Part shown: positions 1 to 64,000 of the stretch, one piece after another
Numbering within the stretch: the first letter of the stretch is position 1
Layout: each line of letters begins with the position of its first letter
Origin: Pseudochrobactrum sp. sp1633
Lineage (GTDB): Bacteria; Pseudomonadota; Alphaproteobacteria; Rhizobiales; Rhizobiaceae
Length of the DNA: 64,000 nt
Reading direction: 5' to 3'
Assembly: GCF_030376605.1 (NCBI RefSeq)
Contig: NZ_JARRAE010000012.1
Location: 1-64,000 of the forward strand
Notes under the pieces: generated by a model
Database searches by the model: none
Seen by the model: the letters and a program-made list of their open reading frames with translations, nothing else
Told to the model about the DNA's origin: nothing
Program-made: the position numbers and the translations under genes

Positions 1-852
1 TACGATCAGCGCACCGGCTCCGTTCAATATGTTGTTGCAGACCCTGAAACGCTGGACTGCGTGATTATTGATCCCGTGCTGGAATATGATGAGAAATCCG
101 GCCAGACTGCCACCAACCATGCTGATGAAATGCTGGATTATATCGCGCGCCGTAGCTACCGGCTCGTGCGTATTCTCGACACGCATCCCCATGCTGATCA
201 CCTTTCTGCCGCCCATTATCTGCACACCCGCACCGGTGCGCCGACATCTATCGGCGCGGAGGTCAGACAAGTGCAGAAAATTTGGTGCGAAATATATAAC
301 TGGCCGGATCTGGCCTGCGACGGTTCGCAATGGGATCATTTGTTTGAAGACGGCGAGACATTTCAAGTCGGCAATCTCGATGCCCGCGTGATCCACTCCC
401 CCGGCCACACGCTGGCCTCGGTCACTTATGTGATCGGCGATGCCGCTTTCATCCATGATACATTGTTCATGCCCGATGGCGGTACAGCGCGCGCCGATTT
501 TCCGGGCGGCAATGCCACGGCACTGTGGAACAGTATTCAGGCCATTCTGCAATTGCCGGAAGATACGCGTCTGTTTACCGGCCATGATTACCGGCCGAAC
601 GGCCGCGAAGCTCGCTGGGAATCCCGAATTGGCGACCAATTGCAGGATAATATTCATCTCAGTCGCTACCGCGATGAGGCGAGCTTTGTGGCCGCCCGTC
701 AGACACGGGATTCCACTTTGCCGATACCAAAACTAATGCTCCATGCCTTGCAGGTGAATATTCGCGGCGGGCGTTTGCCGGAGCCGGAAGATAACGGACA
801 GCGCTATATCAAAATCCCGCTCGGGCGTTTTGACGGCGCGCCGTGGGAGTAA
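1..852 (+). CDS. MBL-fold persulfide dioxygenase-like hydrolase, 5'-truncated (Blh/ETHE1 type)
   Basis: The reading frame is open from base 1, so the start codon lies outside the window; about 283 residues are visible, close to the usual family length, so only a few N-terminal residues are missing. The metallo-beta-lactamase signature HPHADH is encoded at about 184-201, followed by SPGHT (about 394-408), an acidic ligand in GDAAFIHD, and TGHDY further on. Together these match the Fe(II)-dependent sulfur dioxygenases related to ETHE1 and Blh, which oxidise glutathione persulfide in the cytoplasm. The next gene is a BigR-type repressor three bases downstream, followed by two YeeE-type membrane genes, which is the classical arrangement of the hydrogen sulfide detoxification operon. 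The enzymatic role is inferred from family and context. Confidence 0.88.
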   Translation, partial: YDQRTGSVQYVVADPETLDCVIIDPVLEYDEKSGQTATNHADEMLDYIARRSYRLVRILDTHPHADHLSAAHYLHTRTGAPTSIGAEVRQVQKIWCEIYNWPDLACDGSQWDHLFEDGETFQVGNLDARVIHSPGHTLASVTYVIGDAAFIHDTLFMPDGGTARADFPGGNATALWNSIQAILQLPEDTRLFTGHDYRPNGREARWESRIGDQLQDNIHLSRYRDEASFVAARQTRDSTLPIPKLMLHALQVNIRGGRLPEPEDNGQRYIKIPLGRFDGAPWE

Positions 853-855
853 AAT

Positions 856-1197
856 ATGGCTGACATTATACAATCTGTAGCCTCTGCCCCCGATGCGAGT
901 GAACTGCGCGCGCGGGTGACCGAGGCTTCCGCCTTTCTGAAAAAGCTCTCGAACCCTGACCGCCTGCAAGTGGCCTGCGCTCTGGTTGAGGGTGAACTGT
1001 CCGTGCGCCAGCTTGAGGATATGCTCGGCATCCGCCAGCCAGGTCTGTCACAGCAGCTGGCAGAATTGCGCGCTGCCGGTCTGATCAGCGCCCGCAAAGA
1101 AGGCAAAGCCGTGTTTTATTCGCTGGCCGATGAGCGGGTGAAAATCTTCATCGCGACCATGCATCAGCTGTTTTGCGCACCGGATATAAGGACGTAA
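856..1197 (+). CDS. bigR: ArsR-family persulfide-sensing repressor (BigR-like)
   Basis: A 113-residue winged-helix ArsR-family protein. The recognition region around residues 49-72 (LSVRQLEDMLG, then QPGLSQQL) is typical. It has exactly two cysteines, C41 (in VACALVEG) and C107 (in LFCAPD). These correspond in spacing to the redox pair of BigR from Xylella and Agrobacterium, which forms a tri- or tetrasulfide bridge with reactive sulfur species and then releases DNA. It starts three bases after the dioxygenase gene and is followed within four bases by a YeeE-type gene, so it probably autoregulates the whole operon. The operator expected upstream of the first gene is outside the window. Confidence 0.9.
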   Translation: MADIIQSVASAPDASELRARVTEASAFLKKLSNPDRLQVACALVEGELSVRQLEDMLGIRQPGLSQQLAELRAAGLISARKEGKAVFYSLADERVKIFIATMHQLFCAPDIRT

Positions 1198-1201
1198 TAT
1201 C

Positions 1202-1627
1202 ATGGAAAATTTTACCCCGTGGTCTGCACTCTCCGGCGGGCTGCTGATCGGGTTTTCAGCCGTCTTGCTAATGTTGTTTGAAGGTCGGATTGCCGGTATC
1301 AGCGGTATTGTCAGCAGGCTTTTCCCGCCCTATACCGACAATCGTTTTTTATCTCGCGCCGGTTTTGTGCTGGGATTACTGACAGCACCTTTTCTCTATC
1401 TGCTCTTCACCGGTGCGCTGCCAACAATCACAGTTTCATCCGATCCGGTCATGATGATGAGCGCCGGTTTGCTGGTTGGTTTTGGTGCGGTCTTGGGTAG
1501 CGGCTGCACCTCCGGCCACGGTGTATGCGGAATTTCCCGCCTCTCACCCCGCTCACTGCTGGCGACAACATTGTTCATGGCAGCCGGTTTTATCACCGTC
1601 TTCATCATGCGCCATCTTATCGGATAA
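1202..1627 (+). CDS. YeeE/YedE family membrane protein, first half
   Basis: A 141-residue polytopic membrane protein with about four hydrophobic segments. Near residue 99 it carries GSGCTSGHGVCG followed by SRLSPRS, the hallmark of the YeeE/YedE (DUF395) family; members of this family take up thiosulfate through conserved membrane cysteines. The protein is about half the length of full YeeE and is followed by a second half-size member, so the two probably form a heterodimeric transporter. AAGGA lies upstream of the ATG. The place in the operon suggests export or import of a sulfur species linked to persulfide homeostasis; the exact substrate is not evident. Confidence 0.85.
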   Translation: MENFTPWSALSGGLLIGFSAVLLMLFEGRIAGISGIVSRLFPPYTDNRFLSRAGFVLGLLTAPFLYLLFTGALPTITVSSDPVMMMSAGLLVGFGAVLGSGCTSGHGVCGISRLSPRSLLATTLFMAAGFITVFIMRHLIG

Positions 1628-1639
1628 AGGAGATCGATC

Positions 1640-2050
1640 ATGTCATTTTTGATTAATCTTGTTATCGGTCTGATCTTCGGGCTGGGGCTGGTAATCTCCG
1701 GTCTGGCCAATCCTGAGAAAGTACTGAACTTTCTGGATATTACCGGCAATTGGGATCCCTCATTAGCTCTGGTGATGGGTGCAGCAGTGGTCACAACTTT
1801 CATCGGCTATCGCGTGGTTTTTGCCCGTCAGAAACCGCTCTGCGCTGTTGGTTTTGATGTGCCTGCAAACCGTAAAACCGACAAATCCCTGATGACAGGG
1901 GCAATCCTGTTCGGCATCGGCTGGGGGCTTGGCGGTATTTGTCCGGGGCCTGCCATCACCACTGTCGGCTTAGCCGCAACCGGAACATTGATCTTTGTAC
2001 CGGCGATGATTGTCGGCATGTTGATCGCCCGTAAAGTCAGGGCTTCCTGA
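1640..2050 (+). CDS. YeeE/YedE family membrane protein, second half
   Basis: A 136-residue polytopic membrane protein with the second-half signature GWGLGGICPGPAI at about residues 94-106, including the conserved cysteine. An AAGGAG ribosome-binding site lies eight bases before the ATG, and the gene follows its partner after 12 bases. It is the last gene of the sulfide-response operon; its stop codon lies inside the left arm of the terminator hairpin at 2040-2065. The two-polypeptide form of YeeE is common next to BigR in Hyphomicrobiales. Transport of a sulfur compound is inferred from family membership. Confidence 0.85.
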   Translation: MSFLINLVIGLIFGLGLVISGLANPEKVLNFLDITGNWDPSLALVMGAAVVTTFIGYRVVFARQKPLCAVGFDVPANRKTDKSLMTGAILFGIGWGLGGICPGPAITTVGLAATGTLIFVPAMIVGMLIARKVRAS

Positions 2051-2065
2051 TCACTCAGGAAGCCC
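2040..2065. terminator. Bidirectional hairpin between the bigR operon and the thi operon
   Basis: Perfect 11-base inverted repeat GGGCTTCCTGA / TCAGGAAGCCC with a four-base loop. It overlaps the stop codon of the plus-strand gene and lies just past the stop of the convergent thiD (2073). No clear T-run follows on the plus strand, so it may act as a bidirectional or Rho-assisted terminator. Confidence 0.7.
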
Positions 2066-2072
2066 CCACTTA

Positions 2073-2906
2073 TCAGTTCATTTGATCAATCGAATGAAAC
2101 ACAGGGCCGTGACCGACTGATCGGCCATTTCCGTCTTTCATACCAACTTTAAGCTGATGCGCAGCGCCAATCGCCCGCAGCAGATAGGCCTTGGCCTCGC
2201 GCACCGCATCCGGCAATATATTGCCTTTTGCCAGTTCCGCCGCCAAAGCGCTGGAGAGCGTGCAGCCGGTGCCGTGGGTATCGGGCGTTTCAACACGCGG
2301 CGCTTCAAACCACATATTATACTCAGCATTCAGGAGCAGATCAGGGCAATGCTCTCCAGTCATATGACCGCCCTTCATCAGCACGGCTTTGCAACCTTTA
2401 GCCAGCAAAGCACGGCCTTGGCGCTCCATATCTTCACGGTTTTCAGCCATCGGTTGTCCCAGCAATGCCGCCGCTTCCGGCAGGTTCGGCGTCAGCAAAG
2501 TTGCCAGCGGCAGCAATTTCTGCGTCAGACTTTCCACCGCCTGCGGATCAAGCAATGCTGCGCCGCCTTTGGCAATCATCACCGGATCAAGCACAATCTG
2601 TAAATCCGGTTGTTTGACAAGCTGCTCCTGCAAAACCTGCGCCACGCGGTCAGAAATCTGCGCATTCACGATCATACCGATCTTAACCGCATCGACGCGC
2701 ACATCGCTAAAAATCATGGTTAATTGCTGGGCAACAAAATCTGCCGGTACAGGGAAAACACCGGAAACGCCCTGTGTATTTTGCGCTGTCAGCGCTGTTA
2801 GCGCCGCCATGCCGTAAGTGCCTCGGGCAGCAAAGGTTTTCAGATCAGCCTGAATACCGGCACCGCCGGACGGATCGGAACCGGCGAGAGAGAGAACATT
2901 TTTCAT
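2073..2906 (-). CDS. thiD: Hydroxymethylpyrimidine/phosphomethylpyrimidine kinase
   Basis: A ribokinase-family protein of 277 residues. It has the N-terminal substrate-binding signature SDPSGGAGIQADLKTF (about residues 10-25) and the C-terminal anion-hole motif DTHGTGCTLSSALAAEL (about 209-225) with the catalytic aspartate just before GTGC. ThiD phosphorylates HMP and HMP-phosphate to HMP-pyrophosphate, the pyrimidine half of thiamine. It is the last gene of the thiM-thiE-thiD operon, starting three bases after the thiE stop. Regulation is expected through the TPP riboswitch upstream of thiM. Confidence 0.95.
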   Translation of the reverse strand: MKNVLSLAGSDPSGGAGIQADLKTFAARGTYGMAALTALTAQNTQGVSGVFPVPADFVAQQLTMIFSDVRVDAVKIGMIVNAQISDRVAQVLQEQLVKQPDLQIVLDPVMIAKGGAALLDPQAVESLTQKLLPLATLLTPNLPEAAALLGQPMAENREDMERQGRALLAKGCKAVLMKGGHMTGEHCPDLLLNAEYNMWFEAPRVETPDTHGTGCTLSSALAAELAKGNILPDAVREAKAYLLRAIGAAHQLKVGMKDGNGRSVGHGPVFHSIDQMN

Positions 2907-2909
2907 GAC

Positions 2910-3554
2910 TTAGCCCTTTGCTCCACGGAAATGAGCAATCGCCGCATTGAAAGCACGCGCTTCCTGTTCAGGGCTCTCCTGTCCGCAAATCGCAGACACC
3001 ACAGCCAGACCATTAACACCGGTTGCCAGCACATCTTCCACATGCGGCAGTTTAATGCCTCCGATTGCCACGGCTGGCAGGCCGTTGTGCGAGTAAACCC
3101 GTTTCAACCCGTCAAAACCGATAGAGGGCGCGCAGTTCTTTTTGGTAGCGGTCGGGAAAACTGGGCCGATGCCAAGATAATCAACCACAGCACTATCCGC
3201 TTTAGTGGCCATTTCTGCAGTCTGTACCGACAGACCGAGGATCATATCCGGCCCGATTTTTGCACGCACCTGTTCCGGCGAGCCGTCATGCTGGCCGATA
3301 TGCAAACCATCCGCACCAACAGCAATGGCAACATCAACATTGTCATTGATAATCAGCTTGGCATTGGTGCCTTCAAGCGCCGCCTTCAGCGCTTTGGCGG
3401 TTCCAAGTATCTCTTGCTGACTGGCATCTTTATCACGCAACTGCACCATTGTAGCACCGCCGCGCACCGCTGCGATTGCGGTTTCTACCATACCCAAACT
3501 GCCGCAAAGCTCGCGGTCGAGAACGAGATAGAGCGACAGATCAAACTGTTTCAT
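2910..3554 (-). CDS. thiE: Thiamine-phosphate synthase
   Basis: A TIM-barrel protein of 214 residues starting MKQFDLSLYLVLD. ThiE motifs are clear: MVQLRDKDA for pyrophosphate/Mg binding, INDNVDVA, GADGLHIGQHD, YLGIGPVFPTATK and the C-terminal phosphate loop IGGI. It joins HMP-PP and hydroxyethylthiazole phosphate to thiamine phosphate. The ATG at 3554 is preceded by AAAGG; a longer in-frame extension lacks family similarity and was rejected. The start lies 14 bases inside the end of thiM, which implies translational coupling. The gene is controlled with thiM and thiD by the TPP riboswitch. Confidence 0.94.
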   Translation of the reverse strand: MKQFDLSLYLVLDRELCGSLGMVETAIAAVRGGATMVQLRDKDASQQEILGTAKALKAALEGTNAKLIINDNVDVAIAVGADGLHIGQHDGSPEQVRAKIGPDMILGLSVQTAEMATKADSAVVDYLGIGPVFPTATKKNCAPSIGFDGLKRVYSHNGLPAVAIGGIKLPHVEDVLATGVNGLAVVSAICGQESPEQEARAFNAAIAHFRGAKG

Positions 3555-4353
3555 AAAATTGTACCTTTGCCTGAGACTGGAATTGTGCGGGGGAGAGCGC
3601 ATAAAGCGCATCAATAAAATTTATCTGGAAGCTGGCGGGGCCTTTTGCCTGCAAGGCGGCGTGCTCTCCGGCCACGGCATACATAGCCAGAGCTGCGGCA
3701 GAGGCCTCGAGAGCAGAGACTTTATGTGCAGCGACAAAAGCACCGGTCAGGCAGGTCAGCGCACAACCCAAAGCCGTGACTTGCGGCATCAGTGGCGAGC
3801 CGCCGTCAATGCGCAAAGTTGTCTGACCATCGGTGACAAGATCATAAGCGCCGGTCACCGCGACTGTGCATTTATGCTGCTGCGCCAGTTGTTGTGCCGC
3901 ATGGTGCGCGCTACCGGCATCATCACCGCTGTCTGCGCCTTGTCCGCGCGCGGAAAAACCGGCAAGCGTCAGAATTTCCGATGCATTGCCGCGGATGACG
4001 GTTGGCTTCAGTGCCAGAAGTTTTTGCACAGCATCGCGGCGGAAAGTTGAGGCAAAATGCGCAACAGGGTCAAAAACCCACGGAATATTATGCGCATTGG
4101 CGGCTTCAACCGCTGTAAACATACCTTGCAGCCAGAGCGGCGACAGCGTGCCGATATTGATCGTGACCGCACCGCATAATTTTGCGAACTCTCCTGCCTC
4201 TTCCTGCGCATGCAGCATGGCCGGTGAGGCTCCGGCAGCCAGAACCACATTGGCAGCCGTATTCATCGCCACGAAATTAGTGATGCATTGTATGAGGGGT
4301 TTACGTTGCCGCATGGTTTCCAGCATCACGCCGAAATCCGGTAAATTTTTCAT
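3541..4353 (-). CDS. thiM: Hydroxyethylthiazole kinase
   Basis: A ribokinase-fold protein of 270 residues. Near the N-terminus it has PLIQCITNFVAMNTAANVVL and GASPAM, the thiazole-binding region of ThiM. The C-terminal region ALGCALTCLTGAF (about residues 193-205) carries the GC motif of the anion hole. It phosphorylates salvaged hydroxyethylthiazole. The ATG at 4353 is chosen because GGAGG lies eight bases upstream; a TTG 15 bases further upstream has no such site. That GGAGG is part of a small hairpin in the riboswitch expression platform. First gene of the thiM-thiE-thiD salvage operon; no de novo genes (thiC, thiG) are present here. Confidence 0.94.
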   Translation of the reverse strand: MKNLPDFGVMLETMRQRKPLIQCITNFVAMNTAANVVLAAGASPAMLHAQEEAGEFAKLCGAVTINIGTLSPLWLQGMFTAVEAANAHNIPWVFDPVAHFASTFRRDAVQKLLALKPTVIRGNASEILTLAGFSARGQGADSGDDAGSAHHAAQQLAQQHKCTVAVTGAYDLVTDGQTTLRIDGGSPLMPQVTALGCALTCLTGAFVAAHKVSALEASAAALAMYAVAGEHAALQAKGPASFQINFIDALYALSPAQFQSQAKVQFYETV

Positions 4354-4358
4354 ATCAG

Positions 4359-4377
4359 CCCTCCGCAACGGTGAGGG
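4359..4377 (-). promoter_or_regulatory. Shine-Dalgarno-sequestering hairpin of the thi riboswitch
   Basis: On the minus strand CCCTC and GAGGG form a five-base-pair stem around a nine-base loop, and the right arm is the thiM ribosome-binding site. When thiamine pyrophosphate binds the aptamer this hairpin could form and block translation initiation; in its absence an alternative pairing would free the site. The pairing is seen; the switching mechanism is inferred from Gram-negative THI elements. Confidence 0.6.
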
Positions 4378-4431
4378 TCTGACGCGGGGCCGTTATCGTC
4401 GCTGTTGCGAAAAGCCGCCCTTTGATCTGAC

Positions 4432-4506
4432 TCCCTCCGCCGGCATTATCCGGTTCAGGTTCAAAGGGTACTTCTCAGCCGGTATGATCCGGGCGCCCCT
4501 GTCTCT
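4432..4506 (-). ncRNA. TPP riboswitch aptamer (THI element)
   Basis: Read on the minus strand, the segment contains the invariant THI-box cores in the right order: a GGGGCGCCC start, CTGAGA, then ACCCTTTGAACCTGA and the closing ATAATGCCGGCGGAGGGA. These form the pyrimidine- and pyrophosphate-sensor arms. It lies about 80 bases upstream of thiM, with the expression platform between them, and is the expected control element for thiamine salvage genes. Confidence 0.97.
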
Positions 4507-4513
4507 CATCTTC

Positions 4514-4542
4514 ATTATGGCAGAGCGAAATGCGGCTGTCCA
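4514..4542 (-). promoter_or_regulatory. Predicted sigma-70 promoter of the thi operon
   Basis: On the minus strand TGGACA (4542-4537) and CATAAT (4519-4514) are separated by 17 bases. Transcription would start around 4507, exactly at the first base of the riboswitch aptamer, which supports the prediction. The promoter lies just downstream of the stop codon of the dehydrogenase-kinase fusion gene. Confidence 0.6.
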
Positions 4543-4554
4543 CCGCTCGCAAGT

Positions 4555-7014
4555 TCAGTTGATTAATATGGCACGGAAATCATTGACATTTGTGCCGGTC
4601 GGCCCCGTCACAAACAGATCACCACTGGCATTGAACGCACTCCAGCTGTCGTGCTCTGCGAGAAATTGTTTCGCATCAAGACCAAGCTTCGTCATGCGCT
4701 GAATTGTGCTTCCATCAGCAAAAGCACCGGCATTATTTTCCGAGCCGTCAATACCGTCCGTATCCGCAGCCAAAGCATGGATATTCACGAGCCCAGCAAT
4801 ATTCAGTGCCAATGCCAGCATAAATTCGCTATTGCGCCCGCCTTTCCCTGCTTTTGAACCGGAGCCGAGCGTTACCGTTGTTTCACCGCCCGAAAGCAGC
4901 AGAAGCGGCTGGCCGGATGTGCGGTTGCGTGCCTGATACTGCGCCATTGCCCCATGTATCAGCGCAATGTCTTTCGCTTCACCTTCAATGGAATCCGATA
5001 GAATGAGCGTCTCAACGCCTTGTGCTTCGGCCAGTTTTGCAGCTGCCTTTAGTGATTGCGCGGCACTGGCAATAATATGGTGACTGTGCCGCGCAAACAC
5101 CGCATCATCCGGCTGCGGAGCATCCGCTGCTTCACTTCGCAAATGTGCCATCACCTTTTCCGGCAACTGCATCTTATAATGTTCAATATATTTCAGTGCA
5201 TCATAGCGCGTTGCACGGTCGGCAATTGTGGGGCCTGAAGCAATCAGCGCCGGTTCATCGCCCGGAATATCTGAGACAATCAGGCTGACCATGCGGGCAG
5301 GTCCTGCCAAAGCTGCCAGCCTGCCGCCTTTAATCGTGGAGACATGTTTGCGAATGACATTCATGACACTGATCGGCGCGCCGCTGGCGAGCAGTGCAGC
5401 ATTAACCGCCTGCTCATCGGCCAGTGTCAGCCCCTCCGGTGGCGCAGGCAGCAAAGCCGAACCGCCGCCGCAGATCAGCGCCACAACCAGATCATCTTCG
5501 TGGAGATTTTTCAGCGCGGCTTTTAACTGTTTTGCTGCTTCCAGTCCGGCATCATCCGGCACCGGATGTGCGGCTTCCAGCACTTTGATAAAACAGCATT
5601 CTGCACCATAACCATAACGGGTGACAACCACACCCTGCGGTGCAGGGTTACCGGCCTCAACCCATAAAGCCTCAAAAGCCTGCGCCAGTTGCGCAGCGCC
5701 TTTGCCCGCACCGATCACAACCGTTCTGCCCTTTGGTGCTTGCGGCAAATAGGGTTTGAGACAATGCAGCGGATCAGCTGCCTGCACGGCTGTTTCAAAC
5801 AGCGATTTGAGGAATTGCCGCTCTTGCCCTTTTTTGAGTTTCGCCTGCGGGCGCCCGATACCCTGCGGCAGCTGGCTGCCACCATAGCTGTAACCGGCAG
5901 GGATCGCGCCAACTGCATTGATGACACGGCGCTCGGTAATCGCCGCGAAAATCTGGTCAACGGCCTGTTTTGCTCCTGCCAGCCGAGATGGGTGATCGGT
6001 ATCAGCTGCTGCATGAGGCAGCAGAAGCATGCGTTGCGGGTATTTTTTTGCCAATGGCAAATAAGGCGCCAGCGGCCCAGACAGAGTGCCGTCTTTTTCA
6101 AACAGGTCGGCATCCACTGCAACATTGCGGATATGTCCGCTCTGCATCAGCCGTTCAAGCGCCGCAACATCCACCAGCTCGCCACGGTCATAATTGATGA
6201 CCATTGCGCTTGTCGCCATTGCCGTCAGAACATCGTGACCGACAAGATCCTGATTGCTGTAGCGTCCTGTTTCACTATTCAGCGCACCTAGTCCCAGATG
6301 CACGCTCAATACATCAGCATTTTGCGCAGCCTCTTGTGGTGTCGTCGCATAAGTATAGCCTTGGCTTTCAATCCATTGGCGGTGATGTTCGCGTGCATAG
6401 ATCACCACATCCATAGCAAAGGCTTTGGCGAGTTTTGCCACTTCCATGCCAATATTGCCGCTGCCGAGGACTGCAAACTTACATCCTTCCAGACCAGTGC
6501 TTGGAAAACGTGCCAGATCGCGGCCGGTATCGAATTTGCCTTCCAGCACCTGCGTATAAAGCGCTTCCGTATCCAAATCAGGACGAAACTGTAATAGCGC
6601 TTTCAGCACCATTTGTGCGGTGATACGGCTATTGATGCCCGGTGTATTCATCAAAGGCGCTGTGCCGGAAACCCATGATTGCGATTGCATATTGCCGGTA
6701 CCGGCACCAATACGCACCCCGCCCTCGGCAAACAGGCATTGTGGCGGGATACGGGTGGCGGCTGCAATTACCGCATCATATTGCCCCTTCCCTGCAACAG
6801 CTGTCAGTTCTTGTTCAGTGCTCAAATCAGGGCAATAGAAGAAATGCAGCTTACCAGCTGCGAGTTCCTGCCCTGCTTGCAAAGCATGGTCGTGGAAGAC
6901 CCCGCCTTTGCCTTCAATGTAACGGCGGATTTCATGCCATTGATGCTTACCTTCCGCATCCAGCCGCAACTCCAGATGATCCGCAATCAGGATTTTGGCA
7001 GTTTTGTCCGGCAT
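4555..7014 (-). CDS. Fusion of D-2-hydroxyacid dehydrogenase and MOFRL-type glycerate 2-kinase
   Basis: An 819-residue, two-domain protein. Residues 1 to about 375 are a D-isomer-specific 2-hydroxyacid dehydrogenase: Rossmann motif [11 protein letters not shown], the catalytic arginine region [10 protein letters not shown], an acidic [10 protein letters not shown] and the catalytic histidine in LLPHAAADT. The usual acidic residue at the end of the second Rossmann strand is replaced (VVIYAREH), which may favour NADP. From about residue 395 the chain is a class II glycerate kinase (MOFRL/TtuD family): [65 protein letters not shown] and [11 protein letters not shown] single polypeptide could therefore reduce hydroxypyruvate to D-glycerate and phosphorylate it. 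It begins 26 bases after the RES toxin stop, so it may be co-transcribed with the toxin-antitoxin pair. The substrate assignment is inferred. Confidence 0.87.
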
Positions 7015-7040
7015 GATTTCAGTTTCCTTAGTGGTGATTT

Positions 7041-7628
7041 TTAAGGTGCGATACCCAGATTATAGTGATTGGCAATTTGCCAGAACCAGTCTGCATCAAG
7101 ATCAGCCTGCCGCTCAGCAATGCTGATATGCTCCGCGCAATGATCAAACAGCGCGTAGCAAAGCTGCTCATCATCGTGGCGGGCATAATAGGCAATGCCA
7201 TCTATCTGTGCAGGATGGTTGTGCAGCGCTTTTGACCAGTTTTGCGCGGTATCGTAAGGCAGTCCGCTATGCAGAACCTCTGCCGTTGCACCAAGAATAG
7301 CAAGGCCGCGCCCTGCAAGCTTAGCCAGCTTCAAGGGTGCGGTCAGTTCCAGCTCCACATGCGCTTTCTTTTGCAAAAGCCCCAGATCAATCAGGCTGCG
7401 GCCGGGTTCGCGTAAGAATGTTTCAGCAAAAGCGCCTTCCCGAGCGGCGGCAGTATACAATACACCATAGGACGCATCCGGCGCATTCAGCCTGCCCATA
7501 TCCGAGCGGTCGAAATAGACAGGCTCAAATGCTGCCGTGTGAAAGCGATATAATTTGCTCCCCGCAGCCAGAGGCATCAGCTCAGGCTGTCGGGAAGCCA
7601 GATTGTGCGGTGGTTGCGGCCCGCTCAC
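7041..7628 (-). CDS. RES-domain toxin (NAD+ phosphorylase family)
   Basis: A 195-residue RES protein. Family landmarks are LYRFH near residue 27, [16 protein letters not shown], then EGAFAETF carrying the conserved glutamate, and [13 protein letters not shown] followed by LCYALFD. RES toxins of Xre-RES systems degrade NAD+ and arrest growth. In many relatives the last motif reads Y-x-S-R; here the serine appears to be alanine (YYARH), which may matter for activity. Translation starts with GTG and overlaps the antitoxin stop by four bases (GTGA), typical of a coupled toxin-antitoxin pair. No other toxin family fits as well. Confidence 0.85.
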
Positions 7629-8188
7629 GCGCCTTGCAGACCATTCAGCCGTGCAGCTTCCAGCACCGGCTCAGTCTCACCGCGGCGCAACAGTTCAATC
7701 GGCTTTTTGCCGTTGAGCCGCTCATCCGGCCTGCTCAGAAAGTTCAGCAGGAACCACGGATTAGCACTGCCAAGTGCCTGCCGCACAGCTTTCAGTCCGG
7801 CAACAATACTGCCGTCATTGAGAAACTGAATTGTCGGATAGGCACGGCGGTTGCCGGGCCCAGGAACTGCAAGCAATGAGCCATCCTGCACGCGTTTATC
7901 AACAGCCTGACGGGAAATACCCTGCAATAACAGACGCACCTGCTCCAGCGTGTAGGCACCGCCCGCTTCACGCAGATCCTGCTGAGCAATCTCAAGACCA
8001 CGCAACAAAGCCATAGCACGGGCATCCGGCTGGTAAGCATCTCTGGCAATAACAGCGCCCGCAGTTTTATGCGCGGTCTGTCTTTTCGCAGTCGCGCGCA
8101 ACGTTGTGCCGGAGCGCGCCTTTGCCTTGGCAGTCAGCGTTTGCCGTGCTTTCTTGGGTTCCTGTGCATTCTGCGTTGTCTGTACCAT
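7625..8188 (-). CDS. Xre/MbcA/ParS-type antitoxin
   Basis: A 187-residue protein. A basic, low-complexity N-terminus (about 50 residues rich in Lys, Ala, Thr) is followed by a helix-turn-helix-like segment (YTLEQVRLLLQGISRQAVDKR) and a C-terminal toxin-binding domain with FLSRPDERLNGKKPIELL and an acidic TEPVLEAARL. This is the MbcA/ParS/Xre antitoxin layout that neutralises RES toxins. The ATG at 8188 is preferred over the ATG at 8194 because the GGAG at about 8196-8199 is correctly spaced only for 8188. It probably represses its own operon through the perfect inverted repeat just upstream (8229-8262). Confidence 0.85.
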   Translation of the reverse strand: MVQTTQNAQEPKKARQTLTAKAKARSGTTLRATAKRQTAHKTAGAVIARDAYQPDARAMALLRGLEIAQQDLREAGGAYTLEQVRLLLQGISRQAVDKRVQDGSLLAVPGPGNRRAYPTIQFLNDGSIVAGLKAVRQALGSANPWFLLNFLSRPDERLNGKKPIELLRRGETEPVLEAARLNGLQGA

Positions 8189-8228
8189 TATCATCTCCTG
8201 ATCTTAAAGATGATACTGCACAGAGGCG

Positions 8229-8262
8229 TTGTCAACCTTGCTGTTGTTGTCAAGGTTGACAA
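8229..8262. promoter_or_regulatory. Operator of the Xre-RES toxin-antitoxin operon
   Basis: A perfect 12-base inverted repeat, TTGTCAACCTTG and CAAGGTTGACAA, with a 10-base spacer, centred about 57 bases upstream of the antitoxin start. The arms contain TTGACA on the minus strand, a -35-like element, so a bound antitoxin would block RNA polymerase. The repeat is seen; autoregulation is inferred from Xre-RES systems. Confidence 0.72.
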
Positions 8263-8271
8263 AGTTTCCTA

Positions 8272-9513
8272 TTACATAAAACGACCTGCAGAATATGGCT
8301 CTGCCGGAATGAACGGTTTTTCTTGCGTCATCAGTTCTGCCAGCAGACGACCGGAGGCAGGCCCCAGTGTAAGACCATGATGCGCATGACCAAAATTCAT
8401 CCACAGTCCCGGCTTGTTCGGCACCTGACCGATCACCGGGCGCATATCCGGCATACAAGGACGCAAACCTAACCAAGGTTGGCTTTCAACCGGCTTACCC
8501 AGCGACGGCAGCACTTTACGCGCCCGTTTTTCGGCACGATCCAGCAGGATACGGTTGGCCGGTGCATCCGGTGACGCGAATTCAATACCGGTTGTGAGAC
8601 GCATGCCCTGACGCATTGGTGCCAGCACATAGCCGCCTTCCACTTCAACCACCGGATGATTGAGCGCTGCATCATCATTGAGCGAGAAATGCAGATGGGT
8701 GCCGCGCTTGACAGCCATTGGCAATTGCAGACCGGCTTTTTGATAGATGAGATGTGACTGCGGTCCGAGCGCGGCCACAACATTGCGCGCTTGCACCGGC
8801 TCTTTGGCCTGCACAGACCAGCCATCGCTCTGCTGTTGCAATGTGGAAGCATCACCATGCAGGAAAACGCCGCCTCTCTGCACGAACAGACCGGCATAGG
8901 CTTTCACCAAAGCGGAAGGATCACTCACGGTTTTCGGATCGAGCCAATGCACTGCACCGGCAATATTGCGCATGGATGGTTCTGTTGCCGCAAAGCCGGA
9001 ACCGTCGAGCACTTTATACTTCAGGCCAAACCGGTCGAGATCCGGCAGATTTTTAACGAAAGCATTGAAAGCCTGCTCACTGCAAAACGCTTCCAGCCAA
9101 CCTTTGTCCTGAATCAGCCCCTGACAATCTGCCTGTTCAATCAGGAAATCATGTTCTGTCACGCTTGCTTCAACGAGCGGCAGCATGGCTTCCGTGGCTT
9201 TGGCAAGTCCGGCGGCAGATGAATTGCGCCAGAACTGAAACAACCACGGCGCCAGTTTCACCATATAGGCCGGATCATAACGCACATCGGTGCGGTTATT
9301 CAGGGCGTATTTTACGAGATTGGAAAGTCCGCGCGGAAAAGAATAAGGAATAACGCTGGAGCGCTCAATCAGACCGGCATTGCCGTAGCTGGTGCCTTCT
9401 CCGGGATCTTTTTTGTCGACGAGACAAACGGCATGACCGCGAGCCTGCAAATGAAGGGCGGTGCTGACACCGATAATGCCTGCCCCTAAAACAATGGTAT
9501 CGAATTTACGCAT
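8272..9513 (-). CDS. FAD-dependent D-amino-acid dehydrogenase (DadA-like)
   Basis: A 413-residue DAO-superfamily flavoprotein. The N-terminal FAD-binding motif is VLGAGIIGVSTALHLQARG (about residues 8-26) followed by the DPGEGTSYGNAG region typical of DadA-type enzymes; the C-terminal FAD region contains PWLGLRPCMPDMRPVIG and NFGHAHHGLTLGP. Such enzymes oxidise D-amino acids (or D-hydroxyproline) to 2-oxo acids at the inner membrane, passing electrons to the respiratory chain. Upstream on the same strand are a basic-amino-acid binding protein and a saccharopine-dehydrogenase-like gene, so a role in lysine/ornithine use is possible, but the substrate cannot be read from the sequence. Confidence 0.82.
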   Translation of the reverse strand: MRKFDTIVLGAGIIGVSTALHLQARGHAVCLVDKKDPGEGTSYGNAGLIERSSVIPYSFPRGLSNLVKYALNNRTDVRYDPAYMVKLAPWLFQFWRNSSAAGLAKATEAMLPLVEASVTEHDFLIEQADCQGLIQDKGWLEAFCSEQAFNAFVKNLPDLDRFGLKYKVLDGSGFAATEPSMRNIAGAVHWLDPKTVSDPSALVKAYAGLFVQRGGVFLHGDASTLQQQSDGWSVQAKEPVQARNVVAALGPQSHLIYQKAGLQLPMAVKRGTHLHFSLNDDAALNHPVVEVEGGYVLAPMRQGMRLTTGIEFASPDAPANRILLDRAEKRARKVLPSLGKPVESQPWLGLRPCMPDMRPVIGQVPNKPGLWMNFGHAHHGLTLGPASGRLLAELMTQEKPFIPAEPYSAGRFM

Positions 9514-9616
9514 GATATAGCCGGAAAATGCGGGTCACAAACGACTGGAACAGAAGTATCCGGTCAGCAGCTTTGCCACGCAACAACAGAGAAATATGAA
9601 ATTTGAAGTGAAATGA

Positions 9617-9634
9617 GCGCGCAATGATGCGCGC
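9617..9634 (-). terminator. Hairpin downstream of the amino-acid binding protein gene
   Basis: GCGCGCA / TGCGCGC, seven base pairs with a four-base loop, located 29 bases past the stop of the binding-protein gene. The T-run on the minus strand is weak, so termination may be partial and dadA may be read through. Confidence 0.45.
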
Positions 9635-9662
9635 CCACCAAATGCTTTAGCAGCTATAGCGA

Positions 9663-10424
9663 TCAATAAATGTCGAAGTCGAAATACTTCTTCATGATCT
9701 TGTCATAGGTGCCGTTTTTGCGGATGCCATCAATCGCCGCATTGAACTGGGCTTTCAGATCGTCATTGCCTTTTTTCAGAGCAATGCCGGTTTCTGTCTG
9801 GGTGCCCGGAACATCTTCCAAAATATGACAGCAGCTGCCGGCTTCCGTTTTCAGCCAGTCCATGACAGGGAACTTATCAGAAATCATCGCATCCAGACGA
9901 CCGGTCTTGAGATCGGCATTGGCTTCATCTGCGCTGACATAGAGTTTGACTTCGGCACCTGCTTTGGCAAACACGTCTTCAGCATAAATAGCCTGTGTGG
10001 TACCGCCCTGCGCGCCGATTGTTTTGCCGGAGAAGCTTTCCGGTTTCACATCTTTAATGGGGCTGTCTTTCGGTACGGCAATCGCCAGAGGGGTGGAGTA
10101 ATATTTATTGGTGAAGTCGATCTGTTTCTGACGCTCTTCGGTGATGCTCATGGATGCGATAACCGCATCAAATTTTCCGGCCTGCAGACCCGGGATCATG
10201 CCATCCCAGTCATTAGCAACCAGAGTACATTTCGCTTTCATTTCCTCACAAAGCGCATTGGCAATATCAACGTCAAAGCCTTTCAGCGTACCGTCAGCAT
10301 CAACAAAGTTGAACGGAGGATAGGCACCTTCGGTGGCGATGCGGATTTCTTTCCATTCTTTAGCGCCAGCTGATGTTGCAATAGCAGCCAGTACCAGACC
10401 GGCGAATAAAACTGATTTACGCAT
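9663..10424 (-). CDS. ABC transporter periplasmic binding protein, lysine/arginine/ornithine type
   Basis: A 253-residue solute-binding protein with a cleavable signal peptide (residues 1-21, ending ATSAGA before KEWKEIRI). The mature protein has the family-3 pattern: EGAYPPFNFVDADG, GFDVDIANALCEEM, WDGMIPGLQAGKFDAVIASMSIT, FTNKYYSTP and a C-terminal GTYDKIMKKYF. The paired cysteines in LCEEMKAKC match the disulfide of LAO/HisJ proteins. It delivers a basic amino acid to an inner-membrane permease, but no permease or ATPase genes are adjacent, so it is an orphan binding protein that must use a transporter encoded elsewhere. It has its own transcript, since a terminator at 10479-10510 precedes it. 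Confidence 0.88.
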   Translation of the reverse strand: MRKSVLFAGLVLAAIATSAGAKEWKEIRIATEGAYPPFNFVDADGTLKGFDVDIANALCEEMKAKCTLVANDWDGMIPGLQAGKFDAVIASMSITEERQKQIDFTNKYYSTPLAIAVPKDSPIKDVKPESFSGKTIGAQGGTTQAIYAEDVFAKAGAEVKLYVSADEANADLKTGRLDAMISDKFPVMDWLKTEAGSCCHILEDVPGTQTETGIALKKGNDDLKAQFNAAIDGIRKNGTYDKIMKKYFDFDIY

Positions 10425-10478
10425 AGTTCCCTCATTTATGTCGTAGAAATCGTTATTTCCGAGGGTAGCTAAACAGAA

Positions 10479-10510
10479 AAACGGGACAAAGGAAAGCCCC
10501 TGCCCCGTTT
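10479..10510 (-). terminator. Rho-independent terminator after the saccharopine-dehydrogenase-like gene
   Basis: On the minus strand AAACGGG and CCCGTTT form a seven-base-pair stem followed by a T-rich tail (TTTTTCTGTTT). It separates the dehydrogenase gene from the downstream binding-protein gene. A second perfect 10-base inverted repeat (TCGCGCATCA / TGATGCGCGA, 10534-10559) lies between it and the stop codon at 10574. Confidence 0.7.
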
Positions 10511-10533
10511 CTCATTTCATGACCATATTCTCA

Positions 10534-10559
10534 TCGCGCATCACATGAATGATGCGCGA
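10534..10559. repeat. Perfect 10-base inverted repeat
   Basis: TCGCGCATCA and TGATGCGCGA with a six-base loop, 15 bases past the stop of the saccharopine-dehydrogenase-like gene. Probably a 3' mRNA stabilising or terminator hairpin; it resembles the GCGCGCA hairpin at 9617-9634. Confidence 0.6.
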
Positions 10560-10573
10560 CAGGGACGGTTGAA

Positions 10574-11647
10574 TTACGCGTAAACTTTACCGAAGCGGTT
10601 TGCGAGGAATGCATCCAGCGCAATATCTTCCTGCTTCATGAAGCCCTGTGCAGGGATGCTGCCGTCAGCAAGCATATCAACAACAGCGCAGATTGCGGAA
10701 GCTGTGGTAACCTGGATACCGGTCATTTCCAGCTCGCCCTGAGTCTGGTTGTAAACCTTGTTTGCATAGGTTTCCTGAGTCAGACGGCCATCCTTGTAAC
10801 CGGTTACGGTTACGAAAATAACGATAACGTCCTGCTGGGTGCCCGGAACGGATGTTTCCAGAACTTCCTTGAACAGGTCGCGACGGTTGCGCAGGCCCAG
10901 ATCGTTGAGCAGTGTTTTGAAGATTGCGCAATGGCCAGGGTAACGGATAGTGCGGTAGTTCAGGGTGCGCACTTTACCTTCAAGGGTTTCTGCCAGAGTG
11001 CCAAGGCCGCCGGAAGTGTTGAAGGCTTCATAGGTTACGCCTTCGAGCGAGAATTCTTCACGCTCTTCCATCGCAGGAACCATAGTCAGCTTGCCGTTTA
11101 CGATCGCTTCGCAAGGCTCGATATATTCGTTGATAACGCCGTCCGTGCTCCATGTCAGGTTGTAGGTGATGGAGTTGGTCGGGAACTGTGGCAGGGCGCC
11201 AACGCGCATGCCGATGGATTCCAGCTTGTCGAATTTCTTCGCCAGATCGTAAGCAACGATCGAGATGAAGCCCGGAGCCAGACCGCACTGTGGAATGAAA
11301 GCGGTTTTAGCTGTTTTCGCCAGTTCTTTAACGTGGCGTGTGCTTGCAACGTCTTCAGTCAGGTCGAGGTAGTGAACGCCGGCTTTAGCAGCAGCATCAG
11401 CAATGCGGATTGTCATCTGATAAGGCGCTGCGCTGAGAACGGCAAATTTGCCGGCCAGAACGGCTTCAAGAGCTGCGGCATCAGCAATATCAACAACCTT
11501 GGCAGTGATATTCTTTTTGCCTGCAAGGGCTTTCAGCTGTTCTTCCGAACGGTCTGTTACCGTTACATTATAATCACCGGTGTTACCCAGAAGCTGTGCA
11601 ATTGTTACACCGATCTTACCGGCACCAACGACGACGACGTCTTTCAT
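10574..11647 (-). CDS. Saccharopine dehydrogenase-like oxidoreductase (possible lysine 6-dehydrogenase)
   Basis: A 357-residue protein with an N-terminal NAD(P)-binding Rossmann motif (VVVGAGKIGVTIAQLL) and the saccharopine-dehydrogenase core: VLSAAPYQMTIRIADAAAKA, HYLDLTEDV, PQCGLAPGFISIVA and the C-terminal sheet domain. It is shorter than bifunctional yeast-type enzymes and fits the group that includes L-lysine 6-dehydrogenase. It is transcribed divergently from an Lrp-family regulator and lies near a basic-amino-acid binding protein and a D-amino-acid dehydrogenase, so oxidation of lysine or a related diamine acid is plausible. Base use is regular and no frame damage is visible. The precise substrate remains open. 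Confidence 0.75.
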   Translation of the reverse strand: MKDVVVVGAGKIGVTIAQLLGNTGDYNVTVTDRSEEQLKALAGKKNITAKVVDIADAAALEAVLAGKFAVLSAAPYQMTIRIADAAAKAGVHYLDLTEDVASTRHVKELAKTAKTAFIPQCGLAPGFISIVAYDLAKKFDKLESIGMRVGALPQFPTNSITYNLTWSTDGVINEYIEPCEAIVNGKLTMVPAMEEREEFSLEGVTYEAFNTSGGLGTLAETLEGKVRTLNYRTIRYPGHCAIFKTLLNDLGLRNRRDLFKEVLETSVPGTQQDVIVIFVTVTGYKDGRLTQETYANKVYNQTQGELEMTGIQVTTASAICAVVDMLADGSIPAQGFMKQEDIALDAFLANRFGKVYA

Positions 11648-11790
11648 GATTGACCCTTTATTATATCTGCCTGAGTGTCACAGCCTGTGCCTGCGCAACA
11701 AGAGAAATGTAACACTTTAATAATACTGTACTATTTGTTGGGTACTTTGATTCATTCCCAAAAAATGATGGCATAGAGTCGCAGAAATTT

Positions 11791-11869
11791 CGTCAAAAAG
11801 AAGTATCTAAAATGACGGAATGACGCTATATATTTGGACGAAGTGACGTTAACGAGGTTCAAAATGACG
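11791..11869. promoter_or_regulatory. Cluster of TGACG motifs in the divergent lrp promoter region
   Basis: CGTCA at 11791-11795 and TGACG at 11813, 11821, 11844 and 11865 (start positions) lie within 80 bases upstream of and across the regulator start. Repeated half-sites of this kind suit a multimeric Lrp-type protein controlling the divergent dehydrogenase gene and itself. The motif repetition is seen; binding is inferred. Confidence 0.4.
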
Positions 11870-12292
11870 ACGAAAGCCGATATGGCCCTGATTGCTCTTT
11901 TACGCGAGAATGCCCGCGCATCGACAGCAACACTGGCCAGGCGGCTCGGCGTATCACGAACAACCGTGCAGAGCCGTATCGACAGGCTCGAAAAACGCGG
12001 CGTTATTACCGGCTATACGGTTAAACTATCGTCCGAACATGAGAGCCATCTGGTGCGCGCGCATGTGCTGGTAACCGCTCTGCCGAAATTTTCACCAAAG
12101 GTTGAAATCGGACTCAAAACAATGCTGTCCGTGCGCTCGGTGCATTCAATCAGCGGCAATTTTGATATGATTGTGATTGTGGAAGCCCCGTCCATCGGCG
12201 AGCTTGATAGTGTGCTGGATCAGATCGGCGCGCTGGAAGGCGTTGAACGCACAATGTCTTCCATTATTCTCTCCACACGGATTGAGCGCTGA
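11864..12292 (+). CDS. Lrp/AsnC-family transcriptional regulator
   Basis: A 142-residue regulator: N-terminal helix-turn-helix (ALLRENARASTATLARRLGVS, recognition helix RTTVQSRIDRLEKRGVI) followed by the RAM ligand-binding domain with its strand pattern (HVLVTAL, VHSISGNFDMIVIVEAPS). The ATG at 11864 is chosen because GAGG sits six bases before it; a TTG 30 bases upstream in frame adds ten residues of no known domain. It is divergent from the saccharopine-dehydrogenase-like gene, which is the usual arrangement for a local, amino-acid-responsive Lrp activator, so that gene is its likely target. Confidence 0.9.
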   Translation: MTTKADMALIALLRENARASTATLARRLGVSRTTVQSRIDRLEKRGVITGYTVKLSSEHESHLVRAHVLVTALPKFSPKVEIGLKTMLSVRSVHSISGNFDMIVIVEAPSIGELDSVLDQIGALEGVERTMSSIILSTRIER

Positions 12293-12479
12293 AGCTCAGC
12301 TTGTGCAGGCAGGCTGCAGCTCCTCAAATATAGTATATTCTGAAATAGTTTTGCAGTCATATCTAATATTAGTGGTCTGAGCAGAACAGGAATTATTACA
12401 GAAATTAGCGCTGCCATTTTTATCCCCGTAGTATATGTAGTCTTTGCATCATATTTAGGCAAAAACCGCGGGGGTAGTC

Positions 12480-13727
12480 TTGCTTAAAACCTATAAAGGC
12501 ATTCGCCAGCTTATCAGCGCGGGTGTAATTACGTGCACGGCAATCGCTTTCATTTATTCCAATCAGTTTGCAGCGCTCAAACTCGCTTTAAACTGGTGGG
12601 ATCCGTTTGCAATTTCTCATTACAGACTCTCCGCCTTAACTACGGACGAGTTTATTTCTGAAATTCAGAGCGCTTTGGATGAAGATGATATTGCAGAGGC
12701 GCAAAATCTCGTCACCTTGGCAACAGATTACGGGCACACACTTCCGCAGGAACTGGTGGCAAATACCGAAGAAGGTTATCTGGCAGCAACCTACCGCTAT
12801 AGCTCCGGTTTTGTGAATGGATTTATCTATGGCGAAGTCGATTCCGTTAACACACTGCTCGGTAGCCTAGCATCCGATTATGTTGGGTATGGCGACCTGA
12901 GAGACATATCGACAGAAGGCACAAAGTTCGTAACAGGTGAAAGCTATGATGCGATCACCTTAGGTATAGCTGCAGTCGGTTTATCTACATCGGTTGTAAC
13001 CTGGAGTTCTAAGATCGCCTCTTTGAACCCGATTAATGCACCTGTAACTGTACCCGTAGCATTAGCTGCCGCTCAGGCTGATAAAGGCGCGTCATTAATA
13101 AAGGGCGCATACAAGACCCGAAAACTGTCGCGACCGCTCATTGAGAAAATAACGGCCGTTTCTTCCAAGCTCATCAATAAACCCGCCTTAACAAAGGCAT
13201 TAACGAGCCCTGAGCCATTATACAAAATCCCTTCACTATCGAAGATGACAACAGCCGCTAAGAATATTGACTATAAGAAATTGCTTAAAGGCGATTTCAC
13301 TGATTCAGAAACCATTTTGTATGAAGCGAGCCCGCTTGATCTCGCAGCACTGGGAAAAAGATTTGACGGCGTTATAAATACAAGTGCCGTCAAAGAACTG
13401 GATGACCTTGTCTCAGCATCCGGAAAGTTGCTCTCCAGTGCCGGTGTCAGCACCTCTATGCGGGCGCTGGCCTATGCCGATGATGCAAAAGACTTGCGTA
13501 AGTTCGCCAAACTATCTGATAAATTCGCCGAGAAAACTTCATCCGTCATCAAGCTGCTTGGCAAAAATGCCATCAGGCTCGGCAAGCTCCTGTACTTGGT
13601 TATCTCCATTCTGATCTCTGTTGCGATCTGGCTCGCATGGGCAATTTGGCTTGTTTATTCGCTGTCAAAGTCAACCTACCGCATAATTGCCCGCAAGAAA
13701 AAACGAGTTGCCCATGAAGCTCTCTAG
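12480..13727 (+). CDS. Unrecognised membrane-anchored protein, 415 residues
   Basis: I do not recognise this protein. It has a hydrophobic segment at about residues 12-30, a long, mostly helical middle region rich in Ala, Ser, Lys and Leu, a moderately hydrophobic stretch at about 158-200 (ITLGIAAVGLSTSVVTWSSK and PVTVPVALAAAQ), and a strong membrane segment at about 372-396 before a basic tail (RIIARKKKRVAHEAL). The N- and C-terminal anchors suggest a large periplasmic domain. Translation probably starts at TTG 12480, after a purine-rich GGGGG stretch; no upstream ATG is in frame. Its last 14 bases overlap the next gene, also an unknown membrane protein, so the two probably work together. 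Confidence 0.75.
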   Translation: MLKTYKGIRQLISAGVITCTAIAFIYSNQFAALKLALNWWDPFAISHYRLSALTTDEFISEIQSALDEDDIAEAQNLVTLATDYGHTLPQELVANTEEGYLAATYRYSSGFVNGFIYGEVDSVNTLLGSLASDYVGYGDLRDISTEGTKFVTGESYDAITLGIAAVGLSTSVVTWSSKIASLNPINAPVTVPVALAAAQADKGASLIKGAYKTRKLSRPLIEKITAVSSKLINKPALTKALTSPEPLYKIPSLSKMTTAAKNIDYKKLLKGDFTDSETILYEASPLDLAALGKRFDGVINTSAVKELDDLVSASGKLLSSAGVSTSMRALAYADDAKDLRKFAKLSDKFAEKTSSVIKLLGKNAIRLGKLLYLVISILISVAIWLAWAIWLVYSLSKSTYRIIARKKKRVAHEAL

Positions 13728-14361
13728 TCCGACAAAATTATCCATGCTGGCAGCAGGTGCCGGCGGGGCAGCAGTTGCAGGCTTCGGATTGGCTGCCGGT
13801 CGTGACTTATATAAAAGCACCAAGAGGAGTGTCGGTTTGCTCCTCTTATTGGGCGCAGCACTCGTCTGTCCGTTTATCGGCGGGCGCGGTCTTGTCAGGG
13901 GGCATGACCGTGGTTTTTTAGGAACGCTTTTCCTGACCTGTATCAGCAATTTTTTGCTTATAGCGCTGGGCATTGCCGCATCGTCAGCAATAGTCTTCTA
14001 CTTCATTGCTGCGGGAGCCACCCAGTCCAGTCCTGCCACAATATCCGGCGCGATTTTCATTGGCGCAAGCGCAACACTGCTTATGACAGCAGCCGGTATT
14101 TTAGTCGGCTTATTCCAACGACCTAAGCGCCTTAAAATCTTTACCGTTGCACACGCAAACGAACGCTTCATGCATGATCAGGGTTTTCAGGAGACGAACG
14201 GAACCGACATTACGCATTATGATAAGAGCGGTCATGCTTTGCGGTTTCTTGAAGCGCATCCGAACAAGATCGTTTTTATGGCCGTTGGCAGACGCGGTAA
14301 ACGCGCATTCATTAATCTCGATAAAGACGGCAGAATGATAGGATATACCGGCGTCCAATAA
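13714..14361 (+). CDS. Unrecognised membrane protein, partner of the preceding gene
   Basis: I do not recognise this 215-residue protein. Three hydrophobic segments are seen, at about residues 38-58, 75-105 and 112-135, preceded by a Gly/Ala-rich stretch (AAGAGGAAVAGFGLAAG). A soluble C-terminal domain of about 75 residues begins at KRLKIFTVAHANERFMHDQG and contains HYDKSGHALRF and VGRRGKRAFINLDKDGRMIG, which has the look of a small beta-rich domain. The ATG at 13714 is supported by a GAG before it, and the gene starts inside the end of the upstream gene, implying coupled translation. Function unknown. Confidence 0.72.
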   Translation: MKLSSPTKLSMLAAGAGGAAVAGFGLAAGRDLYKSTKRSVGLLLLLGAALVCPFIGGRGLVRGHDRGFLGTLFLTCISNFLLIALGIAASSAIVFYFIAAGATQSSPATISGAIFIGASATLLMTAAGILVGLFQRPKRLKIFTVAHANERFMHDQGFQETNGTDITHYDKSGHALRFLEAHPNKIVFMAVGRRGKRAFINLDKDGRMIGYTGVQ

Positions 14362-14396
14362 AGAACTGCATAGCTCAGGTGCCGGTTTTGCAAAAA

Positions 14397-14446
14397 TGCA
14401 GCCTTTATAAGAGCCTGACCACGATTGTGGCCGCTTCTGGGCTGCA
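14397..14446. repeat. Hairpin after the two-gene membrane module
   Basis: TGCAGCC (14397-14403) and GGGCTGCA (14439-14446) enclose a second small stem, CCAC-GATT-GTGG. It lies 36 bases past the stop of the second membrane gene and may end that transcript, though no T-run follows directly. Confidence 0.4.
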
Positions 14447-14629
14447 TACAGAGCATTTTGGGCAAGTTTTTCAATTAAAACGATGATTATGACAATTTGA
14501 TGCGTAGGGATGCGTTTTCCCAATCTGAATAAGCAACGCTGCTATGCAAATTTGTCTCTGCTCATTTCTGATCACAAGGGCTATATACAACTCAACAAAC
14601 AACGACATAAAATTTTCTAGGTGAGAAAC

Positions 14630-14776
14630 ATGAACCTGATCCGCTCTTACAATAACTGGCGCCGTTACCGCAGCACAGTAAACGAACTGAACCGCCTCTC
14701 AACACGCGAACTGAACGATCTCGGCATCCTGCCTGCAGAAATTCCGTTTGTAGCTCGCAAGGCAGCTCAGCGCTAA
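14630..14776 (+). CDS. DUF1127 small basic protein
   Basis: A 48-residue protein starting MNLIRSYNNWRRYRSTVNEL and containing LSTRELNDLGI, the core of DUF1127 (YjiS-like) proteins. In Rhodobacter sphaeroides a protein of this family (CcaF1) affects RNA maturation and turnover, and in Agrobacterium small DUF1127 proteins affect phosphate and carbon metabolism. An AGGTGAG stretch precedes the ATG. The gene is directly followed by three CU-rich stem-loops ending in a terminator, the known partnership of DUF1127 genes with cuckoo-type RNAs, so both are probably made from one transcript. Confidence 0.9.
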   Translation: MNLIRSYNNWRRYRSTVNELNRLSTRELNDLGILPAEIPFVARKAAQR

Positions 14777-14792
14777 TAAGAATTACAGAGAT

Positions 14793-14914
14793 ATCAAACC
14801 TGAGCCTCCCTCCTCCTCCCAACTCAGGTTTGATTGAAGACCGGTCTCCCTCCTCCCAACCGGTCATTCATTGTAACGCCCGATGCTCCTCCCAGCGTCG
14901 GGCGTTTACTTTTT
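14793..14914 (+). ncRNA. Array of three anti-Shine-Dalgarno stem-loops (cuckoo/CcsR-type sRNAs)
   Basis: Three consecutive hairpins follow the DUF1127 stop codon. SL1 has a perfect 12-base-pair stem (14793-14804 with 14823-14834) and an 18-base loop; SL2 a seven-base-pair stem (14839-14845 with 14859-14865); SL3 a nine-base-pair stem (14875-14883 with 14898-14906) followed by CTTTTTC, a Rho-independent terminator. Every loop carries the same CTCCTCCC core, complementary to ribosome-binding sites. This matches the CcsR/cuckoo RNA family of alphaproteobacteria, which is processed from a transcript shared with a DUF1127 gene and acts in stress responses. The stem sequences differ while the loops are conserved. 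Confidence 0.88.
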
Positions 14915-14948
14915 CTGCAACCTGAATTTTTTGCTGAAAGCCCGTCAA

Positions 14949-15386
14949 TCAAAGATGGATATAGGCAAAGCCCTGCATTTGCAGGTAGCCAAGTTCTGCA
15001 ACGCCGCTTGGCACAATGTCATTCTCTGCAACGCGGCAGAGATTTTTCGGCTCCAGAGCCCGCGCGCGCAATGTATTAGCGCAGACCAGAAAACGAACGC
15101 CCTGTTCGTGCAAACCATCAAAACGGTTTTTTAGAGTTTCGTCGGCTTCAACAATGCCGAACAGATCAACCCCCGCACCATGACAAACGACATGAATGGC
15201 AAAGCCGTCCGGTGTTGCATCGCTGCGAAGTGCCTGTACATGATTTGTCAGTGATGTGAGCAGACTTGCCATATAGGCTTTTGTGTCTGCGGGGCTCGCA
15301 TTTATATGAGCGCCATTATTATGATAGACGATCCGCTGTTCAACGGGACTGTGATAGCGGTTGTTGTTCAGCGGATCGCTCATCAT
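14949..15386 (-). CDS. DsrE-family protein
   Basis: A 145-residue protein with the DsrE/DsrF-like pattern: RIVYHNNGA near the N-terminus, a middle strand IHVVCHGAGVDLF, then GVRFLVCANTLRAR with the cysteine often involved in sulfur handling, and the ending VPSGVAELGYLQMQGFAYI. DsrE-type proteins carry sulfur or are intracellular oxidation-related proteins of unknown function. Two ATGs (15386, 15383) are possible. It lies downstream of the DsbA-like and DsbD genes on the same strand but is separated from them by a hairpin. Confidence 0.75.
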   Translation of the reverse strand: MMSDPLNNNRYHSPVEQRIVYHNNGAHINASPADTKAYMASLLTSLTNHVQALRSDATPDGFAIHVVCHGAGVDLFGIVEADETLKNRFDGLHEQGVRFLVCANTLRARALEPKNLCRVAENDIVPSGVAELGYLQMQGFAYIHL

Positions 15387-15460
15387 ATTTTTCCATTCAG
15401 AGGACGACGACTTTTGTGTCGTTCACACTTACTGGCAATATTGGTATTACCGGTAAATTC

Positions 15461-15499
15461 CAGAGCGGTATTATACCGAAGGGTAATAAAACCGCTCTG
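15461..15499. terminator. Hairpin after the DsbA-like gene
   Basis: CAGAGCGGT (15461-15469) and ACCGCTCTG (15491-15499) form a perfect nine-base-pair stem with a 21-base loop that can itself partly pair. It lies five bases past the stop codon of the DsbA-like gene, so it probably ends the dsbD-dsbA transcript. Confidence 0.6.
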
Positions 15500-15504
15500 T
15501 CTCG

Positions 15505-16137
15505 TTATTTCGCAGCCTTTTCACGGGCGCGGGCATCAGCAACAGCCATCTTGAAACCGTTATAATCCAAAGCCATTGCACGGAACGGCCCGATCAGATG
15601 GGTTGGAGTGCCCTCAACGCCGATGGACTCCGCCTGCGCCATAACACGTTTAAGCTGCGCAGTGATTTTGCCGTTGTTCTTGTTCAGATCAGCCTGCAAC
15701 TGCTGCATATCAGCGCCAGAGGCTTTGACCGCATCAAGCATCGCCTTTTTTGAGACTTTGCCACCCGGAATAGACATCAGTGCTTTATGCACCAACTCAT
15801 ATTTACCCTGATACTGCGCCGCCAGTGCCAGCTGGGAACCATAGACCGAGGATTCTGTCAGTATCGGCCATTCTTTATAAACAAGGCGGATATTTCCGTC
15901 TTCCTTCACAATCCGCGCCAGATCCACACCGGACTTTTTGCAATAAATGCAGTTATAATCGGTGAAGACAACAATGGTCAGATCACCTTTCGGATTGCCG
16001 CCAAGCGGCGCTTCCGGATCATAGAGAATACCGTTGATATCAACATCCTGCGCAAGCGCTGCCTGTTGTCCGGCGAGCAGCAGAGAAGCACTCAGCGCGA
16101 TGCCGGAGGACACTTGAAGAAACTGGCGGCGTTGCAT
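15505..16137 (-). CDS. Periplasmic DsbA-family thiol oxidoreductase
   Basis: A 210-residue protein. The N-terminus MQRRQFLQVSSGIALSAS resembles a twin-arginine signal, cleaved after about residue 29 (QQAALA). The mature thioredoxin-like domain has the active site TDYNCIYCKKS and a cis-proline loop GVEGTPTHLI, like DsbA/BdbD/ScsC proteins. It probably oxidises or isomerises disulfides in the periplasm. The gene lies 42 bases downstream of dsbD on the same strand, so DsbD may keep it reduced, which would favour an isomerase or metal-stress role. Confidence 0.85.
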   Translation of the reverse strand: MQRRQFLQVSSGIALSASLLLAGQQAALAQDVDINGILYDPEAPLGGNPKGDLTIVVFTDYNCIYCKKSGVDLARIVKEDGNIRLVYKEWPILTESSVYGSQLALAAQYQGKYELVHKALMSIPGGKVSKKAMLDAVKASGADMQQLQADLNKNNGKITAQLKRVMAQAESIGVEGTPTHLIGPFRAMALDYNGFKMAVADARAREKAAK

Positions 16138-16179
16138 TGGGTAACTCCTGTTATACTAAAATAAAATCGCGTGTTGTGT

Positions 16180-18072
16180 TCACAGACCAAGCGCCTGCAA
16201 CCGGTCATTCAGCTTTGCTGAGGTCAGCTCACCGATGACACGGTTATGCGTTTGCTCTTTTGCCGTTTGCGCTTCAAGGAACATCAGCGTTGGCGGGCCG
16301 GCAACATTAAAACGCTGCATCAGATCACGGCTGGCATCCGAATATTCGGTAATATCGGCCTTGATGAGTGTCAGATTGCCGAGCCTCGCCGCATATTCCG
16401 GTTTTTTCATCAGTTTTTCATTGGCCTTGCAGGTCACACACCAGTCTGCGGTGAAGTCAACCAGCACCGGCTTTCCGGTCGCCACGGCTTCGCTCATTGC
16501 CAGATCATATTCGGTTGTCGTTTTGACAATTTTGGCCTGTTGCACCGGTGTGCCCTGAGCAATCTGCGTGGCATTGCCCTGCAAAAAACCTAACGGCTGC
16601 CACGGATCGGTAGAGCCACCAGCAAAACCGACAAGCAGCAATGTTCCGTAAATCAGCGCAACAATACCGGTCGTTTTTTCCACCCGCATCAGCGGCGTGC
16701 TTTTGGTGCTCAACCGGTCGAATACGCCGAGAAACACACCACAGGCCAGCGCCGTAACAGCGAGCAGCAGCATGGCATTTTCATCCGACAGCAGGCGTAG
16801 CACCATATAGATCGCCAGCCCCAGAAACACGACGCCGAAAATCTGCTTGATCGTATTCAGCCAAGGGCCGGATTTTGGCAGGAATTTTGCTCCGAAAGTC
16901 CCAAAGATGATGAGCGGCACGCCCATGCCCAGCCCCAGTGCAAACAAGGCTGAAGCACCGCGCACGGCATCTCCGGTCTGCGCCACGTAAAGCAGAGCGG
17001 CGGCAAGCGGCGGAGTAACACATGGCCCGACAATCAGCGCGGAGCCAAAGCCCAGCAATAACGCGCCGGTGATTGCACCGCCTTTTGCCGATGTGCGGCG
17101 GCTGAAATAGTTCGTCCAGGCTTGCGGCAGCTGCAATTCGTAATAGCCGAACATAGAAAAGGCGAGTGCCACAAAAATCAGCGCCATGAATCCAAGCGCA
17201 TAAGGCGTTTGCAGTGCGGCCTGCAAATTATAGCCGGACCAGGATGCGGCAAAGCCAAGCAGAGCATAGGCAGCAGCCATTGCCACCACATAAGCCGAAG
17301 ACAGCACAAAGCCGCGCCCCGCTGAAAGCTTTTCACCGGAACGGGCAAGCATGCCCGACAGGATCGGGATCATCGGAAACACACAAGGTGTGAGCGCCAG
17401 CAACAGGCCGAAGCCGAAAAATGCAGCCAGCATGAGCGTGAAATTGGAGGCCAGCCATGTGCTGACTTCCTCTGCGCTCACATCTGTCAGGCTTGCGACA
17501 AATCCGGTTTCTGCCGGTGGCGTGCTTGTCTCAGCAAAAGAGGTGTCACCCAGTGACAAATCGGCGACCGGCAGATCAGCCTGCCCCAGCCCGCCAAAAC
17601 CGAGCGCGACCTTTGATATTTCCAGCGTTTGCAGATCAAGCGACTTTGTTACCGGCGGATAGCAGATGCTGTCCTCTTCACAACCCTGATAGCGGATCAG
17701 CACATGGCCGTCTTTTGGCAGGGCACTGTCTGCGACCTGTGCAAAGGCACGGTTATACAGAACCTCTGTGCTGCCGAAGTTCATATCCTCTTTGATAATG
17801 CCCTCAGTCACATCTGCTGGCAAAAGCGTGCCGTCCGGTTTCTCAACCTGTATCTTGTCGCGATACATATAAATCTTAGGTGCAATATTCCACTGCAGCT
17901 GCAACGCATTGTTCGCATCGCGCGCGACGGTCAGTTGCATAACCTCTTCAACACTGCGAACAGATTGTGCCTGCGCCTGAGGGGTAGCAAGAAAAGCAGC
18001 CGTCAAAACAACGGATAAAAAAGCGCTTAAAAAAACAAAGCTGAAAAGCTGTCTGTGAAAATATCGGAGCAT
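16180..18072 (-). CDS. dsbD: Thiol:disulfide interchange protein DsbD
   Basis: A 630-residue inner-membrane reductant relay with all three modules. After a signal segment (residues 1-36) comes the N-terminal DsbD-alpha domain with GCEEDSICYPP; a polytopic core with the cysteine pair in LTPCVFPMIPILSG and VGPCVTPPLAA; and a C-terminal thioredoxin domain with FTADWCVTCKANEK. It carries electrons from cytoplasmic thioredoxin to periplasmic partners. The DsbA-like gene just downstream is a likely client. It is divergent from a two-component system, and the shared region of 230 bases holds repeated CCTTRAGG boxes, so the pair may be regulated together. Confidence 0.93.
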   Translation of the reverse strand: MLRYFHRQLFSFVFLSAFLSVVLTAAFLATPQAQAQSVRSVEEVMQLTVARDANNALQLQWNIAPKIYMYRDKIQVEKPDGTLLPADVTEGIIKEDMNFGSTEVLYNRAFAQVADSALPKDGHVLIRYQGCEEDSICYPPVTKSLDLQTLEISKVALGFGGLGQADLPVADLSLGDTSFAETSTPPAETGFVASLTDVSAEEVSTWLASNFTLMLAAFFGFGLLLALTPCVFPMIPILSGMLARSGEKLSAGRGFVLSSAYVVAMAAAYALLGFAASWSGYNLQAALQTPYALGFMALIFVALAFSMFGYYELQLPQAWTNYFSRRTSAKGGAITGALLLGFGSALIVGPCVTPPLAAALLYVAQTGDAVRGASALFALGLGMGVPLIIFGTFGAKFLPKSGPWLNTIKQIFGVVFLGLAIYMVLRLLSDENAMLLLAVTALACGVFLGVFDRLSTKSTPLMRVEKTTGIVALIYGTLLLVGFAGGSTDPWQPLGFLQGNATQIAQGTPVQQAKIVKTTTEYDLAMSEAVATGKPVLVDFTADWCVTCKANEKLMKKPEYAARLGNLTLIKADITEYSDASRDLMQRFNVAGPPTLMFLEAQTAKEQTHNRVIGELTSAKLNDRLQALGL

Positions 18073-18119
18073 ATTATCCTGCGGATCGTGGAACTGTGCA
18101 TGTGATTAGATGATAAGTC

Positions 18120-18199
18120 GCCTTGAGGCTCATCCCAGAACCGTGGCGCCGTGTTATAATATGTATATTTATCTCATGACCTTAAGTCAGCCTTAAGGC
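18120..18199. promoter_or_regulatory. Candidate response-regulator boxes between dsbD and the two-component genes
   Basis: Two near-identical palindromes, GCCTTGAGGC (18120-18129) and GCCTTAAGGC (18190-18199), and an extra CCTTAAG at 18180-18186. The latter two CCTTAAG copies are exactly 11 bases apart, one helical turn, as expected for tandem binding of an OmpR-family regulator. Binding is inferred. Confidence 0.5.
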
Positions 18200-18302
18200 A
18201 GAAAAGTCAGGCTTGGCCAAGAATAGACCGCAAATCCGTTGCAGGTAAATATGGTTATGCAGCCCCTGAGAGAATACGGGCGGTGCGGCGCAGGAGAATG
18301 AT

Positions 18303-18962
18303 ATGCGAATTCTGGTAGTGGAAGATGATCCGGTTTTGTCAAACGGTCTTAAAGTGGGTCTTGGGCTGACCGGCGCGACTGTTGATCAGGTTGCCACTTG
18401 TGCCGATGCTCTGGTCGCACTCACGTCTTCCCGGTTTGATGCGATTGTGCTCGATCTGATGCTGCCGGACGGTTCCGGACTGGATGTGCTTAAGAAAATA
18501 CGCGCGGACAAAGACCAGACCCCGGTGCTGCTGCTCACTGCGATGGATGAAACATCAGACCGCATTACGGGGCTGGACAGCGGCGCGGATGATTATATGG
18601 GCAAGCCGTTTGATCTGGATGAGTTGGCCGCACGGATCAGAGCGATTGCGCGGCGCGGTGCGGGGCGTGCGCGCGCCGTTATGGTGGCCGGTCATGTGGA
18701 GCTTGATCCTTCAAGCCTCAATGCAAAAGTAAAAGGCCAGCGTGTGCCGCTGTCGCGCAGGGAATTTGCCGTTTTATCTGCGCTGATGGAAAGGCCGGGC
18801 ATTATCCGCTCCAAAAGCGATATTGAAGAAAGGCTCTATGGCTGGCAGGAGGAAGTGGAAAGCAATACTGTGGAAGTGCATATCCATAATCTGCGCAATA
18901 AAGTGGGGCGGGATGCGATTGAAACAATACGCGGCCTTGGCTACCGCATGCGGGTAACATAA
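18303..18962 (+). CDS. OmpR/PhoB-family response regulator
   Basis: A 219-residue two-domain regulator. The receiver domain has the acidic pocket EDD (residues 7-9), phospho-acceptor D51 in VLDLMLPDG, T79 and K101 in MGKPFDLDEL. The C-terminal winged helix contains VPLSRREFAVLSAL, SNTVEVHIHNLRNKVG and IRGLGYRM. AGGAG precedes the ATG by seven bases. The stop codon overlaps the kinase start by one base, so the two are co-translated. It probably controls its own operon and perhaps the divergent dsbD through the CCTTRAGG boxes upstream. Confidence 0.93.
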   Translation: MRILVVEDDPVLSNGLKVGLGLTGATVDQVATCADALVALTSSRFDAIVLDLMLPDGSGLDVLKKIRADKDQTPVLLLTAMDETSDRITGLDSGADDYMGKPFDLDELAARIRAIARRGAGRARAVMVAGHVELDPSSLNAKVKGQRVPLSRREFAVLSALMERPGIIRSKSDIEERLYGWQEEVESNTVEVHIHNLRNKVGRDAIETIRGLGYRMRVT

Positions 18963-20284
18963 TGACATCGCTGCATAAAAGACTGTTCATCATTCTTGTA
19001 ACCGCAACCGGTATTATCTGGGCTTGTGCGGTTGCGTGGACATATTTCAACAGTCGCAATCAGCTGGAAAATGTGCTCGACACCCGATTGCAGGAAGCCG
19101 CACGGATGGTGCACTCGCTCTTGGGCAATTCAGCGGGAATGAGTACGTCCAAAGCTATCAGCCTGCCCCATGCACATGGCAATTATGAGCGTTATCTTTC
19201 CTGCCAGATCTGGTCGCTGGATGGTGAGCTTGTCGGCAGTTCCACCGGCGCGCCGGATATCAAAATACATGGCAACACCACCGGCTTTTCGGATGAAGTG
19301 GTTGAGGGCGAGCTATGGCGTGTTTATACGATTGTTGATCCGGCAAAATCTGTGCGGATTATTGTGGCTGACCGGCTGGCTTTGCGCGACCGGCTTGTAA
19401 GTGATCTGATTAAAGGACTGCTTGCGCCGGTTATTCTGATCCTGCCATTGTTCGGGCTTCTGATCTGGGTGAGCCTTGGCCGTGGTTTGCGGCCGCTGCA
19501 TGAACTGGCTGATAAGGTGCGGCAGAAAGATGCCGATGATATGCGGCCGTTGCAGGCGACAAATATTCCTTCAGAAGTGAAACCGCTGGCCGATGCGCTC
19601 AACGGGCTTTTTGTTAAAGTAGAAGCCGCACGCCGCCATGAGCGTGAAGTCACTGCTTTTGCCGCCCATGAATTGCGCACACCCCTCGCCGGTCTGAAAA
19701 CGCAGGCGCAGATTGCCCTTGCCGCCGCCGATCCCGCGATTAAAGAAGGCGCATTGCAGCAAATCCTGCTCTCTGTTGACCGCACAACCCGTCTGGTGCG
19801 CCAGTTGTTGGCACTGGCAAAACTGGATGCCGATGCCTCCCCTGTTGTGACCGAAACGGTCAATCTCGGGCAGTTGGTCGAGGAGATCATTGCGCAAAAC
19901 CCCGTGAGTGGCCGAAAGGTTGCAAACATGATTGATCCGGCGCTCTACGACAGCACAATCGAAACAGACCGGCATAATCTGTCGCTGATGCTGCGTAACA
20001 TCTATGAAAATGCCACCCATTATTCACCGCAGGATGAGGTTATCCGTTGGGAGAGCCTGAAAACCGGCAACGGCATTATTGTGCGCGATTGCGGGCCCGG
20101 CGTCACAGAAGAGGAAGTGCCGTTGCTGACAACGCGCTTTTATCGCGGCAGCAACAAAAGCCAGACAGGAACCGGTCTGGGACTGACCATTGTGGAAACC
20201 GCGGCCAAACGCATTGGTGTGTTGTTCAGCCTGCGAAACCGCTCGGATCGCAAAGGCATGGAAGCTGAACTGCGCTGGACATAA
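18962..20284 (+). CDS. Membrane sensor histidine kinase
   Basis: A 440-residue kinase of the QseC/TctE type. Two membrane helices (about 6-28 and 154-172) flank a periplasmic sensor of about 125 residues that contains one cysteine (YLSCQIW). A HAMP-like linker leads to the dimerisation helix with H236 in AAHELRTPLAG, then the ATPase domain with N-box NIYENATHYS, G1 DCGPGVTEEE, F-box TRFYRG and G2 GTGLGLTIVE. It partners the preceding response regulator. The signal is not evident; proximity to dsbD hints at envelope redox or metal stress. Confidence 0.92.
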   Translation: MTSLHKRLFIILVTATGIIWACAVAWTYFNSRNQLENVLDTRLQEAARMVHSLLGNSAGMSTSKAISLPHAHGNYERYLSCQIWSLDGELVGSSTGAPDIKIHGNTTGFSDEVVEGELWRVYTIVDPAKSVRIIVADRLALRDRLVSDLIKGLLAPVILILPLFGLLIWVSLGRGLRPLHELADKVRQKDADDMRPLQATNIPSEVKPLADALNGLFVKVEAARRHEREVTAFAAHELRTPLAGLKTQAQIALAAADPAIKEGALQQILLSVDRTTRLVRQLLALAKLDADASPVVTETVNLGQLVEEIIAQNPVSGRKVANMIDPALYDSTIETDRHNLSLMLRNIYENATHYSPQDEVIRWESLKTGNGIIVRDCGPGVTEEEVPLLTTRFYRGSNKSQTGTGLGLTIVETAAKRIGVLFSLRNRSDRKGMEAELRWT

Positions 20285-20415
20285 TCTGGCGGTAAACAGC
20301 AGACACAAGTTCATGATTATAGAAGTTTAAATATATAAGAGTTAGAATGAAATAAGAGAAAACTGACGTATATTAGCGTTATTTGAAGAGATAATTATTT
20401 TGAAAGGAAAGATCA

Positions 20416-21663
20416 GTGAACCGGACAGGCAAGACTATCCTGTTTGTGCTGATTTTTCTTCTGTTCTGGGTCACGTTGACACCGTTTATGGATTTGCGTG
20501 ATCCGACTGTCCTGCTCGCACAGGAGCAGGGCAACGCGCTTCAGCAGCTTATATCCCTGTCGCTGTTCTTCATTTCCGGTCTTTATTTACTGGCAAACCG
20601 GCAGATCGCCTTCAAAATGCTGTCGCCACTGCTGATCATCCTGCTGTTCTGGCAGTTTATTACGGTCTTCACGTCTGATTATTCCGATATTGCATTCCGC
20701 CGGTATGTCTACAGCATCACAGTGATTGTGACCGCTATGGCATGGGTTATTCTGCCTGAAAATAAGCAGCATTTTCAGCGCATGCTGAAATATCTCAGCC
20801 TGTTCATTCTGGGATTGTCTTATTTCGGCGTGATTTTCATGCCGGAAGTTTCTATTCATAATGAAGCTGAAGTGCTGGAACTGATCAATGCCGGTTCGTG
20901 GCGCGGACATTTCTCTCATAAGAATATTGCAGGCCCTGCGATGATCGTGCTGATCATCTATAATCTGTATCTGCTGCGCAAAGATGATTATCTGATACCG
21001 GCGCTGAATATCGTGCTGGCCACAATTTTCCTGATCTTTTCAAACAACAAAACCTCCATCGGCCTGATTATTGTAGCCCTTCTGGTCGCCGAGGCTGTGC
21101 GTTTTGCGCGATTGCTGCCGCTGCAAATTCTGGCAGCACTCATCCCCATCGGATTGATGATGGTGCTGACGGTTGGCACAGTTGTGAGCCTGCCTGTGCA
21201 GGATTTTGTTACCGGACTGATTTCAGACCCGACCTTTACCGGACGCACCGAAGTCTGGAAATTTGCGCTTGAGCAATTGCGGGCGCATCCGTGGATCGGT
21301 TTCGGCTTTGATACATTCTGGAACATGTCCCATCTGGTGAATGGCGGCTATGAGATTGAAACATGGGCAGCATCAGCCGGACATGCGCATAACGGCTATA
21401 TCAATCTGATGGTGAGCACAGGGATTATCGGCGTAGGACTGTTTATCGTCTGGATGCTGTTTTGCCCGCTTCTGGATTATCACCGGTCGCAGAAAACCGG
21501 CAATGATACAGGGCTTGCAATGATGTATCTGCGCATCTGGGTGTTTATGATGCTCTATGCCAGTCTGGAATCGCCGTTTTTTGCCCCGCGCGGGCAGGTG
21601 TGGTTCTCACTCCTCGCAGCCGTTTTTGCACTGCGGCTGCATGCCCGCAGCAGAATCCAATAA
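20416..21663 (+). CDS. O-antigen ligase/polymerase-like membrane protein
   Basis: A 415-residue polytopic protein (about ten to twelve membrane helices) of the WaaL/Wzy/exopolysaccharide-polymerase superfamily. The large periplasmic loop signature GRTEVWKFALEQLRAHPWIG followed by FGFDTFW and then AGHAHNGYINLMVSTGI is clear. Such proteins join or polymerise undecaprenyl-linked glycans at the periplasmic face. It starts with GTG at 20416, preceded by AAGGA, 131 bases after the kinase gene. No glycosyltransferase genes are adjacent, so its glycan is unknown; it may be a target of the two-component system. Confidence 0.82.
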   Translation: MNRTGKTILFVLIFLLFWVTLTPFMDLRDPTVLLAQEQGNALQQLISLSLFFISGLYLLANRQIAFKMLSPLLIILLFWQFITVFTSDYSDIAFRRYVYSITVIVTAMAWVILPENKQHFQRMLKYLSLFILGLSYFGVIFMPEVSIHNEAEVLELINAGSWRGHFSHKNIAGPAMIVLIIYNLYLLRKDDYLIPALNIVLATIFLIFSNNKTSIGLIIVALLVAEAVRFARLLPLQILAALIPIGLMMVLTVGTVVSLPVQDFVTGLISDPTFTGRTEVWKFALEQLRAHPWIGFGFDTFWNMSHLVNGGYEIETWAASAGHAHNGYINLMVSTGIIGVGLFIVWMLFCPLLDYHRSQKTGNDTGLAMMYLRIWVFMMLYASLESPFFAPRGQVWFSLLAAVFALRLHARSRIQ

Positions 21664-21790
21664 ACAATCCTCCCTGCCGGTTGCTTATGTCCATCCGGAA
21701 TTTCGATCTGGATTAGCGTTTTTCCGGTTAAACCGTAATTTCTTAAACTTGAATCAGTTTCAGTTAAAATTATGCGCTCATTTTCAGATG

Positions 21791-21834
21791 TTAGAGCGAG
21801 TTTTGTGCGTTCAATGGGACGCCCGGCGCTCTAA
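21791..21834. repeat. Palindromic intergenic element (TTAGAGCG...CGCTCTAA)
   Basis: Perfect eight-base terminal arms, TTAGAGCG and CGCTCTAA, with an inner GCGT/ACGC pair. The architecture resembles dispersed short palindromic repeats found between genes in Brucella and other Hyphomicrobiales; whether other copies exist in this genome cannot be seen here. Confidence 0.5.
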
Positions 21835-21890
21835 TGATGATCTATTGGCACAATGTGATTAGTATTCATCACAAATGATTGTCGTTGTTG

Positions 21891-21919
21891 TTGACTAAGC
21901 TCAATTTTCAAACTGTATT
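21891..21919 (+). promoter_or_regulatory. Predicted promoter of the ThDP-enzyme gene
   Basis: TTGACT (21891-21896) and TGTATT (21914-21919) with 17 bases between them, a good match to the housekeeping sigma factor. The start would be near 21926, giving a leader of about 195 bases. Confidence 0.55.
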
Positions 21920-22120
21920 TCTGTGGTCTTATATCTGTGGGAGACAGGTTAGGGGCATGCTTCGAAAAAACGGACACGTTTTTTTCGGTACCAGCATGCA
22001 AAGGGAATGAACGGAGCATGCACTGCTCCGGACGGCAGTTAACCGTGATCAAGGTAATCCGGGGGGATGCCGGTACGGTTACAGGCACTGCAGGCGAACA
22101 TTATTGAGGAAATGTCGGCT

Positions 22121-23809
22121 ATGAATCATAAAAATAATCACCGGACAGGCGGAGAGATCCTGATTGATGCTTTGCGCATCAACGGCGTGGACAGAGCTTT
22201 CTGCGTGCCGGGTGAAAGCTATCTGGCAGCTCTCGATGCATTGCACGATGCAAAAGAGGAAATTGAGCTGATTGTCTGCCGTCAGGAGGGCGGTGCAACT
22301 TATATGGCGGAAGCCTATGGCAAACTCACTGGCAAGCCGGGGATTGCTTTTGTTACCCGCGGACCGGGTGCAACCAACGCATCGGTGGGCGTGCATACCG
22401 CATTTCAGGATTCCACCCCGATGATCCTGTTTATCGGACAGGTTGCCAGCGATCAGGTTGAACGCGAAGCCTTTCAGGAAGTGGATTATCGCCGCATGTT
22501 CGGCCAGATGGCCAAATGGGTTGTGCAGATTGATGATGTCGCCCGTATTCCGGAGCTGGTGTCTCAGGCGTTTCACCGCGCGGTCAACGGCCGTCCGGGT
22601 CCTGTTGTGGTGGCGCTACCGGAAGATATGCTGACCGCTCATGCCAGCGTTTCTGACGTTCCGGCACATAAAAAGGTAGAAATTTCTGCCGGTGCCGAGC
22701 AATTGCAGGAACTGACCGATCTTTTGAAACAGGCAGAACGCCCTGTGGTGATGCTCGGTGGCAGCGGCTGGAACAAGCAGGCTGTGGCCGATGTGGAATC
22801 CTTCTGCGCAGCCAACAATCTGCCGGTAACAACATCGTTCCGCTGTCAGGATCTCTATAATAATGCGCTGGCTAACTATGCCGGTGAATTAGGCACGTCT
22901 GCCAGCCCGAAACTGCTGCAAAGTGTCAAAAACAGCGATCTTTTGCTGGTGATTGGCGCACGGATCGGGGAAATGACCAGTGCCGGCTATACAATGGTCA
23001 ATATTCCGGTGCCAAATCAGAAACTGATCCATGTGCATAGCGGCGCGGAAGAGCTTGGCCGCGTTTATTACCCTACCCTGCCAATCAATGCGACAATGGC
23101 AGCCTTTGCCAAGCAATTGCGTGGTCTTGCCAAGATCAGCTCTGATAAATGGGCATCCTGGACAGCTGAGCTGAACAAGAATTACAACGATAATCTGCAA
23201 CATGCGCCAATTCCGGGCAATGTGCAGATGGGTGAAATCATGCAGTGGATGCGGGCAAATCTGCCTGAAGATACGATCATGACCACCGGCGCGGGCAACT
23301 ACACCGCATGGCCGCATCGTTTCTACCAGTATAAAACCTTCCGCACCCAGCTTGGTGCGACCAACGGCTCAATGGGCTATGGCGTACCGGCGGCGATTGC
23401 TGCCAAGCTGACCGACCGTGACCGCACAGTGATTGCTTTTGCCGGTGACGGCTGCTTCATGATGAATGGTCAGGAACTGGCAACGGCGATGCAATATGAT
23501 GCCCGCGTGGTGTTTATCGTTGTTAATAACGGCATGTATGGCACTATTCGCATGCATCAGGAACGCACCTATCCGGGCCGTGTTTCCGGCACCGCTCTTG
23601 CTAATCCGGACTTTGCAGCTCTGGCTCAGGCCTATGGCCTGCATGGCGAAGTGGTTGAAAATACCGGTGAATTTGCACCGGCTTTTGAGCGTTCCGTTGC
23701 CTCCGGTAAGCCTGCACTGATCGAAATCCGTATTGATCAGGAAGCAATTACACCGAAGATGACCCTGAGCGCGATGCGTGAACAGGCACTGGCTGCTCAG
23801 AAGGGCTAA
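22121..23809 (+). CDS. Thiamine-diphosphate-dependent enzyme, acetolactate synthase large-subunit-like
   Basis: A 562-residue ThDP enzyme with the three-domain POX/ALS plan. The N-terminal domain has the catalytic glutamate region CRQEGGATYMAEAYG and TRGPGATNASVG; the C-terminal domain has the ThDP/Mg motif starting GDGCFMMNGQELATAM and ending VVNN. It probably decarboxylates a 2-oxo acid, but no small regulatory subunit lies nearby, so a catabolic acetolactate synthase or a related carboligase is as likely as true IlvB. The ATG at 22121 suits the GAGG at 22106-22109 better than the ATG at 22112, which is only two bases from it. A long structured leader and a strong terminator (23831-23869) make it a single-gene unit. 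Confidence 0.85.
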   Translation: MNHKNNHRTGGEILIDALRINGVDRAFCVPGESYLAALDALHDAKEEIELIVCRQEGGATYMAEAYGKLTGKPGIAFVTRGPGATNASVGVHTAFQDSTPMILFIGQVASDQVEREAFQEVDYRRMFGQMAKWVVQIDDVARIPELVSQAFHRAVNGRPGPVVVALPEDMLTAHASVSDVPAHKKVEISAGAEQLQELTDLLKQAERPVVMLGGSGWNKQAVADVESFCAANNLPVTTSFRCQDLYNNALANYAGELGTSASPKLLQSVKNSDLLLVIGARIGEMTSAGYTMVNIPVPNQKLIHVHSGAEELGRVYYPTLPINATMAAFAKQLRGLAKISSDKWASWTAELNKNYNDNLQHAPIPGNVQMGEIMQWMRANLPEDTIMTTGAGNYTAWPHRFYQYKTFRTQLGATNGSMGYGVPAAIAAKLTDRDRTVIAFAGDGCFMMNGQELATAMQYDARVVFIVVNNGMYGTIRMHQERTYPGRVSGTALANPDFAALAQAYGLHGEVVENTGEFAPAFERSVASGKPALIEIRIDQEAITPKMTLSAMREQALAAQKG

Positions 23810-23830
23810 GCATTTACAGTTAAAATATAA

Positions 23831-23869
23831 GAAGCCCCCTGCCCTCCTCCGAAGAGGGCAGGGGGCTTC
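23831..23869. terminator. Strong bidirectional terminator
   Basis: A perfect 16-base-pair stem (23831-23846 with 23854-23869, starting GAAGCCCCC) and a seven-base loop, between the convergent ThDP-enzyme and flavin-oxidoreductase genes. Pyrimidine-rich sequence follows on the plus strand. Confidence 0.85.
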
Positions 23870-23876
23870 TCTTCTG

Positions 23877-25913
23877 TTAAAGGTCTTTGACCAGACGCAG
23901 CGCATCATAAATCGCTGCATGGGTATTACGCGCGGCAACGGCATCACCAATACGGAACAGCTGGTACCTCCCCTCCCCGTTTGAATTGATCTCTTGGGCG
24001 CGACCATCAATCAGATCATCATAATTCACCGCGCCGAGATTTTTGGAGAGCGGTTTCAGGTCGAAATACAGATCATCCAGCGGCCGCGTGCCGTGGTTGA
24101 TAATAATCTGATCATGTTCCTGCTGCTTATCCACGCCGCCATAATCACTGCCGATATGTGCGGTGAGGCTGTTGCCGCTTCGGGTCACTTTATCCAGACG
24201 GTACGTCACGGTGAACGTCACACCGTCTTTTTGCAAGCTCCGCATATAGGGCACGAGATTCATCGCCATGATTTCCGGCGCAAAACTGCGATCAGGGGTC
24301 ATCACCTCAACTTTAGCGCCTGCTTTTGCCAACACTTCCGCCGCCTGCAAGGCAGCATGGTCACCCGCATCGTCAAAAATCAGCACATTGCTGCCCGCTT
24401 TGACATCGCCGGATAAGATATCCCATGCAGAAACAACAAAATCATTTCCCTCAGGCAGCATTTCCGTATGCGGCAAACCACCGGTGGCAATAATCACCAC
24501 ATCAGGATTTTCCGCATCAATCTCCGCCTGCTCTGCCCATGTGCTGAATTTGAACTGCACACCGAGCCGCTCACATTGCGCCATACGCCAGTCGATAATG
24601 CCGATCATCTCACGGCGGCGTGCGGACTGTGCTGTCAGGCGGATTTGCCCGCCTGCCCTGTCTGCCGCTTCAAACACCACCACTTCGTGGCCGCGTTCAC
24701 CGGCAACACGGGCTGCCTCCATACCGGCAGGCCCTGCGCCGACAATCACAATCTTCTTTTTCACCGGCGCTTTGCTGATCGTATGCGGCATCGTCAGCTC
24801 ACGCCCCGTCGCCGGATTATGAATGCAATAGGCCGCACCGCCCTGATAAATCCGGTCGAGACAGTAATTGGCACCGACACAAGGGCGGATATCATCTTCA
24901 CGCCCTTCAATAATTTTACGCACAATATGCGGATCGGTCATGTGGGCGCGCGTCATCCCCACCATATCCAGCTTGCCGGAAGCAATGGCATGGCGCGCTG
25001 TCGCCACATCAGGAATTCTGGCCGCATGAAAGGTCGGAAAATTGGTCGCTGCACGAATTTCTCCGGCAAAGTCCAGATGCGGAGAACCGGCCATACCCTG
25101 AATAGGAATGAGATCGGTCATTGCCGGGTCGGTATCAATATGACCGCGCACCACATTGAGAAAGTCGATCATGCCACAGTCTTTGAGACGACGGGAAATC
25201 TCGATCCCCTCTTCTTTGTCGTGGCCGCCTTCCATCATTTCATCACCGGTATAACGAATGCCGACAATAAACTCTGAGCCTACCCGTTTGCGGATCTCTG
25301 CCAGCACATCAAAAGTAAAGCGCAGACGATTATCCAGCGAGCCGCCATAGGCATTGTTAAGATCATTGGTCACCGGCGACCAGAACTGCTGGATCAAATG
25401 GCCATAGGCCTGCAATTCAACCCCGTCCAATCCTGCGGCCTGCATACGCTCGGCCGCATCGCCGAAATCCTTGATAATCCGCGCAATGTCCCAGTCCTCC
25501 AGCCGCTTCGGGAACGCGCGATGCGCTCCTTCCCGCTCGTGCGACGAGGTGACAGCTGGCAACCAGTCGCCTTTATCCCAACGTGTGCGGCGACCAAGAT
25601 GGGTCAGCTGGATCATTACCGCTGCGCCATATTCGTGGCATTCGTCTGCCAACGCCTTCATCCACGGCACGACTTCATCTTTATAGGCCAGCACATTGTT
25701 GAAAACCGGCGGGCTGTCACGCGAGACTGTGGCAGAGCCCGCAGTCATTGTCAGCGCCACACCCGCTTTGGCACGCTCCACGTGATAGGCGCGATAGGCA
25801 TCTTTCGGCATACCGTCTTCAGGATAAGCAGGTTCATGCGATGTGGTGATAATACGATTACGTAATGTGAGATGTTTCAGCTGATACGGCTGCAGGAGCG
25901 GATCATTAAGCAT
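23877..25913 (-). CDS. NADH:flavin oxidoreductase of the TMADH/2,4-dienoyl-CoA reductase family (N-methylproline demethylase-like)
   Basis: A 678-residue protein: an N-terminal FMN TIM barrel (residues 1 to about 350; QLTHLGRRTRW, GLDGVELQAYGHLIQQF, SPVTNDLNNAYGG), a cysteine-rich linker, then a FAD/NAD(P) domain with IVIVGAGPAGMEAARVAGE and GDAVAARNTHAAIYDA. The linker reads CVGANYC and, after 11 residues, C; family members normally have C-x2-C-x2-C there, so one of four Fe-S ligands is replaced by alanine. The sequence style (SHEPAYPEDGMP) resembles enzymes demethylating N-methylproline or dimethylglycine. It is divergent from a TetR regulator with an obvious operator. Substrate not proven. 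Confidence 0.8.
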   Translation of the reverse strand: MLNDPLLQPYQLKHLTLRNRIITTSHEPAYPEDGMPKDAYRAYHVERAKAGVALTMTAGSATVSRDSPPVFNNVLAYKDEVVPWMKALADECHEYGAAVMIQLTHLGRRTRWDKGDWLPAVTSSHEREGAHRAFPKRLEDWDIARIIKDFGDAAERMQAAGLDGVELQAYGHLIQQFWSPVTNDLNNAYGGSLDNRLRFTFDVLAEIRKRVGSEFIVGIRYTGDEMMEGGHDKEEGIEISRRLKDCGMIDFLNVVRGHIDTDPAMTDLIPIQGMAGSPHLDFAGEIRAATNFPTFHAARIPDVATARHAIASGKLDMVGMTRAHMTDPHIVRKIIEGREDDIRPCVGANYCLDRIYQGGAAYCIHNPATGRELTMPHTISKAPVKKKIVIVGAGPAGMEAARVAGERGHEVVVFEAADRAGGQIRLTAQSARRREMIGIIDWRMAQCERLGVQFKFSTWAEQAEIDAENPDVVIIATGGLPHTEMLPEGNDFVVSAWDILSGDVKAGSNVLIFDDAGDHAALQAAEVLAKAGAKVEVMTPDRSFAPEIMAMNLVPYMRSLQKDGVTFTVTYRLDKVTRSGNSLTAHIGSDYGGVDKQQEHDQIIINHGTRPLDDLYFDLKPLSKNLGAVNYDDLIDGRAQEINSNGEGRYQLFRIGDAVAARNTHAAIYDALRLVKDL

Positions 25914-25945
25914 TGTCTTTCCCCCTATTTTGGTGAAAGCCTATG

Positions 25946-25992
25946 TAAAATGTACAACAGTGTCAATTTTATATACAGCAGTGTACATTTTA
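25946..25992. promoter_or_regulatory. TetR operator between the oxidoreductase and regulator genes
   Basis: A perfect 11-base inverted repeat, TAAAATGTACA (25946-25956) and TGTACATTTTA (25982-25992). Inside it, TGTACAACAGTGT and TATACAGCAGTGT form a direct repeat 21 bases apart, so two dimers could bind on the same helix face. It lies 33 bases upstream of the oxidoreductase start and 80 bases from tetR. Confidence 0.75.
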
Positions 25993-26071
25993 TCGCAGGT
26001 ACTATAATCTCTGGCTCTGGTTTTAACATAAGACTATGATAAATATGAATTTAAATTGAAAGCAGGTGCCG

Positions 26072-26710
26072 ATGATGGAGGCCTTGACGGATGCAGACAG
26101 CGGCTGGCGCGGCTCAAAAGAGCTCTGGCTTGAAGCCGCCTATCAGTTGTTGATTGAAGGCGGGATCGACAATGTCCGGGTTCTGACGCTGGCAAAAATG
26201 CTGAAATTGTCCCGTACCAGCTTCTACTGGTTCTTCAAAGACCGTGATGCTTTGCTCGATGCGCTGCTCATTCTCTGGCAGGAGAAAAACACTTCTGCCT
26301 TGCTCAACCAGACGACGGCCAAAGCCAGCAGCCTTGCCGAAGCGACGCTCAATCTTTTTGACTGCTGGCTTGATAATGCCCTTTTTGACAGCGTGTTTGA
26401 ACATGCGGTGCGCAGCTGGGGCGTACAGTCGGCTTCTGTATCGCAAGCACTCAGTGACGCTGATGCAGTCAGGCTTGAAGCCGTCAAAGCAATGTTTATC
26501 CGCCACGGCTCAGAACCACTGGTCGCCGATGTTCGCTCCCGTGCGCTTTATCTGACACAGATCGGCTATATCAGCATGAACACACAGGAAGATGTGGCAA
26601 CACGTATGCTGCGTGTTCCGTCCTATGTTGCAATTTTCTCAGGCACCCTGCCCTCCGGCGCTGAGCTGGAGCGCTTTCATCAGCGTCATTCTTACAGGCA
26701 GCGCCCGTAG
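26072..26710 (+). CDS. TetR-family transcriptional regulator
   Basis: A 212-residue regulator with an N-terminal TetR helix-turn-helix: LWLEAAYQLLIEGGIDNVRV, LAKMLKLSRTSFYWFFKDRD, then a divergent all-helical ligand domain. AGG five bases before the ATG at 26072 supports this start; a GTG six bases further upstream is in frame. It is divergent from the flavin oxidoreductase gene and most likely represses it through the operator at 25946-25992, with the substrate of that pathway as inducer. Confidence 0.88.
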   Translation: MMEALTDADSGWRGSKELWLEAAYQLLIEGGIDNVRVLTLAKMLKLSRTSFYWFFKDRDALLDALLILWQEKNTSALLNQTTAKASSLAEATLNLFDCWLDNALFDSVFEHAVRSWGVQSASVSQALSDADAVRLEAVKAMFIRHGSEPLVADVRSRALYLTQIGYISMNTQEDVATRMLRVPSYVAIFSGTLPSGAELERFHQRHSYRQRP

Positions 26711-26751
26711 CGCATTTGGCGCTTCAGACATTATCTGCTATCAGAGCATTC

Positions 26752-26787
26752 GCAATGTCCGCTTTGTTTTAAAACAAGGCGCATTGC
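26752..26787. repeat. Palindromic element between tetR and the IMPACT gene
   Basis: GCAATG and CATTGC enclose a perfect 14-base palindrome, TTGTTTTAAAACAA, with GC-rich steps between. It may be a terminator for tetR or a copy of a dispersed intergenic repeat; it begins after AGAGC, as does the element at 21791. Confidence 0.5.
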
Positions 26788-26820
26788 AAGACAGCATTCA
26801 TCCGCAGAAATTGAGACGCC

Positions 26821-27423
26821 ATGTTTACGCTAGCAAAACGCGAGGTTTTTGAGCAGGAAATCAAACGGAGCCGTTTTCTTGCCATTGCACTTCCCGTTGC
26901 CGATGAAGACGCTGCTAAAGATTTTATTGCCCGTGAATCCTATAGTGATGCCAATCACAATTGCTGGGCATGGCGCATCGGACAGAATTACCGCTTCAAC
27001 GATGATGGTGAACCAAGCGGCACCGCAGGCAAACCGATCCTGCAAGCAATCGACGGGTTGGAACTGGATAATGTCGCCGTTCTGGTCACACGATGGTTTG
27101 GCGGCACTTTGCTTGGCAGCGGCGGATTGATCCGCGCCTATGGCGGCAGTGCCGCTTTATGTTTACGCGCCGCTGAACTGATTGAGCTCATCCCGACCGA
27201 GACTGTTTATATCCGCGCGCATTTCTCAGAGCTGGCTTTGATTAAGGCGCGACTGGCAGGCGTTGAGCATCTGGCTATCACCTCAGAAGCCTTTCACAAT
27301 ACCGGTGCAGACTTGCGGCTGGAAGTTCCCGTTGCTGAAAAAGACACTGTGCTGCGCATGCTGACAGATATTACACATGGACGTATTCAGATCTCCGACA
27401 AGGCTGAAGATCTGAGTTTCTAA
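26821..27423 (+). CDS. IMPACT/YigZ-family protein
   Basis: A 200-residue protein with the IMPACT N-terminal domain: EQEIKRSRFLAIALPV, NHNCWAWRIG, DDGEPSGTAGKPIL and TRWFGGTLLGSGGLIRAYG, followed by the small DUF1949 C-terminal domain. YigZ proteins are widespread in bacteria and are thought to be linked to translation or nucleic-acid binding; the eukaryotic relative IMPACT inhibits GCN2. Downstream, a hairpin and the first parS site mark the start of the replication region, so this gene is a passenger beside the origin. Confidence 0.9.
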   Translation: MFTLAKREVFEQEIKRSRFLAIALPVADEDAAKDFIARESYSDANHNCWAWRIGQNYRFNDDGEPSGTAGKPILQAIDGLELDNVAVLVTRWFGGTLLGSGGLIRAYGGSAALCLRAAELIELIPTETVYIRAHFSELALIKARLAGVEHLAITSEAFHNTGADLRLEVPVAEKDTVLRMLTDITHGRIQISDKAEDLSF

Positions 27424-27434
27424 AACAGAGTGCT

Positions 27435-27450
27435 GTTGACAGCTGTCAAC
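27435..27450. promoter_or_regulatory. parS centromere-like site 1
   Basis: GTTGACAGCTGTCAAC, a perfect 16-base palindrome that fits the repABC partition consensus GTT-N4-GC-N4-AAC recognised by RepB. It lies 364 bases upstream of repA. Confidence 0.9.
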
Positions 27451-27502
27451 TCTGCGGGGATGAGACAGCCTTACTGCAGGCAAGTCATGTCCTGAAAATG
27501 CG

Positions 27503-27525
27503 CGACACCGACCTTTCCGGCGTCG
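27503..27525 (+). terminator. Hairpin upstream of the repABC region
   Basis: CGACACCG and CGGCGTCG form an eight-base-pair stem with one mismatch, followed by AATTTTG. It probably insulates repABC from transcription of the IMPACT gene. Confidence 0.45.
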
Positions 27526-27625
27526 AATTTTGCGCGTCAAATTTTGATAATCGAGCGTTGCAGAGCGGTTAATTTCCGTTAACTATAAACTATTTGACTT
27601 TCCTTACAGGATTTTACACCTTTGT

Positions 27626-27652
27626 AACGAATAAATTCGAATATTTATCGTT
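27626..27652. promoter_or_regulatory. AT-rich near-palindrome, candidate RepA operator
   Basis: AACGAATAAAT, then TCGA, then ATATTTATCGTT: the arms are complementary with one base inserted. RepA/RepB complexes autorepress repABC by binding AT-rich palindromes upstream of repA, and this is the best candidate here. Confidence 0.45.
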
Positions 27653-27813
27653 TTTCCGTTACTCGTTTATCCTGCTGTTATTTGCGTTTTCCAGTGTTGA
27701 TTTCAATACTGTCGTTAACAGATTCGTAATTTTGTCCGAATCGTAGCATGGTAGGCAAATAAAAGTAGCGGATTGCAGGTATTCGTAACCGGTACGCATA
27801 AAGGTTAGATAAA

Positions 27814-29097
27814 GTGACAACGAATTGGGCAGATATTGTTGCTGATGCACAGCAGCATTTGGCAACGACAAACAAATCAACTGAAGCACCGCTGGCCGCC
27901 GACCAGGCGATTGCTGCGGATGCGGAATTGTTGTCTGCCCAGTTGCAGGCTATGCGTGAACGGTTGTTTGCGCCGGCATCCAGTAAAATTCTGCGTAAAT
28001 TCAGCAGCAGCGAAGCGGCAAAGCTGATCGGCGTCTCCGACAGTTATCTGCGTCAGCTTTCTATTGCAGGCGAAGGCCCGCAGCCGGAAACCGGAACCGG
28101 TGGCCGCAGGCTCTATACGCTTGAAGATATCAATGCATTGCGCCATCTGCTCACCGAACAGAATACTAATAAAAGCCGCAGCTACCTGCCTTGGCGCGAT
28201 GAAGAACGCGGCGAACATTTGCAGGTCATCGCGGTTACCAACTTTAAGGGCGGTTCAGGCAAAACCACAACCACTACCCATCTGGCGCAGCATCTCGCTT
28301 TATCAGGCTTGCGCGTTCTGGCGGTTGATCTCGATCCTCAGGCTTCAATGTCAGCCCTGTTCGGTTATCAGCCGGAACTGGATTTGAGCGGCAATGATAC
28401 GCTCTATGGTGCCATTCGTTATGATGAAGCACAGCGCCCTTTAAGCGATATTATCCGCAAAACATATTTCGACGGTCTTGATCTGGTTCCGGGCAATCTG
28501 GAATTGCAGGAGTTCGAGCATACCACGCCGCGGGTTCTGGCTGAACGTCGCGGCCCTGCCACCGATATGTTTTTCACCCGTGTTCAGGCTGCCCTGCAAT
28601 CGGTTGCCGATGATTATGATGTCGTTGTCATCGACTGCCCGCCGCAGCTGGGCTTTCTCACACTGTCAGCTTTGTGCGCAGCCACATCGGTTATCGTGAC
28701 GGTTCATCCGCAGATGCTGGACGTTGCCTCGATGAGCCAGTTCCTGTTCATGACATCGGATTTGCTTTCCGTTGTGCGTGAAGCCGGCGGCTCGTTGAAT
28801 TTTGACTTCCTGCGTTACCTCATCACACGCTACGAGCCAAATGACGGGCCACAGGCACAGATTGCCGGTTTCTTACGGGCGCAATTTGGCGAACGGGTGC
28901 TAACCTCACCAATGGTCAAATCAACGGCAGTTTCTGATGCCGGTCTGACCAAGCAGACACTTTATGAAGTCGGACGTGAAAATTTCAGCCGCGTCACCTA
29001 TGACCGTGCGATGGAATCGTTGACAGCTGTCAACGCAGAGATCGAAGCGCTGATCTATTCTGCCTGGAACCGTCCGGCGAGGGGAGGTAAGGCATGA
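27814..29097 (+). CDS. repA: Replicon partition ATPase RepA
   Basis: A 427-residue ParA-type protein of the RepABC family. The N-terminal region holds a helix-turn-helix (SSEAAKLIGVSDSYLRQLSI) and the C-terminal ATPase domain has the deviant Walker A motif FKGGSGKTTTTTHLA, VDLDPQASMS, and VVIDCPPQLGF. RepA segregates the replicon with RepB and represses the operon. It starts with GTG at 27814 after AAAGG. Its 3' end contains the second parS site (29019-29034) and its stop overlaps the repB start as ATGA, giving translational coupling. Confidence 0.96.
   Translation: MTTNWADIVADAQQHLATTNKSTEAPLAADQAIAADAELLSAQLQAMRERLFAPASSKILRKFSSSEAAKLIGVSDSYLRQLSIAGEGPQPETGTGGRRLYTLEDINALRHLLTEQNTNKSRSYLPWRDEERGEHLQVIAVTNFKGGSGKTTTTTHLAQHLALSGLRVLAVDLDPQASMSALFGYQPELDLSGNDTLYGAIRYDEAQRPLSDIIRKTYFDGLDLVPGNLELQEFEHTTPRVLAERRGPATDMFFTRVQAALQSVADDYDVVVIDCPPQLGFLTLSALCAATSVIVTVHPQMLDVASMSQFLFMTSDLLSVVREAGGSLNFDFLRYLITRYEPNDGPQAQIAGFLRAQFGERVLTSPMVKSTAVSDAGLTKQTLYEVGRENFSRVTYDRAMESLTAVNAEIEALIYSAWNRPARGGKA
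29019..29034. promoter_or_regulatory. parS centromere-like site 2, inside repA
   Basis: A second exact copy of GTTGACAGCTGTCAAC, here within the last 80 bases of repA (encoding the residues around LTAVN). RepB bound here could affect both partition and transcription of repB. Confidence 0.9.
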
Positions 29098-30188
29098 ACA
29101 GCTCAAGCCGTAAAAACCAGCTGAAAGCCCTGTTCGGTGCTCCGGTTGTGCCAACACCGGAGCCGAAGGTTGCAGAACAATCTGCACCACTTGCTCCGCA
29201 GGCAATACCGGCTGAAAATCTTACAACGCCCGAAAAAACGGCGGACACACCGATGCGTTCTCAAGCCAGCCGTTCCGGTGCCGTGAAGGCGATGGGATTG
29301 TCACTTGCGGATATGTCGCGTGAATTGGAAAGCGCAAAGCAACTGTCGGAAAGCCTAGCCAAGGGCGATCAGGTTGTCGAGCTTGATGCCGCACTGATCG
29401 ACGGTTCTTTTGTCGAGGACCGCCTGACACGGCAGGAAACCGATGATCCGGACTTTCTGGCTTTAGTACAGAGCTTGCATCAACACGGGCAACAAGTGCC
29501 AATTCTGGTGCGTCCGCATCCGGAAAAAACCGGGCGCTATCAGGCGGCCTATGGTCACCGGCGTATGCGTGCCGCAGCGCGTCTTGGTCTGCCGGTCAAA
29601 GCGCTGATCAAGCCTTTGAGCGATGCCGAACTGGTGCTCGCGCAGGGCAAAGAAAACAGCGAGCGCCGTGATCTTTCTTTCATTGAACGCGCATTGTTTG
29701 CGCAAGCCCTGATTGAACGCGGCTTTGACCGGACAACCGTTCAGGATGCTCTGTCTTTGCATAAAGCGGAAATGACGCGCTTCCTTCAGGTTGCCACAGC
29801 TATTCCTGAGCAGATCATTCGGGCCATTGGCCCTGCGCCCAAAGTCGGCAGACCACGCTGGATGCAATTGGCCGATGCGCTGAGAGACAAGGTTTTACTG
29901 AAACAAGCGCAACGTGTGATCGCAGAGCAGGATTTTAAAGATGCGGAAACGGATCTGCGTTTTCAGCATCTCCTGCAAAAACTGACAGCCACCGATAAAG
30001 CTGAAACACAGAAACCGGCAGAACATAAGTTGCGTACGCGTGATGGTGAAAGTCTCGGACTGTTGCGTTTACAGCAGGGCAGGGCGCAATTCGATATTCA
30101 ACATCACGATGCAGAAGCTTTCGCAGAGTATCTGGCCGGTGAAATGGCAGCGCTCTTTGAGAAATACCGGCAAGTGCGGGAAAAGTAA
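29094..30188 (+). CDS. repB: Replicon partition protein RepB
   Basis: A 364-residue ParB-type DNA-binding protein. After a Pro/Ala-rich N-terminus comes the ParB nuclease-like fold with QQVPILVRPHPEKTGRYQAA, YGHRRMRAA and AQGKENSERRDLSFIERA, followed by a helix-turn-helix region (DALSLHKAEMTRFLQVA) that should read the parS palindromes. GGGGAGG precedes the ATG, which overlaps the repA stop by four bases. With RepA it partitions the replicon. The gene is followed by the repB-repC spacer carrying the antisense RNA. Confidence 0.95.
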   Translation: MNSSSRKNQLKALFGAPVVPTPEPKVAEQSAPLAPQAIPAENLTTPEKTADTPMRSQASRSGAVKAMGLSLADMSRELESAKQLSESLAKGDQVVELDAALIDGSFVEDRLTRQETDDPDFLALVQSLHQHGQQVPILVRPHPEKTGRYQAAYGHRRMRAAARLGLPVKALIKPLSDAELVLAQGKENSERRDLSFIERALFAQALIERGFDRTTVQDALSLHKAEMTRFLQVATAIPEQIIRAIGPAPKVGRPRWMQLADALRDKVLLKQAQRVIAEQDFKDAETDLRFQHLLQKLTATDKAETQKPAEHKLRTRDGESLGLLRLQQGRAQFDIQHHDAEAFAEYLAGEMAALFEKYRQVREK

Positions 30189-30387
30189 AAATCTATCCCC
30201 GCTTTGCAGACTTGCGTTAAGTATGGGTAACACGCGTCATTCATCGTCTTGAGCAGGCTCAACTGCTGAAGGCGGCAACAGGAAACGAATAAAGGAAGTG
30301 TAGCGGTTATGTTGACTAATCCCTGCCACGCACATGCGGCACGGACGCTGACATAGTCAAATTCACAAAGATAGGAAAAAACGGCAA

Positions 30388-30439
30388 GAAAAAAGGCCCC
30401 CTGAACGTATCCGAACCGGAAGCCCTCTTTCGATGTAGC
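30388..30439 (-). ncRNA. Counter-transcript RNA controlling repC (incompatibility RNA)
   Basis: On the minus strand, AGGGCTTCC and GGGGGCCTT (30426-30393, allowing G-U pairs) form a terminator-like stem followed by TTTTTTC. A promoter lies upstream, so a transcript of about 50 bases is expected, the normal size of repABC ctRNAs. Such RNAs pair with the repC leader to repress initiator synthesis and determine incompatibility. Ends are approximate. Confidence 0.75.
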
Positions 30440-30445
30440 AATTAG

Positions 30446-30474
30446 AGAGAATCACTTTCGAGACCAAAAGTCAA
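30446..30474 (-). promoter_or_regulatory. Predicted promoter of the ctRNA
   Basis: TTGACT (30474-30469) and TTCTCT (30451-30446) on the minus strand with a 17-base spacer, pointing into the antisense RNA. The -35 is strong and the -10 is weak. Confidence 0.5.
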
Positions 30475-30525
30475 GCGTCGGCGATGTTCCGGCAGTGTTT
30501 TTGCTTGCCTCAAACGAGGTGACAA

Positions 30526-31788
30526 ATGACTGAGCATTTTGCGACGTCCCCATTTGGCGGGCGAATGATGAATGCTGCACATTTTTTGAGTTACGAAAAA
30601 CTTCGTCAACAGCAACAAAATATGTGCAACGAACAATCCGATCGTGGTGCAAAACCGGTGCAAAACCGGTCTGTCGACCGATGGAAACTGCTGCGTTCTT
30701 TAACGGAAGCGCGTGAAGCCTATCAGCTTTCCTATCGCACCATTGCGGTTTTGGAAGCGCTTATGAGCTTTTATACCGATAAGATGCTCGACGGTTCGCT
30801 CCCCCTGATCGTCTTCCCGTCCAATCACGAGCTTTCCATGCGTCTGCGCGGCATGTCCGCGCCAACCATTCGCCGTCATATTGCATGCCTTGTTGCACTT
30901 GGCTTTATCCTGCGGCGTGACAGTCCGAACGGGAAGCGTTTTGTCCGCCGTGACAGCAATGGCGAGATTGCGATGGCTTTTGGCTTCGATCTGGCACCAC
31001 TTACCTTCAAAGCCGATGAGATTGAGAGTTTTGCCGAACAGGCAAGGGAAGAAAACCGCCAGAGACAGCAGCTGCGCTTCGCTATTACCATCCATCTCAG
31101 AGATATTGCCAAGACAATTGATGCTGCGCTCAATGAGGGCAGGGCAGGCGACTGGGCAAGCCTTCTCGTCCGTTTGCAGCAGCTTTCCGGCCGCGTGGAG
31201 CGCAATGGCACGATCCATGATTTGAGTGAACGTGAGCTGAGCTTAAGCGTTCTGCGTCAGAAAGTAGAAAACCTTTATCTTTCAAATCTTTCTAACCAGG
31301 AAATGATCGGCAATGAAACTGAAAATGAGCACCACATTCAGAATTCAAAAATAGAATCTATAGATTTAGAAACCAACGAAAAAAGTAAGAAGAAGAATAT
31401 CGCTCACAAGGCAGAGCCAGCTAAACCGAAGACCACCATGCTCCGGACAGTGCCTGAACTGGATGAGATTTTACAAAACTGCCCGCAGATTAAGAGCTAT
31501 GCCGTCCGCGGCATTCATAATTGGGCTGATTTGATTACAACAGCAGGGCATATCCGCTCCATGCTTGGTATTACTGCCTCTGCATGGCAACAAGCCTGTG
31601 AAATAATGGGCGATATGAATGCCGCGGCTACAATTGCGGCTATGCTTGAGCGCTCGGAGACAATTCATTCCGCAGGGGGGTATTTGCGAAAATTAACGCA
31701 GCGTGCTGAAATAGGGCAATATTCGGTAAAACCGGCTTTAAGAGCCTTGGCTCATACCCGGGCGGTTGATCTCCGGATTGTTTCATAG
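30526..31788 (+). CDS. repC: Replication initiator RepC
   Basis: A 420-residue initiator of the RepABC family. Its conserved N-terminal part contains LLRSLTEAREAYQLSYRTIA, LPLIVFPSNHELSMRLRGMS, TIRRHIACLVALGFILRRDS and NGKRFVRRD, a winged-helix region for origin binding; the C-terminal part ends in the conserved replication-domain helix bundle. RepC is sufficient for replication initiation in this family and binds an origin within its own gene. A markedly AT-rich stretch at about 31255-31410 is the likely oriV. Translation should be restrained by the ctRNA encoded just upstream on the other strand. Confidence 0.95.
   Translation: MTEHFATSPFGGRMMNAAHFLSYEKLRQQQQNMCNEQSDRGAKPVQNRSVDRWKLLRSLTEAREAYQLSYRTIAVLEALMSFYTDKMLDGSLPLIVFPSNHELSMRLRGMSAPTIRRHIACLVALGFILRRDSPNGKRFVRRDSNGEIAMAFGFDLAPLTFKADEIESFAEQAREENRQRQQLRFAITIHLRDIAKTIDAALNEGRAGDWASLLVRLQQLSGRVERNGTIHDLSERELSLSVLRQKVENLYLSNLSNQEMIGNETENEHHIQNSKIESIDLETNEKSKKKNIAHKAEPAKPKTTMLRTVPELDEILQNCPQIKSYAVRGIHNWADLITTAGHIRSMLGITASAWQQACEIMGDMNAAATIAAMLERSETIHSAGGYLRKLTQRAEIGQYSVKPALRALAHTRAVDLRIVS
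31255..31410. other. Likely replication origin (oriV) inside repC
   Basis: The middle of repC is conspicuously AT-rich, encoding a low-complexity Asn/Glu/Lys/Ser linker (NLSNQEMIGNETENEHHIQ region). In well-studied repABC replicons oriV lies in such an AT-rich part of repC. Position inferred from composition and family knowledge. Confidence 0.55.
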
Positions 31789-32047
31789 CGCTCGTTCCGG
31801 ACATTGAAAGTACGGCAAATTACCGGTTCGATCATTAATTTCGGTGATTACCTGTCATTTGAGGTTGTGGTGCGCAATTCAAAATCTTATTTGCTGGGCA
31901 AGGTTCCGCTGCGAAGATCAAGGCAAAACCATACTCTTTTTGTGTCGGCTTATGATAAGAAATCTTAAAATCGAAGCAAATACAATGGGTTAATAATGAT
32001 ATGATTAAGGCTCATACGGCGTGCGCTTAACAGATGAGGGTAAAAAC

Positions 32048-32803
32048 ATGGTTGAAGAGCAAACGACACCTGTTAAAAATCTGCGCGGCAGAATAGCGCT
32101 GATTGGCCTGATTGCATTGGTTTTAATCGGAATTTTAACTGCGCTAGGCAGCTGGCAGATACAGCGTTTAGGCTGGAAGCATGATCTGGTTGCCCGTGTT
32201 GAACAGAATATTCATGCGCAACCGGTTGCTGCACCGGATAGTGCTGCATGGCAAACGGCCGATAAGAAAGCCACGGAATACCGTGCTGTCAGCGTGCGTG
32301 GGCATTATTTGAACGATAAGGAAATTCATGTCGGTGCCTTGACAGAAAAAGGCTCCGGTTATTGGATTGTCACACCATTTCAACGTGATAGTGGCGAAGT
32401 TGTTTATATCAACCGTGGTTATGTTGCTTCAGCTCTGCGCGATCCTGCAAAACGCGCCAGCGGCCAGATTACAGAGGAAACATCCGTCACAGGCCTGCTC
32501 AGACTGACAGAACCGAAAGGTTTTTTCTTGCGTCAGAACGAGCCGGATAAAAATATCTGGTATGCCCGTGATGTTGAGATTTTTGCTGAACGCGCAGGTT
32601 TGAAAAATGTCCCGGCCTATTTCATTGACGCGAATGCGGAGCAAAACCGTTCCGACCGGCCGCAAGGCGGGCTGACCGTGATCAAATTTGCAGATAACCA
32701 TCTTGTCTATGCTTTAACCTGGTTTTCACTGGCGCTTATGGTTTTTGGCATGACTGTTTTTCTTATTCGTTATGAAATGAAACGGAATGATAAGGATGAG
32801 TAA
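32048..32803 (+). CDS. SURF1-family cytochrome oxidase assembly protein
   Basis: A 251-residue protein with the SURF1 plan: an N-terminal membrane helix (about residues 16-36) leading to LGSWQIQRLGWK, a periplasmic domain with YWIVTPFQRDSGEVVYINRG and RPQGGLTVIKFADNHLVYAL, and a C-terminal membrane helix. SURF1 aids haem a insertion into aa3-type oxidases. ATG at 32048 is chosen for GAGGG before it; a GTG 27 bases upstream is also in frame. It stands alone here without cox genes, so it may be a second copy serving a quinol or cytochrome oxidase encoded elsewhere. Confidence 0.88.
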   Translation: MVEEQTTPVKNLRGRIALIGLIALVLIGILTALGSWQIQRLGWKHDLVARVEQNIHAQPVAAPDSAAWQTADKKATEYRAVSVRGHYLNDKEIHVGALTEKGSGYWIVTPFQRDSGEVVYINRGYVASALRDPAKRASGQITEETSVTGLLRLTEPKGFFLRQNEPDKNIWYARDVEIFAERAGLKNVPAYFIDANAEQNRSDRPQGGLTVIKFADNHLVYALTWFSLALMVFGMTVFLIRYEMKRNDKDE

Positions 32804-32960
32804 AAAACTATAAGCTTTTGATTAATTTATATTTTTTTGAATAATTAAGAAATATAAGCGAAATAGCTGCTCGTTGAATTTCAGATACAGCACCCGCATT
32901 TTCATCCGGCCTTTGTCTTCTTCATAAAAACGGCGATAATGCTGTGAGGAGGAGAGCCGG

Positions 32961-34954
<1,994 letters not shown>

Positions 34955-34958
<4 letters not shown>

Positions 34959-36001
34959 CACCCTGTCTGGGACTTTTTTCTGAAGACACTGGGCGTTTCA
35001 TTCGTGCGGGAGCGGAATGCACGGGAGAAACTTTTCTCATTGCTGAAACCGGCAAGAAAGGCCACGCGCTTGATCGGATGTGTTGAGCGTGCAAGCAGCT
35101 CTTTGGCGCGTTCCGTCTGCACGTGTTCTTTCAGCGCGCGCAAAGAGGTTCCTTCCGCACTGAGATGGCGGTGCAAACTGCGCACAGACAGGTTGAAAAC
35201 ACTTGCCACATCCTCGGCCACAGGCAGGCCGTTTTTTGCCATACGCAATAAGCGTCGCACCTGACTTGTCAGTTGATGCTCGCTTTTATAGGGCAGAACA
35301 GTGAGCGGCAAAGCGCGTTTGAGCATGCTGTTAATTGCAGCCTCATCCCGTTGCAGCGGGCGTTCTAGAAACGCTGCATTGAACTGAATACGCGCGATTG
35401 AGGCTGAAAACTTTAGCTTTGGTGAGAACAGCTTGGGATAAATATCGGCGTGTTGTGGTTCTGCATAGGGAAACTCGGCGGTTGTAAGCGGTATTCTCTC
35501 GTCGATAGCCCAGCAGGCAAAGCCTAAAACATAGCGCAGTAAAGTGACGAGGCAGAACTCGCGATAAGCTCCGAGAGCCCGTATCTCAGTGATGCTGATC
35601 GAGGCAATGCCATCGGCAATATCGAGATTGAGAAGAACATCATCTGTGAGCAGGCGATGATGGCGCTTCCAGCGGTGCAGGGCAATGCCAAGCGTTGTGG
35701 CACCAAGGGAGGCACGGCAAAGCATGCCATAAGTGCCCCACGGCAATTTGCGGGAAAACCAGCCCAGAGCCTCATCATCCAGCTCCTGCATTGCTTCCCA
35801 GTTCAGGTCTTCAAACTGATCCGGTGTGACGCGACCGTTCTCATCAGCAAGGCTTTCTGGCGGAATTTGTGCCTTTTCCAGTGTTGCGGCAGGATCTGCC
35901 CCATATTTTGCATAGGCCAGCAAAATACAGCGGACAAAGGCCGCAGGGATGACCGCTGCCGCTTTTCCTGTGTGAGAAGAGACCGAAATTTGATCCGTCA
36001 T
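34955..36001 (-). CDS. AraC-family transcriptional regulator
   Basis: A 348-residue regulator. The N-terminal part (about residues 20-210) resembles the arabinose-binding-like domain of OruR/FimX-type AraC proteins, and the C-terminal 90 residues contain two helix-turn-helix motifs: VAEDVASVFNLSVRSLHRHLSAEG and IKRVAFLAGFSNEKSFSRAFRSRT. It is divergent from the isovaleryl-CoA dehydrogenase gene (122-base shared region) and convergent with acetoacetyl-CoA synthetase, so it is the obvious candidate for control of leucine/isovalerate catabolism. Confidence 0.88.
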
Positions 36002-36123
36002 AACCGTAGCTTGTAGCCAAATGGCCGATTTTGCAACCTGTATGTCCGATCAAGTGCCGGCTTATGGTTCACACTGGTTATAACATAGGCAAACTGCAAA
36101 ACGGTTTGGGAGGACTGTTGTTG

Positions 36124-37293
36124 ATGACACCAAGCCTTGACTTCCTTTTGGGAGAGGAAATCGCCCAGTTGCGGGATAGTGTGCGTACATTCGCAGAGGC
36201 AGAAATTGCCCCCCGCGCGGCATATATCGACAGCAGCAATCAATTTCCCGCCGATTTGTGGATGAAGTTTGGTGCAATGGGATTGCTTGGCCTCACCGTG
36301 CCGGAAGAAGACGGCGGCACCGGCATGGGCTATCTGGCGCATATTGTGGCGATGGAAGAGATTTCGCGCGCCTCCGCCTCTGTCGGTCTGTCTTACAGTG
36401 CCCATTCCAATCTTTGCGTCAATCAAATCCGTCGCAACGGCAGTGCAGCGCAAAAAGCCAAATATCTGCCAAAACTGATCTCAGGAGAGCATGTCGGCGC
36501 CTTGGCGATGTCGGAACCGGATGCGGGTTCTGATGTTGTTTCAATGAAATTGCAGGCGCAGAAACAGGCGGATCATTATATCCTCAACGGCTCGAAAATG
36601 TGGATTACCAATGGTGGCGATGCGGATGTGCTGGTTGTTTATGCAAGAACCGGCGCCGGCAAAGGGGCAGAGGGCATCACAGCTTTTCTTGTCGAAAAAG
36701 ACATGGCCGGTTTCAGCCACGGTGCGCATCTTGATAAGCTCGGCATGCGCGGCTCCAACACATACCCGCTGTTCTTCGATAATTGTCTTGTGCCTGCAGA
36801 AAATGTGCTTGGCGGCGAGGGCAATGGCGTTAAAGTTCTGATGTCGGGGCTTGATTATGAACGCGTGGTTCTGAGCGGCGGCCCCCTCGGCATCATGGCG
36901 GCCTGTATGGATATCACGCTGCCTTATATGCATGAGCGCAAGCAGTTCGGCCAGCCGATCGGTGATTTTCAGCTCATGCAGGGCAAGCTGGCCGATATGT
37001 ATTCCACATGGCAGGCCGTGCGCGCCTATATCTATGCTGTTGGCGTGGTATGCGACCGCAATGACCATTCCAGAACCCTGCGCAAAGATGCGGCAAGCGC
37101 CATTCTCTATGCCGCAGAAAAAGCGACATGGATGGCCGGAGAAACAATCCAGACACTCGGCGGCTGCGGCTATACAAATGATTACGCAGCGGCACGGCTG
37201 TGGCGCGATGCCAAATTATACGAGATCGGTGCAGGAACTTCAGAAATCCGCCGGATGCTGATCGGGCGGGAATTAATGGCTGAAACCAGATAA
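36124..37293 (+). CDS. ivd: Isovaleryl-CoA dehydrogenase
   Basis: A 389-residue acyl-CoA dehydrogenase. FAD and substrate motifs are clear: [35 protein letters not shown], and the IVD-specific segment [16 protein letters not shown] that carries the catalytic glutamate, with the C-terminal [20 protein letters not shown]. It oxidises isovaleryl-CoA to 3-methylcrotonyl-CoA. ATG 36124 is preceded by GGGAGG; longer in-frame extensions lack similarity. It is the first gene of the six-gene leucine catabolic operon. Confidence 0.93.
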
Positions 37294-37306
37294 TCGGGGC
37301 ATAGAT

Positions 37307-38911
37307 ATGGGTGTTCTGAAAACCGGTATTAACCTGCAAAGCGACGAATTTACCGCTAATCACGCTGTCATGCGCTCTCTGGTGGGGGAGTTGCGTGGCC
37401 GCAGTCAGACTGCCTGTGCCGGAGGCGGGGAGGCCGCATCGGCACGGCACAAAGCGCGGGGCAAATTGCTGGCGCGGGAGCGTATTGATCTGCTGCTTGA
37501 TGCCGGTGCAGCGTTTCTGGAAATCGGACAGCTTGCCGCAAACGGTCTTTATGATGATGACGCGCCGAGTGCCGGTCTTGTTGCCGGTATTGGCTGCGTT
37601 TCAGGCACGCAATGTATGATTATCGCCAATGATGCCACGGTCAAAGGCGGCACTTATTATCCGCTCACGGTCAAAAAACATCTGCGTGCGCAGGAGATTG
37701 CCGAGCAGAACTATCTGCCCTGCATCTATCTGGTGGATTCCGGTGGTGCCTATCTGCCGAGACAGGATGAGGTGTTTGCGGATCGTGAGCATTTCGGCCG
37801 GATTTTTTATAATCAGGCGAATATGTCGGCAAAAGGCATTGCGCAGATTGCTGTGGTGATGGGCTCCTGCACGGCAGGCGGTGCTTATGTGCCTGCAATG
37901 TCTGATGAAACGATTATCGTGCGCAATCAGGGCACCATCTTTTTAGGCGGGCCGCCACTGGTTAAAGCGGCAACCGGTGAAGTGGTCACAGCAGAAGAAT
38001 TAGGTGGTGCTGATGTGCATACAAGCCAGTCCGGTGTGGCCGATTATCTTGCGGAAAATGATGCCCATGCGCTGACAATCGCCCGCCGGATCGTTGCCAA
38101 TCTGAATATGACGGCAAGGCCTGATCTGCTCAATGGCGGTGAAGAACCGCTTTACCCGCCGGAAGAGCTCTACGGCATTATCCCTGCAAATCCGCGTCAT
38201 CCTTATGATGTTCGGGAGGTGATTGCGCGGCTGGTTGACGGCTCACGCTTTGATGAGTTCAAGGCGCGGTACGGCACAACGCTTGTGACCGGTTTTGCGC
38301 AACTCTATGGCGCAACGGTCGGGATCATTGCGAATAACGGTATTCTGTTCGGTGAATCTGCACAGAAAGGCGCACATTTTATTGAGCTTTGCGCGCAGCG
38401 GCATATTCCATTGGTTTTTCTGCAAAATATTGCCGGTTTTATCGTCGGGCGAAAATACGAAAATAACGGCATTGCCAAAGACGGCGCGAAAATGGTGACG
38501 GCTGTGGCAACCGCGCAGGTTCCAAAAATTACAATGCTGATCGGCGGCTCCTTTGGTGCCGGTAATTACGGCATGTGCGGCAGAGCCTATTCGCCGCGCT
38601 TTCTGTGGACATGGCCGAATAGCCGCATTTCGGTAATGGGTGGTGAACAGGCTGCCAGCGTGCTCGCCCGTGTGCGGCGCGATGCCTTGGAAGCGCGCGG
38701 AGAAAGCTGGAGCACTGCGGATGAAGAAGCATTTCAGGCGCCGATCCGCGAGCAATATGAAACGCAGGGCAATCCCTATTATGCCACAGCCCGCCTTTGG
38801 GATGACGGCATTATTGACCCAGCCCAAAGCCGCCGCGTTCTCGGCCTGTCACTGGCTGCAGCGCTGAATGCTCCGGTGAAAGAAACCAAATTCGGTCTTT
38901 TCAGAATGTGA
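37307..38911 (+). CDS. mccB: 3-Methylcrotonyl-CoA carboxylase, carboxyltransferase (beta) subunit
   Basis: A 534-residue carboxyltransferase of the crotonase fold in two halves. Recognisable segments are [74 protein letters not shown] and [25 protein letters not shown]; the last is typical of methylcrotonyl-CoA rather than propionyl-CoA enzymes. It transfers carboxyl from biotin to 3-methylcrotonyl-CoA. It starts 13 bases after ivd, and its biotin-bearing partner is two genes downstream. Confidence 0.93.
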
Positions 38912-38919
38912 GGCAAATC

Positions 38920-39723
38920 ATGTATGAAGCCTTGGAAATTACCCGCGACGGCTCCGTGGCAACCATCTGGATGAACCGTCCGCAACGGCATAATGCGTTC
39001 GACGCTGCACTCATTGCCGAACTGACACAGGCCTTTACGCAGCTTGGTGCAGATGATGAGACCCGTATTGTGATCTTGGCCGGTCGCGGCAAAAGTTTTT
39101 CTGCAGGCGGCGACCTCAACTGGATGAAAGCTGCCGGTGAGGCCGGTTTTGATGCCAATCTTGCCGATGCGGAAAAGCTGGCGCAGATGTTTCACATTTT
39201 GGCTGAGATACCCAAGCCGACAATCGCGCGCGTGCATGGTGCAGCATTGGGCGGCGGAATGGGGCTGGCTTCTGCCTGCGATATTTGTATTGCCTCAACG
39301 CTGGCAAGTTTTGCCACATCCGAAGTGCGGCTGGGCATTATTCCGGCGGTGATCAGTCCCTATGTGCTGCGTGCTATCGGTGCACGGCAGGCTTCACGCT
39401 ATTTTCTGACTGCGGAGCGCATTGATGCTGCAAAAGCCCTGCAAATCGGCCTTGTGCATGAAGTGACGGAAGCGGAGGCGCTCGATGCTGCGATTGATGA
39501 TCTGATAGCGGCTCTGCTCAATGGCGGCCCGCAGGCACAGGCCGCTGCAAAACGACTGATCCGCAATGTTGCTGGCAAGATGATGGGCGATGCATTGGCG
39601 CAGGAAACCGCGGATAGTATTGCTGCTCTGCGTATGAATGCGGAAGCCCGTGAAGGCCTGAGTGCCTTTCTCGATAAACGGGTACCGGCATGGATAAACC
39701 GGACAGGATCAGATGATGTTTGA
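38920..39723 (+). CDS. liuC: Methylglutaconyl-CoA hydratase
   Basis: A 267-residue enoyl-CoA hydratase-family protein: NRPQRHNAFDAALI, AGRGKSFSAGGDLNWMK and HGAALGGGMGLASACDICIA with the oxyanion-hole glycines, followed by SEVRLGIIPAVISPYV with a catalytic glutamate. Between the carboxylase subunits its role is hydration of 3-methylglutaconyl-CoA to HMG-CoA. ATG 38920 follows a GTGAGG site that overlaps the upstream stop; a GTG at 38908 is also in frame. The gene overlaps the next one by 11 bases. Confidence 0.9.
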   Translation: MYEALEITRDGSVATIWMNRPQRHNAFDAALIAELTQAFTQLGADDETRIVILAGRGKSFSAGGDLNWMKAAGEAGFDANLADAEKLAQMFHILAEIPKPTIARVHGAALGGGMGLASACDICIASTLASFATSEVRLGIIPAVISPYVLRAIGARQASRYFLTAERIDAAKALQIGLVHEVTEAEALDAAIDDLIAALLNGGPQAQAAAKRLIRNVAGKMMGDALAQETADSIAALRMNAEAREGLSAFLDKRVPAWINRTGSDDV

Positions 39724-41734
39724 CAAAATTCTGATTGCCAATCGCGGCGAAATTGCCTGCCGCATCATCAAAACCGCCCGCCAAATGGATATCCGCACGG
39801 TTGCCGTTTTCTCTGACGCTGATGCGCAGGCGCGGCATGTGCGGCTGGCGGATGAGGCCGTTTATATTGGGGCTGCGCCGCCACGGGAATCCTATCTCGA
39901 CGGGGCAAAAATTATCGCTGTGGCACAAGCCACCGGCGCTCAGGCCATTCATCCCGGTTATGGTTTTCTCTCGGAGAATGAAGCTTTTTGTCTTGCCTGT
40001 GCGCAGGCCGGAATTGTCTTTATCGGTCCGCCCGTTGAGGCCATTCGGGTCATGGGTTTGAAGTCGCAAGCGAAAAAGCTGATGGGTGCGGCGGGCATTC
40101 CGCTGATCCCCGGTTATCACGGGGAAGATCAGACGCCTGAAAACCTGCAACGCGAGGCTGATGCAATCGGCTATCCGGTCCTTATCAAAGCATCGGCAGG
40201 CGGCGGCGGCAAAGGCATGCGGCTTGTTGAAAGGTCTGAGGATTTTACGCAAAACTTGTTCGCCTGCCAGCGTGAGGCGCAATCCGCTTTCGGTGATGAT
40301 CATGTGCTGATCGAGCGCTATATTACCCGTCCGCGCCATATTGAAATTCAGATTTTCGGCGACAGTCACGGCAATTATGTTTCGCTGTTTGAGCGGGATT
40401 GCTCGGTGCAGCGTAGGCACCAGAAGATCGTTGAAGAAGCGCCTGCGCCGCATTTTTCCGAACAGCAACGCCGCATCATGGGCAAGGCCGCAACAGATGC
40501 CGCGCGCGCAGTGCATTATACGGGCGCAGGCACGGTCGAATTTATCGTTGCCCCTGACGGGCAGTTCTATTTCATGGAGATGAATACTCGCCTTCAGGTG
40601 GAACATCCGGTGACAGAAATGATAACCGGCCTTGATCTTGTGGAATGGCAGTTGCGGGTCGCGAGTGGTGAGAAACTGCCTGTTACGCAGGAGGATTTGT
40701 CTCACTCCGGCCATGCCATAGAGGCGCGTATCTATGCGGAAGATCCGTCAGCCGGATTTTTACCGTCAACAGGCAAGCTCGTGCATTTTCAATTGCCTGA
40801 GGAAAGTGCTCATGTGCGGGTGGATGCAGGTGTTGAGGAGGGGGATGCGATCAGCCGGTTCTACGATCCGATGATCGCCAAGTTGATTGTCTGGGATGAA
40901 ACACGTGACAAAGCCCTGCGCCGCATGGAACGTGCACTGGCAGATACGCAGGTTGCAGGCATTGCCAGCAATATTGAGTTTCTCTCGCGTCTCGTGCGTT
41001 GCCGTTCCTTTACGCAGGCTGATCTGGATACGGGGCTGATTGAGCGTGAAACTGCGGCGCTCTTTCCAGAAGTGCAGGAGCCACCCGCTGAAGTGTTTTT
41101 ATTGGCGGCACTGGCACAATTGTTGCATGAGGCCGATGAGGCTCCGTTGTCTTCTTTCTTGCAACGGCGCGATGGTTTCCGGCTCAATACGCAGGTCAGG
41201 CGTGATCTGAATTTCCGTTATGGTGCGGCACAGCACATTGTCACTGTGACCTATCTGGACACAGGATACCGGTTGCAAACAGGCTCACTTGATGTCACTG
41301 CCACCGGCCGACAAGACAAGGGCAATCGCATCATTGCCGAGATTGACGGGCTGCGTAAATCATTCACGGCAGTCAGATTGGGCAGTTTCATTCACCTTTT
41401 CACAGACGGGCAAAGCTGGAAGCTGGAATGGCTTGATCCGCTTGATGTGTCGCCCGATCACGCTGCTTCCCATGACGGACTCGTGGCACCCATGCCCGGC
41501 AGTATTACCGCCTTGCTGGTGGAGCAGGGGCAGCAGGTTGCCAAAGGCACGCCGCTTCTGATCGTTGAGGCGATGAAAATGGAATTCAAAATCACGGCTC
41601 CTGCTGCGGGCTATGTGAAAGCCTTCCGCTGTGCTGTTGGCGATCAGGTCAATGAAGGCACAGAGCTGGCTGATTTTGAGCTAGCAGACGGAGAGGCAAA
41701 GGAGCAGCTTGCGCTGACCTCACAGGAGGAATGA
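39713..41734 (+). CDS. mccA: 3-Methylcrotonyl-CoA carboxylase, biotin-containing (alpha) subunit
   Basis: A 673-residue protein. Biotin carboxylase domain (residues 1 to about 450): [69 protein letters not shown]. The C-terminal biotin carrier domain has [18 protein letters not shown] and the biotinylation site [10 protein letters not shown]. It carboxylates its own biotin with bicarbonate and ATP for MccB. Two consecutive ATGs (39713, 39716) are possible. Operon context assigns it to methylcrotonyl-CoA rather than acetyl- or propionyl-CoA. Confidence 0.93.
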
Positions 41735-41736
41735 AA

Positions 41737-43410
41737 GTGACAGAAAAGCTGAGCTTGGTGAAAGGCGCGACGGAATATCCGCTGATAGAAGCCACGATCG
41801 GTCAGTTTTTCGATGAAACTTGTTTGCGATATCCGCATGTTGATGCCCTGATCTCAGTGCATCAGAATATACGGCTGACCTATGCCGAGCTCCGTCAAAA
41901 AGTGGATGCTCTGGCCTGCGGTTTATTGCGCCTTGGCCTGACAAAAGGGGATCGGGTTGCGATCCTGTCACCCAATAATGCCGAATGGGTTTTGACACAG
42001 TTTGCCACAGCAAAAGCGGGTCTGATCCTCGTTAATATCAATCCGGCTTATCGCCTGACCGAGCTTGCTTTTGCAATCAGCAAGGTGGCATGCAGGGCGA
42101 TTATCCTGTCTCCTCGTTTTAAAAGCAGCGATTATATCGCGATGCTCTGCGAATTAGCGCCGGAAATCCCTGTTTCAGACCCGTATAATCTGCGGATTGA
42201 GCGTTTCCCGCAATTGCGATGGGTTATACGCCTTGGCACGGATAAGACATCCGGCCTGATCAACTTCGACGATCTGCTTGTTGCGCCGGAAGTGGCAGAA
42301 CTGGACGCATTGCAGCAGATTGGTGCGGGTCTGAATGCGAATGACCCCATCAATATTCAATTTACCTCAGGCACAACCGGCTCACCGAAAGGGGCGACAC
42401 TCACACATCGCAATATTCTCAATAATGGACGCTTTGTCGGCGATGCAATCCGCCTGCAAAGCGGTGACAGGCTGTGCATTCCCGTACCGCTTTATCATTG
42501 TTTCGGGATGGTGATGGGTAATCTCGGCTGTCTCACACATGGCGCGACGATGGTCTATCCGGCAGAGTCTTTTGAACCGCTGGCTGTGCTGAAGGCCGTG
42601 CAGAATGAGCATTGCTGCGCTCTATATGGTGTGCCGACCATGTTTATCGGTATCCTCGATCATCCTGACTTTGCAACATTTGATGTCTCAAGCCTGCGTA
42701 CCGGTATTATGGCGGGCAGTCCCTGTCCGGTTGAGGTGATGAAGCGGGTGATCGAGCATCTGCATATGAAGCAGATCACAATCGCCTATGGTATGACAGA
42801 GACATCGCCGGTATCGTTTCAAAGCAGTGTCGATGACAGTCTTGAGCGCCGTGTTTCAACGGTTGGCAGGGTTCAGCCGCATTGCGAAGTGAAGATCATT
42901 GATAGCAGCGGGACAATTGTGCCGCGTGGTGTGTCGGGCGAACTCTGTACGCGCGGTTATCTCGTTATGCATGGCTATTGGGACGATCAGCGCCAGACTG
43001 ATGAGGCCGTGGATCAGGATGGCTGGATGCACACCGGCGACCTCGCCACCATTGATGCTGAGGGCTATTGCAATATTGTCGGGCGGATAAAGGATATTAT
43101 TATCCGCGGCGGCGAGAACATTTATCCCCGCGAGGTTGAGGAATTTCTGTTTCGCCATCCTGCAATCAGGGATGTGCAGATCGTGGGTGTTCCCGATCAT
43201 AAATATGGCGAGGTAGTCTGTGCATGGATTATTTTGCGCGCAGATGCCGAACTGACAGCGGAGGATGTCCGCGCCTTCTGTGAGGGGCAGATCGCCCATT
43301 ATAAAATCCCGCATCACGTCAAATTCGTTGATCAGTTTCCGATGACGGTGACAGGTAAGATACAAAAATACATTATTCGCGACCAGATGATGCAAGAACC
43401 GGGACTTTAG
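41737..43410 (+). CDS. AMP-dependent acyl-CoA synthetase of the leucine operon
   Basis: A 557-residue ANL-family ligase: [20 protein letters not shown] is the P-loop, with [59 protein letters not shown] and the catalytic lysine in [15 protein letters not shown]. It probably activates a short- or medium-chain acid such as isovalerate or a related branched acid for entry into this pathway. GTG at 41737 is seven bases after AGGAGG and is preferred to the ATG at 41731, which is one base from it. It sits between mccA and the HMG-CoA lyase gene. Confidence 0.88.
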
Positions 43411-43445
43411 GAAAGCAGAACAGCGTAAGCTGACGGGAGATCACA

Positions 43446-44378
43446 ATGGGAGAGCGTGTCAAAATTGTTGAAGTCGGCCCGCGCGATGGTCTGCAAAATG
43501 AAAAGCAGATCATTGATACAAGCATCAAGCTTGAACTGATCGAGCGTCTGGTCGCGGCCGGTTTGCGCAATATTGAGGTGACGTCTTTCGTATCGCCCAA
43601 ATGGATACCGCAAATGGCAGATCAGTCGGCGGTTATGCAGGGGCTGAAAACCCATGCCGGTGTTTCCTATTCGGTGCTCACGCCTAATCTGCAAGGCTTT
43701 GAGGCGGCGGTGGCCGCAGACGCAAAGGAGGTTGCCGTTTTTGCTGCGGCTTCAGAGACTTTCAGCCGGAAGAATATCAATGCCAGTATCGCGCAATCGC
43801 TGGAGCGTTTCGTGCCGGTCACAGAGCAAGCACTGAAATTGGGACTAAAAATACGCGGCTATGTCTCGTGCGTATTGGGCTGTCCCTATGAAGGAGAGAT
43901 CGATCCGCGACGGGTCGCGCAAATCTCCAAAGAGATGTTCGATATGGGCTGTTATGAAATCAGCCTGGGCGACACGATTGGTGTCGGTGTGCCCGATGGT
44001 GTGAAGCGGCTGATTGAAAGTGTCGGTGCGCAGGTTCCCGTTGAGACACTGGCCGGACATTTTCACGATACCTATGGCATGGCCGTGGCCAATGTCGTGG
44101 CTGCCTATGCCTTGGGCATAAGAACTTTTGATGCCTCGGTCGCAGGGCTGGGTGGCTGCCCCTATGCCGCAGGCGCTACCGGCAATGTGGCGACAGAAGA
44201 TCTTGTCTGGCTGTTTAACCGGACAGGTGTGGAAACCGGTATTGACCTGAAGCAACTGGTGGATTGCGCAGTCTGGATCAGCAAATATCTTGGCCGCTCG
44301 CCGCAATCGCGGGTTGCTCAGGCGCTGAACAGCACCAGAGCGGCTCCGGTTAATATTGACCCGTTGAAGCTGTTATAA
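43446..44378 (+). CDS. mvaB: Hydroxymethylglutaryl-CoA lyase
   Basis: A 310-residue TIM-barrel lyase. Motifs: VEVGPRDGLQNEKQ with the metal-binding aspartate, SCVLGCPYEGEIDP, AGHFHDTYGMAVANV with the metal-binding histidines, and the signature VAGLGGCPYAAGATGNVATE bearing the catalytic cysteine. It splits HMG-CoA to acetyl-CoA and acetoacetate, ending the leucine pathway. GGGAGA precedes the ATG. It is the last gene of the operon; no clear terminator follows. Confidence 0.95.
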   Translation: MGERVKIVEVGPRDGLQNEKQIIDTSIKLELIERLVAAGLRNIEVTSFVSPKWIPQMADQSAVMQGLKTHAGVSYSVLTPNLQGFEAAVAADAKEVAVFAAASETFSRKNINASIAQSLERFVPVTEQALKLGLKIRGYVSCVLGCPYEGEIDPRRVAQISKEMFDMGCYEISLGDTIGVGVPDGVKRLIESVGAQVPVETLAGHFHDTYGMAVANVVAAYALGIRTFDASVAGLGGCPYAAGATGNVATEDLVWLFNRTGVETGIDLKQLVDCAVWISKYLGRSPQSRVAQALNSTRAAPVNIDPLKLL

Positions 44379-44584
44379 CTCTTTGTTTATAAACATATTT
44401 TGTTTGAAAGCTGTTTCATATTTTTCGGGGTGGGCTCTGACTCTACATGGCAGGCAGGTAATCATGTTTTGTAATATTAATGCATTACAGGGTGTTTATC
44501 GTTATTATGAAGCGATAGTCTGATTAAAACAGGCTCGTTGCTCTTCAAATACAGGTTTTTATACTTACGGTCAGAGAGGCAAAA

Positions 44585-46027
44585 ATGGCGAAAGCGAAAT
44601 GGCAAGTCTATGGCGAGATAACCGGCCCTGTCATCATGATCGGTTTCGGATCTATCGGGCGCGGTACCTTGCCGCTGATTGAGCGTCATTTCAAATTCGA
44701 TAAAGCGCAGATGACCGTGATCGATCCGAGCGATATCAACCGTAAAATTCTTGATGATAAAGGCATCCGCTACATACAAGAGGCGATTACGAAAGAGAAT
44801 TACAGGCAGGTGCTCGAGCCGCTTTTGAAGGGTGCCAAAGGCCAGCCTTTTGTCGTCAATCTTTCTATTGATACCAGCTCGCTTGAACTGATGCGTTTCA
44901 GCCGTGAACATGGCGCGCTTTATATTGATACGGTCACCGAACCCTGGCCCGGCTTTTACTTTGATGAGCAGGCGGATAATGCCTCCCGCACCAATTATGC
45001 CCTACGTGAAACGATACGCGCTGAGAAGCGCAAAAATCCGGGCGGAACCACCGCCGTTTCCTGCTGCGGTGCCAATCCCGGCATGGTGTCGTGGTTTGTC
45101 AAAAAAGCCCTGATTGATCTCGCGACAGAGTTGAAAATCGACTTCACCGAACCGGCAGCAGATGACCGTTCCGGTTGGGCAAAACTGATGAAGAAGGCCG
45201 GTGTCAAAGGCATTCATATTGCCGAGCGCGATACACAGCGCGCTAAAGAGCCCAAGCCTTTTAATGCGTTCTGGAATACGTGGTCAGTCGAGGGCTTTAT
45301 CTCGGAAGGGTTGCAACCGGCAGAACTCGGCTGGGGCAGCCATGAAAAATGGAAACCGAAAAACGCCCGCAAACAGAAGAAAGGCAGTAAAGCAGCCATT
45401 TTTCTTGAGCAACCGGGCGGTAATACCCGCATCCGCACGTGGTGCCCGACCCTTGGCGCGCAATATGGCCTGCTGGTGACGCATAATGAGGCGATTTCCA
45501 TTGCAGACTTTTTCACGCTGCGCGACAAGAAGGGTAAACTCGACTACCGCCTGACCTGCCACTACGCCTATCACCCGAGCAATGTTGCCCTGCTTTCACT
45601 GGACGAGATGTTTGGTGCCAGCGGCAAGGCGCAGCCGGTACAGCATGTGCTCGGAGAAGATGAAATTATTGACGGCTCCGATGAGCTAGGGGTTTTGCTC
45701 TACGGTCACGATAAGAATGCATATTGGTATGGCTCGCAGCTGACAGTTGCGGAGGCGCGTGCTCTTGCCCCTTATCAGAATGCGACCGGATTGCAGGTTT
45801 CTTCCGCAGTGCTGGCAGGCATGGTCTGGGCACTGGAAAACCCTGAAAGGGGCATTGTTGAGACTGACGAGATGGATTATCGCCGCTGCCTGGACGTGCA
45901 GATGCAATATCTGGGGCCGGTCAAAGGTTATTATACCGACTGGACACCGCTGGAAGGTCGCAGCCATCTCTTTCAGGAAGAACTCGACACCAAAGACCCG
46001 TGGCAGTTCCGCAATATTCTCGTGTGA
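44585..46027 (+). CDS. hss: Homospermidine synthase
   Basis: A 480-residue protein with an N-terminal Rossmann region (VIMIGFGSIGRGTLPLIERH) and a saccharopine-dehydrogenase-like core; DTVTEPWPGFYFDEQADNAS, SCCGANPGMVSWFVKKAL and the C-terminal GYYTDWTPLEGRSHLFQEEL are typical of bacterial homospermidine synthase. It makes homospermidine from putrescine and is common in Hyphomicrobiales. It starts after AGAGG, 206 bases downstream of the leucine operon, and is probably its own unit. The hairpin at 46062-46082 may end its transcript. Confidence 0.94.
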   Translation: MAKAKWQVYGEITGPVIMIGFGSIGRGTLPLIERHFKFDKAQMTVIDPSDINRKILDDKGIRYIQEAITKENYRQVLEPLLKGAKGQPFVVNLSIDTSSLELMRFSREHGALYIDTVTEPWPGFYFDEQADNASRTNYALRETIRAEKRKNPGGTTAVSCCGANPGMVSWFVKKALIDLATELKIDFTEPAADDRSGWAKLMKKAGVKGIHIAERDTQRAKEPKPFNAFWNTWSVEGFISEGLQPAELGWGSHEKWKPKNARKQKKGSKAAIFLEQPGGNTRIRTWCPTLGAQYGLLVTHNEAISIADFFTLRDKKGKLDYRLTCHYAYHPSNVALLSLDEMFGASGKAQPVQHVLGEDEIIDGSDELGVLLYGHDKNAYWYGSQLTVAEARALAPYQNATGLQVSSAVLAGMVWALENPERGIVETDEMDYRRCLDVQMQYLGPVKGYYTDWTPLEGRSHLFQEELDTKDPWQFRNILV

Positions 46028-46061
46028 TCCGTCTCCGGTCAGGGCTGTATCAAGGTTCGGG

Positions 46062-46082
46062 CAAGCGGCCAAAAACCGCTTG
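46062..46082 (+). terminator. Hairpin after homospermidine synthase
   Basis: CAAGCGG and CCGCTTG form a perfect seven-base-pair stem with a seven-base loop, 34 bases past the stop codon. The following T content is low. Confidence 0.45.
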
Positions 46083-46287
46083 TTCCGCCTCTGATCCGGC
46101 AGTATCTGACTGGTCTGCACTTTTATTGCAGTGCATGAAACGCAAAAGCGAGGTTCCAGAATGACAGTTGTTTCTGTGCCATGTGCCGGCGGGCGTAAGC
46201 CGGATTTGTGCGGAACATATGATCTGTTCCGTCTGGTAACATTCATGGTGCAGGCGCGCAGCGCTGCACCTTCAGGATCGCTTTTAT

Positions 46288-47346
46288 ATGAGAAAAATCG
46301 AGCAAAAGACCTATGCGGTCGCTCACGCTGTTTTAGCTGAACTATCTTCTGTCCATCTTGCCGTCGTCGCTGTTCTCGACGGTATGATTGACGGAGAAAT
46401 ATGGGTCGATGATCCGGTCAATCCTGCGGTTGTCATTGTCGTTAATGGCGATACGTATTTTCTGGCAGGTACTCCGGATGCCGCAGCCCCGACCTTGAAA
46501 AGTGTCAAAGACATTATTCCCGACTGGGCTTATCTCTTTGTGGAAGACTGCTGGGTTCCGCATCTCTCCAAGATCTGGAACAACAGCTTTGCCATTCCGC
46601 ATCCGCGCATTCGGATGGGATATGTGTCCGGTACTGCCTTGCCTGCACCACGCCTGCCATCTGCGCAGTTTGAACTTGTGCCGATTGACCGTGCCTTGTT
46701 TGATCGCAATCCTGATAGTCTGGATGTGCTAATTGACAATGTTGAGGGATGGGGTTCAGAAGATACTTTCTTTGAATCCGCAGTTGGCTTTTGTGTCCTG
46801 CATGAGGGCAAGATCGTCAGCCACAGCGTAACGGATAGTGTCAGTGGTTCCCGATGTGAAGTCGGTGTGGGAACAGATGCCGGATTCCGGCGTATGGGGC
46901 TTGGGCATGCGGTTGTTTCCGCTACAATTGCCGAGTGCATCAGGCGCGGCCATCATGCTGTTGAATGGCATACGCATGTCTCAAACAAAGGTTCGCTGGC
47001 AATCGGCAAGGCCATAGGACTTGTCGAACTGGACAGGCACACGGCTTATAGTTGCAGTCTGCCGGCCGAAAATATTGGCGATCTCAGTTCTGACGATTGT
47101 TTGGAACTGGCGGTTCATTTTGAGAAGGCCGGCGAACATATCAACTGGAGCCGTTTTCATGCAGCCGGAGCGCGGGCGCTTGCCGGTGAGCGTGAAAAGG
47201 CTCTTGAGAATGTTCGTCTTCTGATCGAGGGGGGCTGGGAAGGTGAGGCCGAATGGCTGGAGGGGTTCTGGGCTCTTCAGACGCTGACAGATGATCCGGC
47301 ATTTCAGGCTTTGCTTCAGCTGAAGCGAGCAGGACAGACTGTATAA
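46288..47346 (+). CDS. GNAT-family N-acetyltransferase with C-terminal helical extension
   Basis: A 352-residue protein. The acetyl-CoA-binding motif A is clear at about residues 188-209 (GVGTDAGFRRMGLGHAVVSA), after the strand SRCEVG and followed by a substrate-binding region of the FR47-like type. The N-terminal 130 residues are a separate domain seen in GNAT proteins of unknown substrate. The last 70 residues (HAAGARALAGEREKALENVR) look like a TPR-like helix pair with a tryptophan-rich end (GGWEGEAEWLEGFWAL). The substrate is not evident. It stands 70 bases before the serine hydrolase gene on the same strand. Confidence 0.8.
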   Translation: MRKIEQKTYAVAHAVLAELSSVHLAVVAVLDGMIDGEIWVDDPVNPAVVIVVNGDTYFLAGTPDAAAPTLKSVKDIIPDWAYLFVEDCWVPHLSKIWNNSFAIPHPRIRMGYVSGTALPAPRLPSAQFELVPIDRALFDRNPDSLDVLIDNVEGWGSEDTFFESAVGFCVLHEGKIVSHSVTDSVSGSRCEVGVGTDAGFRRMGLGHAVVSATIAECIRRGHHAVEWHTHVSNKGSLAIGKAIGLVELDRHTAYSCSLPAENIGDLSSDDCLELAVHFEKAGEHINWSRFHAAGARALAGEREKALENVRLLIEGGWEGEAEWLEGFWALQTLTDDPAFQALLQLKRAGQTV

Positions 47347-47416
47347 ATAGCATTCATAAATGATACTCTGCCGCATCTTTGATGCGGCCAGTTTCCGCAT
47401 CATAACGGAGAGACTG

Positions 47417-48811
47417 ATGAAACTTGCTTTCTCTACTTTCATGGCTGCTTTATTCATGCTGACGCCGGTCTATGGTCAGGAGGTGACTCTTCCTTCGGAT
47501 GCGGACATCACCCAGATTTTAACCGACCGTATTGACCGTGATCAGGCTGGCACTGGTATCGTTGTCGCTGTGGTTGAGAATGGTAAGGCACGGTTCACCT
47601 CTCATGGTTATTTTGGACGAGATGACCTTCGGCCGGTCGATGAATATACGCTGTTTGAAGCGGGCTCGATTACCAAGATATTTACCAACCTGCTGTTGGC
47701 ACAGCTTGTTCTCGACGGGCGTATTGATCTCGATGCGCCGATTACCAACTATCTTCCCGCCGGTACAATTCTGCCCGACTTTGAGGGCAGGGCAATAACC
47801 GCTTTTGATCTGTCGACACACAGTTCGGGCTTGTCAGGACTACCGGATGATCTGATGGCAGCGGGGTTAAAAAATCCGTATACAGGCTATGGACGTCAGG
47901 CATTTTTGGATTGGCTGGCGGGTGTTCGCATTACCCGCCCGATCGGGCAAACTTTCGAATATTCAATCGCGGGCACGGCGCTGCTGGCGCTGGCTATTAC
48001 CCATGTTGATGGCCGGTCTTATGCACAGATGCTGCAGGAAGTGATACTTGATCCGCTTGGCATGCAACAGACAAGCCTTGCATTAACCGGTACAGTGCGT
48101 CCGGATATGGCAACCGGCCACGATCTGAGCGGTGCACCGGTCAGTCACTGGGACTTTGATGTCTTTGCACCGGCAGGGGCGCTGATCACGTCTGCAAGCG
48201 ATCTCACCAAATTTATGACCGCAGCCTCGGGTCAGATGGAGACTCCACTAACACCCGCTTTCAACCTGTTGCTTGAGCGTACCCGCTCTGCCGGTGACGG
48301 CACCAAACGGGTTGGTCTTGGCCCTTTCATCTCGAAACTCGCAAAGCGTACGATTGTCTGGCATAACGGCAAGACCGGCGGCTTTAACAGCTTTGCCGGC
48401 ATCGACAGGGAAAACGGCAATGGCGTTATCATTCTGGCCAACCGGATTTCCACATCAGGCATAGAAGATATCGGCGCGCATCTGCTGGATAAAGAACAGC
48501 AACTGGTTCAACAGCCAAAGCCCCGCATGGTTGCCCGGATTGATCCGGCTCTTTTGCAAAACTATACCGGCATTTACCAGTTGGGTCTGATGACATTTAT
48601 GACTGTCACAGCAGAACAGGGACAGCTTTTTATCCAGCTTACCGGCCAGCAACGATTTGCCGTGTATCCGGAAAGCGAAACCAAATTCTTTGTGCGCGAG
48701 GTGGATGCGCAGATCAGCTTTAGTGTCCGTGACGGTAAAACGACTTCGCTAACTCTGCATCAGAACGGGCGCAATTTAGCCGCGTTGCGTGTCCCAGACC
48801 CGCACCCTTAA
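47417..48811 (+). CDS. Secreted serine hydrolase of the class C beta-lactamase family
   Basis: A 464-residue protein with a signal peptide (residues 1-21, ending PVYGQ) and a beta-lactamase/DD-peptidase fold. SxxK is present in EAGSITKIFTNLL; the usual Y-x-N reads YSIAGTALL, with isoleucine in place of asparagine; the KTG box is WHNGKTGGFNSF. The C-terminal 90 residues (LLQNYTGIYQLGLMTFMTVT) are the DUF3471-like lipocalin-type tail of penicillin-binding-like esterases. A peptidase or esterase role is more likely than true beta-lactamase activity. ATG at 47417 follows GGAGA; a longer in-frame form lacks a signal peptide. Confidence 0.85.
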   Translation: MKLAFSTFMAALFMLTPVYGQEVTLPSDADITQILTDRIDRDQAGTGIVVAVVENGKARFTSHGYFGRDDLRPVDEYTLFEAGSITKIFTNLLLAQLVLDGRIDLDAPITNYLPAGTILPDFEGRAITAFDLSTHSSGLSGLPDDLMAAGLKNPYTGYGRQAFLDWLAGVRITRPIGQTFEYSIAGTALLALAITHVDGRSYAQMLQEVILDPLGMQQTSLALTGTVRPDMATGHDLSGAPVSHWDFDVFAPAGALITSASDLTKFMTAASGQMETPLTPAFNLLLERTRSAGDGTKRVGLGPFISKLAKRTIVWHNGKTGGFNSFAGIDRENGNGVIILANRISTSGIEDIGAHLLDKEQQLVQQPKPRMVARIDPALLQNYTGIYQLGLMTFMTVTAEQGQLFIQLTGQQRFAVYPESETKFFVREVDAQISFSVRDGKTTSLTLHQNGRNLAALRVPDPHP

Positions 48812-48859
48812 AATCAGAGGGCTGCAACTCATGCCTGATCTGTAGGATATGCAACAGTG

Positions 48860-48907
48860 GCATCGGCATGACCAAAGCGGTCAAACCGCCGATGCGATCT
48901 TCTTTTT
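48860..48907 (+). terminator. Terminator after the serine hydrolase gene
   Basis: GCATCGGC (48860-48867) and GCCGATGC (48888-48895) enclose a second stem, GACC/GGTC, and are followed by TCTTCTTTTT. The double hairpin lies 48 bases past the stop and faces the convergent acyltransferase gene. Confidence 0.75.
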
Positions 48908-48924
48908 CAATATTCCAGCGTGCT

Positions 48925-50004
48925 TTATGCAGCTTGTTCTACAAGCGGGGGATTTCCCTTGGTTTTTAAAAGATACTTTCTGCAGAGGCGCAATAAAGGG
49001 CGCTCGACAAACACGTATAAAAGGCAACCGCATAAAATTGTTATGCAAAATGTGACGAAATACACAACCAAAGAGTTTACCGCGACAAAGCCAGAGAGCT
49101 TGATGACGATCTTTGCAATCAGCCCCAGAAAGGCTAAATGCGTGAGATAGATCGTATAGGACGCATCGCCGATCAGGCTGAGCAGTTTAAAGCGCGACGC
49201 CGGAAAACCAGCTCTTTCATAGGCCGCAGCGCCAACAATGATGAACCCGAAGCTGGCAGCATAAGCCAGCTGAAGATAATTGTAGGTCAGCCGCTTGCTC
49301 TCAAGGAAGTAGATGAGAATGAAGAGCGCCAGACCGAAAGGGAATGCCGGTTTCAGATTGATATTCTGCGAATGCTTCAAAGCATAGAAAGCGGCCATGC
49401 CGATAAGAAAGTTAAAATTCAGAGGCGAAAAATAGGTTGTCAGAGGCAGTCGGGCACCTTCCTCAGGATACTGAAAAACAATACCGCCCGCTAATAACCA
49501 CACGAACATCACTATTATCCCGAGGGTGCGGTTTAGAATGAGCGTGGCAAAAATCAGATAGAAAGCCAGCTCATGGATCAGTGTCCATGCAGGCGTGATC
49601 GGCAGCTCAAAACTATCGAGTCGGATCAGGAATAGTGTTGATATCCAGTTGCTGAAGCTCTCAGGGACAATACTGGCGCTGCCAAAGCCCAAGGCGACCA
49701 GAATACAAAAAATCGCAGTGTAGAGCCAATATACCGGAAAGAGCCGGATGAAGCGTTTGATTAAATAGTCCCGGGCACGATCTGGCTGATTAATATCGTT
49801 GTGATGTGCGAAAACGATGATGAAACCAGACAAAACGAAGAAAAAATCCACGCCTAAATTGCCGCGATGCGTGAAATTCAGCAACACAGCATCATTCAGA
49901 TAACGAGGGCTTCCGAGTAAAAGCGACAGGTGAAAAGCCACAACTGCTATGGCTGCTAAACCGCGGCCTTGCTGCAGGGATTTTAATTGAATTGGCTTAT
50001 TCAT
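48925..50004 (-). CDS. Acyltransferase family 3 membrane protein (OafA-like)
   Basis: A 359-residue protein with about ten membrane helices. The family-3 start motif is LQQGRGLAAIAVVAFHLSLL with the conserved His after the Arg, followed by GNLGVDFFFVLSGFIIVFAH, and FIRLFPVYWLY. Such proteins O-acylate lipopolysaccharide, exopolysaccharide or Nod-like glycans. ATG 50004 is supported by GGGGAAG before it. The gene and its upstream flank look more AT-rich than the neighbours, so lateral acquisition is possible. The substrate glycan is unknown. Confidence 0.87.
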   Translation of the reverse strand: MNKPIQLKSLQQGRGLAAIAVVAFHLSLLLGSPRYLNDAVLLNFTHRGNLGVDFFFVLSGFIIVFAHHNDINQPDRARDYLIKRFIRLFPVYWLYTAIFCILVALGFGSASIVPESFSNWISTLFLIRLDSFELPITPAWTLIHELAFYLIFATLILNRTLGIIVMFVWLLAGGIVFQYPEEGARLPLTTYFSPLNFNFLIGMAAFYALKHSQNINLKPAFPFGLALFILIYFLESKRLTYNYLQLAYAASFGFIIVGAAAYERAGFPASRFKLLSLIGDASYTIYLTHLAFLGLIAKIVIKLSGFVAVNSLVVYFVTFCITILCGCLLYVFVERPLLRLCRKYLLKTKGNPPLVEQAA

Positions 50005-50342
50005 ATTCTTCCCCGAAAAAGAATAAATATTTATCAAGTGGAGTTCTTGTAAAACACTTATCTTATTATGAGAAGTTTATCTTTTTTCTGTATTTATATT
50101 AAATATTTGAATTGCAGTAATATGAAATATATAAGCTTGGCAGTGCCGATATCCCGCCGGAAGGCATAGGCCTGACAAGGTGGAAGCCGGAGCCTCGCCC
50201 AGCAAAGAGGGCACTCATACCGGCTTTTCAATAGTGCGATAATCATCTTTGCGGGCGCTGTTTTAGGGCGCAGATACCGGTCTATGCATCAATGCTTATT
50301 TTAGCTACACTTCGATCAGTGACACTGGCAAGGAGTTGAGCG
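50005..50342. other. 338-base spacer between the acyltransferase and antiporter genes
   Basis: No gene seen. The left part (50038-50130) is very AT-rich; the right part changes abruptly to GC-rich, structured sequence (50140-50232) and then leads to the antiporter start. See the hairpin element at 50184-50226. Confidence 0.6.
50184..50226 (+). other. Structured hairpin element upstream of the antiporter gene
   Basis: AAGCCGG (50184-50190) and CCGGCTT (50220-50226) form a stem enclosing GCCTC/GAGGGC and a GCAAA loop, followed by TTC. Upstream, CCGGAAGGCATAGGCCTGAC can form more pairs. It could be an attenuator in the antiporter leader, an ion-sensing RNA, or the terminator of a small RNA. Confidence 0.4.
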
Positions 50343-52130
50343 ATGGCAGGAACCGAAACCGCAACCCATGCCGCTGAAGCCGTTCAACATGGCGGTTTTG
50401 ATTTGGTTCCTATTGTCATTCTGCTGGGCACTGCCGTCATCGCTGTTCCGCTTTTCAAGCGTATAGGGCTTGGTTCGGTGCTTGGTTATCTTGCTGCCGG
50501 ATTGTTCATCGGGCCGTTCGGTCTGGGGCTGTTCTCAAACCCGCAGGCTATCTTGCATGTTGCCGAGCTGGGCGTGGTGATGTTTCTTTTTATCATCGGT
50601 CTGGAAATGCAGCCCTCGAGGCTATGGTCTATGCGCGGCGAGATTTTCGGGCTTGGTCTGGCGCAGGTTACGGTGTGTATCGCTCTTTTGACCTGTGTCG
50701 GTCTTGCGCTTGGTTACTCGGTTCCGCAGAGCTTTGTTGCAGGCACAGGCTTTGTGCTGACCTCCACCGCCATTGTGATGCAGATGCTGGAAGAGCGTCA
50801 TGCTATGGGGCTGCCGAAAGGCCGCCGCATTGTTGCAATTCTCCTGCTTGAAGATCTTGCTATTGTGCCGCTGCTGGCTCTTGTGGTCTTTCTGGCGCCG
50901 GGCGGTGAAGAAGCCACGCTTAGTGACCGCCTGACCGGTATTGCAATTGGTCTTGCCTCGATTGCCGGTCTGATCCTCGCCGGACGCTACCTGCTTGATC
51001 CGCTGTTTCGCATTCTCGGCAAGGCGAGGGCGCGTGAGGTTATGACAGCGGCCGCTCTCTTTGTGGTGCTGGGGGCTGCACTTGTTATGCAGCTCGGCGG
51101 GTTGTCGATGGCGATGGGGGCATTTCTCGCGGGCGTGCTGCTCTCGGAATCCTCTTTCCGCCATCAACTGGAAGCTGATATCGAACCTTTTCGCGGTATT
51201 CTGCTTGGCTTGTTTTTCCTTGGTGTCGGCATGTCGCTCGATTTTGCGGTGATTGCCGCAAACTGGCAGCTTATTATTATCGCGGTCATCGCTTATATGT
51301 TGCTGAAGATGATCGGCATTTATGTCATTGCCCGTCTGTTTCGCGCGGGCAATCGTGAGGCGATGGAGCGTGCCGTGTTGATGGCGCAGGGTGGCGAATT
51401 TGCTTTCGTGCTCAATGCTGCTGCGGCTTCTGTCAATATTATTGATACAAGCGCCAATGCGATCCTGACGGCGACGATCATCGTTTCTATGGCACTCACG
51501 CCGGTGATGATCATTCTTTATGACCGGCTGATGCCAAAACCGGAACCGACAATGGACGGGGTTGAGGCGGCGGAAAACCTGTCGGCAAGTGTGCTGCTGA
51601 TAGGTTTCGGGCGTTTTGGTCAGATTGTCAGCCAGCCTTTGCTTGGCAATAGCTGTTCAATTTCGATTATCGAAACGGATACAGACGCCATTCGCGATGC
51701 GCGGGACTTCGGCTTCAAGATCTATTTCGGTGATGGCTCGCGTCTTGATATTCTCCATGCTGCCGGAGCGCATCATGCACGGTTGATTATTGTCGGTATT
51801 GACGACCGCGAGGCCAGTCTGAAAATTGCGGAGATCGTGAAGGCGGAGTTTCCACTGGTTCCGGTGCTGGCGCGGGCATTCGACCGTGAGCATGCCATCG
51901 AGCTGATCCATGCGGGTGTGGAGTATCAGATCCGTGAGACATTTGAATCCGCACTGGCTCTTGGCGAAAAAGCGCTGGAAATCCTTGATGTTGAGGAGGA
52001 TGAGCGCGTGCGCGTGATGGAGGATGTCCGCCGCCGCGACAGCGACCGCCTTGCAATCGAAATTACCGGCGGTATTTATGCGGCGCGTGACCTTATTCAT
52101 GGTAACGCGCCGCGCAAACCTGCTGTTTAA
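50343..52130 (+). CDS. CPA2-family monovalent cation:proton antiporter with TrkA-N domain (KefB/KefC-like)
   Basis: A 595-residue protein. Residues 20-390 are the 12-13-helix Na+/H+ exchanger domain (IGLGSVLGYLAAGLFIGPFG, GLEMQPSRLW, LTSTAIVMQMLEE, LGVGMSLDFAVI, AQGGEFAFVLNAAA). From about residue 415 a cytoplasmic TrkA-N/RCK domain follows (LLIGFGRFGQIVSQPLLG, YFGDGSRLDILHAAGA). It expels K+ or Na+ in exchange for protons, with nucleotide or redox control through the RCK domain. AAGGAG precedes the ATG. Its stop overlaps the convergent thiolase gene by four bases. Confidence 0.9.
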   Translation: MAGTETATHAAEAVQHGGFDLVPIVILLGTAVIAVPLFKRIGLGSVLGYLAAGLFIGPFGLGLFSNPQAILHVAELGVVMFLFIIGLEMQPSRLWSMRGEIFGLGLAQVTVCIALLTCVGLALGYSVPQSFVAGTGFVLTSTAIVMQMLEERHAMGLPKGRRIVAILLLEDLAIVPLLALVVFLAPGGEEATLSDRLTGIAIGLASIAGLILAGRYLLDPLFRILGKARAREVMTAAALFVVLGAALVMQLGGLSMAMGAFLAGVLLSESSFRHQLEADIEPFRGILLGLFFLGVGMSLDFAVIAANWQLIIIAVIAYMLLKMIGIYVIARLFRAGNREAMERAVLMAQGGEFAFVLNAAAASVNIIDTSANAILTATIIVSMALTPVMIILYDRLMPKPEPTMDGVEAAENLSASVLLIGFGRFGQIVSQPLLGNSCSISIIETDTDAIRDARDFGFKIYFGDGSRLDILHAAGAHHARLIIVGIDDREASLKIAEIVKAEFPLVPVLARAFDREHAIELIHAGVEYQIRETFESALALGEKALEILDVEEDERVRVMEDVRRRDSDRLAIEITGGIYAARDLIHGNAPRKPAV

Positions 52131-53329
52131 GGCTGGCTGAGCAGCATGGATATGCCCTGACCGACACCCACGCACATGGTTGCCAAGGCGTGATTTATAC
52201 CTCGTGCCTGCAACTCAATGGCAGCGGTCAAAGCCAGCCTTGCACCGGACATGCCCAACGGATGACCAAGTGCAATTGCGCCGCCATTCGGATTGACATG
52301 CGCTGCATCATCATCCAGTCCGAGCTGGCGCATACAGACCAGAGCCTGCGCGGCAAAAGCCTCATTCAGCTCAACCAGACCGATATCGGCCATGGTAAGG
52401 CCATGACGGTGCAGCAGTTTTTGTGTGGCAGGCACTGGGCCGATGCCCATAATACGCGGTGCAACACCTGCGGTTGCCATGCCGCTGATCCGCGCCAGCG
52501 GTGTCAGGTCGTAGCGCTCAACCGCTTGTTTGGACGCGATAATAACCGCCGCCGCACCGTCATTCACGCTTGAGGCATTGCCTGCGGTGATCGTGCCCCC
52601 ACGGCGAAACGGCGTATCAAGCGCGGCCAGTTTTTCCAATGAGGTTTCGCGTGGCTGCTCATCCTGAGCAACAATCGTGCTGGTGCCTTTGCGCCCTGCA
52701 ATTGTATAGGGTGCAATTTCCTGCGCCAGACGCCCGCTTTGCATGGCTGTTGCTGCGCGTTGCTGGCTGCGTAATGCGAATGCATCCTGATCTGCGCGGC
52801 TGATACTATAATCAGCGCTGAGATTTTCTGCGGTTTCCGGCATGGATTCACTGCCGTAATTTTTGTCGAGCTGCGGATTGATAAAGCGCCAGCCTATTGT
52901 GGTGTCATAGACTGCATTTTGCCGCTGAAACGCGGCATCGGCTTTGGGCATCACGAATGGCGCACGCGACATGCTCTCAACACCACCGGCGATGATAATA
53001 TCGGCCTCACCGAGTTTAACGGCGCGCGCAGCATAACCCACAGCATCAAGACCAGAGCCGCAAAGACGGTTGAGCGTTGTTGCAGGAACTGTTTCGCCAA
53101 GGCCGGAAAGCAAGACTGCCATGCGCGCGACATTGCGGTTGTCCTCACCAGCCTGATTGGCGCAGCCGAACACCACTTCATCAATCATCTCTGCGCTCAA
53201 AGACGGGAAACGTGCCAGCGCCTCACGGATAGTATGCGCTGCCATATCATCAGGCCGCACCGATGAGAGTGCGCCGCCATAACGGCCGATTGGCGTGCGC
53301 ACACCACCGATAATATAGGCTTCGCTCAT
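52127..53329 (-). CDS. Thiolase (acetyl-CoA acyltransferase; 3-oxoadipyl-CoA thiolase-like)
   Basis: A 400-residue thiolase with the acyl-enzyme cysteine in [15 protein letters not shown], the base histidine in [14 protein letters not shown] and the second active cysteine in [10 protein letters not shown]. Overall it is closest in style to PcaF/PaaJ 3-oxoadipyl-CoA thiolases. It is the last gene of the aromatic-acid cluster and would cleave the C6-C7 beta-keto dicarboxyl-CoA made upstream. The ATG at 53329 follows the upstream stop by one base; the in-frame extension further upstream lies inside the previous gene. Confidence 0.9.
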
Positions 53330-53330
53330 A

Positions 53331-55322
53331 TTAGTGTTCCTTATGGTTTTGTGCAGCAAACATCGGCCCGCCTTTATGCGCGGGAAAGCCATAGCCGTTA
53401 ATCAGCACCAGGTCGATATCGCTGCCGCGCGCTGCAATGCCCTCACGCAAGAGTTGCGCGCCCTCATCAGCCATGACTTTCAAAAGCTGGCGGATGATTT
53501 CATCCTGCGTGAAGGAGCGCGGCGTAATGTTTTTCTCAAGCCGTGCCGCTTCGATAATCGCGGTGACATCCGGATCGGTTTGCCGCTTGCCATCACTGTA
53601 AATATACCAGCCTTTACCGCTTTTTTGTCCGAACCGGCCTGCCTCGCAAAGACGGTCGGGAATGCTGCAATAGGGCTCATCAGGGTTGCGCGTTGCCGCC
53701 TGACGCTTGCGCTTTGCCCAGGCAATCTCCAGTCCTGCCATATCGTAAACCGCAAACAGTCCGAGAGCAAAACCGTAATGCTCCAGCGCTGCATCAATCT
53801 CATGCGGCCACGCACCTTGCTCAAGCATGAACTCGGCCTCACGGCGATAGGCGGAGAAAATCCGGTTGCCGATAAAGCCCTCGCAAACGCCGCAGACAAT
53901 GGCCAGCTTGTTGAGTTTTTTGGCAACCTCAAGCGTGGTCGCCAGTACATCCGGCGCTGTTTTTGCACAATTGACCACTTCCAGCAGGCGCATAATATGC
54001 GCCGGTGAGAAGAAATGCATGCCGATAACCCGCGACGGATTGCTGATCTGTTGTGCTAATTCATCAGGATTGAGATAGCTGGTATTGGTGGCAACAATAG
54101 CATCGTCACGCAAAACGCCGGACAGACGGCGAAACAGTTCTGATTTAACCTCAAAATCATCAAACACCGCTTCAATCACCAGATCAGCACCGGCAAGCGC
54201 GTTGAGATCAACACTGACTGTGCAATTGGCGCGCTGCTGTTCTAGCGCCTGTTCACTGAGGCGGCCGGACTGAAGCTGCTTGTTCAGCAGTGCTGTGATG
54301 CGGGCAAGACCGGCATCTGCCGCTTCCTGTGTCGGCTCATAGCCGATAAGCTGATAGCCAGCGGCAAGGGCAGCAACCGCAATTGCCGAGCCCATCATAC
54401 CGGTGCCGGCAATGCCGATTGTAGCAACCGGCCGTGGCACGGTTCCGGCAGGCAGATCATGCTTTCCGGCTTCGCGTTCGGCGAAAAACACATGCCGCAA
54501 GGCTTTAGCTTCATCGCTTTCACGAAGGCGCAGAAATGTGGCGCGTTCTTCGGCTAAAGCCTGTTGGGCAGGGAGTGTGGCTGCCAGCGATACCAGACGC
54601 ACGGCCTCGGAAGGGGCGAGACGCCCGCGCGCTTTGGCAAGAATTTTTGCGATTATTTGTTCATTGTTTGCAGGCTGAACAGACAAAGCCAGCGTGCGGC
54701 GCGGTTCTGTGCCCATATGGTGTTGCGCTGCCTTTTGTGCGGCATCAGTCAGGTTCTCAGCTGTTGTGATTTCATCAATCAGGCCATTCTGCAGCGCTTC
54801 CTGTGCGGAAATGGTTTTACCCGATGCGATCATGTCGATTGCAGTAGCAAGGCCGGTTAGGCGTGGCAGACGCTGGGTGCCGCCCGCACCCGGCACAAGT
54901 CCGAGTTTTACTTCCGGCAGACCGAACTTGGCTTTCTCAACAGCCAGCCGGTAATGGCAGGCGAGAATAATCTCGCAACCGCCACCAAGGGCTGCACCGT
55001 TAATGGCGGCAATCACCGGCTTAGCGGATGCTTCAATCCGCGCTGTCACCTGTGGCAGTGTCGGCTCGCTCGGCGGCAGATCAAACTCTTTGATATCAGC
55101 ACCGGCAGCAAAGAATTTGCCTGCACCGCGCAGAGTAAGGACACGGATCTCGGTAGAGTTCTCTGCCAAACCCAGCGCCTGCATCAGCCCTTCGCGGATG
55201 GCGGCTGAAATCGCATTCACCGGCGGGTTTGCTAGAGTGAGATGCAACACACCATCCTGCACCATGCCGGTAACGGCAGATGAAAAACTGATCGGCTGCG
55301 GCGTGTCAGAAGGGCTGTGCAT
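53331..55322 (-). CDS. Bifunctional enoyl-CoA hydratase/3-hydroxyacyl-CoA dehydrogenase
   Basis: A 663-residue fusion like FadJ/FadB and eukaryotic MFE1. Residues 1 to about 190 are a crotonase domain ([55 protein letters not shown]). From about 300 the NAD-binding part has [20 protein letters not shown] and the catalytic [17 protein letters not shown], followed by two C-terminal 6-phosphogluconate-like helical domains. It hydrates and oxidises an enoyl-CoA intermediate for the thiolase encoded one base downstream. Part of the minus-strand aromatic cluster. Confidence 0.92.
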
Positions 55323-55367
55323 TATATGTCCTGTCCGGATTTTCAGTCGCTTACTCAGGCAATTACT

Positions 55368-55763
55368 TTAGTCTGGCACAACTGCTGTGGCCTGAATCTC
55401 GATCTTGGCACGATCTTCAATCAGCCCTGCCACCTGCATTGCCGCCATTGCCGGAAAATGCTTGCCGATAACATCGCGATAGGCCTGACCAAGACCGCGC
55501 ATATTGGCTTTGTATTCCTGCTTGTCGGTGAAATACCAGGTCATGCTGGTAATATGTTCCGGCCCCGCACCATCGACAGCGAGAATGGCGACGATGTTTT
55601 TCAGGGTCTGGTGAACCTGTTCAACAAAATCATCGGTTTCGAATTCACATTGTTCATTCCAGCCGATTTGCCCGCCGATAAAAATGGTGCGTCCGCGTGC
55701 CGAGATGCCGTTGGAATAGCCGATCGGGGCAACCCAGTTATCCGGCTGTAAAATCTTATGCAT
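55368..55763 (-). CDS. RidA/YjgF-family enamine/imine deaminase
   Basis: A 131-residue RidA-fold protein: YSNGISARGRTIFIGGQIGW, FVEQVHQTLKNI, and the C-terminal AAMQVAGLIEDRAKIEIQAT with the conserved arginine/glutamate area of the trimer pocket. Many RidA proteins hydrolyse reactive enamines and imines. The ATG at 55763 follows GGAGA; an in-frame upstream extension overlaps the thioesterase gene. In a pathway starting from 2-aminobenzoate, the amino group must be lost after ring reduction, so a deaminase here makes sense. Overlaps the thioesterase gene by eight bases. Confidence 0.85.
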   Translation of the reverse strand: MHKILQPDNWVAPIGYSNGISARGRTIFIGGQIGWNEQCEFETDDFVEQVHQTLKNIVAILAVDGAGPEHITSMTWYFTDKQEYKANMRGLGQAYRDVIGKHFPAMAAMQVAGLIEDRAKIEIQATAVVPD

Positions 55764-56172
55764 GAACTGTCTCCAGATGATTGAGAAGCGCGGCGCGGAT
55801 ATCATCGGGCCATGCGCGGGCTTTATGAGTTGTGCTTGAGGTGGCGACGAGCTTGTGTTTCGCCGTCCATAACAGATCGCCATTGGCGCGCACTTCATGG
55901 TCGAGCGACAGCGAACTGCCGCCAACCGCAGTGACTTTCAGTGTGAAGTCCAGCAGGTCGGCATGGAAGCCGGGTTTTACAAAAGTCAGATCAAGCCGCA
56001 CGGTTGGTGTTGCGATCTGCCGGTCATGATTGAGGCTTTTCCAGTCGGCTCCGATTGAGGCGAAGAAGTCTTCCAGAACCCCGATCAGAATATTCAGATA
56101 AGACGGAAAATAAGCGATGCCCGAAGGATCACAATCGCCGAACCGCAAGGGCCTTGTGGTGTGAAAAGCCAT
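55756..56172 (-). CDS. Hotdog-fold acyl-CoA thioesterase (4-hydroxybenzoyl-CoA thioesterase type)
   Basis: A 138-residue single-hotdog protein with the catalytic motif RFGDCDPSGIAYFPSYLN near residue 10-27, the Asp-Pro-x-Gly signature of the 4HBT family. It may release CoA from dead-end aromatic CoA thioesters and so protect the CoA pool. It lies between the RidA gene and the acyl-CoA dehydrogenase gene, same strand, with short gaps, so it is part of the aromatic operon. Substrate not proven. Confidence 0.88.
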   Translation of the reverse strand: MAFHTTRPLRFGDCDPSGIAYFPSYLNILIGVLEDFFASIGADWKSLNHDRQIATPTVRLDLTFVKPGFHADLLDFTLKVTAVGGSSLSLDHEVRANGDLLWTAKHKLVATSSTTHKARAWPDDIRAALLNHLETVHA

Positions 56173-56182
56173 GATCCGCCCT

Positions 56183-57361
56183 TTAAACCGTTTTCAGCAA
56201 TTCGCGGGCGATGATCAGTTTCTGAACCTCTGTTGCCCCTTCATAAATGCGCAGGCTACGGATTTCCCGATAGAGCTTTTCGGTAATCGCGCCGCTTTGC
56301 ACACCGCGTCCGCCAAACATCTGTAAAGCGCGGTCAATAATCATTTGGGCAGATTCCGTCGCAGCCATTTTGGCCATTGCCGCCTGTTGCGTGGTTGGCA
56401 GTTTCTGCACATCGCGGCGCCATGCAGCGCGGTAGGTCAGCAGGGTTGCCGCCTCCAGTTCTGTCGCCATATCGCCAAGTGCGGCCTGTGTCAGTTGCAG
56501 ATCGCTGAGTGTTGCGCCAAATATCTGCCGGTTACGCGCATGGTTCAAAGCCTCATCCAAGGCACGGCGGGCAAAGCCAAGGGCGGCGGCTGCCACTGAA
56601 GCACGGAAAATATCCAGCGTGCGCATGGCAATTTTAAATCCTTCGCCGCCTGCGCCTAAACGCCGTGAAGCGGGGATACGGCAATTCTCAAAACGGATTG
56701 TAGCGAGCGGATGCGGCGCAATCACTTCAAGCCGCTCGGCAATAGAAAAGCCCGGATCAGTGGCATAGACCACAAAGGCCGAGATGCCGCGTGTGCCTGC
56801 AGCCTCACCCGTGCGGGCAAAGACGGTGTAAACATCGGCGATGCCGCCATTAGAAATCCAGGTTTTCTCGCCGTTGAGAATATACTCATCGCCGTCCTGT
56901 GTCGCAGCGCATTGCATGGCGGCGACATCGGAACCGGCTTCTTTCTCCGACAGGGCAAAGGCCGAAAGCCATTCACCGGAAGAGATTTTTGGCAGAATAT
57001 GCTGTTTTAATTCATCCGATCCGGCAAGGCCGATCGCGCCGGTGCCAAGCCCCTGCATGGCAAAGGCAAAATCCGCCAGCCCGTCATGCCATGCCAGTGT
57101 TTCGCGCGCCAGACAGACCGAGCGGGAGTCGATCTCGGTCTTGCCGCTGTTGCCGGTGACGCTATCAAGAAGTCCTGCTTGCCCAAGCAGTTTCACCAAC
57201 TTGCGGCAGGCGGCATCTGTGTCGTGATGATCAATATTTTTCAAAACACCGGATGCGGCAAATTCATTGAGCTTTCGAGCAAAATCACGCTGTTGCTGCT
57301 CAAAAAACGGCAGTTCCAGATGTTCATGAACGGGGGCTTCGCGGCAAGCTGTATCTGACAT
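56183..57361 (-). CDS. Acyl-CoA dehydrogenase of the aromatic cluster
   Basis: A 392-residue flavoprotein: FALSEKEAGSDVAAMQCAAT, WISNGGIADVYTVFART, ATIRFENCRIPASRRLGAGG, and C-terminal ALQMFGGRGVQSGAITEKLY followed by RIYEGATEVQKLIIARELL, where the catalytic glutamate of the short-chain branch is expected (EGATEV). It should introduce a double bond into an alicyclic or dicarboxylic CoA ester after ring reduction. It begins three bases from the downstream end of the hydratase gene. Confidence 0.87.
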   Translation of the reverse strand: MSDTACREAPVHEHLELPFFEQQQRDFARKLNEFAASGVLKNIDHHDTDAACRKLVKLLGQAGLLDSVTGNSGKTEIDSRSVCLARETLAWHDGLADFAFAMQGLGTGAIGLAGSDELKQHILPKISSGEWLSAFALSEKEAGSDVAAMQCAATQDGDEYILNGEKTWISNGGIADVYTVFARTGEAAGTRGISAFVVYATDPGFSIAERLEVIAPHPLATIRFENCRIPASRRLGAGGEGFKIAMRTLDIFRASVAAAALGFARRALDEALNHARNRQIFGATLSDLQLTQAALGDMATELEAATLLTYRAAWRRDVQKLPTTQQAAMAKMAATESAQMIIDRALQMFGGRGVQSGAITEKLYREIRSLRIYEGATEVQKLIIARELLKTV

Positions 57362-57364
57362 GGT

Positions 57365-58216
57365 TCAGTTCCCTTCAAATTCAGGGCGGCGTTTGGCGGC
57401 AAAGGCTTCAAATGCGCGGCGGAAATCCTGTGTCGCCATGCAAATGGCCTGTGCCTGCGCTTCCGATTCAATCATTTCATCAATGCCCATCGCCCATTCC
57501 TGAGCCAGCATGGTTTTGGTAATGCCATGTGCAAAATAAGGGCCGTCAGCGAGGGTTTTGGCGAGCTTTTGCGCTTCCGCCAGAAGGTTCTCACCATCAT
57601 GCAGATGGTTGTAGAAACCCCAGTCTTTGCCCTCGGTGGCAGACATGAAACGACCCGTATAAAGCAGCTCTGCTGCACGCCCCTGACCGATAATACGGGG
57701 CAGAATTCCGCAGGCGCCCATATCCGCACCGGCAAGACCGACACGGGTGAATAGGAATGCGGTTTTCGCCTCATGGGTGGCAAGGCGTAAATCGGAGGCC
57801 ATTGCCAGAATGGCACCGGCACCGGCGCAAATACCGTCCACAGCCGCAATCACGGGCTGCGGGCATTTGCGCATGGCCTTTACCACATCGCCGGTCATGC
57901 GGGTGAAGGCCAGCAGTTCCGGCATCGGCATTTTCGTCAAAGGTTCGATGATCTCGAAGACATCACCGCCGGAAGAGAAATTACCGCCCGCTCCGGTGAC
58001 AACCACGGCGCGAATATCCGATGCATAGGTCAAATCACGGAACAGATCGCGCAGCTCCGCATAGCTTTCAAATGTCAGCGGGTTTTTGCGGGCAGGGCGG
58101 TTGAGCGTGAGGGTGGCAACGCGCCCGTCTTCACTCACCTCCCACAGAAAATGCTGTGCCTGATAGTTTTTGAACGCTTTCAGATGACTGTTCATGCTGA
58201 TGATTTGTTCGCTCAT
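57365..58216 (-). CDS. Enoyl-CoA hydratase-family protein
   Basis: A 283-residue crotonase-fold protein with [36 protein letters not shown] and [20 protein letters not shown]; the expected acid region reads [20 protein letters not shown], typical of the group found beside 2-aminobenzoyl-CoA and related pathways rather than of fatty-acid FadB. It may hydrate or open the reduced ring. The ATG overlaps the upstream SDR stop by four bases (ATGA), so the two are translationally coupled. Confidence 0.87.
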
Positions 58217-59013
58217 CCTGCCAATACCTCGCCACCGGCAATCGCAATTGCCTGTCCGTTGATGGAGGCGGCATCAGGAGATGCCAGCCATAAGACTGTG
58301 TGTGCCACTTCCTCCGGTTTAATCAGCCGGTTTTGCGGATTGGCTTTTACAAAATGCGCCAGCGCTTCTTCTTCAGAGCGGCCGGTTTTTTGCATGATCT
58401 GTGCAATGGCTTCACGGATAATCGGCGTATCGGTAAAACCCGGACAAACGGCATTGACGGTAATGCCCTTAGTTGCGAGCTCCAGCGCCAAAGCACGGGT
58501 GAGGCCGACAACACCATGTTTTGCAGCGCAATAGGCCGAGACATAGGCATAGCCGGTCAGCCCTGCGGTGGATGCAATATTGATGATACGCGCATTTGTG
58601 CCATAGTTTTTGAGATCGGGCAGCACAGCCTGCGTTACCTGAAAAACACCGGTCAGATCAACCGCAAGCACTTGCGACCATATCTCAAGACTGGTTTTTT
58701 CAAACGGCGCGGAAGGCGCTTCACCTGCATTGTTGACCAAAATACTCACCGGCCCGAAAGCCGATTGAGCCGCCTGCAACCCTGTGCTGATCGCTTGCGC
58801 ATTCGTCACGTCAAAACCGCTGGCGACAAAACAGGTTTTGCGCCCCGCAGCCTGATCGAGCTCTGCGGCCAGTGCCGCCAGAGGCTCATGCCGTCTGCCG
58901 GACAAAGTGACATTGGCACCGGACATAGCAAAGTCACGGGCAATGGCCGCACCGATACCGCTGCCCGCGCCGGTGATTAAAACATGTCTGCCGTCGAATT
59001 TATTCTTGCTCAT
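58213..59013 (-). CDS. Short-chain dehydrogenase/reductase of the aromatic cluster
   Basis: A 266-residue classical SDR: cofactor motif [17 protein letters not shown], the NNAG motif ([10 protein letters not shown]), catalytic serine in [12 protein letters not shown] and the YxxxK motif in [12 protein letters not shown]. It probably oxidises or reduces a hydroxyl/keto group on the alicyclic CoA ester. ATG 59013 ([10 protein letters not shown]) is preferred; an ATG 12 bases upstream (59025) is possible. It follows the monooxygenase/reductase gene after 17 bases. Confidence 0.88.
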
Positions 59014-59030
59014 ATCCGGTCTCATTCTGG

Positions 59031-61364
59031 TTATTTTTGTGCGGCAGCCGCGGCGGCTTCACGAGCCAGATTGGTTTCATACTGGGCTTTGCCTGAGTAA
59101 TATTGCTTCGGCCAAGGCACGGAGGTCAGCCCGATTTTCGCTGCCTCATGCAGCACCCAAGCGGGGTCTGCCAGATGCGGGCGGGCCACGGCGCAAAGAT
59201 CGGCACGCCCCGCGGAGATCACTGAATTGGCGTGATCGGCTTCCGATATCGCACCCACAGCAATTGTCGGGATGCCGACTTCATTGCGGATTTTGTCTGA
59301 AAACGGGGTCTGGAACAGACGGCCATAAACCGGTTTTTCATGTTTAACGACCTGACCGGACGAACAGTCGATGAGATCGGCACCGGCATCTTTAAACATC
59401 CGCGCAAAAATCGCTGCATCATCAGGCGTATTGCCACCTTCCGCCCAGTCATGACAGGAGAGGCGCACCGAAATCGGCTTATCCTGCGGCCAGACCGCGC
59501 GAATGGCTTTGAACACTTCCAGCGGAAAACGCGCACGGTTTGCGTGGCTGCCGCCATATTCATCTTCACGCTGATTGGTGAGCGGTGAGAGGAAACTGGA
59601 GAGCAGATAGCCATGCGCGGCATGAAGTTCCAGCCAGTCTGCGCCGGTACTTGCGGCAAGCTCGGTCGCGCGTACAAAATCAGCAATTACCCGATCCATA
59701 TCTTCGCGCGTCATAGGCTTCGGCTTCTGGCTGTTGACCAGATAAGGCTCAGCCGAGGCCGAAATCAGCGGCCAGCCGCTCGCTTCATCAACCGGCTGGT
59801 CAATGCCTTCCCAAGCAGGTTTGGTGGCGCCTTTGCGCCCCGCATGACCCAGCTGAATAGCCACTTTGGCATCGCTGTTCTGATGCACAAAATCGACCAG
59901 ACGTTTCCAGCCGTCGCGCTGCTCTTCGTTCCACAATCCCAGACAATTCGGAGTGATACGTGCATCAGGGGATACGCAGGTCATTTCAGCAAAGATCAGA
60001 CCGGCACCGCCGAGCGCACGGGAACCGAGATGCACCATGTGAAAATCATTAATCAGCCCGTCCGTTGCCGAATACATCGCCATTGGCGACATGACGATAC
60101 GGTTCGCCAAAGTCACACCGCGCAATTGATAGGGCGTGAACATCGGCGGCACATGGCGCTTGCCGCTGTTGCTCTCAACCGGCAGACCGGACTTTCTGGC
60201 AAACCAGTTTTCATAGCCCTGCAGCCAGTTTTTATCGCGCAGGCGCAGATTTTCATGGCTGATACGCTGTGAGCGCGTCAGCATGGAATACATGAATTGT
60301 TCCGGTTCAAAATGATCGGCATAGCGCTGACCAACCACCTCAAACCATTCCATCGCATTGCGCGCGGCATTCTGAATGCGCGCCACATCCACGCGGCGGA
60401 TTTCCTCATAGGTTTCCAGCGCTGCGGGAATATGGCTCTTATCATGGCCGTGCAACTGGAACTGTCGGGTCAGCTCAATCGCATCATCAATTGCCAGTTT
60501 GGTGCCGGAGCCGATGGCAAAATGAGCGGTATGGGCGGCATCGCCCATCAGCACCACATGGGAATTACCGTTATAATGGCTCCACTTGCCGCAGATCAGC
60601 CGGTTGAAATTCAGCCATGCCGAACCGCGCAAATGCCGCGCATTGGTCATCAGCGGTGCGCCCTCAAGCACTTCCGAGAAAAGGTTCTCACAGAAAGAAA
60701 TGGAATCCTGCTGTGACATCTCGTCAAGACCATGCGCCTGATAAGCTTCTTCCGTGGTCTCGATAATGAAAGTCGAGGTTTTGTCGTCGAACTTGTAAAT
60801 ATGCGCCTGAAACCAGCCATGATCCGTCTTGCGGAAATCAAAGGTGAAGGCGTCAAAGAGCTTATTGGTGCCAAGCCAGATATAACGGTTTGGCCGCACG
60901 ATCATATCCGGCTCGAATATATCGGCATAACGGTGACGGATTTTGGAATTCAGCCCGTCAGAGGCGATAATCAGATCAGCATCGGGATATTGCGTATCTG
61001 CATCCACATCGGTTTCAAATATCAGCTCAACGCCCAGATCTTCGCAGCGTTTTTGCAGAATATTCAGCAGTTTTTTGCGGCCGATACCGACAAAACCATG
61101 ACCGCTTGTGCGCTGGCGTGTGCCTTTGAACAGCACTTCAATATCGTCCCAATGATTGAACGCATCCTGAATTTCTGCCGCACTGGTTTCATCCCAGACC
61201 TTCATCGCTTCCATCGTCGCATCGGAAAACACAACGCCCCAGCCGAATGTGTCATAGGGTTTGTTGCGCTCGACCACGCGGATGTGATGCTCGGGATGGG
61301 TTTTCTTCATCAACAGGGCAAAATACAGTCCGGCCGGACCGCCACCGATACAAACGATACGCAT
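59031..61364 (-). CDS. Bifunctional aromatic-CoA monooxygenase/reductase (2-aminobenzoyl-CoA or salicylyl-CoA 5-hydroxylase type)
   Basis: A 777-residue two-domain flavoprotein. The N-terminal half is a FAD monooxygenase: [53 protein letters not shown]. The C-terminal half (from about 400) is an old-yellow-enzyme domain: [50 protein letters not shown], and [20 protein letters not shown]. This matches the 2-aminobenzoyl-CoA monooxygenase/reductase of Azoarcus evansii, which hydroxylates and then reduces the ring; database entries often name it salicylyl-CoA 5-hydroxylase. ATG 61364 has GGGGAGA upstream. The neighbouring RidA gene favours an amino-aromatic substrate. Confidence 0.9.
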
Positions 61365-61520
61365 GGTCAAATTCTCCCCTTGAATGCTCTGTTACCCGCT
61401 ATGCGGCCGCAGTCATTTTTATGATGTGCAACGGCGGCAGGCACCAAAGCACAATTTATTTTATGCTTAAAACATATGGATGAAATGGTTTTGGTCAAGT
61501 GATAAATTTGCATGATGCGT

Positions 61521-63140
61521 TCAGCCTTGCTTACGCAGCATGAAACGCTGGATTTTGCCGGTAACGGTTTTCGGCAACGCATCGACAAAACGAACTGAGC
61601 GGGGATATTTATACGGTGCGATCAGCTTTTTAACGTGATCCTGCAAGGCTTTGACCGTTTCAGGAGAAGGCTGCACACCATTGCGAAGCACAATATGCGC
61701 CTCAACAATCTGGCCGCGTTCTTCATCACTCACGCCGATCACCGCGCATTCCTGCACATCCGCATGGGCGAGAAGGGCGGCCTCAACCTCAGGCCCCGCG
61801 ATATTATACCCGGCAGAAATAATCATATCATCCGCACGGGCAGCGAAATGGAAATCGCCGTTCTCATCCTGAAAGAAACTGTCGCCGGTCAGGTTCCAGC
61901 CATCGCGGACATAGACTTTCTGACGCTCATCCGCGAGGTAACGGCAGCCGGTCGGGCCGCGCACCGCTAAGCGGCCGATTTCACCGCGCGGCACTTCCTG
62001 CATATTCTCATCAACGATTTTGGCCTGATAGCCGGTAACGGGTTTGCCTGTGCGGCCGGGACCGGAATCACCTAAACGGTTGCTGATAAAAATATGCAGC
62101 ATCTCGGTCGCGCCGATCCCGTCCAGCATCGGCTTACCGGTTTTCTCCACCCATGCTTCATAAATCGGGGCGGGCAGGGTTTCACCTGCCGAAACCGCAA
62201 TGCGCAAGGATGACAAGTCGGCACCTTCATTCATTGCCTGCAACATCACGCGATAGGCGGTGGGGGCAGTAAAGCTGATGGTCGCCTTATAGGTCTCAAT
62301 CAGCTCGATCATCTTAGGCGGTGTTGCCTGTTCAAGCAGCGCTGCTGCTGCCCCGAAGCGCAGCGGGAAAATGGCCAGTCCGCCCAGACCAAAGGTGAAA
62401 GCGAGCGGTGGTGAGCCAACGAAAATATCGTCCGGCTGCACATTCAGCACTTCCTTGGCATAGGTATCGGCAATCAACAGCAGATCGCGGTGAAAATGCA
62501 TGGTGGCCTTCGGCTCACCGGTAGTACCGGACGTAAAACCCAGCAGTGCCACATCATCGCGTCCGGTTCTTACCGCATCAAAACGCACCGGCTTGTTGAG
62601 CGCTGCATGGTCAAGTTCCGCATCATGATTGGCGGTGCCGTCAAAGCCGATCACTGTTTTAAGAAAAGGGCTCTTTGCCGCGCAAATCTGCAAATCTTCC
62701 AGCAGTCGCGTGTCACACAGCGCCAGCGAGATTTCTGCTTTATTGACGATTTTTGTCAGCTCATCAGGGCGCAGCATCGGCATGGAATTGACCACGACCG
62801 CACCGGCCTTGGTGGCGGCGAGCCAGCAGGCAACCATTGCCGGATTATTGGCAGAGCGGATCAGAATGCGATTGCCCGGCTGCACGCCGTAATCTTCAAC
62901 CAGCACATGGGCAATGCGGTTGCTCCAGTCGGTGAGTTCCTTATAGGTGCGCCGCCGTCCGTTGCCAATCAGCGCAGTGTGATCGCCAAAGCCTTTGGCC
63001 ACCATCGCATCGGAAAGTTCATAGCCGGCATTGAGCCATTCGGGATAGGTGATGTCGCCGGATGGCAATTCCGGCCAATCCTCAGCCGGTGGCAGGTTAT
63101 TTCTGGTAAAATGGTCTGTATGCGCCGTTGGTCCAAGCAT
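61521..63140 (-). CDS. 2-Aminobenzoate (benzoate-type) CoA ligase
   Basis: A 539-residue ANL ligase with LGFTSGTTGEPKATMHFHRD, PPLAFTFGLGGLAIFPLRFG, DGIGATEMLHIFISN and the catalytic lysine in TVTGKIQRFMLRK. The HFHRD and ATEMLHIF patterns are typical of benzoate/2-aminobenzoate:CoA ligases. It starts the pathway by forming the aromatic CoA ester that the neighbouring monooxygenase/reductase uses. The 156-base gap before the monooxygenase gene shows no strong terminator, so they may share a transcript. Confidence 0.88.
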   Translation of the reverse strand: MLGPTAHTDHFTRNNLPPAEDWPELPSGDITYPEWLNAGYELSDAMVAKGFGDHTALIGNGRRRTYKELTDWSNRIAHVLVEDYGVQPGNRILIRSANNPAMVACWLAATKAGAVVVNSMPMLRPDELTKIVNKAEISLALCDTRLLEDLQICAAKSPFLKTVIGFDGTANHDAELDHAALNKPVRFDAVRTGRDDVALLGFTSGTTGEPKATMHFHRDLLLIADTYAKEVLNVQPDDIFVGSPPLAFTFGLGGLAIFPLRFGAAAALLEQATPPKMIELIETYKATISFTAPTAYRVMLQAMNEGADLSSLRIAVSAGETLPAPIYEAWVEKTGKPMLDGIGATEMLHIFISNRLGDSGPGRTGKPVTGYQAKIVDENMQEVPRGEIGRLAVRGPTGCRYLADERQKVYVRDGWNLTGDSFFQDENGDFHFAARADDMIISAGYNIAGPEVEAALLAHADVQECAVIGVSDEERGQIVEAHIVLRNGVQPSPETVKALQDHVKKLIAPYKYPRSVRFVDALPKTVTGKIQRFMLRKQG

Positions 63141-63252
63141 TTTTTGTTCCCCTGCGAGCTTTTGCCCGCGTCGTTATTTTTTAAAAAATGGCGGCAGATG
63201 ATGTGGATTTTTCGTAACGGGTATCCTGATTTTTCGAATGGTCTGATGCCGG

Positions 63253-63756
63253 TTAAGCCAGATGGTCGTGCTCGTCCTGCAAGGCCAGCGCATGCTCGAT
63301 TGTATCGATAACCGTGACCAGTTCTGCCGATTGTGCCGGTGACAGCACGCTGAAAATATCGCTGATCCAATGCTCATGGGCGGCGGCCATGGCTTCAAAC
63401 TCTTCGCGTCCCTTCTGGGTGAGGCGCACCAGCATAGCGCGTTTGTCGCCCGCAACCGGAACCCGCAAAACGGAGCCGTCACTGACCAGCCGCTCCACAA
63501 TGCCGGTGACATTGCCGTTGGAAACCCGCAGAGCCGCAGACAATTCGGTCATTTTGAGGCCGCTTTCAAAGCGGTACAGCGCTGCCATCACGTCGAAGCG
63601 GGGCAGGGTCGTATCAAATTCCTGACGCAGCTTTTCGCGGATCACCGCTTCAACATGCTTTGTTGATTTGAGAAGCTTCAGCCATGTGCGCAGACTTTGC
63701 TTGGCTGAAGCCTGCCCGTCTGCCACTGTTTTCTGCTGATCTTGCGCAACTACCAT
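63253..63756 (-). CDS. MarR-family transcriptional regulator
   Basis: A 167-residue winged-helix regulator: LPRFDVMAALYRFESGLKMT, SAALRVSNGNVTGIVERLVS (recognition helix), and the wing region VPVAGDKRAMLVRLTQKGRE. It heads the aromatic-acid cluster and should repress it until an aromatic CoA ester binds, as BadR/GenR-type and similar MarR proteins do. CGGAG precedes the ATG. Its probable operator is the 44-base palindrome at 63832-63875, in the region shared with the divergent gene. Confidence 0.9.
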   Translation of the reverse strand: MVVAQDQQKTVADGQASAKQSLRTWLKLLKSTKHVEAVIREKLRQEFDTTLPRFDVMAALYRFESGLKMTELSAALRVSNGNVTGIVERLVSDGSVLRVPVAGDKRAMLVRLTQKGREEFEAMAAAHEHWISDIFSVLSPAQSAELVTVIDTIEHALALQDEHDHLA

Positions 63757-63831
63757 CGTAACACTCCGTTGCCTCCTGCAAAGATTTGGTGTGATTGCAG
63801 GGCGACTGATTTCTTTTATGGTGTCACTTAC

Positions 63832-63875
63832 AAAAATAATTTCAAGTATGAAATTTCATGCTTGAAATTATTTTT
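63832..63875. promoter_or_regulatory. 44-base near-perfect palindrome, MarR operator candidate
   Basis: Arms of 15 bases (63832-63846, ending TTTCAAG, with 63861-63875, starting CTTGAAA) are perfectly complementary, and the 14-base centre contains ATGAAATTTCAT, itself a palindrome. Only one symmetric position in the whole element is mismatched. It lies 75 bases upstream of marR and about 46 bases upstream of the divergent gene. Confidence 0.78.
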
Positions 63876-63921
63876 TATTTATGGAGATATTTGAAGGGTA
63901 GTCATGACGGAGGAGCGGGGA

Positions 63922-64000
63922 ATGCAGATCAGAGCGGCAGAACCGGTTTTAAAAACCGCGCCCGCTGAACCGGATAGCCCAGCTATGAAAGACTGGGATC
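63922..64000 (+). CDS. N-terminal fragment of a gene running off the window
   Basis: Open frame from ATG 63922, preceded by GGAGGAG with six bases between, to the window end. Only 26 residues are visible (starting MQIRAAEPVLKTAP) and no domain can be recognised. An earlier in-frame ATG at 63904 lacks a site. It is divergent from marR and shares the palindrome, so it is probably another gene of the same aromatic pathway, for instance an uptake component; this is a guess from context. Confidence 0.6.
   Translation, partial: MQIRAAEPVLKTAPAEPDSPAMKDWD

What the first reader, a model, noticed from the sequence alone, without database searches (positions are those of the whole stretch)
14630..14914. 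DUF1127 mini-gene with three anti-Shine-Dalgarno hairpins in tandem
Three stem-loops with unrelated stems but the same CTCCTCCC loop follow a 48-residue DUF1127 gene and end in a terminator. Stem divergence with loop conservation means the loop is the functional part. The layout matches CcsR/cuckoo RNAs, but the first loop is long (18 bases, several overlapping CCTCC units), which could bind two ribosome-binding sites or sequester free 16S 3' ends.
Basis: partly seen in the sequence, partly recalled or inferred. Interest (0 to 1): 0.72.

Follow-up and report, generated by a model that had tools for sequence, protein, structure and literature searches.

The report
Known ribosome-site-blocking RNA after small-protein gene
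This stretch is a small-protein gene joined to a known kind of regulatory RNA whose three loops imitate the ribosome and can cover the start sites of other messages; it is an ordinary member of a described family, with one possibly new clue about what switches it on.

Summary
In detail: window 14630-14914 encodes a 48-aa DUF1127 protein followed by three strong hairpins with CTCCTCCC in each loop, the last a terminator. It is a known kind: Rfam puts 14789-14910 in ar14 (RF02344), 75.3 bits against a cut-off of 58.8, while CcsR1 fails (15.6 against 65.3). Papers of 2011 and 2023 describe such RNAs: hairpins with variable stems and CCUCCUCCC anti-Shine-Dalgarno loops. The host is very probably a Pseudochrobactrum. 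Best mechanism, inferred from the relative NfeR1: the loops block ribosome-binding sites of other mRNAs. Binding of 16S 3' ends fails, as the loops imitate that end. The four CCUCC units of loop 1 look like a Pseudochrobactrum peculiarity. One addition: an LsrB/VtlR-box-like site lies 47 bp before a CTATAT element, and a match with at most 4 mismatches sits at -125 to -75 in 77 of 80 related, non-independent DUF1127 loci (13 of 2080 control windows), all 80 with such hairpins. LsrB/VtlR-activated DUF1127 genes here may thus be two-product units, protein plus RNA. No expression data.

The parts
14534..14548 (+). LsrB/VtlR-box-like site CAACGCTGCTATGCA
   Evidence: 3 mismatches to the published Brucella box CAATGCAGCCATGCA (for the box); conserved in place in relatives. 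Binding inferred, not shown.
14581..14586 (+). predicted -10 element CTATAT, 47 bp after the start of the box
   Evidence: TATAT at the same columns in at least 90% of 23 aligned rows; NfeR1 -10 is CTATAT in PMC10746234. The consensus promoter scan did not report it.
14619..14625 (+). likely ribosome-binding site AGGTGAG of the DUF1127 gene
   Evidence: sequence; conserved in at least 90% of 23 aligned rows
14630..14776 (+). DUF1127 gene, 48 aa
   Evidence: Pfam PF06568 54.7 bits; 2-4 synonymous and 0 nonsynonymous codon differences from each of six loci
14789..14910 (+). ar14 RNA (Rfam RF02344)
   Evidence: 75.3 bits, cut-off 58.8, model positions 1-123 of 123
14793..14834 (+). hairpin 1; loop 14805-14822 CCTCCCTCCTCCTCCCAA
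   Evidence: same in L006 and others
14839..14865 (+). hairpin 2; loop 14846-14858 CTCCCTCCTCCCA
14875..14906 (+). hairpin 3, intrinsic terminator; loop 14886-14895 CTCCTCCCAG
14910..14914 (+). T-run of the terminator

Best explanation
It is a unit of a DUF1127 small-protein gene plus an ar14 (NfeR1-type, 'cuckoo') anti-Shine-Dalgarno RNA. One transcript starts near 14593 from a promoter activated by the LysR-type regulator LsrB/VtlR, runs through the DUF1127 gene and stops at hairpin 3; the AU-rich spacer 14774-14792 is then cut (probably by RNase E) to free a three-hairpin RNA. Its CUCCUCCC loops pair with GGAGG-rich ribosome-binding sites of other messages, such as transporter mRNAs, and lower their translation. 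Shown here: the gene, the hairpins, the family match, their conservation together, a box-like site at a conserved place. Inferred: transcription, start site, LsrB control, cutting, targets.
For: Rfam ar14 above cut-off; fold z -9.44; paired changes in helices 2 and 3; 80 of 80 DUF1127 relatives kept by the search (80 of 191 found) carry 1-6 such hairpins within 330 nt downstream; 36 of 62 ar14 loci examined, the three of this genome included, have a DUF1127 frame upstream; box with at most 4 mismatches at -125 to -75 in 77 of 80 loci against 13 of 2080 control windows. Silencing through the aSD loops and activation by LsrB were shown for NfeR1 in Sinorhizobium meliloti (PMC10746234; introduction and passages seen). 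LsrB and VtlR are the same regulator (PMC11975290, passages).
Against: No RNA data for this organism. A review says the NfeR1 locus has six copies in S. meliloti but only one was reliably detected by Northern blot (PMC7143759, passages), so this copy could be silent. The window box has 3 mismatches; the 80 loci are related and 41 are titled Brucella or Ochrobactrum, so 77 of 80 overstates independent support. The promoter scan did not report the predicted promoter, and its single plus-strand hit (14584-14613) is at chance level (mean 0.7 in shuffles); its failure to find a promoter between gene and hairpins is therefore weak evidence for cotranscription. NfeR1 is a transcript of its own; release from a DUF1127 transcript was shown for Rhodobacter CcsR, another Rfam family. 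In B. melitensis a fourth DUF1127 gene lacks the box and rose in the vtlR mutant.
Confidence: 0.85

Rival explanations
1. The hairpins serve mainly as the 3' UTR of the DUF1127 mRNA (stability and terminator), and the C-rich loops act only in cis or bind a protein, with the DUF1127 protein as the working product.
For: DUF1127 proteins have functions of their own: binding of PhoR in Agrobacterium (PMC12501420, passages). The frame differs from six close loci only at synonymous sites.
Against: 26 of 62 ar14 loci examined showed no DUF1127 frame upstream within the fetched flank, one of them in this genome (4 of the 26 have such frames downstream only); NfeR1 acts in trans through its loops.
Confidence: 0.1
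2. The RNA is a CcsR-type stress RNA under RpoH (heat, singlet oxygen), as in Rhodobacter.
For: Same layout: DUF1127 gene, tandem CcsR RNAs, terminator, RpoHI/RpoHII promoter in Rhodobacter (PMC10253847, passages).
Against: CcsR1 model 15.6 bits against 65.3. An LsrB/VtlR-like box at a conserved place. I saw no RpoH-type site by eye and ran no RpoH model.
Confidence: 0.05
3. The loops sequester free 16S 3' ends, or loop 1 bridges two ribosome-binding sites.
For: Loop 1 is long and holds four overlapping CCUCC units.
Against: The loops have the same sense as the 16S tail and do not pair with it (energies +1.6 to +3.8 kcal/mol, tail letters recalled). No evidence for bridging.
Confidence: 0.01

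Closest known systems
ar14 RNA family / NfeR1 (Smr14C2, SmelC397), Rfam RF02344
   Same: Three hairpins, aSD motif in each loop, stems different from each other, about 123 nt; Rfam match above cut-off. A promoter site resembling an LsrB box, as NfeR1 is LsrB-activated.
   Different: NfeR1 is described as a transcript of its own; here the RNA follows a DUF1127 gene. Loop 1 has four CCUCC units, loop 3 lacks the first C of the 9-mer.
Cuckoo RNAs / RFM SmelA075 and SmelA099 (Reinkensmeier 2011; Reinkensmeier and Giegerich 2015) and the CIN1 locus
   Same: Tandem hairpins with a CCUCCUCCC loop and variable stems (PMC3927594, passages); short DUF1127 genes next to CcsR-like RNAs (called CIN1 in PMC10253847, passages).
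   Different: None of substance seen; the 2015 paper itself is not held, so its matcher was not run.
CcaF1-CcsR1-4 of Rhodobacter sphaeroides (RF02791)
   Same: DUF1127 gene cotranscribed with tandem CcsR RNAs, terminator at the end.
   Different: Fails the CcsR1 model; 48-aa against 71-aa protein; LsrB-like box instead of a known RpoH promoter; three hairpins instead of four RNAs.
LsrB/VtlR-activated small-protein genes (Atu1667; BAB1_0914, BAB2_0512, BAB2_0574)
   Same: DUF1127 small proteins (Atu1667 is called an orthologue of BAB1_0914 and BAB2_0512); box-like promoter site.
   Different: The two papers seen treat them as small-protein genes or, for Atu1667, as protein or putative sRNA; the words hairpin, Shine and NfeR1 do not occur in either text. 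Their own DNA was not examined here.

Membership tests
ar14 (Rfam RF02344) | covariance-model score over the gathering cut-off, full length | tested here: met
   75.3 bits, cut-off 58.8, model 1-123 of 123
ar14 (Rfam RF02344) | three hairpins each with an unpaired CCUCCUCCC aSD motif | tested here: met
   Three hairpins; the full 9-mer in loops 1 and 2, only the 8-mer CTCCTCCC in loop 3
ar14 (Rfam RF02344) | LsrB-dependent sigma-70 promoter (as shown for NfeR1) | tested here: inconclusive
   Box-like site with 3 mismatches and CTATAT at conserved places; no binding data; -35 unclear; promoter scan did not report it
ar14 (Rfam RF02344) | expressed small RNA silencing mRNAs in trans | not testable with these tools
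   no RNA data
CcsR1 (Rfam RF02791) | covariance-model score over the gathering cut-off | tested here: not met
   15.6 bits, cut-off 65.3
CIN1 / cuckoo layout | DUF1127 gene followed by tandem CCUCC-loop hairpins | tested here: met
   the published thermodynamic matcher was not run
DUF1127 (Pfam PF06568) | HMM score over the cut-off | tested here: met
   54.7 bits, cut-off 23.3
LsrB/VtlR regulon | VtlR box in the promoter | tested here: inconclusive
   12 of 15 positions match in the window; 77 of 80 relatives with at most 4 mismatches at -125 to -75, controls 13 of 2080

The most novel reading that the evidence does not exclude
In Brucellaceae and relatives the LsrB/VtlR-activated DUF1127 'small protein' genes are two-product units: each also makes an ar14-type anti-Shine-Dalgarno RNA, so that effects put down to the small protein (sugar use, phosphate, stress) may partly or mainly come from the RNA, and LsrB/VtlR would control a battery of ribosome-site-blocking RNAs. 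The long four-unit first loop of Pseudochrobactrum would widen its target range.
Probability: 0.5. Interest if true: 0.45.

Novelty: new member of a known kind. Interest (0 to 1): 0.22.

Why it matters
The RNA itself is a further member of a described family, so the finding as stated is not new. The useful point is the coupling: a paper on Agrobacterium leaves open whether the VtlR-activated gene atu1667 works as a protein or as an RNA (PMC7486931, passages). The conservation of both the frame and the hairpins behind a common LsrB/VtlR-like box in related loci suggests 'both', and says which part to remove to tell them apart.

Tried and rejected
Self-escape of the DUF1127 message: its SD (AGGTGAG) lacks GGAG, as do the 80 leaders (0 of 80, against 67 of 318 background genes taken at the first ATG and 81 of 311 taken at the start with the best SD). 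But the window leader pairs with loop 2 almost as well (-6.4) as with the 16S tail (-6.7), and 29 of 72 (or 50 of 100) background genes of similar 16S energy bind loop 2 as weakly; the 80 are related, so this is not evidence. Dropped. The leader of the second DUF1127 gene binds the loops more strongly (-8.8), also against the idea.

uORF attenuation as in S. meliloti duf1127-1 (PMC12218461, abstract and passages): the predicted leader here is only about 37 nt, so there is no room; rejected by reading the sequence, and dependent on the inferred start site.

Chance: rejected by shuffles and covariation. The count of CTCCTCCC in the genome is ordinary (39 sites, 36 for the reversed control); 8 of the 39 lie in or beside the three ar14 loci. 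The hairpin counts had no shuffle control; they allow one mismatch and stems from 5 bp, and L083's single hairpin (25-nt loop) is weak.

LsrB box in the stand-alone copy of this genome (L001): best match 4 mismatches at -159, not at the expected place; the S. meliloti form of the motif was not scanned. In many other ar14 loci the best match has 5 or more mismatches. L025, L028 and L029 lack the box at the tested place.

Two searches for the 16S 3' end gave nothing, in the own genome and in 25 genomes, probably because rRNA is not held; the tail was taken from memory. The paper search for Smr14C, ar14 and anti-Shine-Dalgarno (two of three terms) gave 0 papers.

Full report
What is there. Window 14630-14776 encodes a 48-aa protein with a DUF1127 domain (Pfam 54.7 bits, cut-off 23.3). 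Three hairpins follow at 14793-14834, 14839-14865 and 14875-14906, each with CTCCTCCC in its loop, and the last is followed by TTTTT. The stretch 14774-14918 folds at -57.2 kcal/mol, z -9.44 against 200 shuffles, none as good. The 9-mer CCTCCTCCC of the literature occurs in loops 1 and 2; loop 3 has only the 8-mer.

Where it is. The DUF1127 protein is 100% identical in six loci, three of them from named Pseudochrobactrum species (P. asaccharolyticum, P. saccharolyticum, P. kiredjianiae). In these six the downstream neighbours agree: DsrE-like in 6 of 6 (66-70% identical), DsbA-like in 5 of 6 (91-93%); the upstream 224-aa frame was found in 1 of 6. That the host is a Pseudochrobactrum is an inference. 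By the genome has three ar14 places at E at most 0.001: the window (75.3 bits), C12:232789 (76.9, no DUF1127 frame found upstream) and C1:233577 (30.9, under the cut-off, behind the second DUF1127 gene).

What family. Rfam gives ar14 (RF02344) for 14789-14910 over the cut-off and full length; CcsR1 (RF02791) fails with 15.6 against 65.3 bits. ar14 was matched in 32 of 41 genomes, own included (25 over cut-off), and in 103 of 297 genomes drawn from the order, own included and partly the same genomes (55 over cut-off, with stricter filters that lose weak matches), and in 0 of 14 control genomes. The link of short DUF1127 genes with CcsR-like RNAs is called CIN1 (PMC10253847, passages). So the finding is a new member of a known kind.

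Conservation. The 80 DUF1127 relatives that the search kept (of 191 found) have hairpins with this motif within 330 nt downstream: 1 in 2 loci, 2 in 14, 3 in 45, 4 in 18, 6 in 1; 243 loops in all (no shuffle control for these counts). On 28 aligned sequences (window and 27 of the 80 loci, chosen by me; 27 distinct) helices 2 and 3 pair in 100% and 99.7% of cells with two-sided changes at 10 of 18 pairs; helix 1 scores 58.3% and is left out of the free consensus fold, which I think is alignment register. Covariation score 0.285 against 0.145 in shuffles, 0 of 500 as high, and 0.055-0.168 in slid versions; related sequences can exceed such shuffles without structure, as the tool warns. The stem of hairpin 2 is nearly fixed among these rows, so 'stems diverge' holds between hairpins of one locus more than between species. 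The frame looks selected as protein: the six loci differ from the window by 2-4 synonymous codons and no nonsynonymous one. Of 62 ar14 loci examined (three of this genome and 59 others), 36 have a DUF1127 frame upstream; 26 do not, 4 of these having such frames downstream.

The long first loop. Its 18 nt are not unusual (26 of 243 loops have 18, 18 are longer), but four overlapping CCTCC units occur in 6 of 243 loops, those of the six loci with the identical protein. It offers more pairing registers; nothing shows a separate function. The loops do not pair with the 16S tail (+1.6 to +3.8 kcal/mol) but do with an ideal SD (-9.2 to -11.5; tail letters recalled), so they imitate the 16S end and would not sequester it.

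The promoter. CAACGCTGCTATGCA at 14534-14548 differs in 3 of 15 places from the VtlR box CAATGCAGCCATGCA quoted for Brucella (PMC12595884, passages). It lies 47 bp before CTATAT, and in 23 aligned rows (window and 22 loci chosen by me) TATAT stands at the same columns in at least 90%. At -125 to -75, 77 of 80 relatives have a plus-strand match with at most 4 mismatches (68 with at most 3), against 13 (4) of 2080 control windows from the same loci; 41 of 41 loci titled Brucella or Ochrobactrum have it. These loci are related, so the counts are not independent. The general promoter scan did not report this promoter. LsrB activates NfeR1 in S. meliloti; VtlR, the same regulator, activates DUF1127 genes in Brucella and their orthologue atu1667 in Agrobacterium, though a fourth Brucella DUF1127 gene lacks the box and rose in the mutant. 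The inference is that this unit is LsrB-activated. The box was not found at the expected place in the stand-alone copy of this genome.

How it most likely works. LsrB-activated transcript, DUF1127 translated, spacer cut, three-hairpin RNA freed, loops blocking ribosome-binding sites of other mRNAs. The last step was shown for NfeR1 (ntrB and two transporter mRNAs; three loops redundant). Cutting by RNase E was shown for the Rhodobacter relative. For this locus all steps beyond the sequence are inferred.

What may be new. The two papers seen on the VtlR-activated DUF1127 genes do not contain the words hairpin, Shine or NfeR1, and one leaves open whether atu1667 is a protein or an RNA gene. Searches for the gene names (2 papers), for the loop motif (3 papers) and for anti-Shine-Dalgarno with LsrB, DUF1127 and sRNA (6 papers) listed no paper that I recognised as making the link, but I read passages only and did not open PMC8844928. 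Papers that could make it are not held or were seen only as references: Reinkensmeier and Giegerich 2015, Gruetzner 2021, Billenkamp 2015, and a 2021 paper on LsrB and many sRNAs of Agrobacterium (listed). The classical Brucella genes themselves were not examined here.

Noticed in passing
window 4415-4510 (-): TPP riboswitch, RF00059, 64.7 bits against a cut-off of 54.3.
   Followed up: no
L007: A contig titled Bacillus subtilis strain SK6B4 carries a Pseudochrobactrum-like locus with an identical DUF1127 protein and the DsrE- and DsbA-like neighbours: probably a mislabelled assembly.
   Followed up: partly
L030: A bin titled Xylophilus carries a DUF1127-hairpin locus like that of Brucella pseudogrignonensis (L032): probably a contaminated bin.
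   Followed up: no
L003, L004, L166 (G000:C1:233577-234039, -): Second DUF1127 gene of the genome with two canonical CCTCCTCCC hairpins, degenerate hairpins and a terminator with a CCCTCCCTCC loop; only 30.9 bits to ar14.
   Followed up: partly
window 14839-14865: The stem of hairpin 2 (GACCGG/CCGGTC) is nearly invariant over the aligned Brucellaceae and Phyllobacterium rows, unlike a stem that only holds up a loop.
   Followed up: no
window 14952-18072 (-): Convergent neighbours: a DsrE-like gene, a DsbA/thioredoxin-like gene, and a long frame that looks DsbD-like by eye.
   Followed up: no
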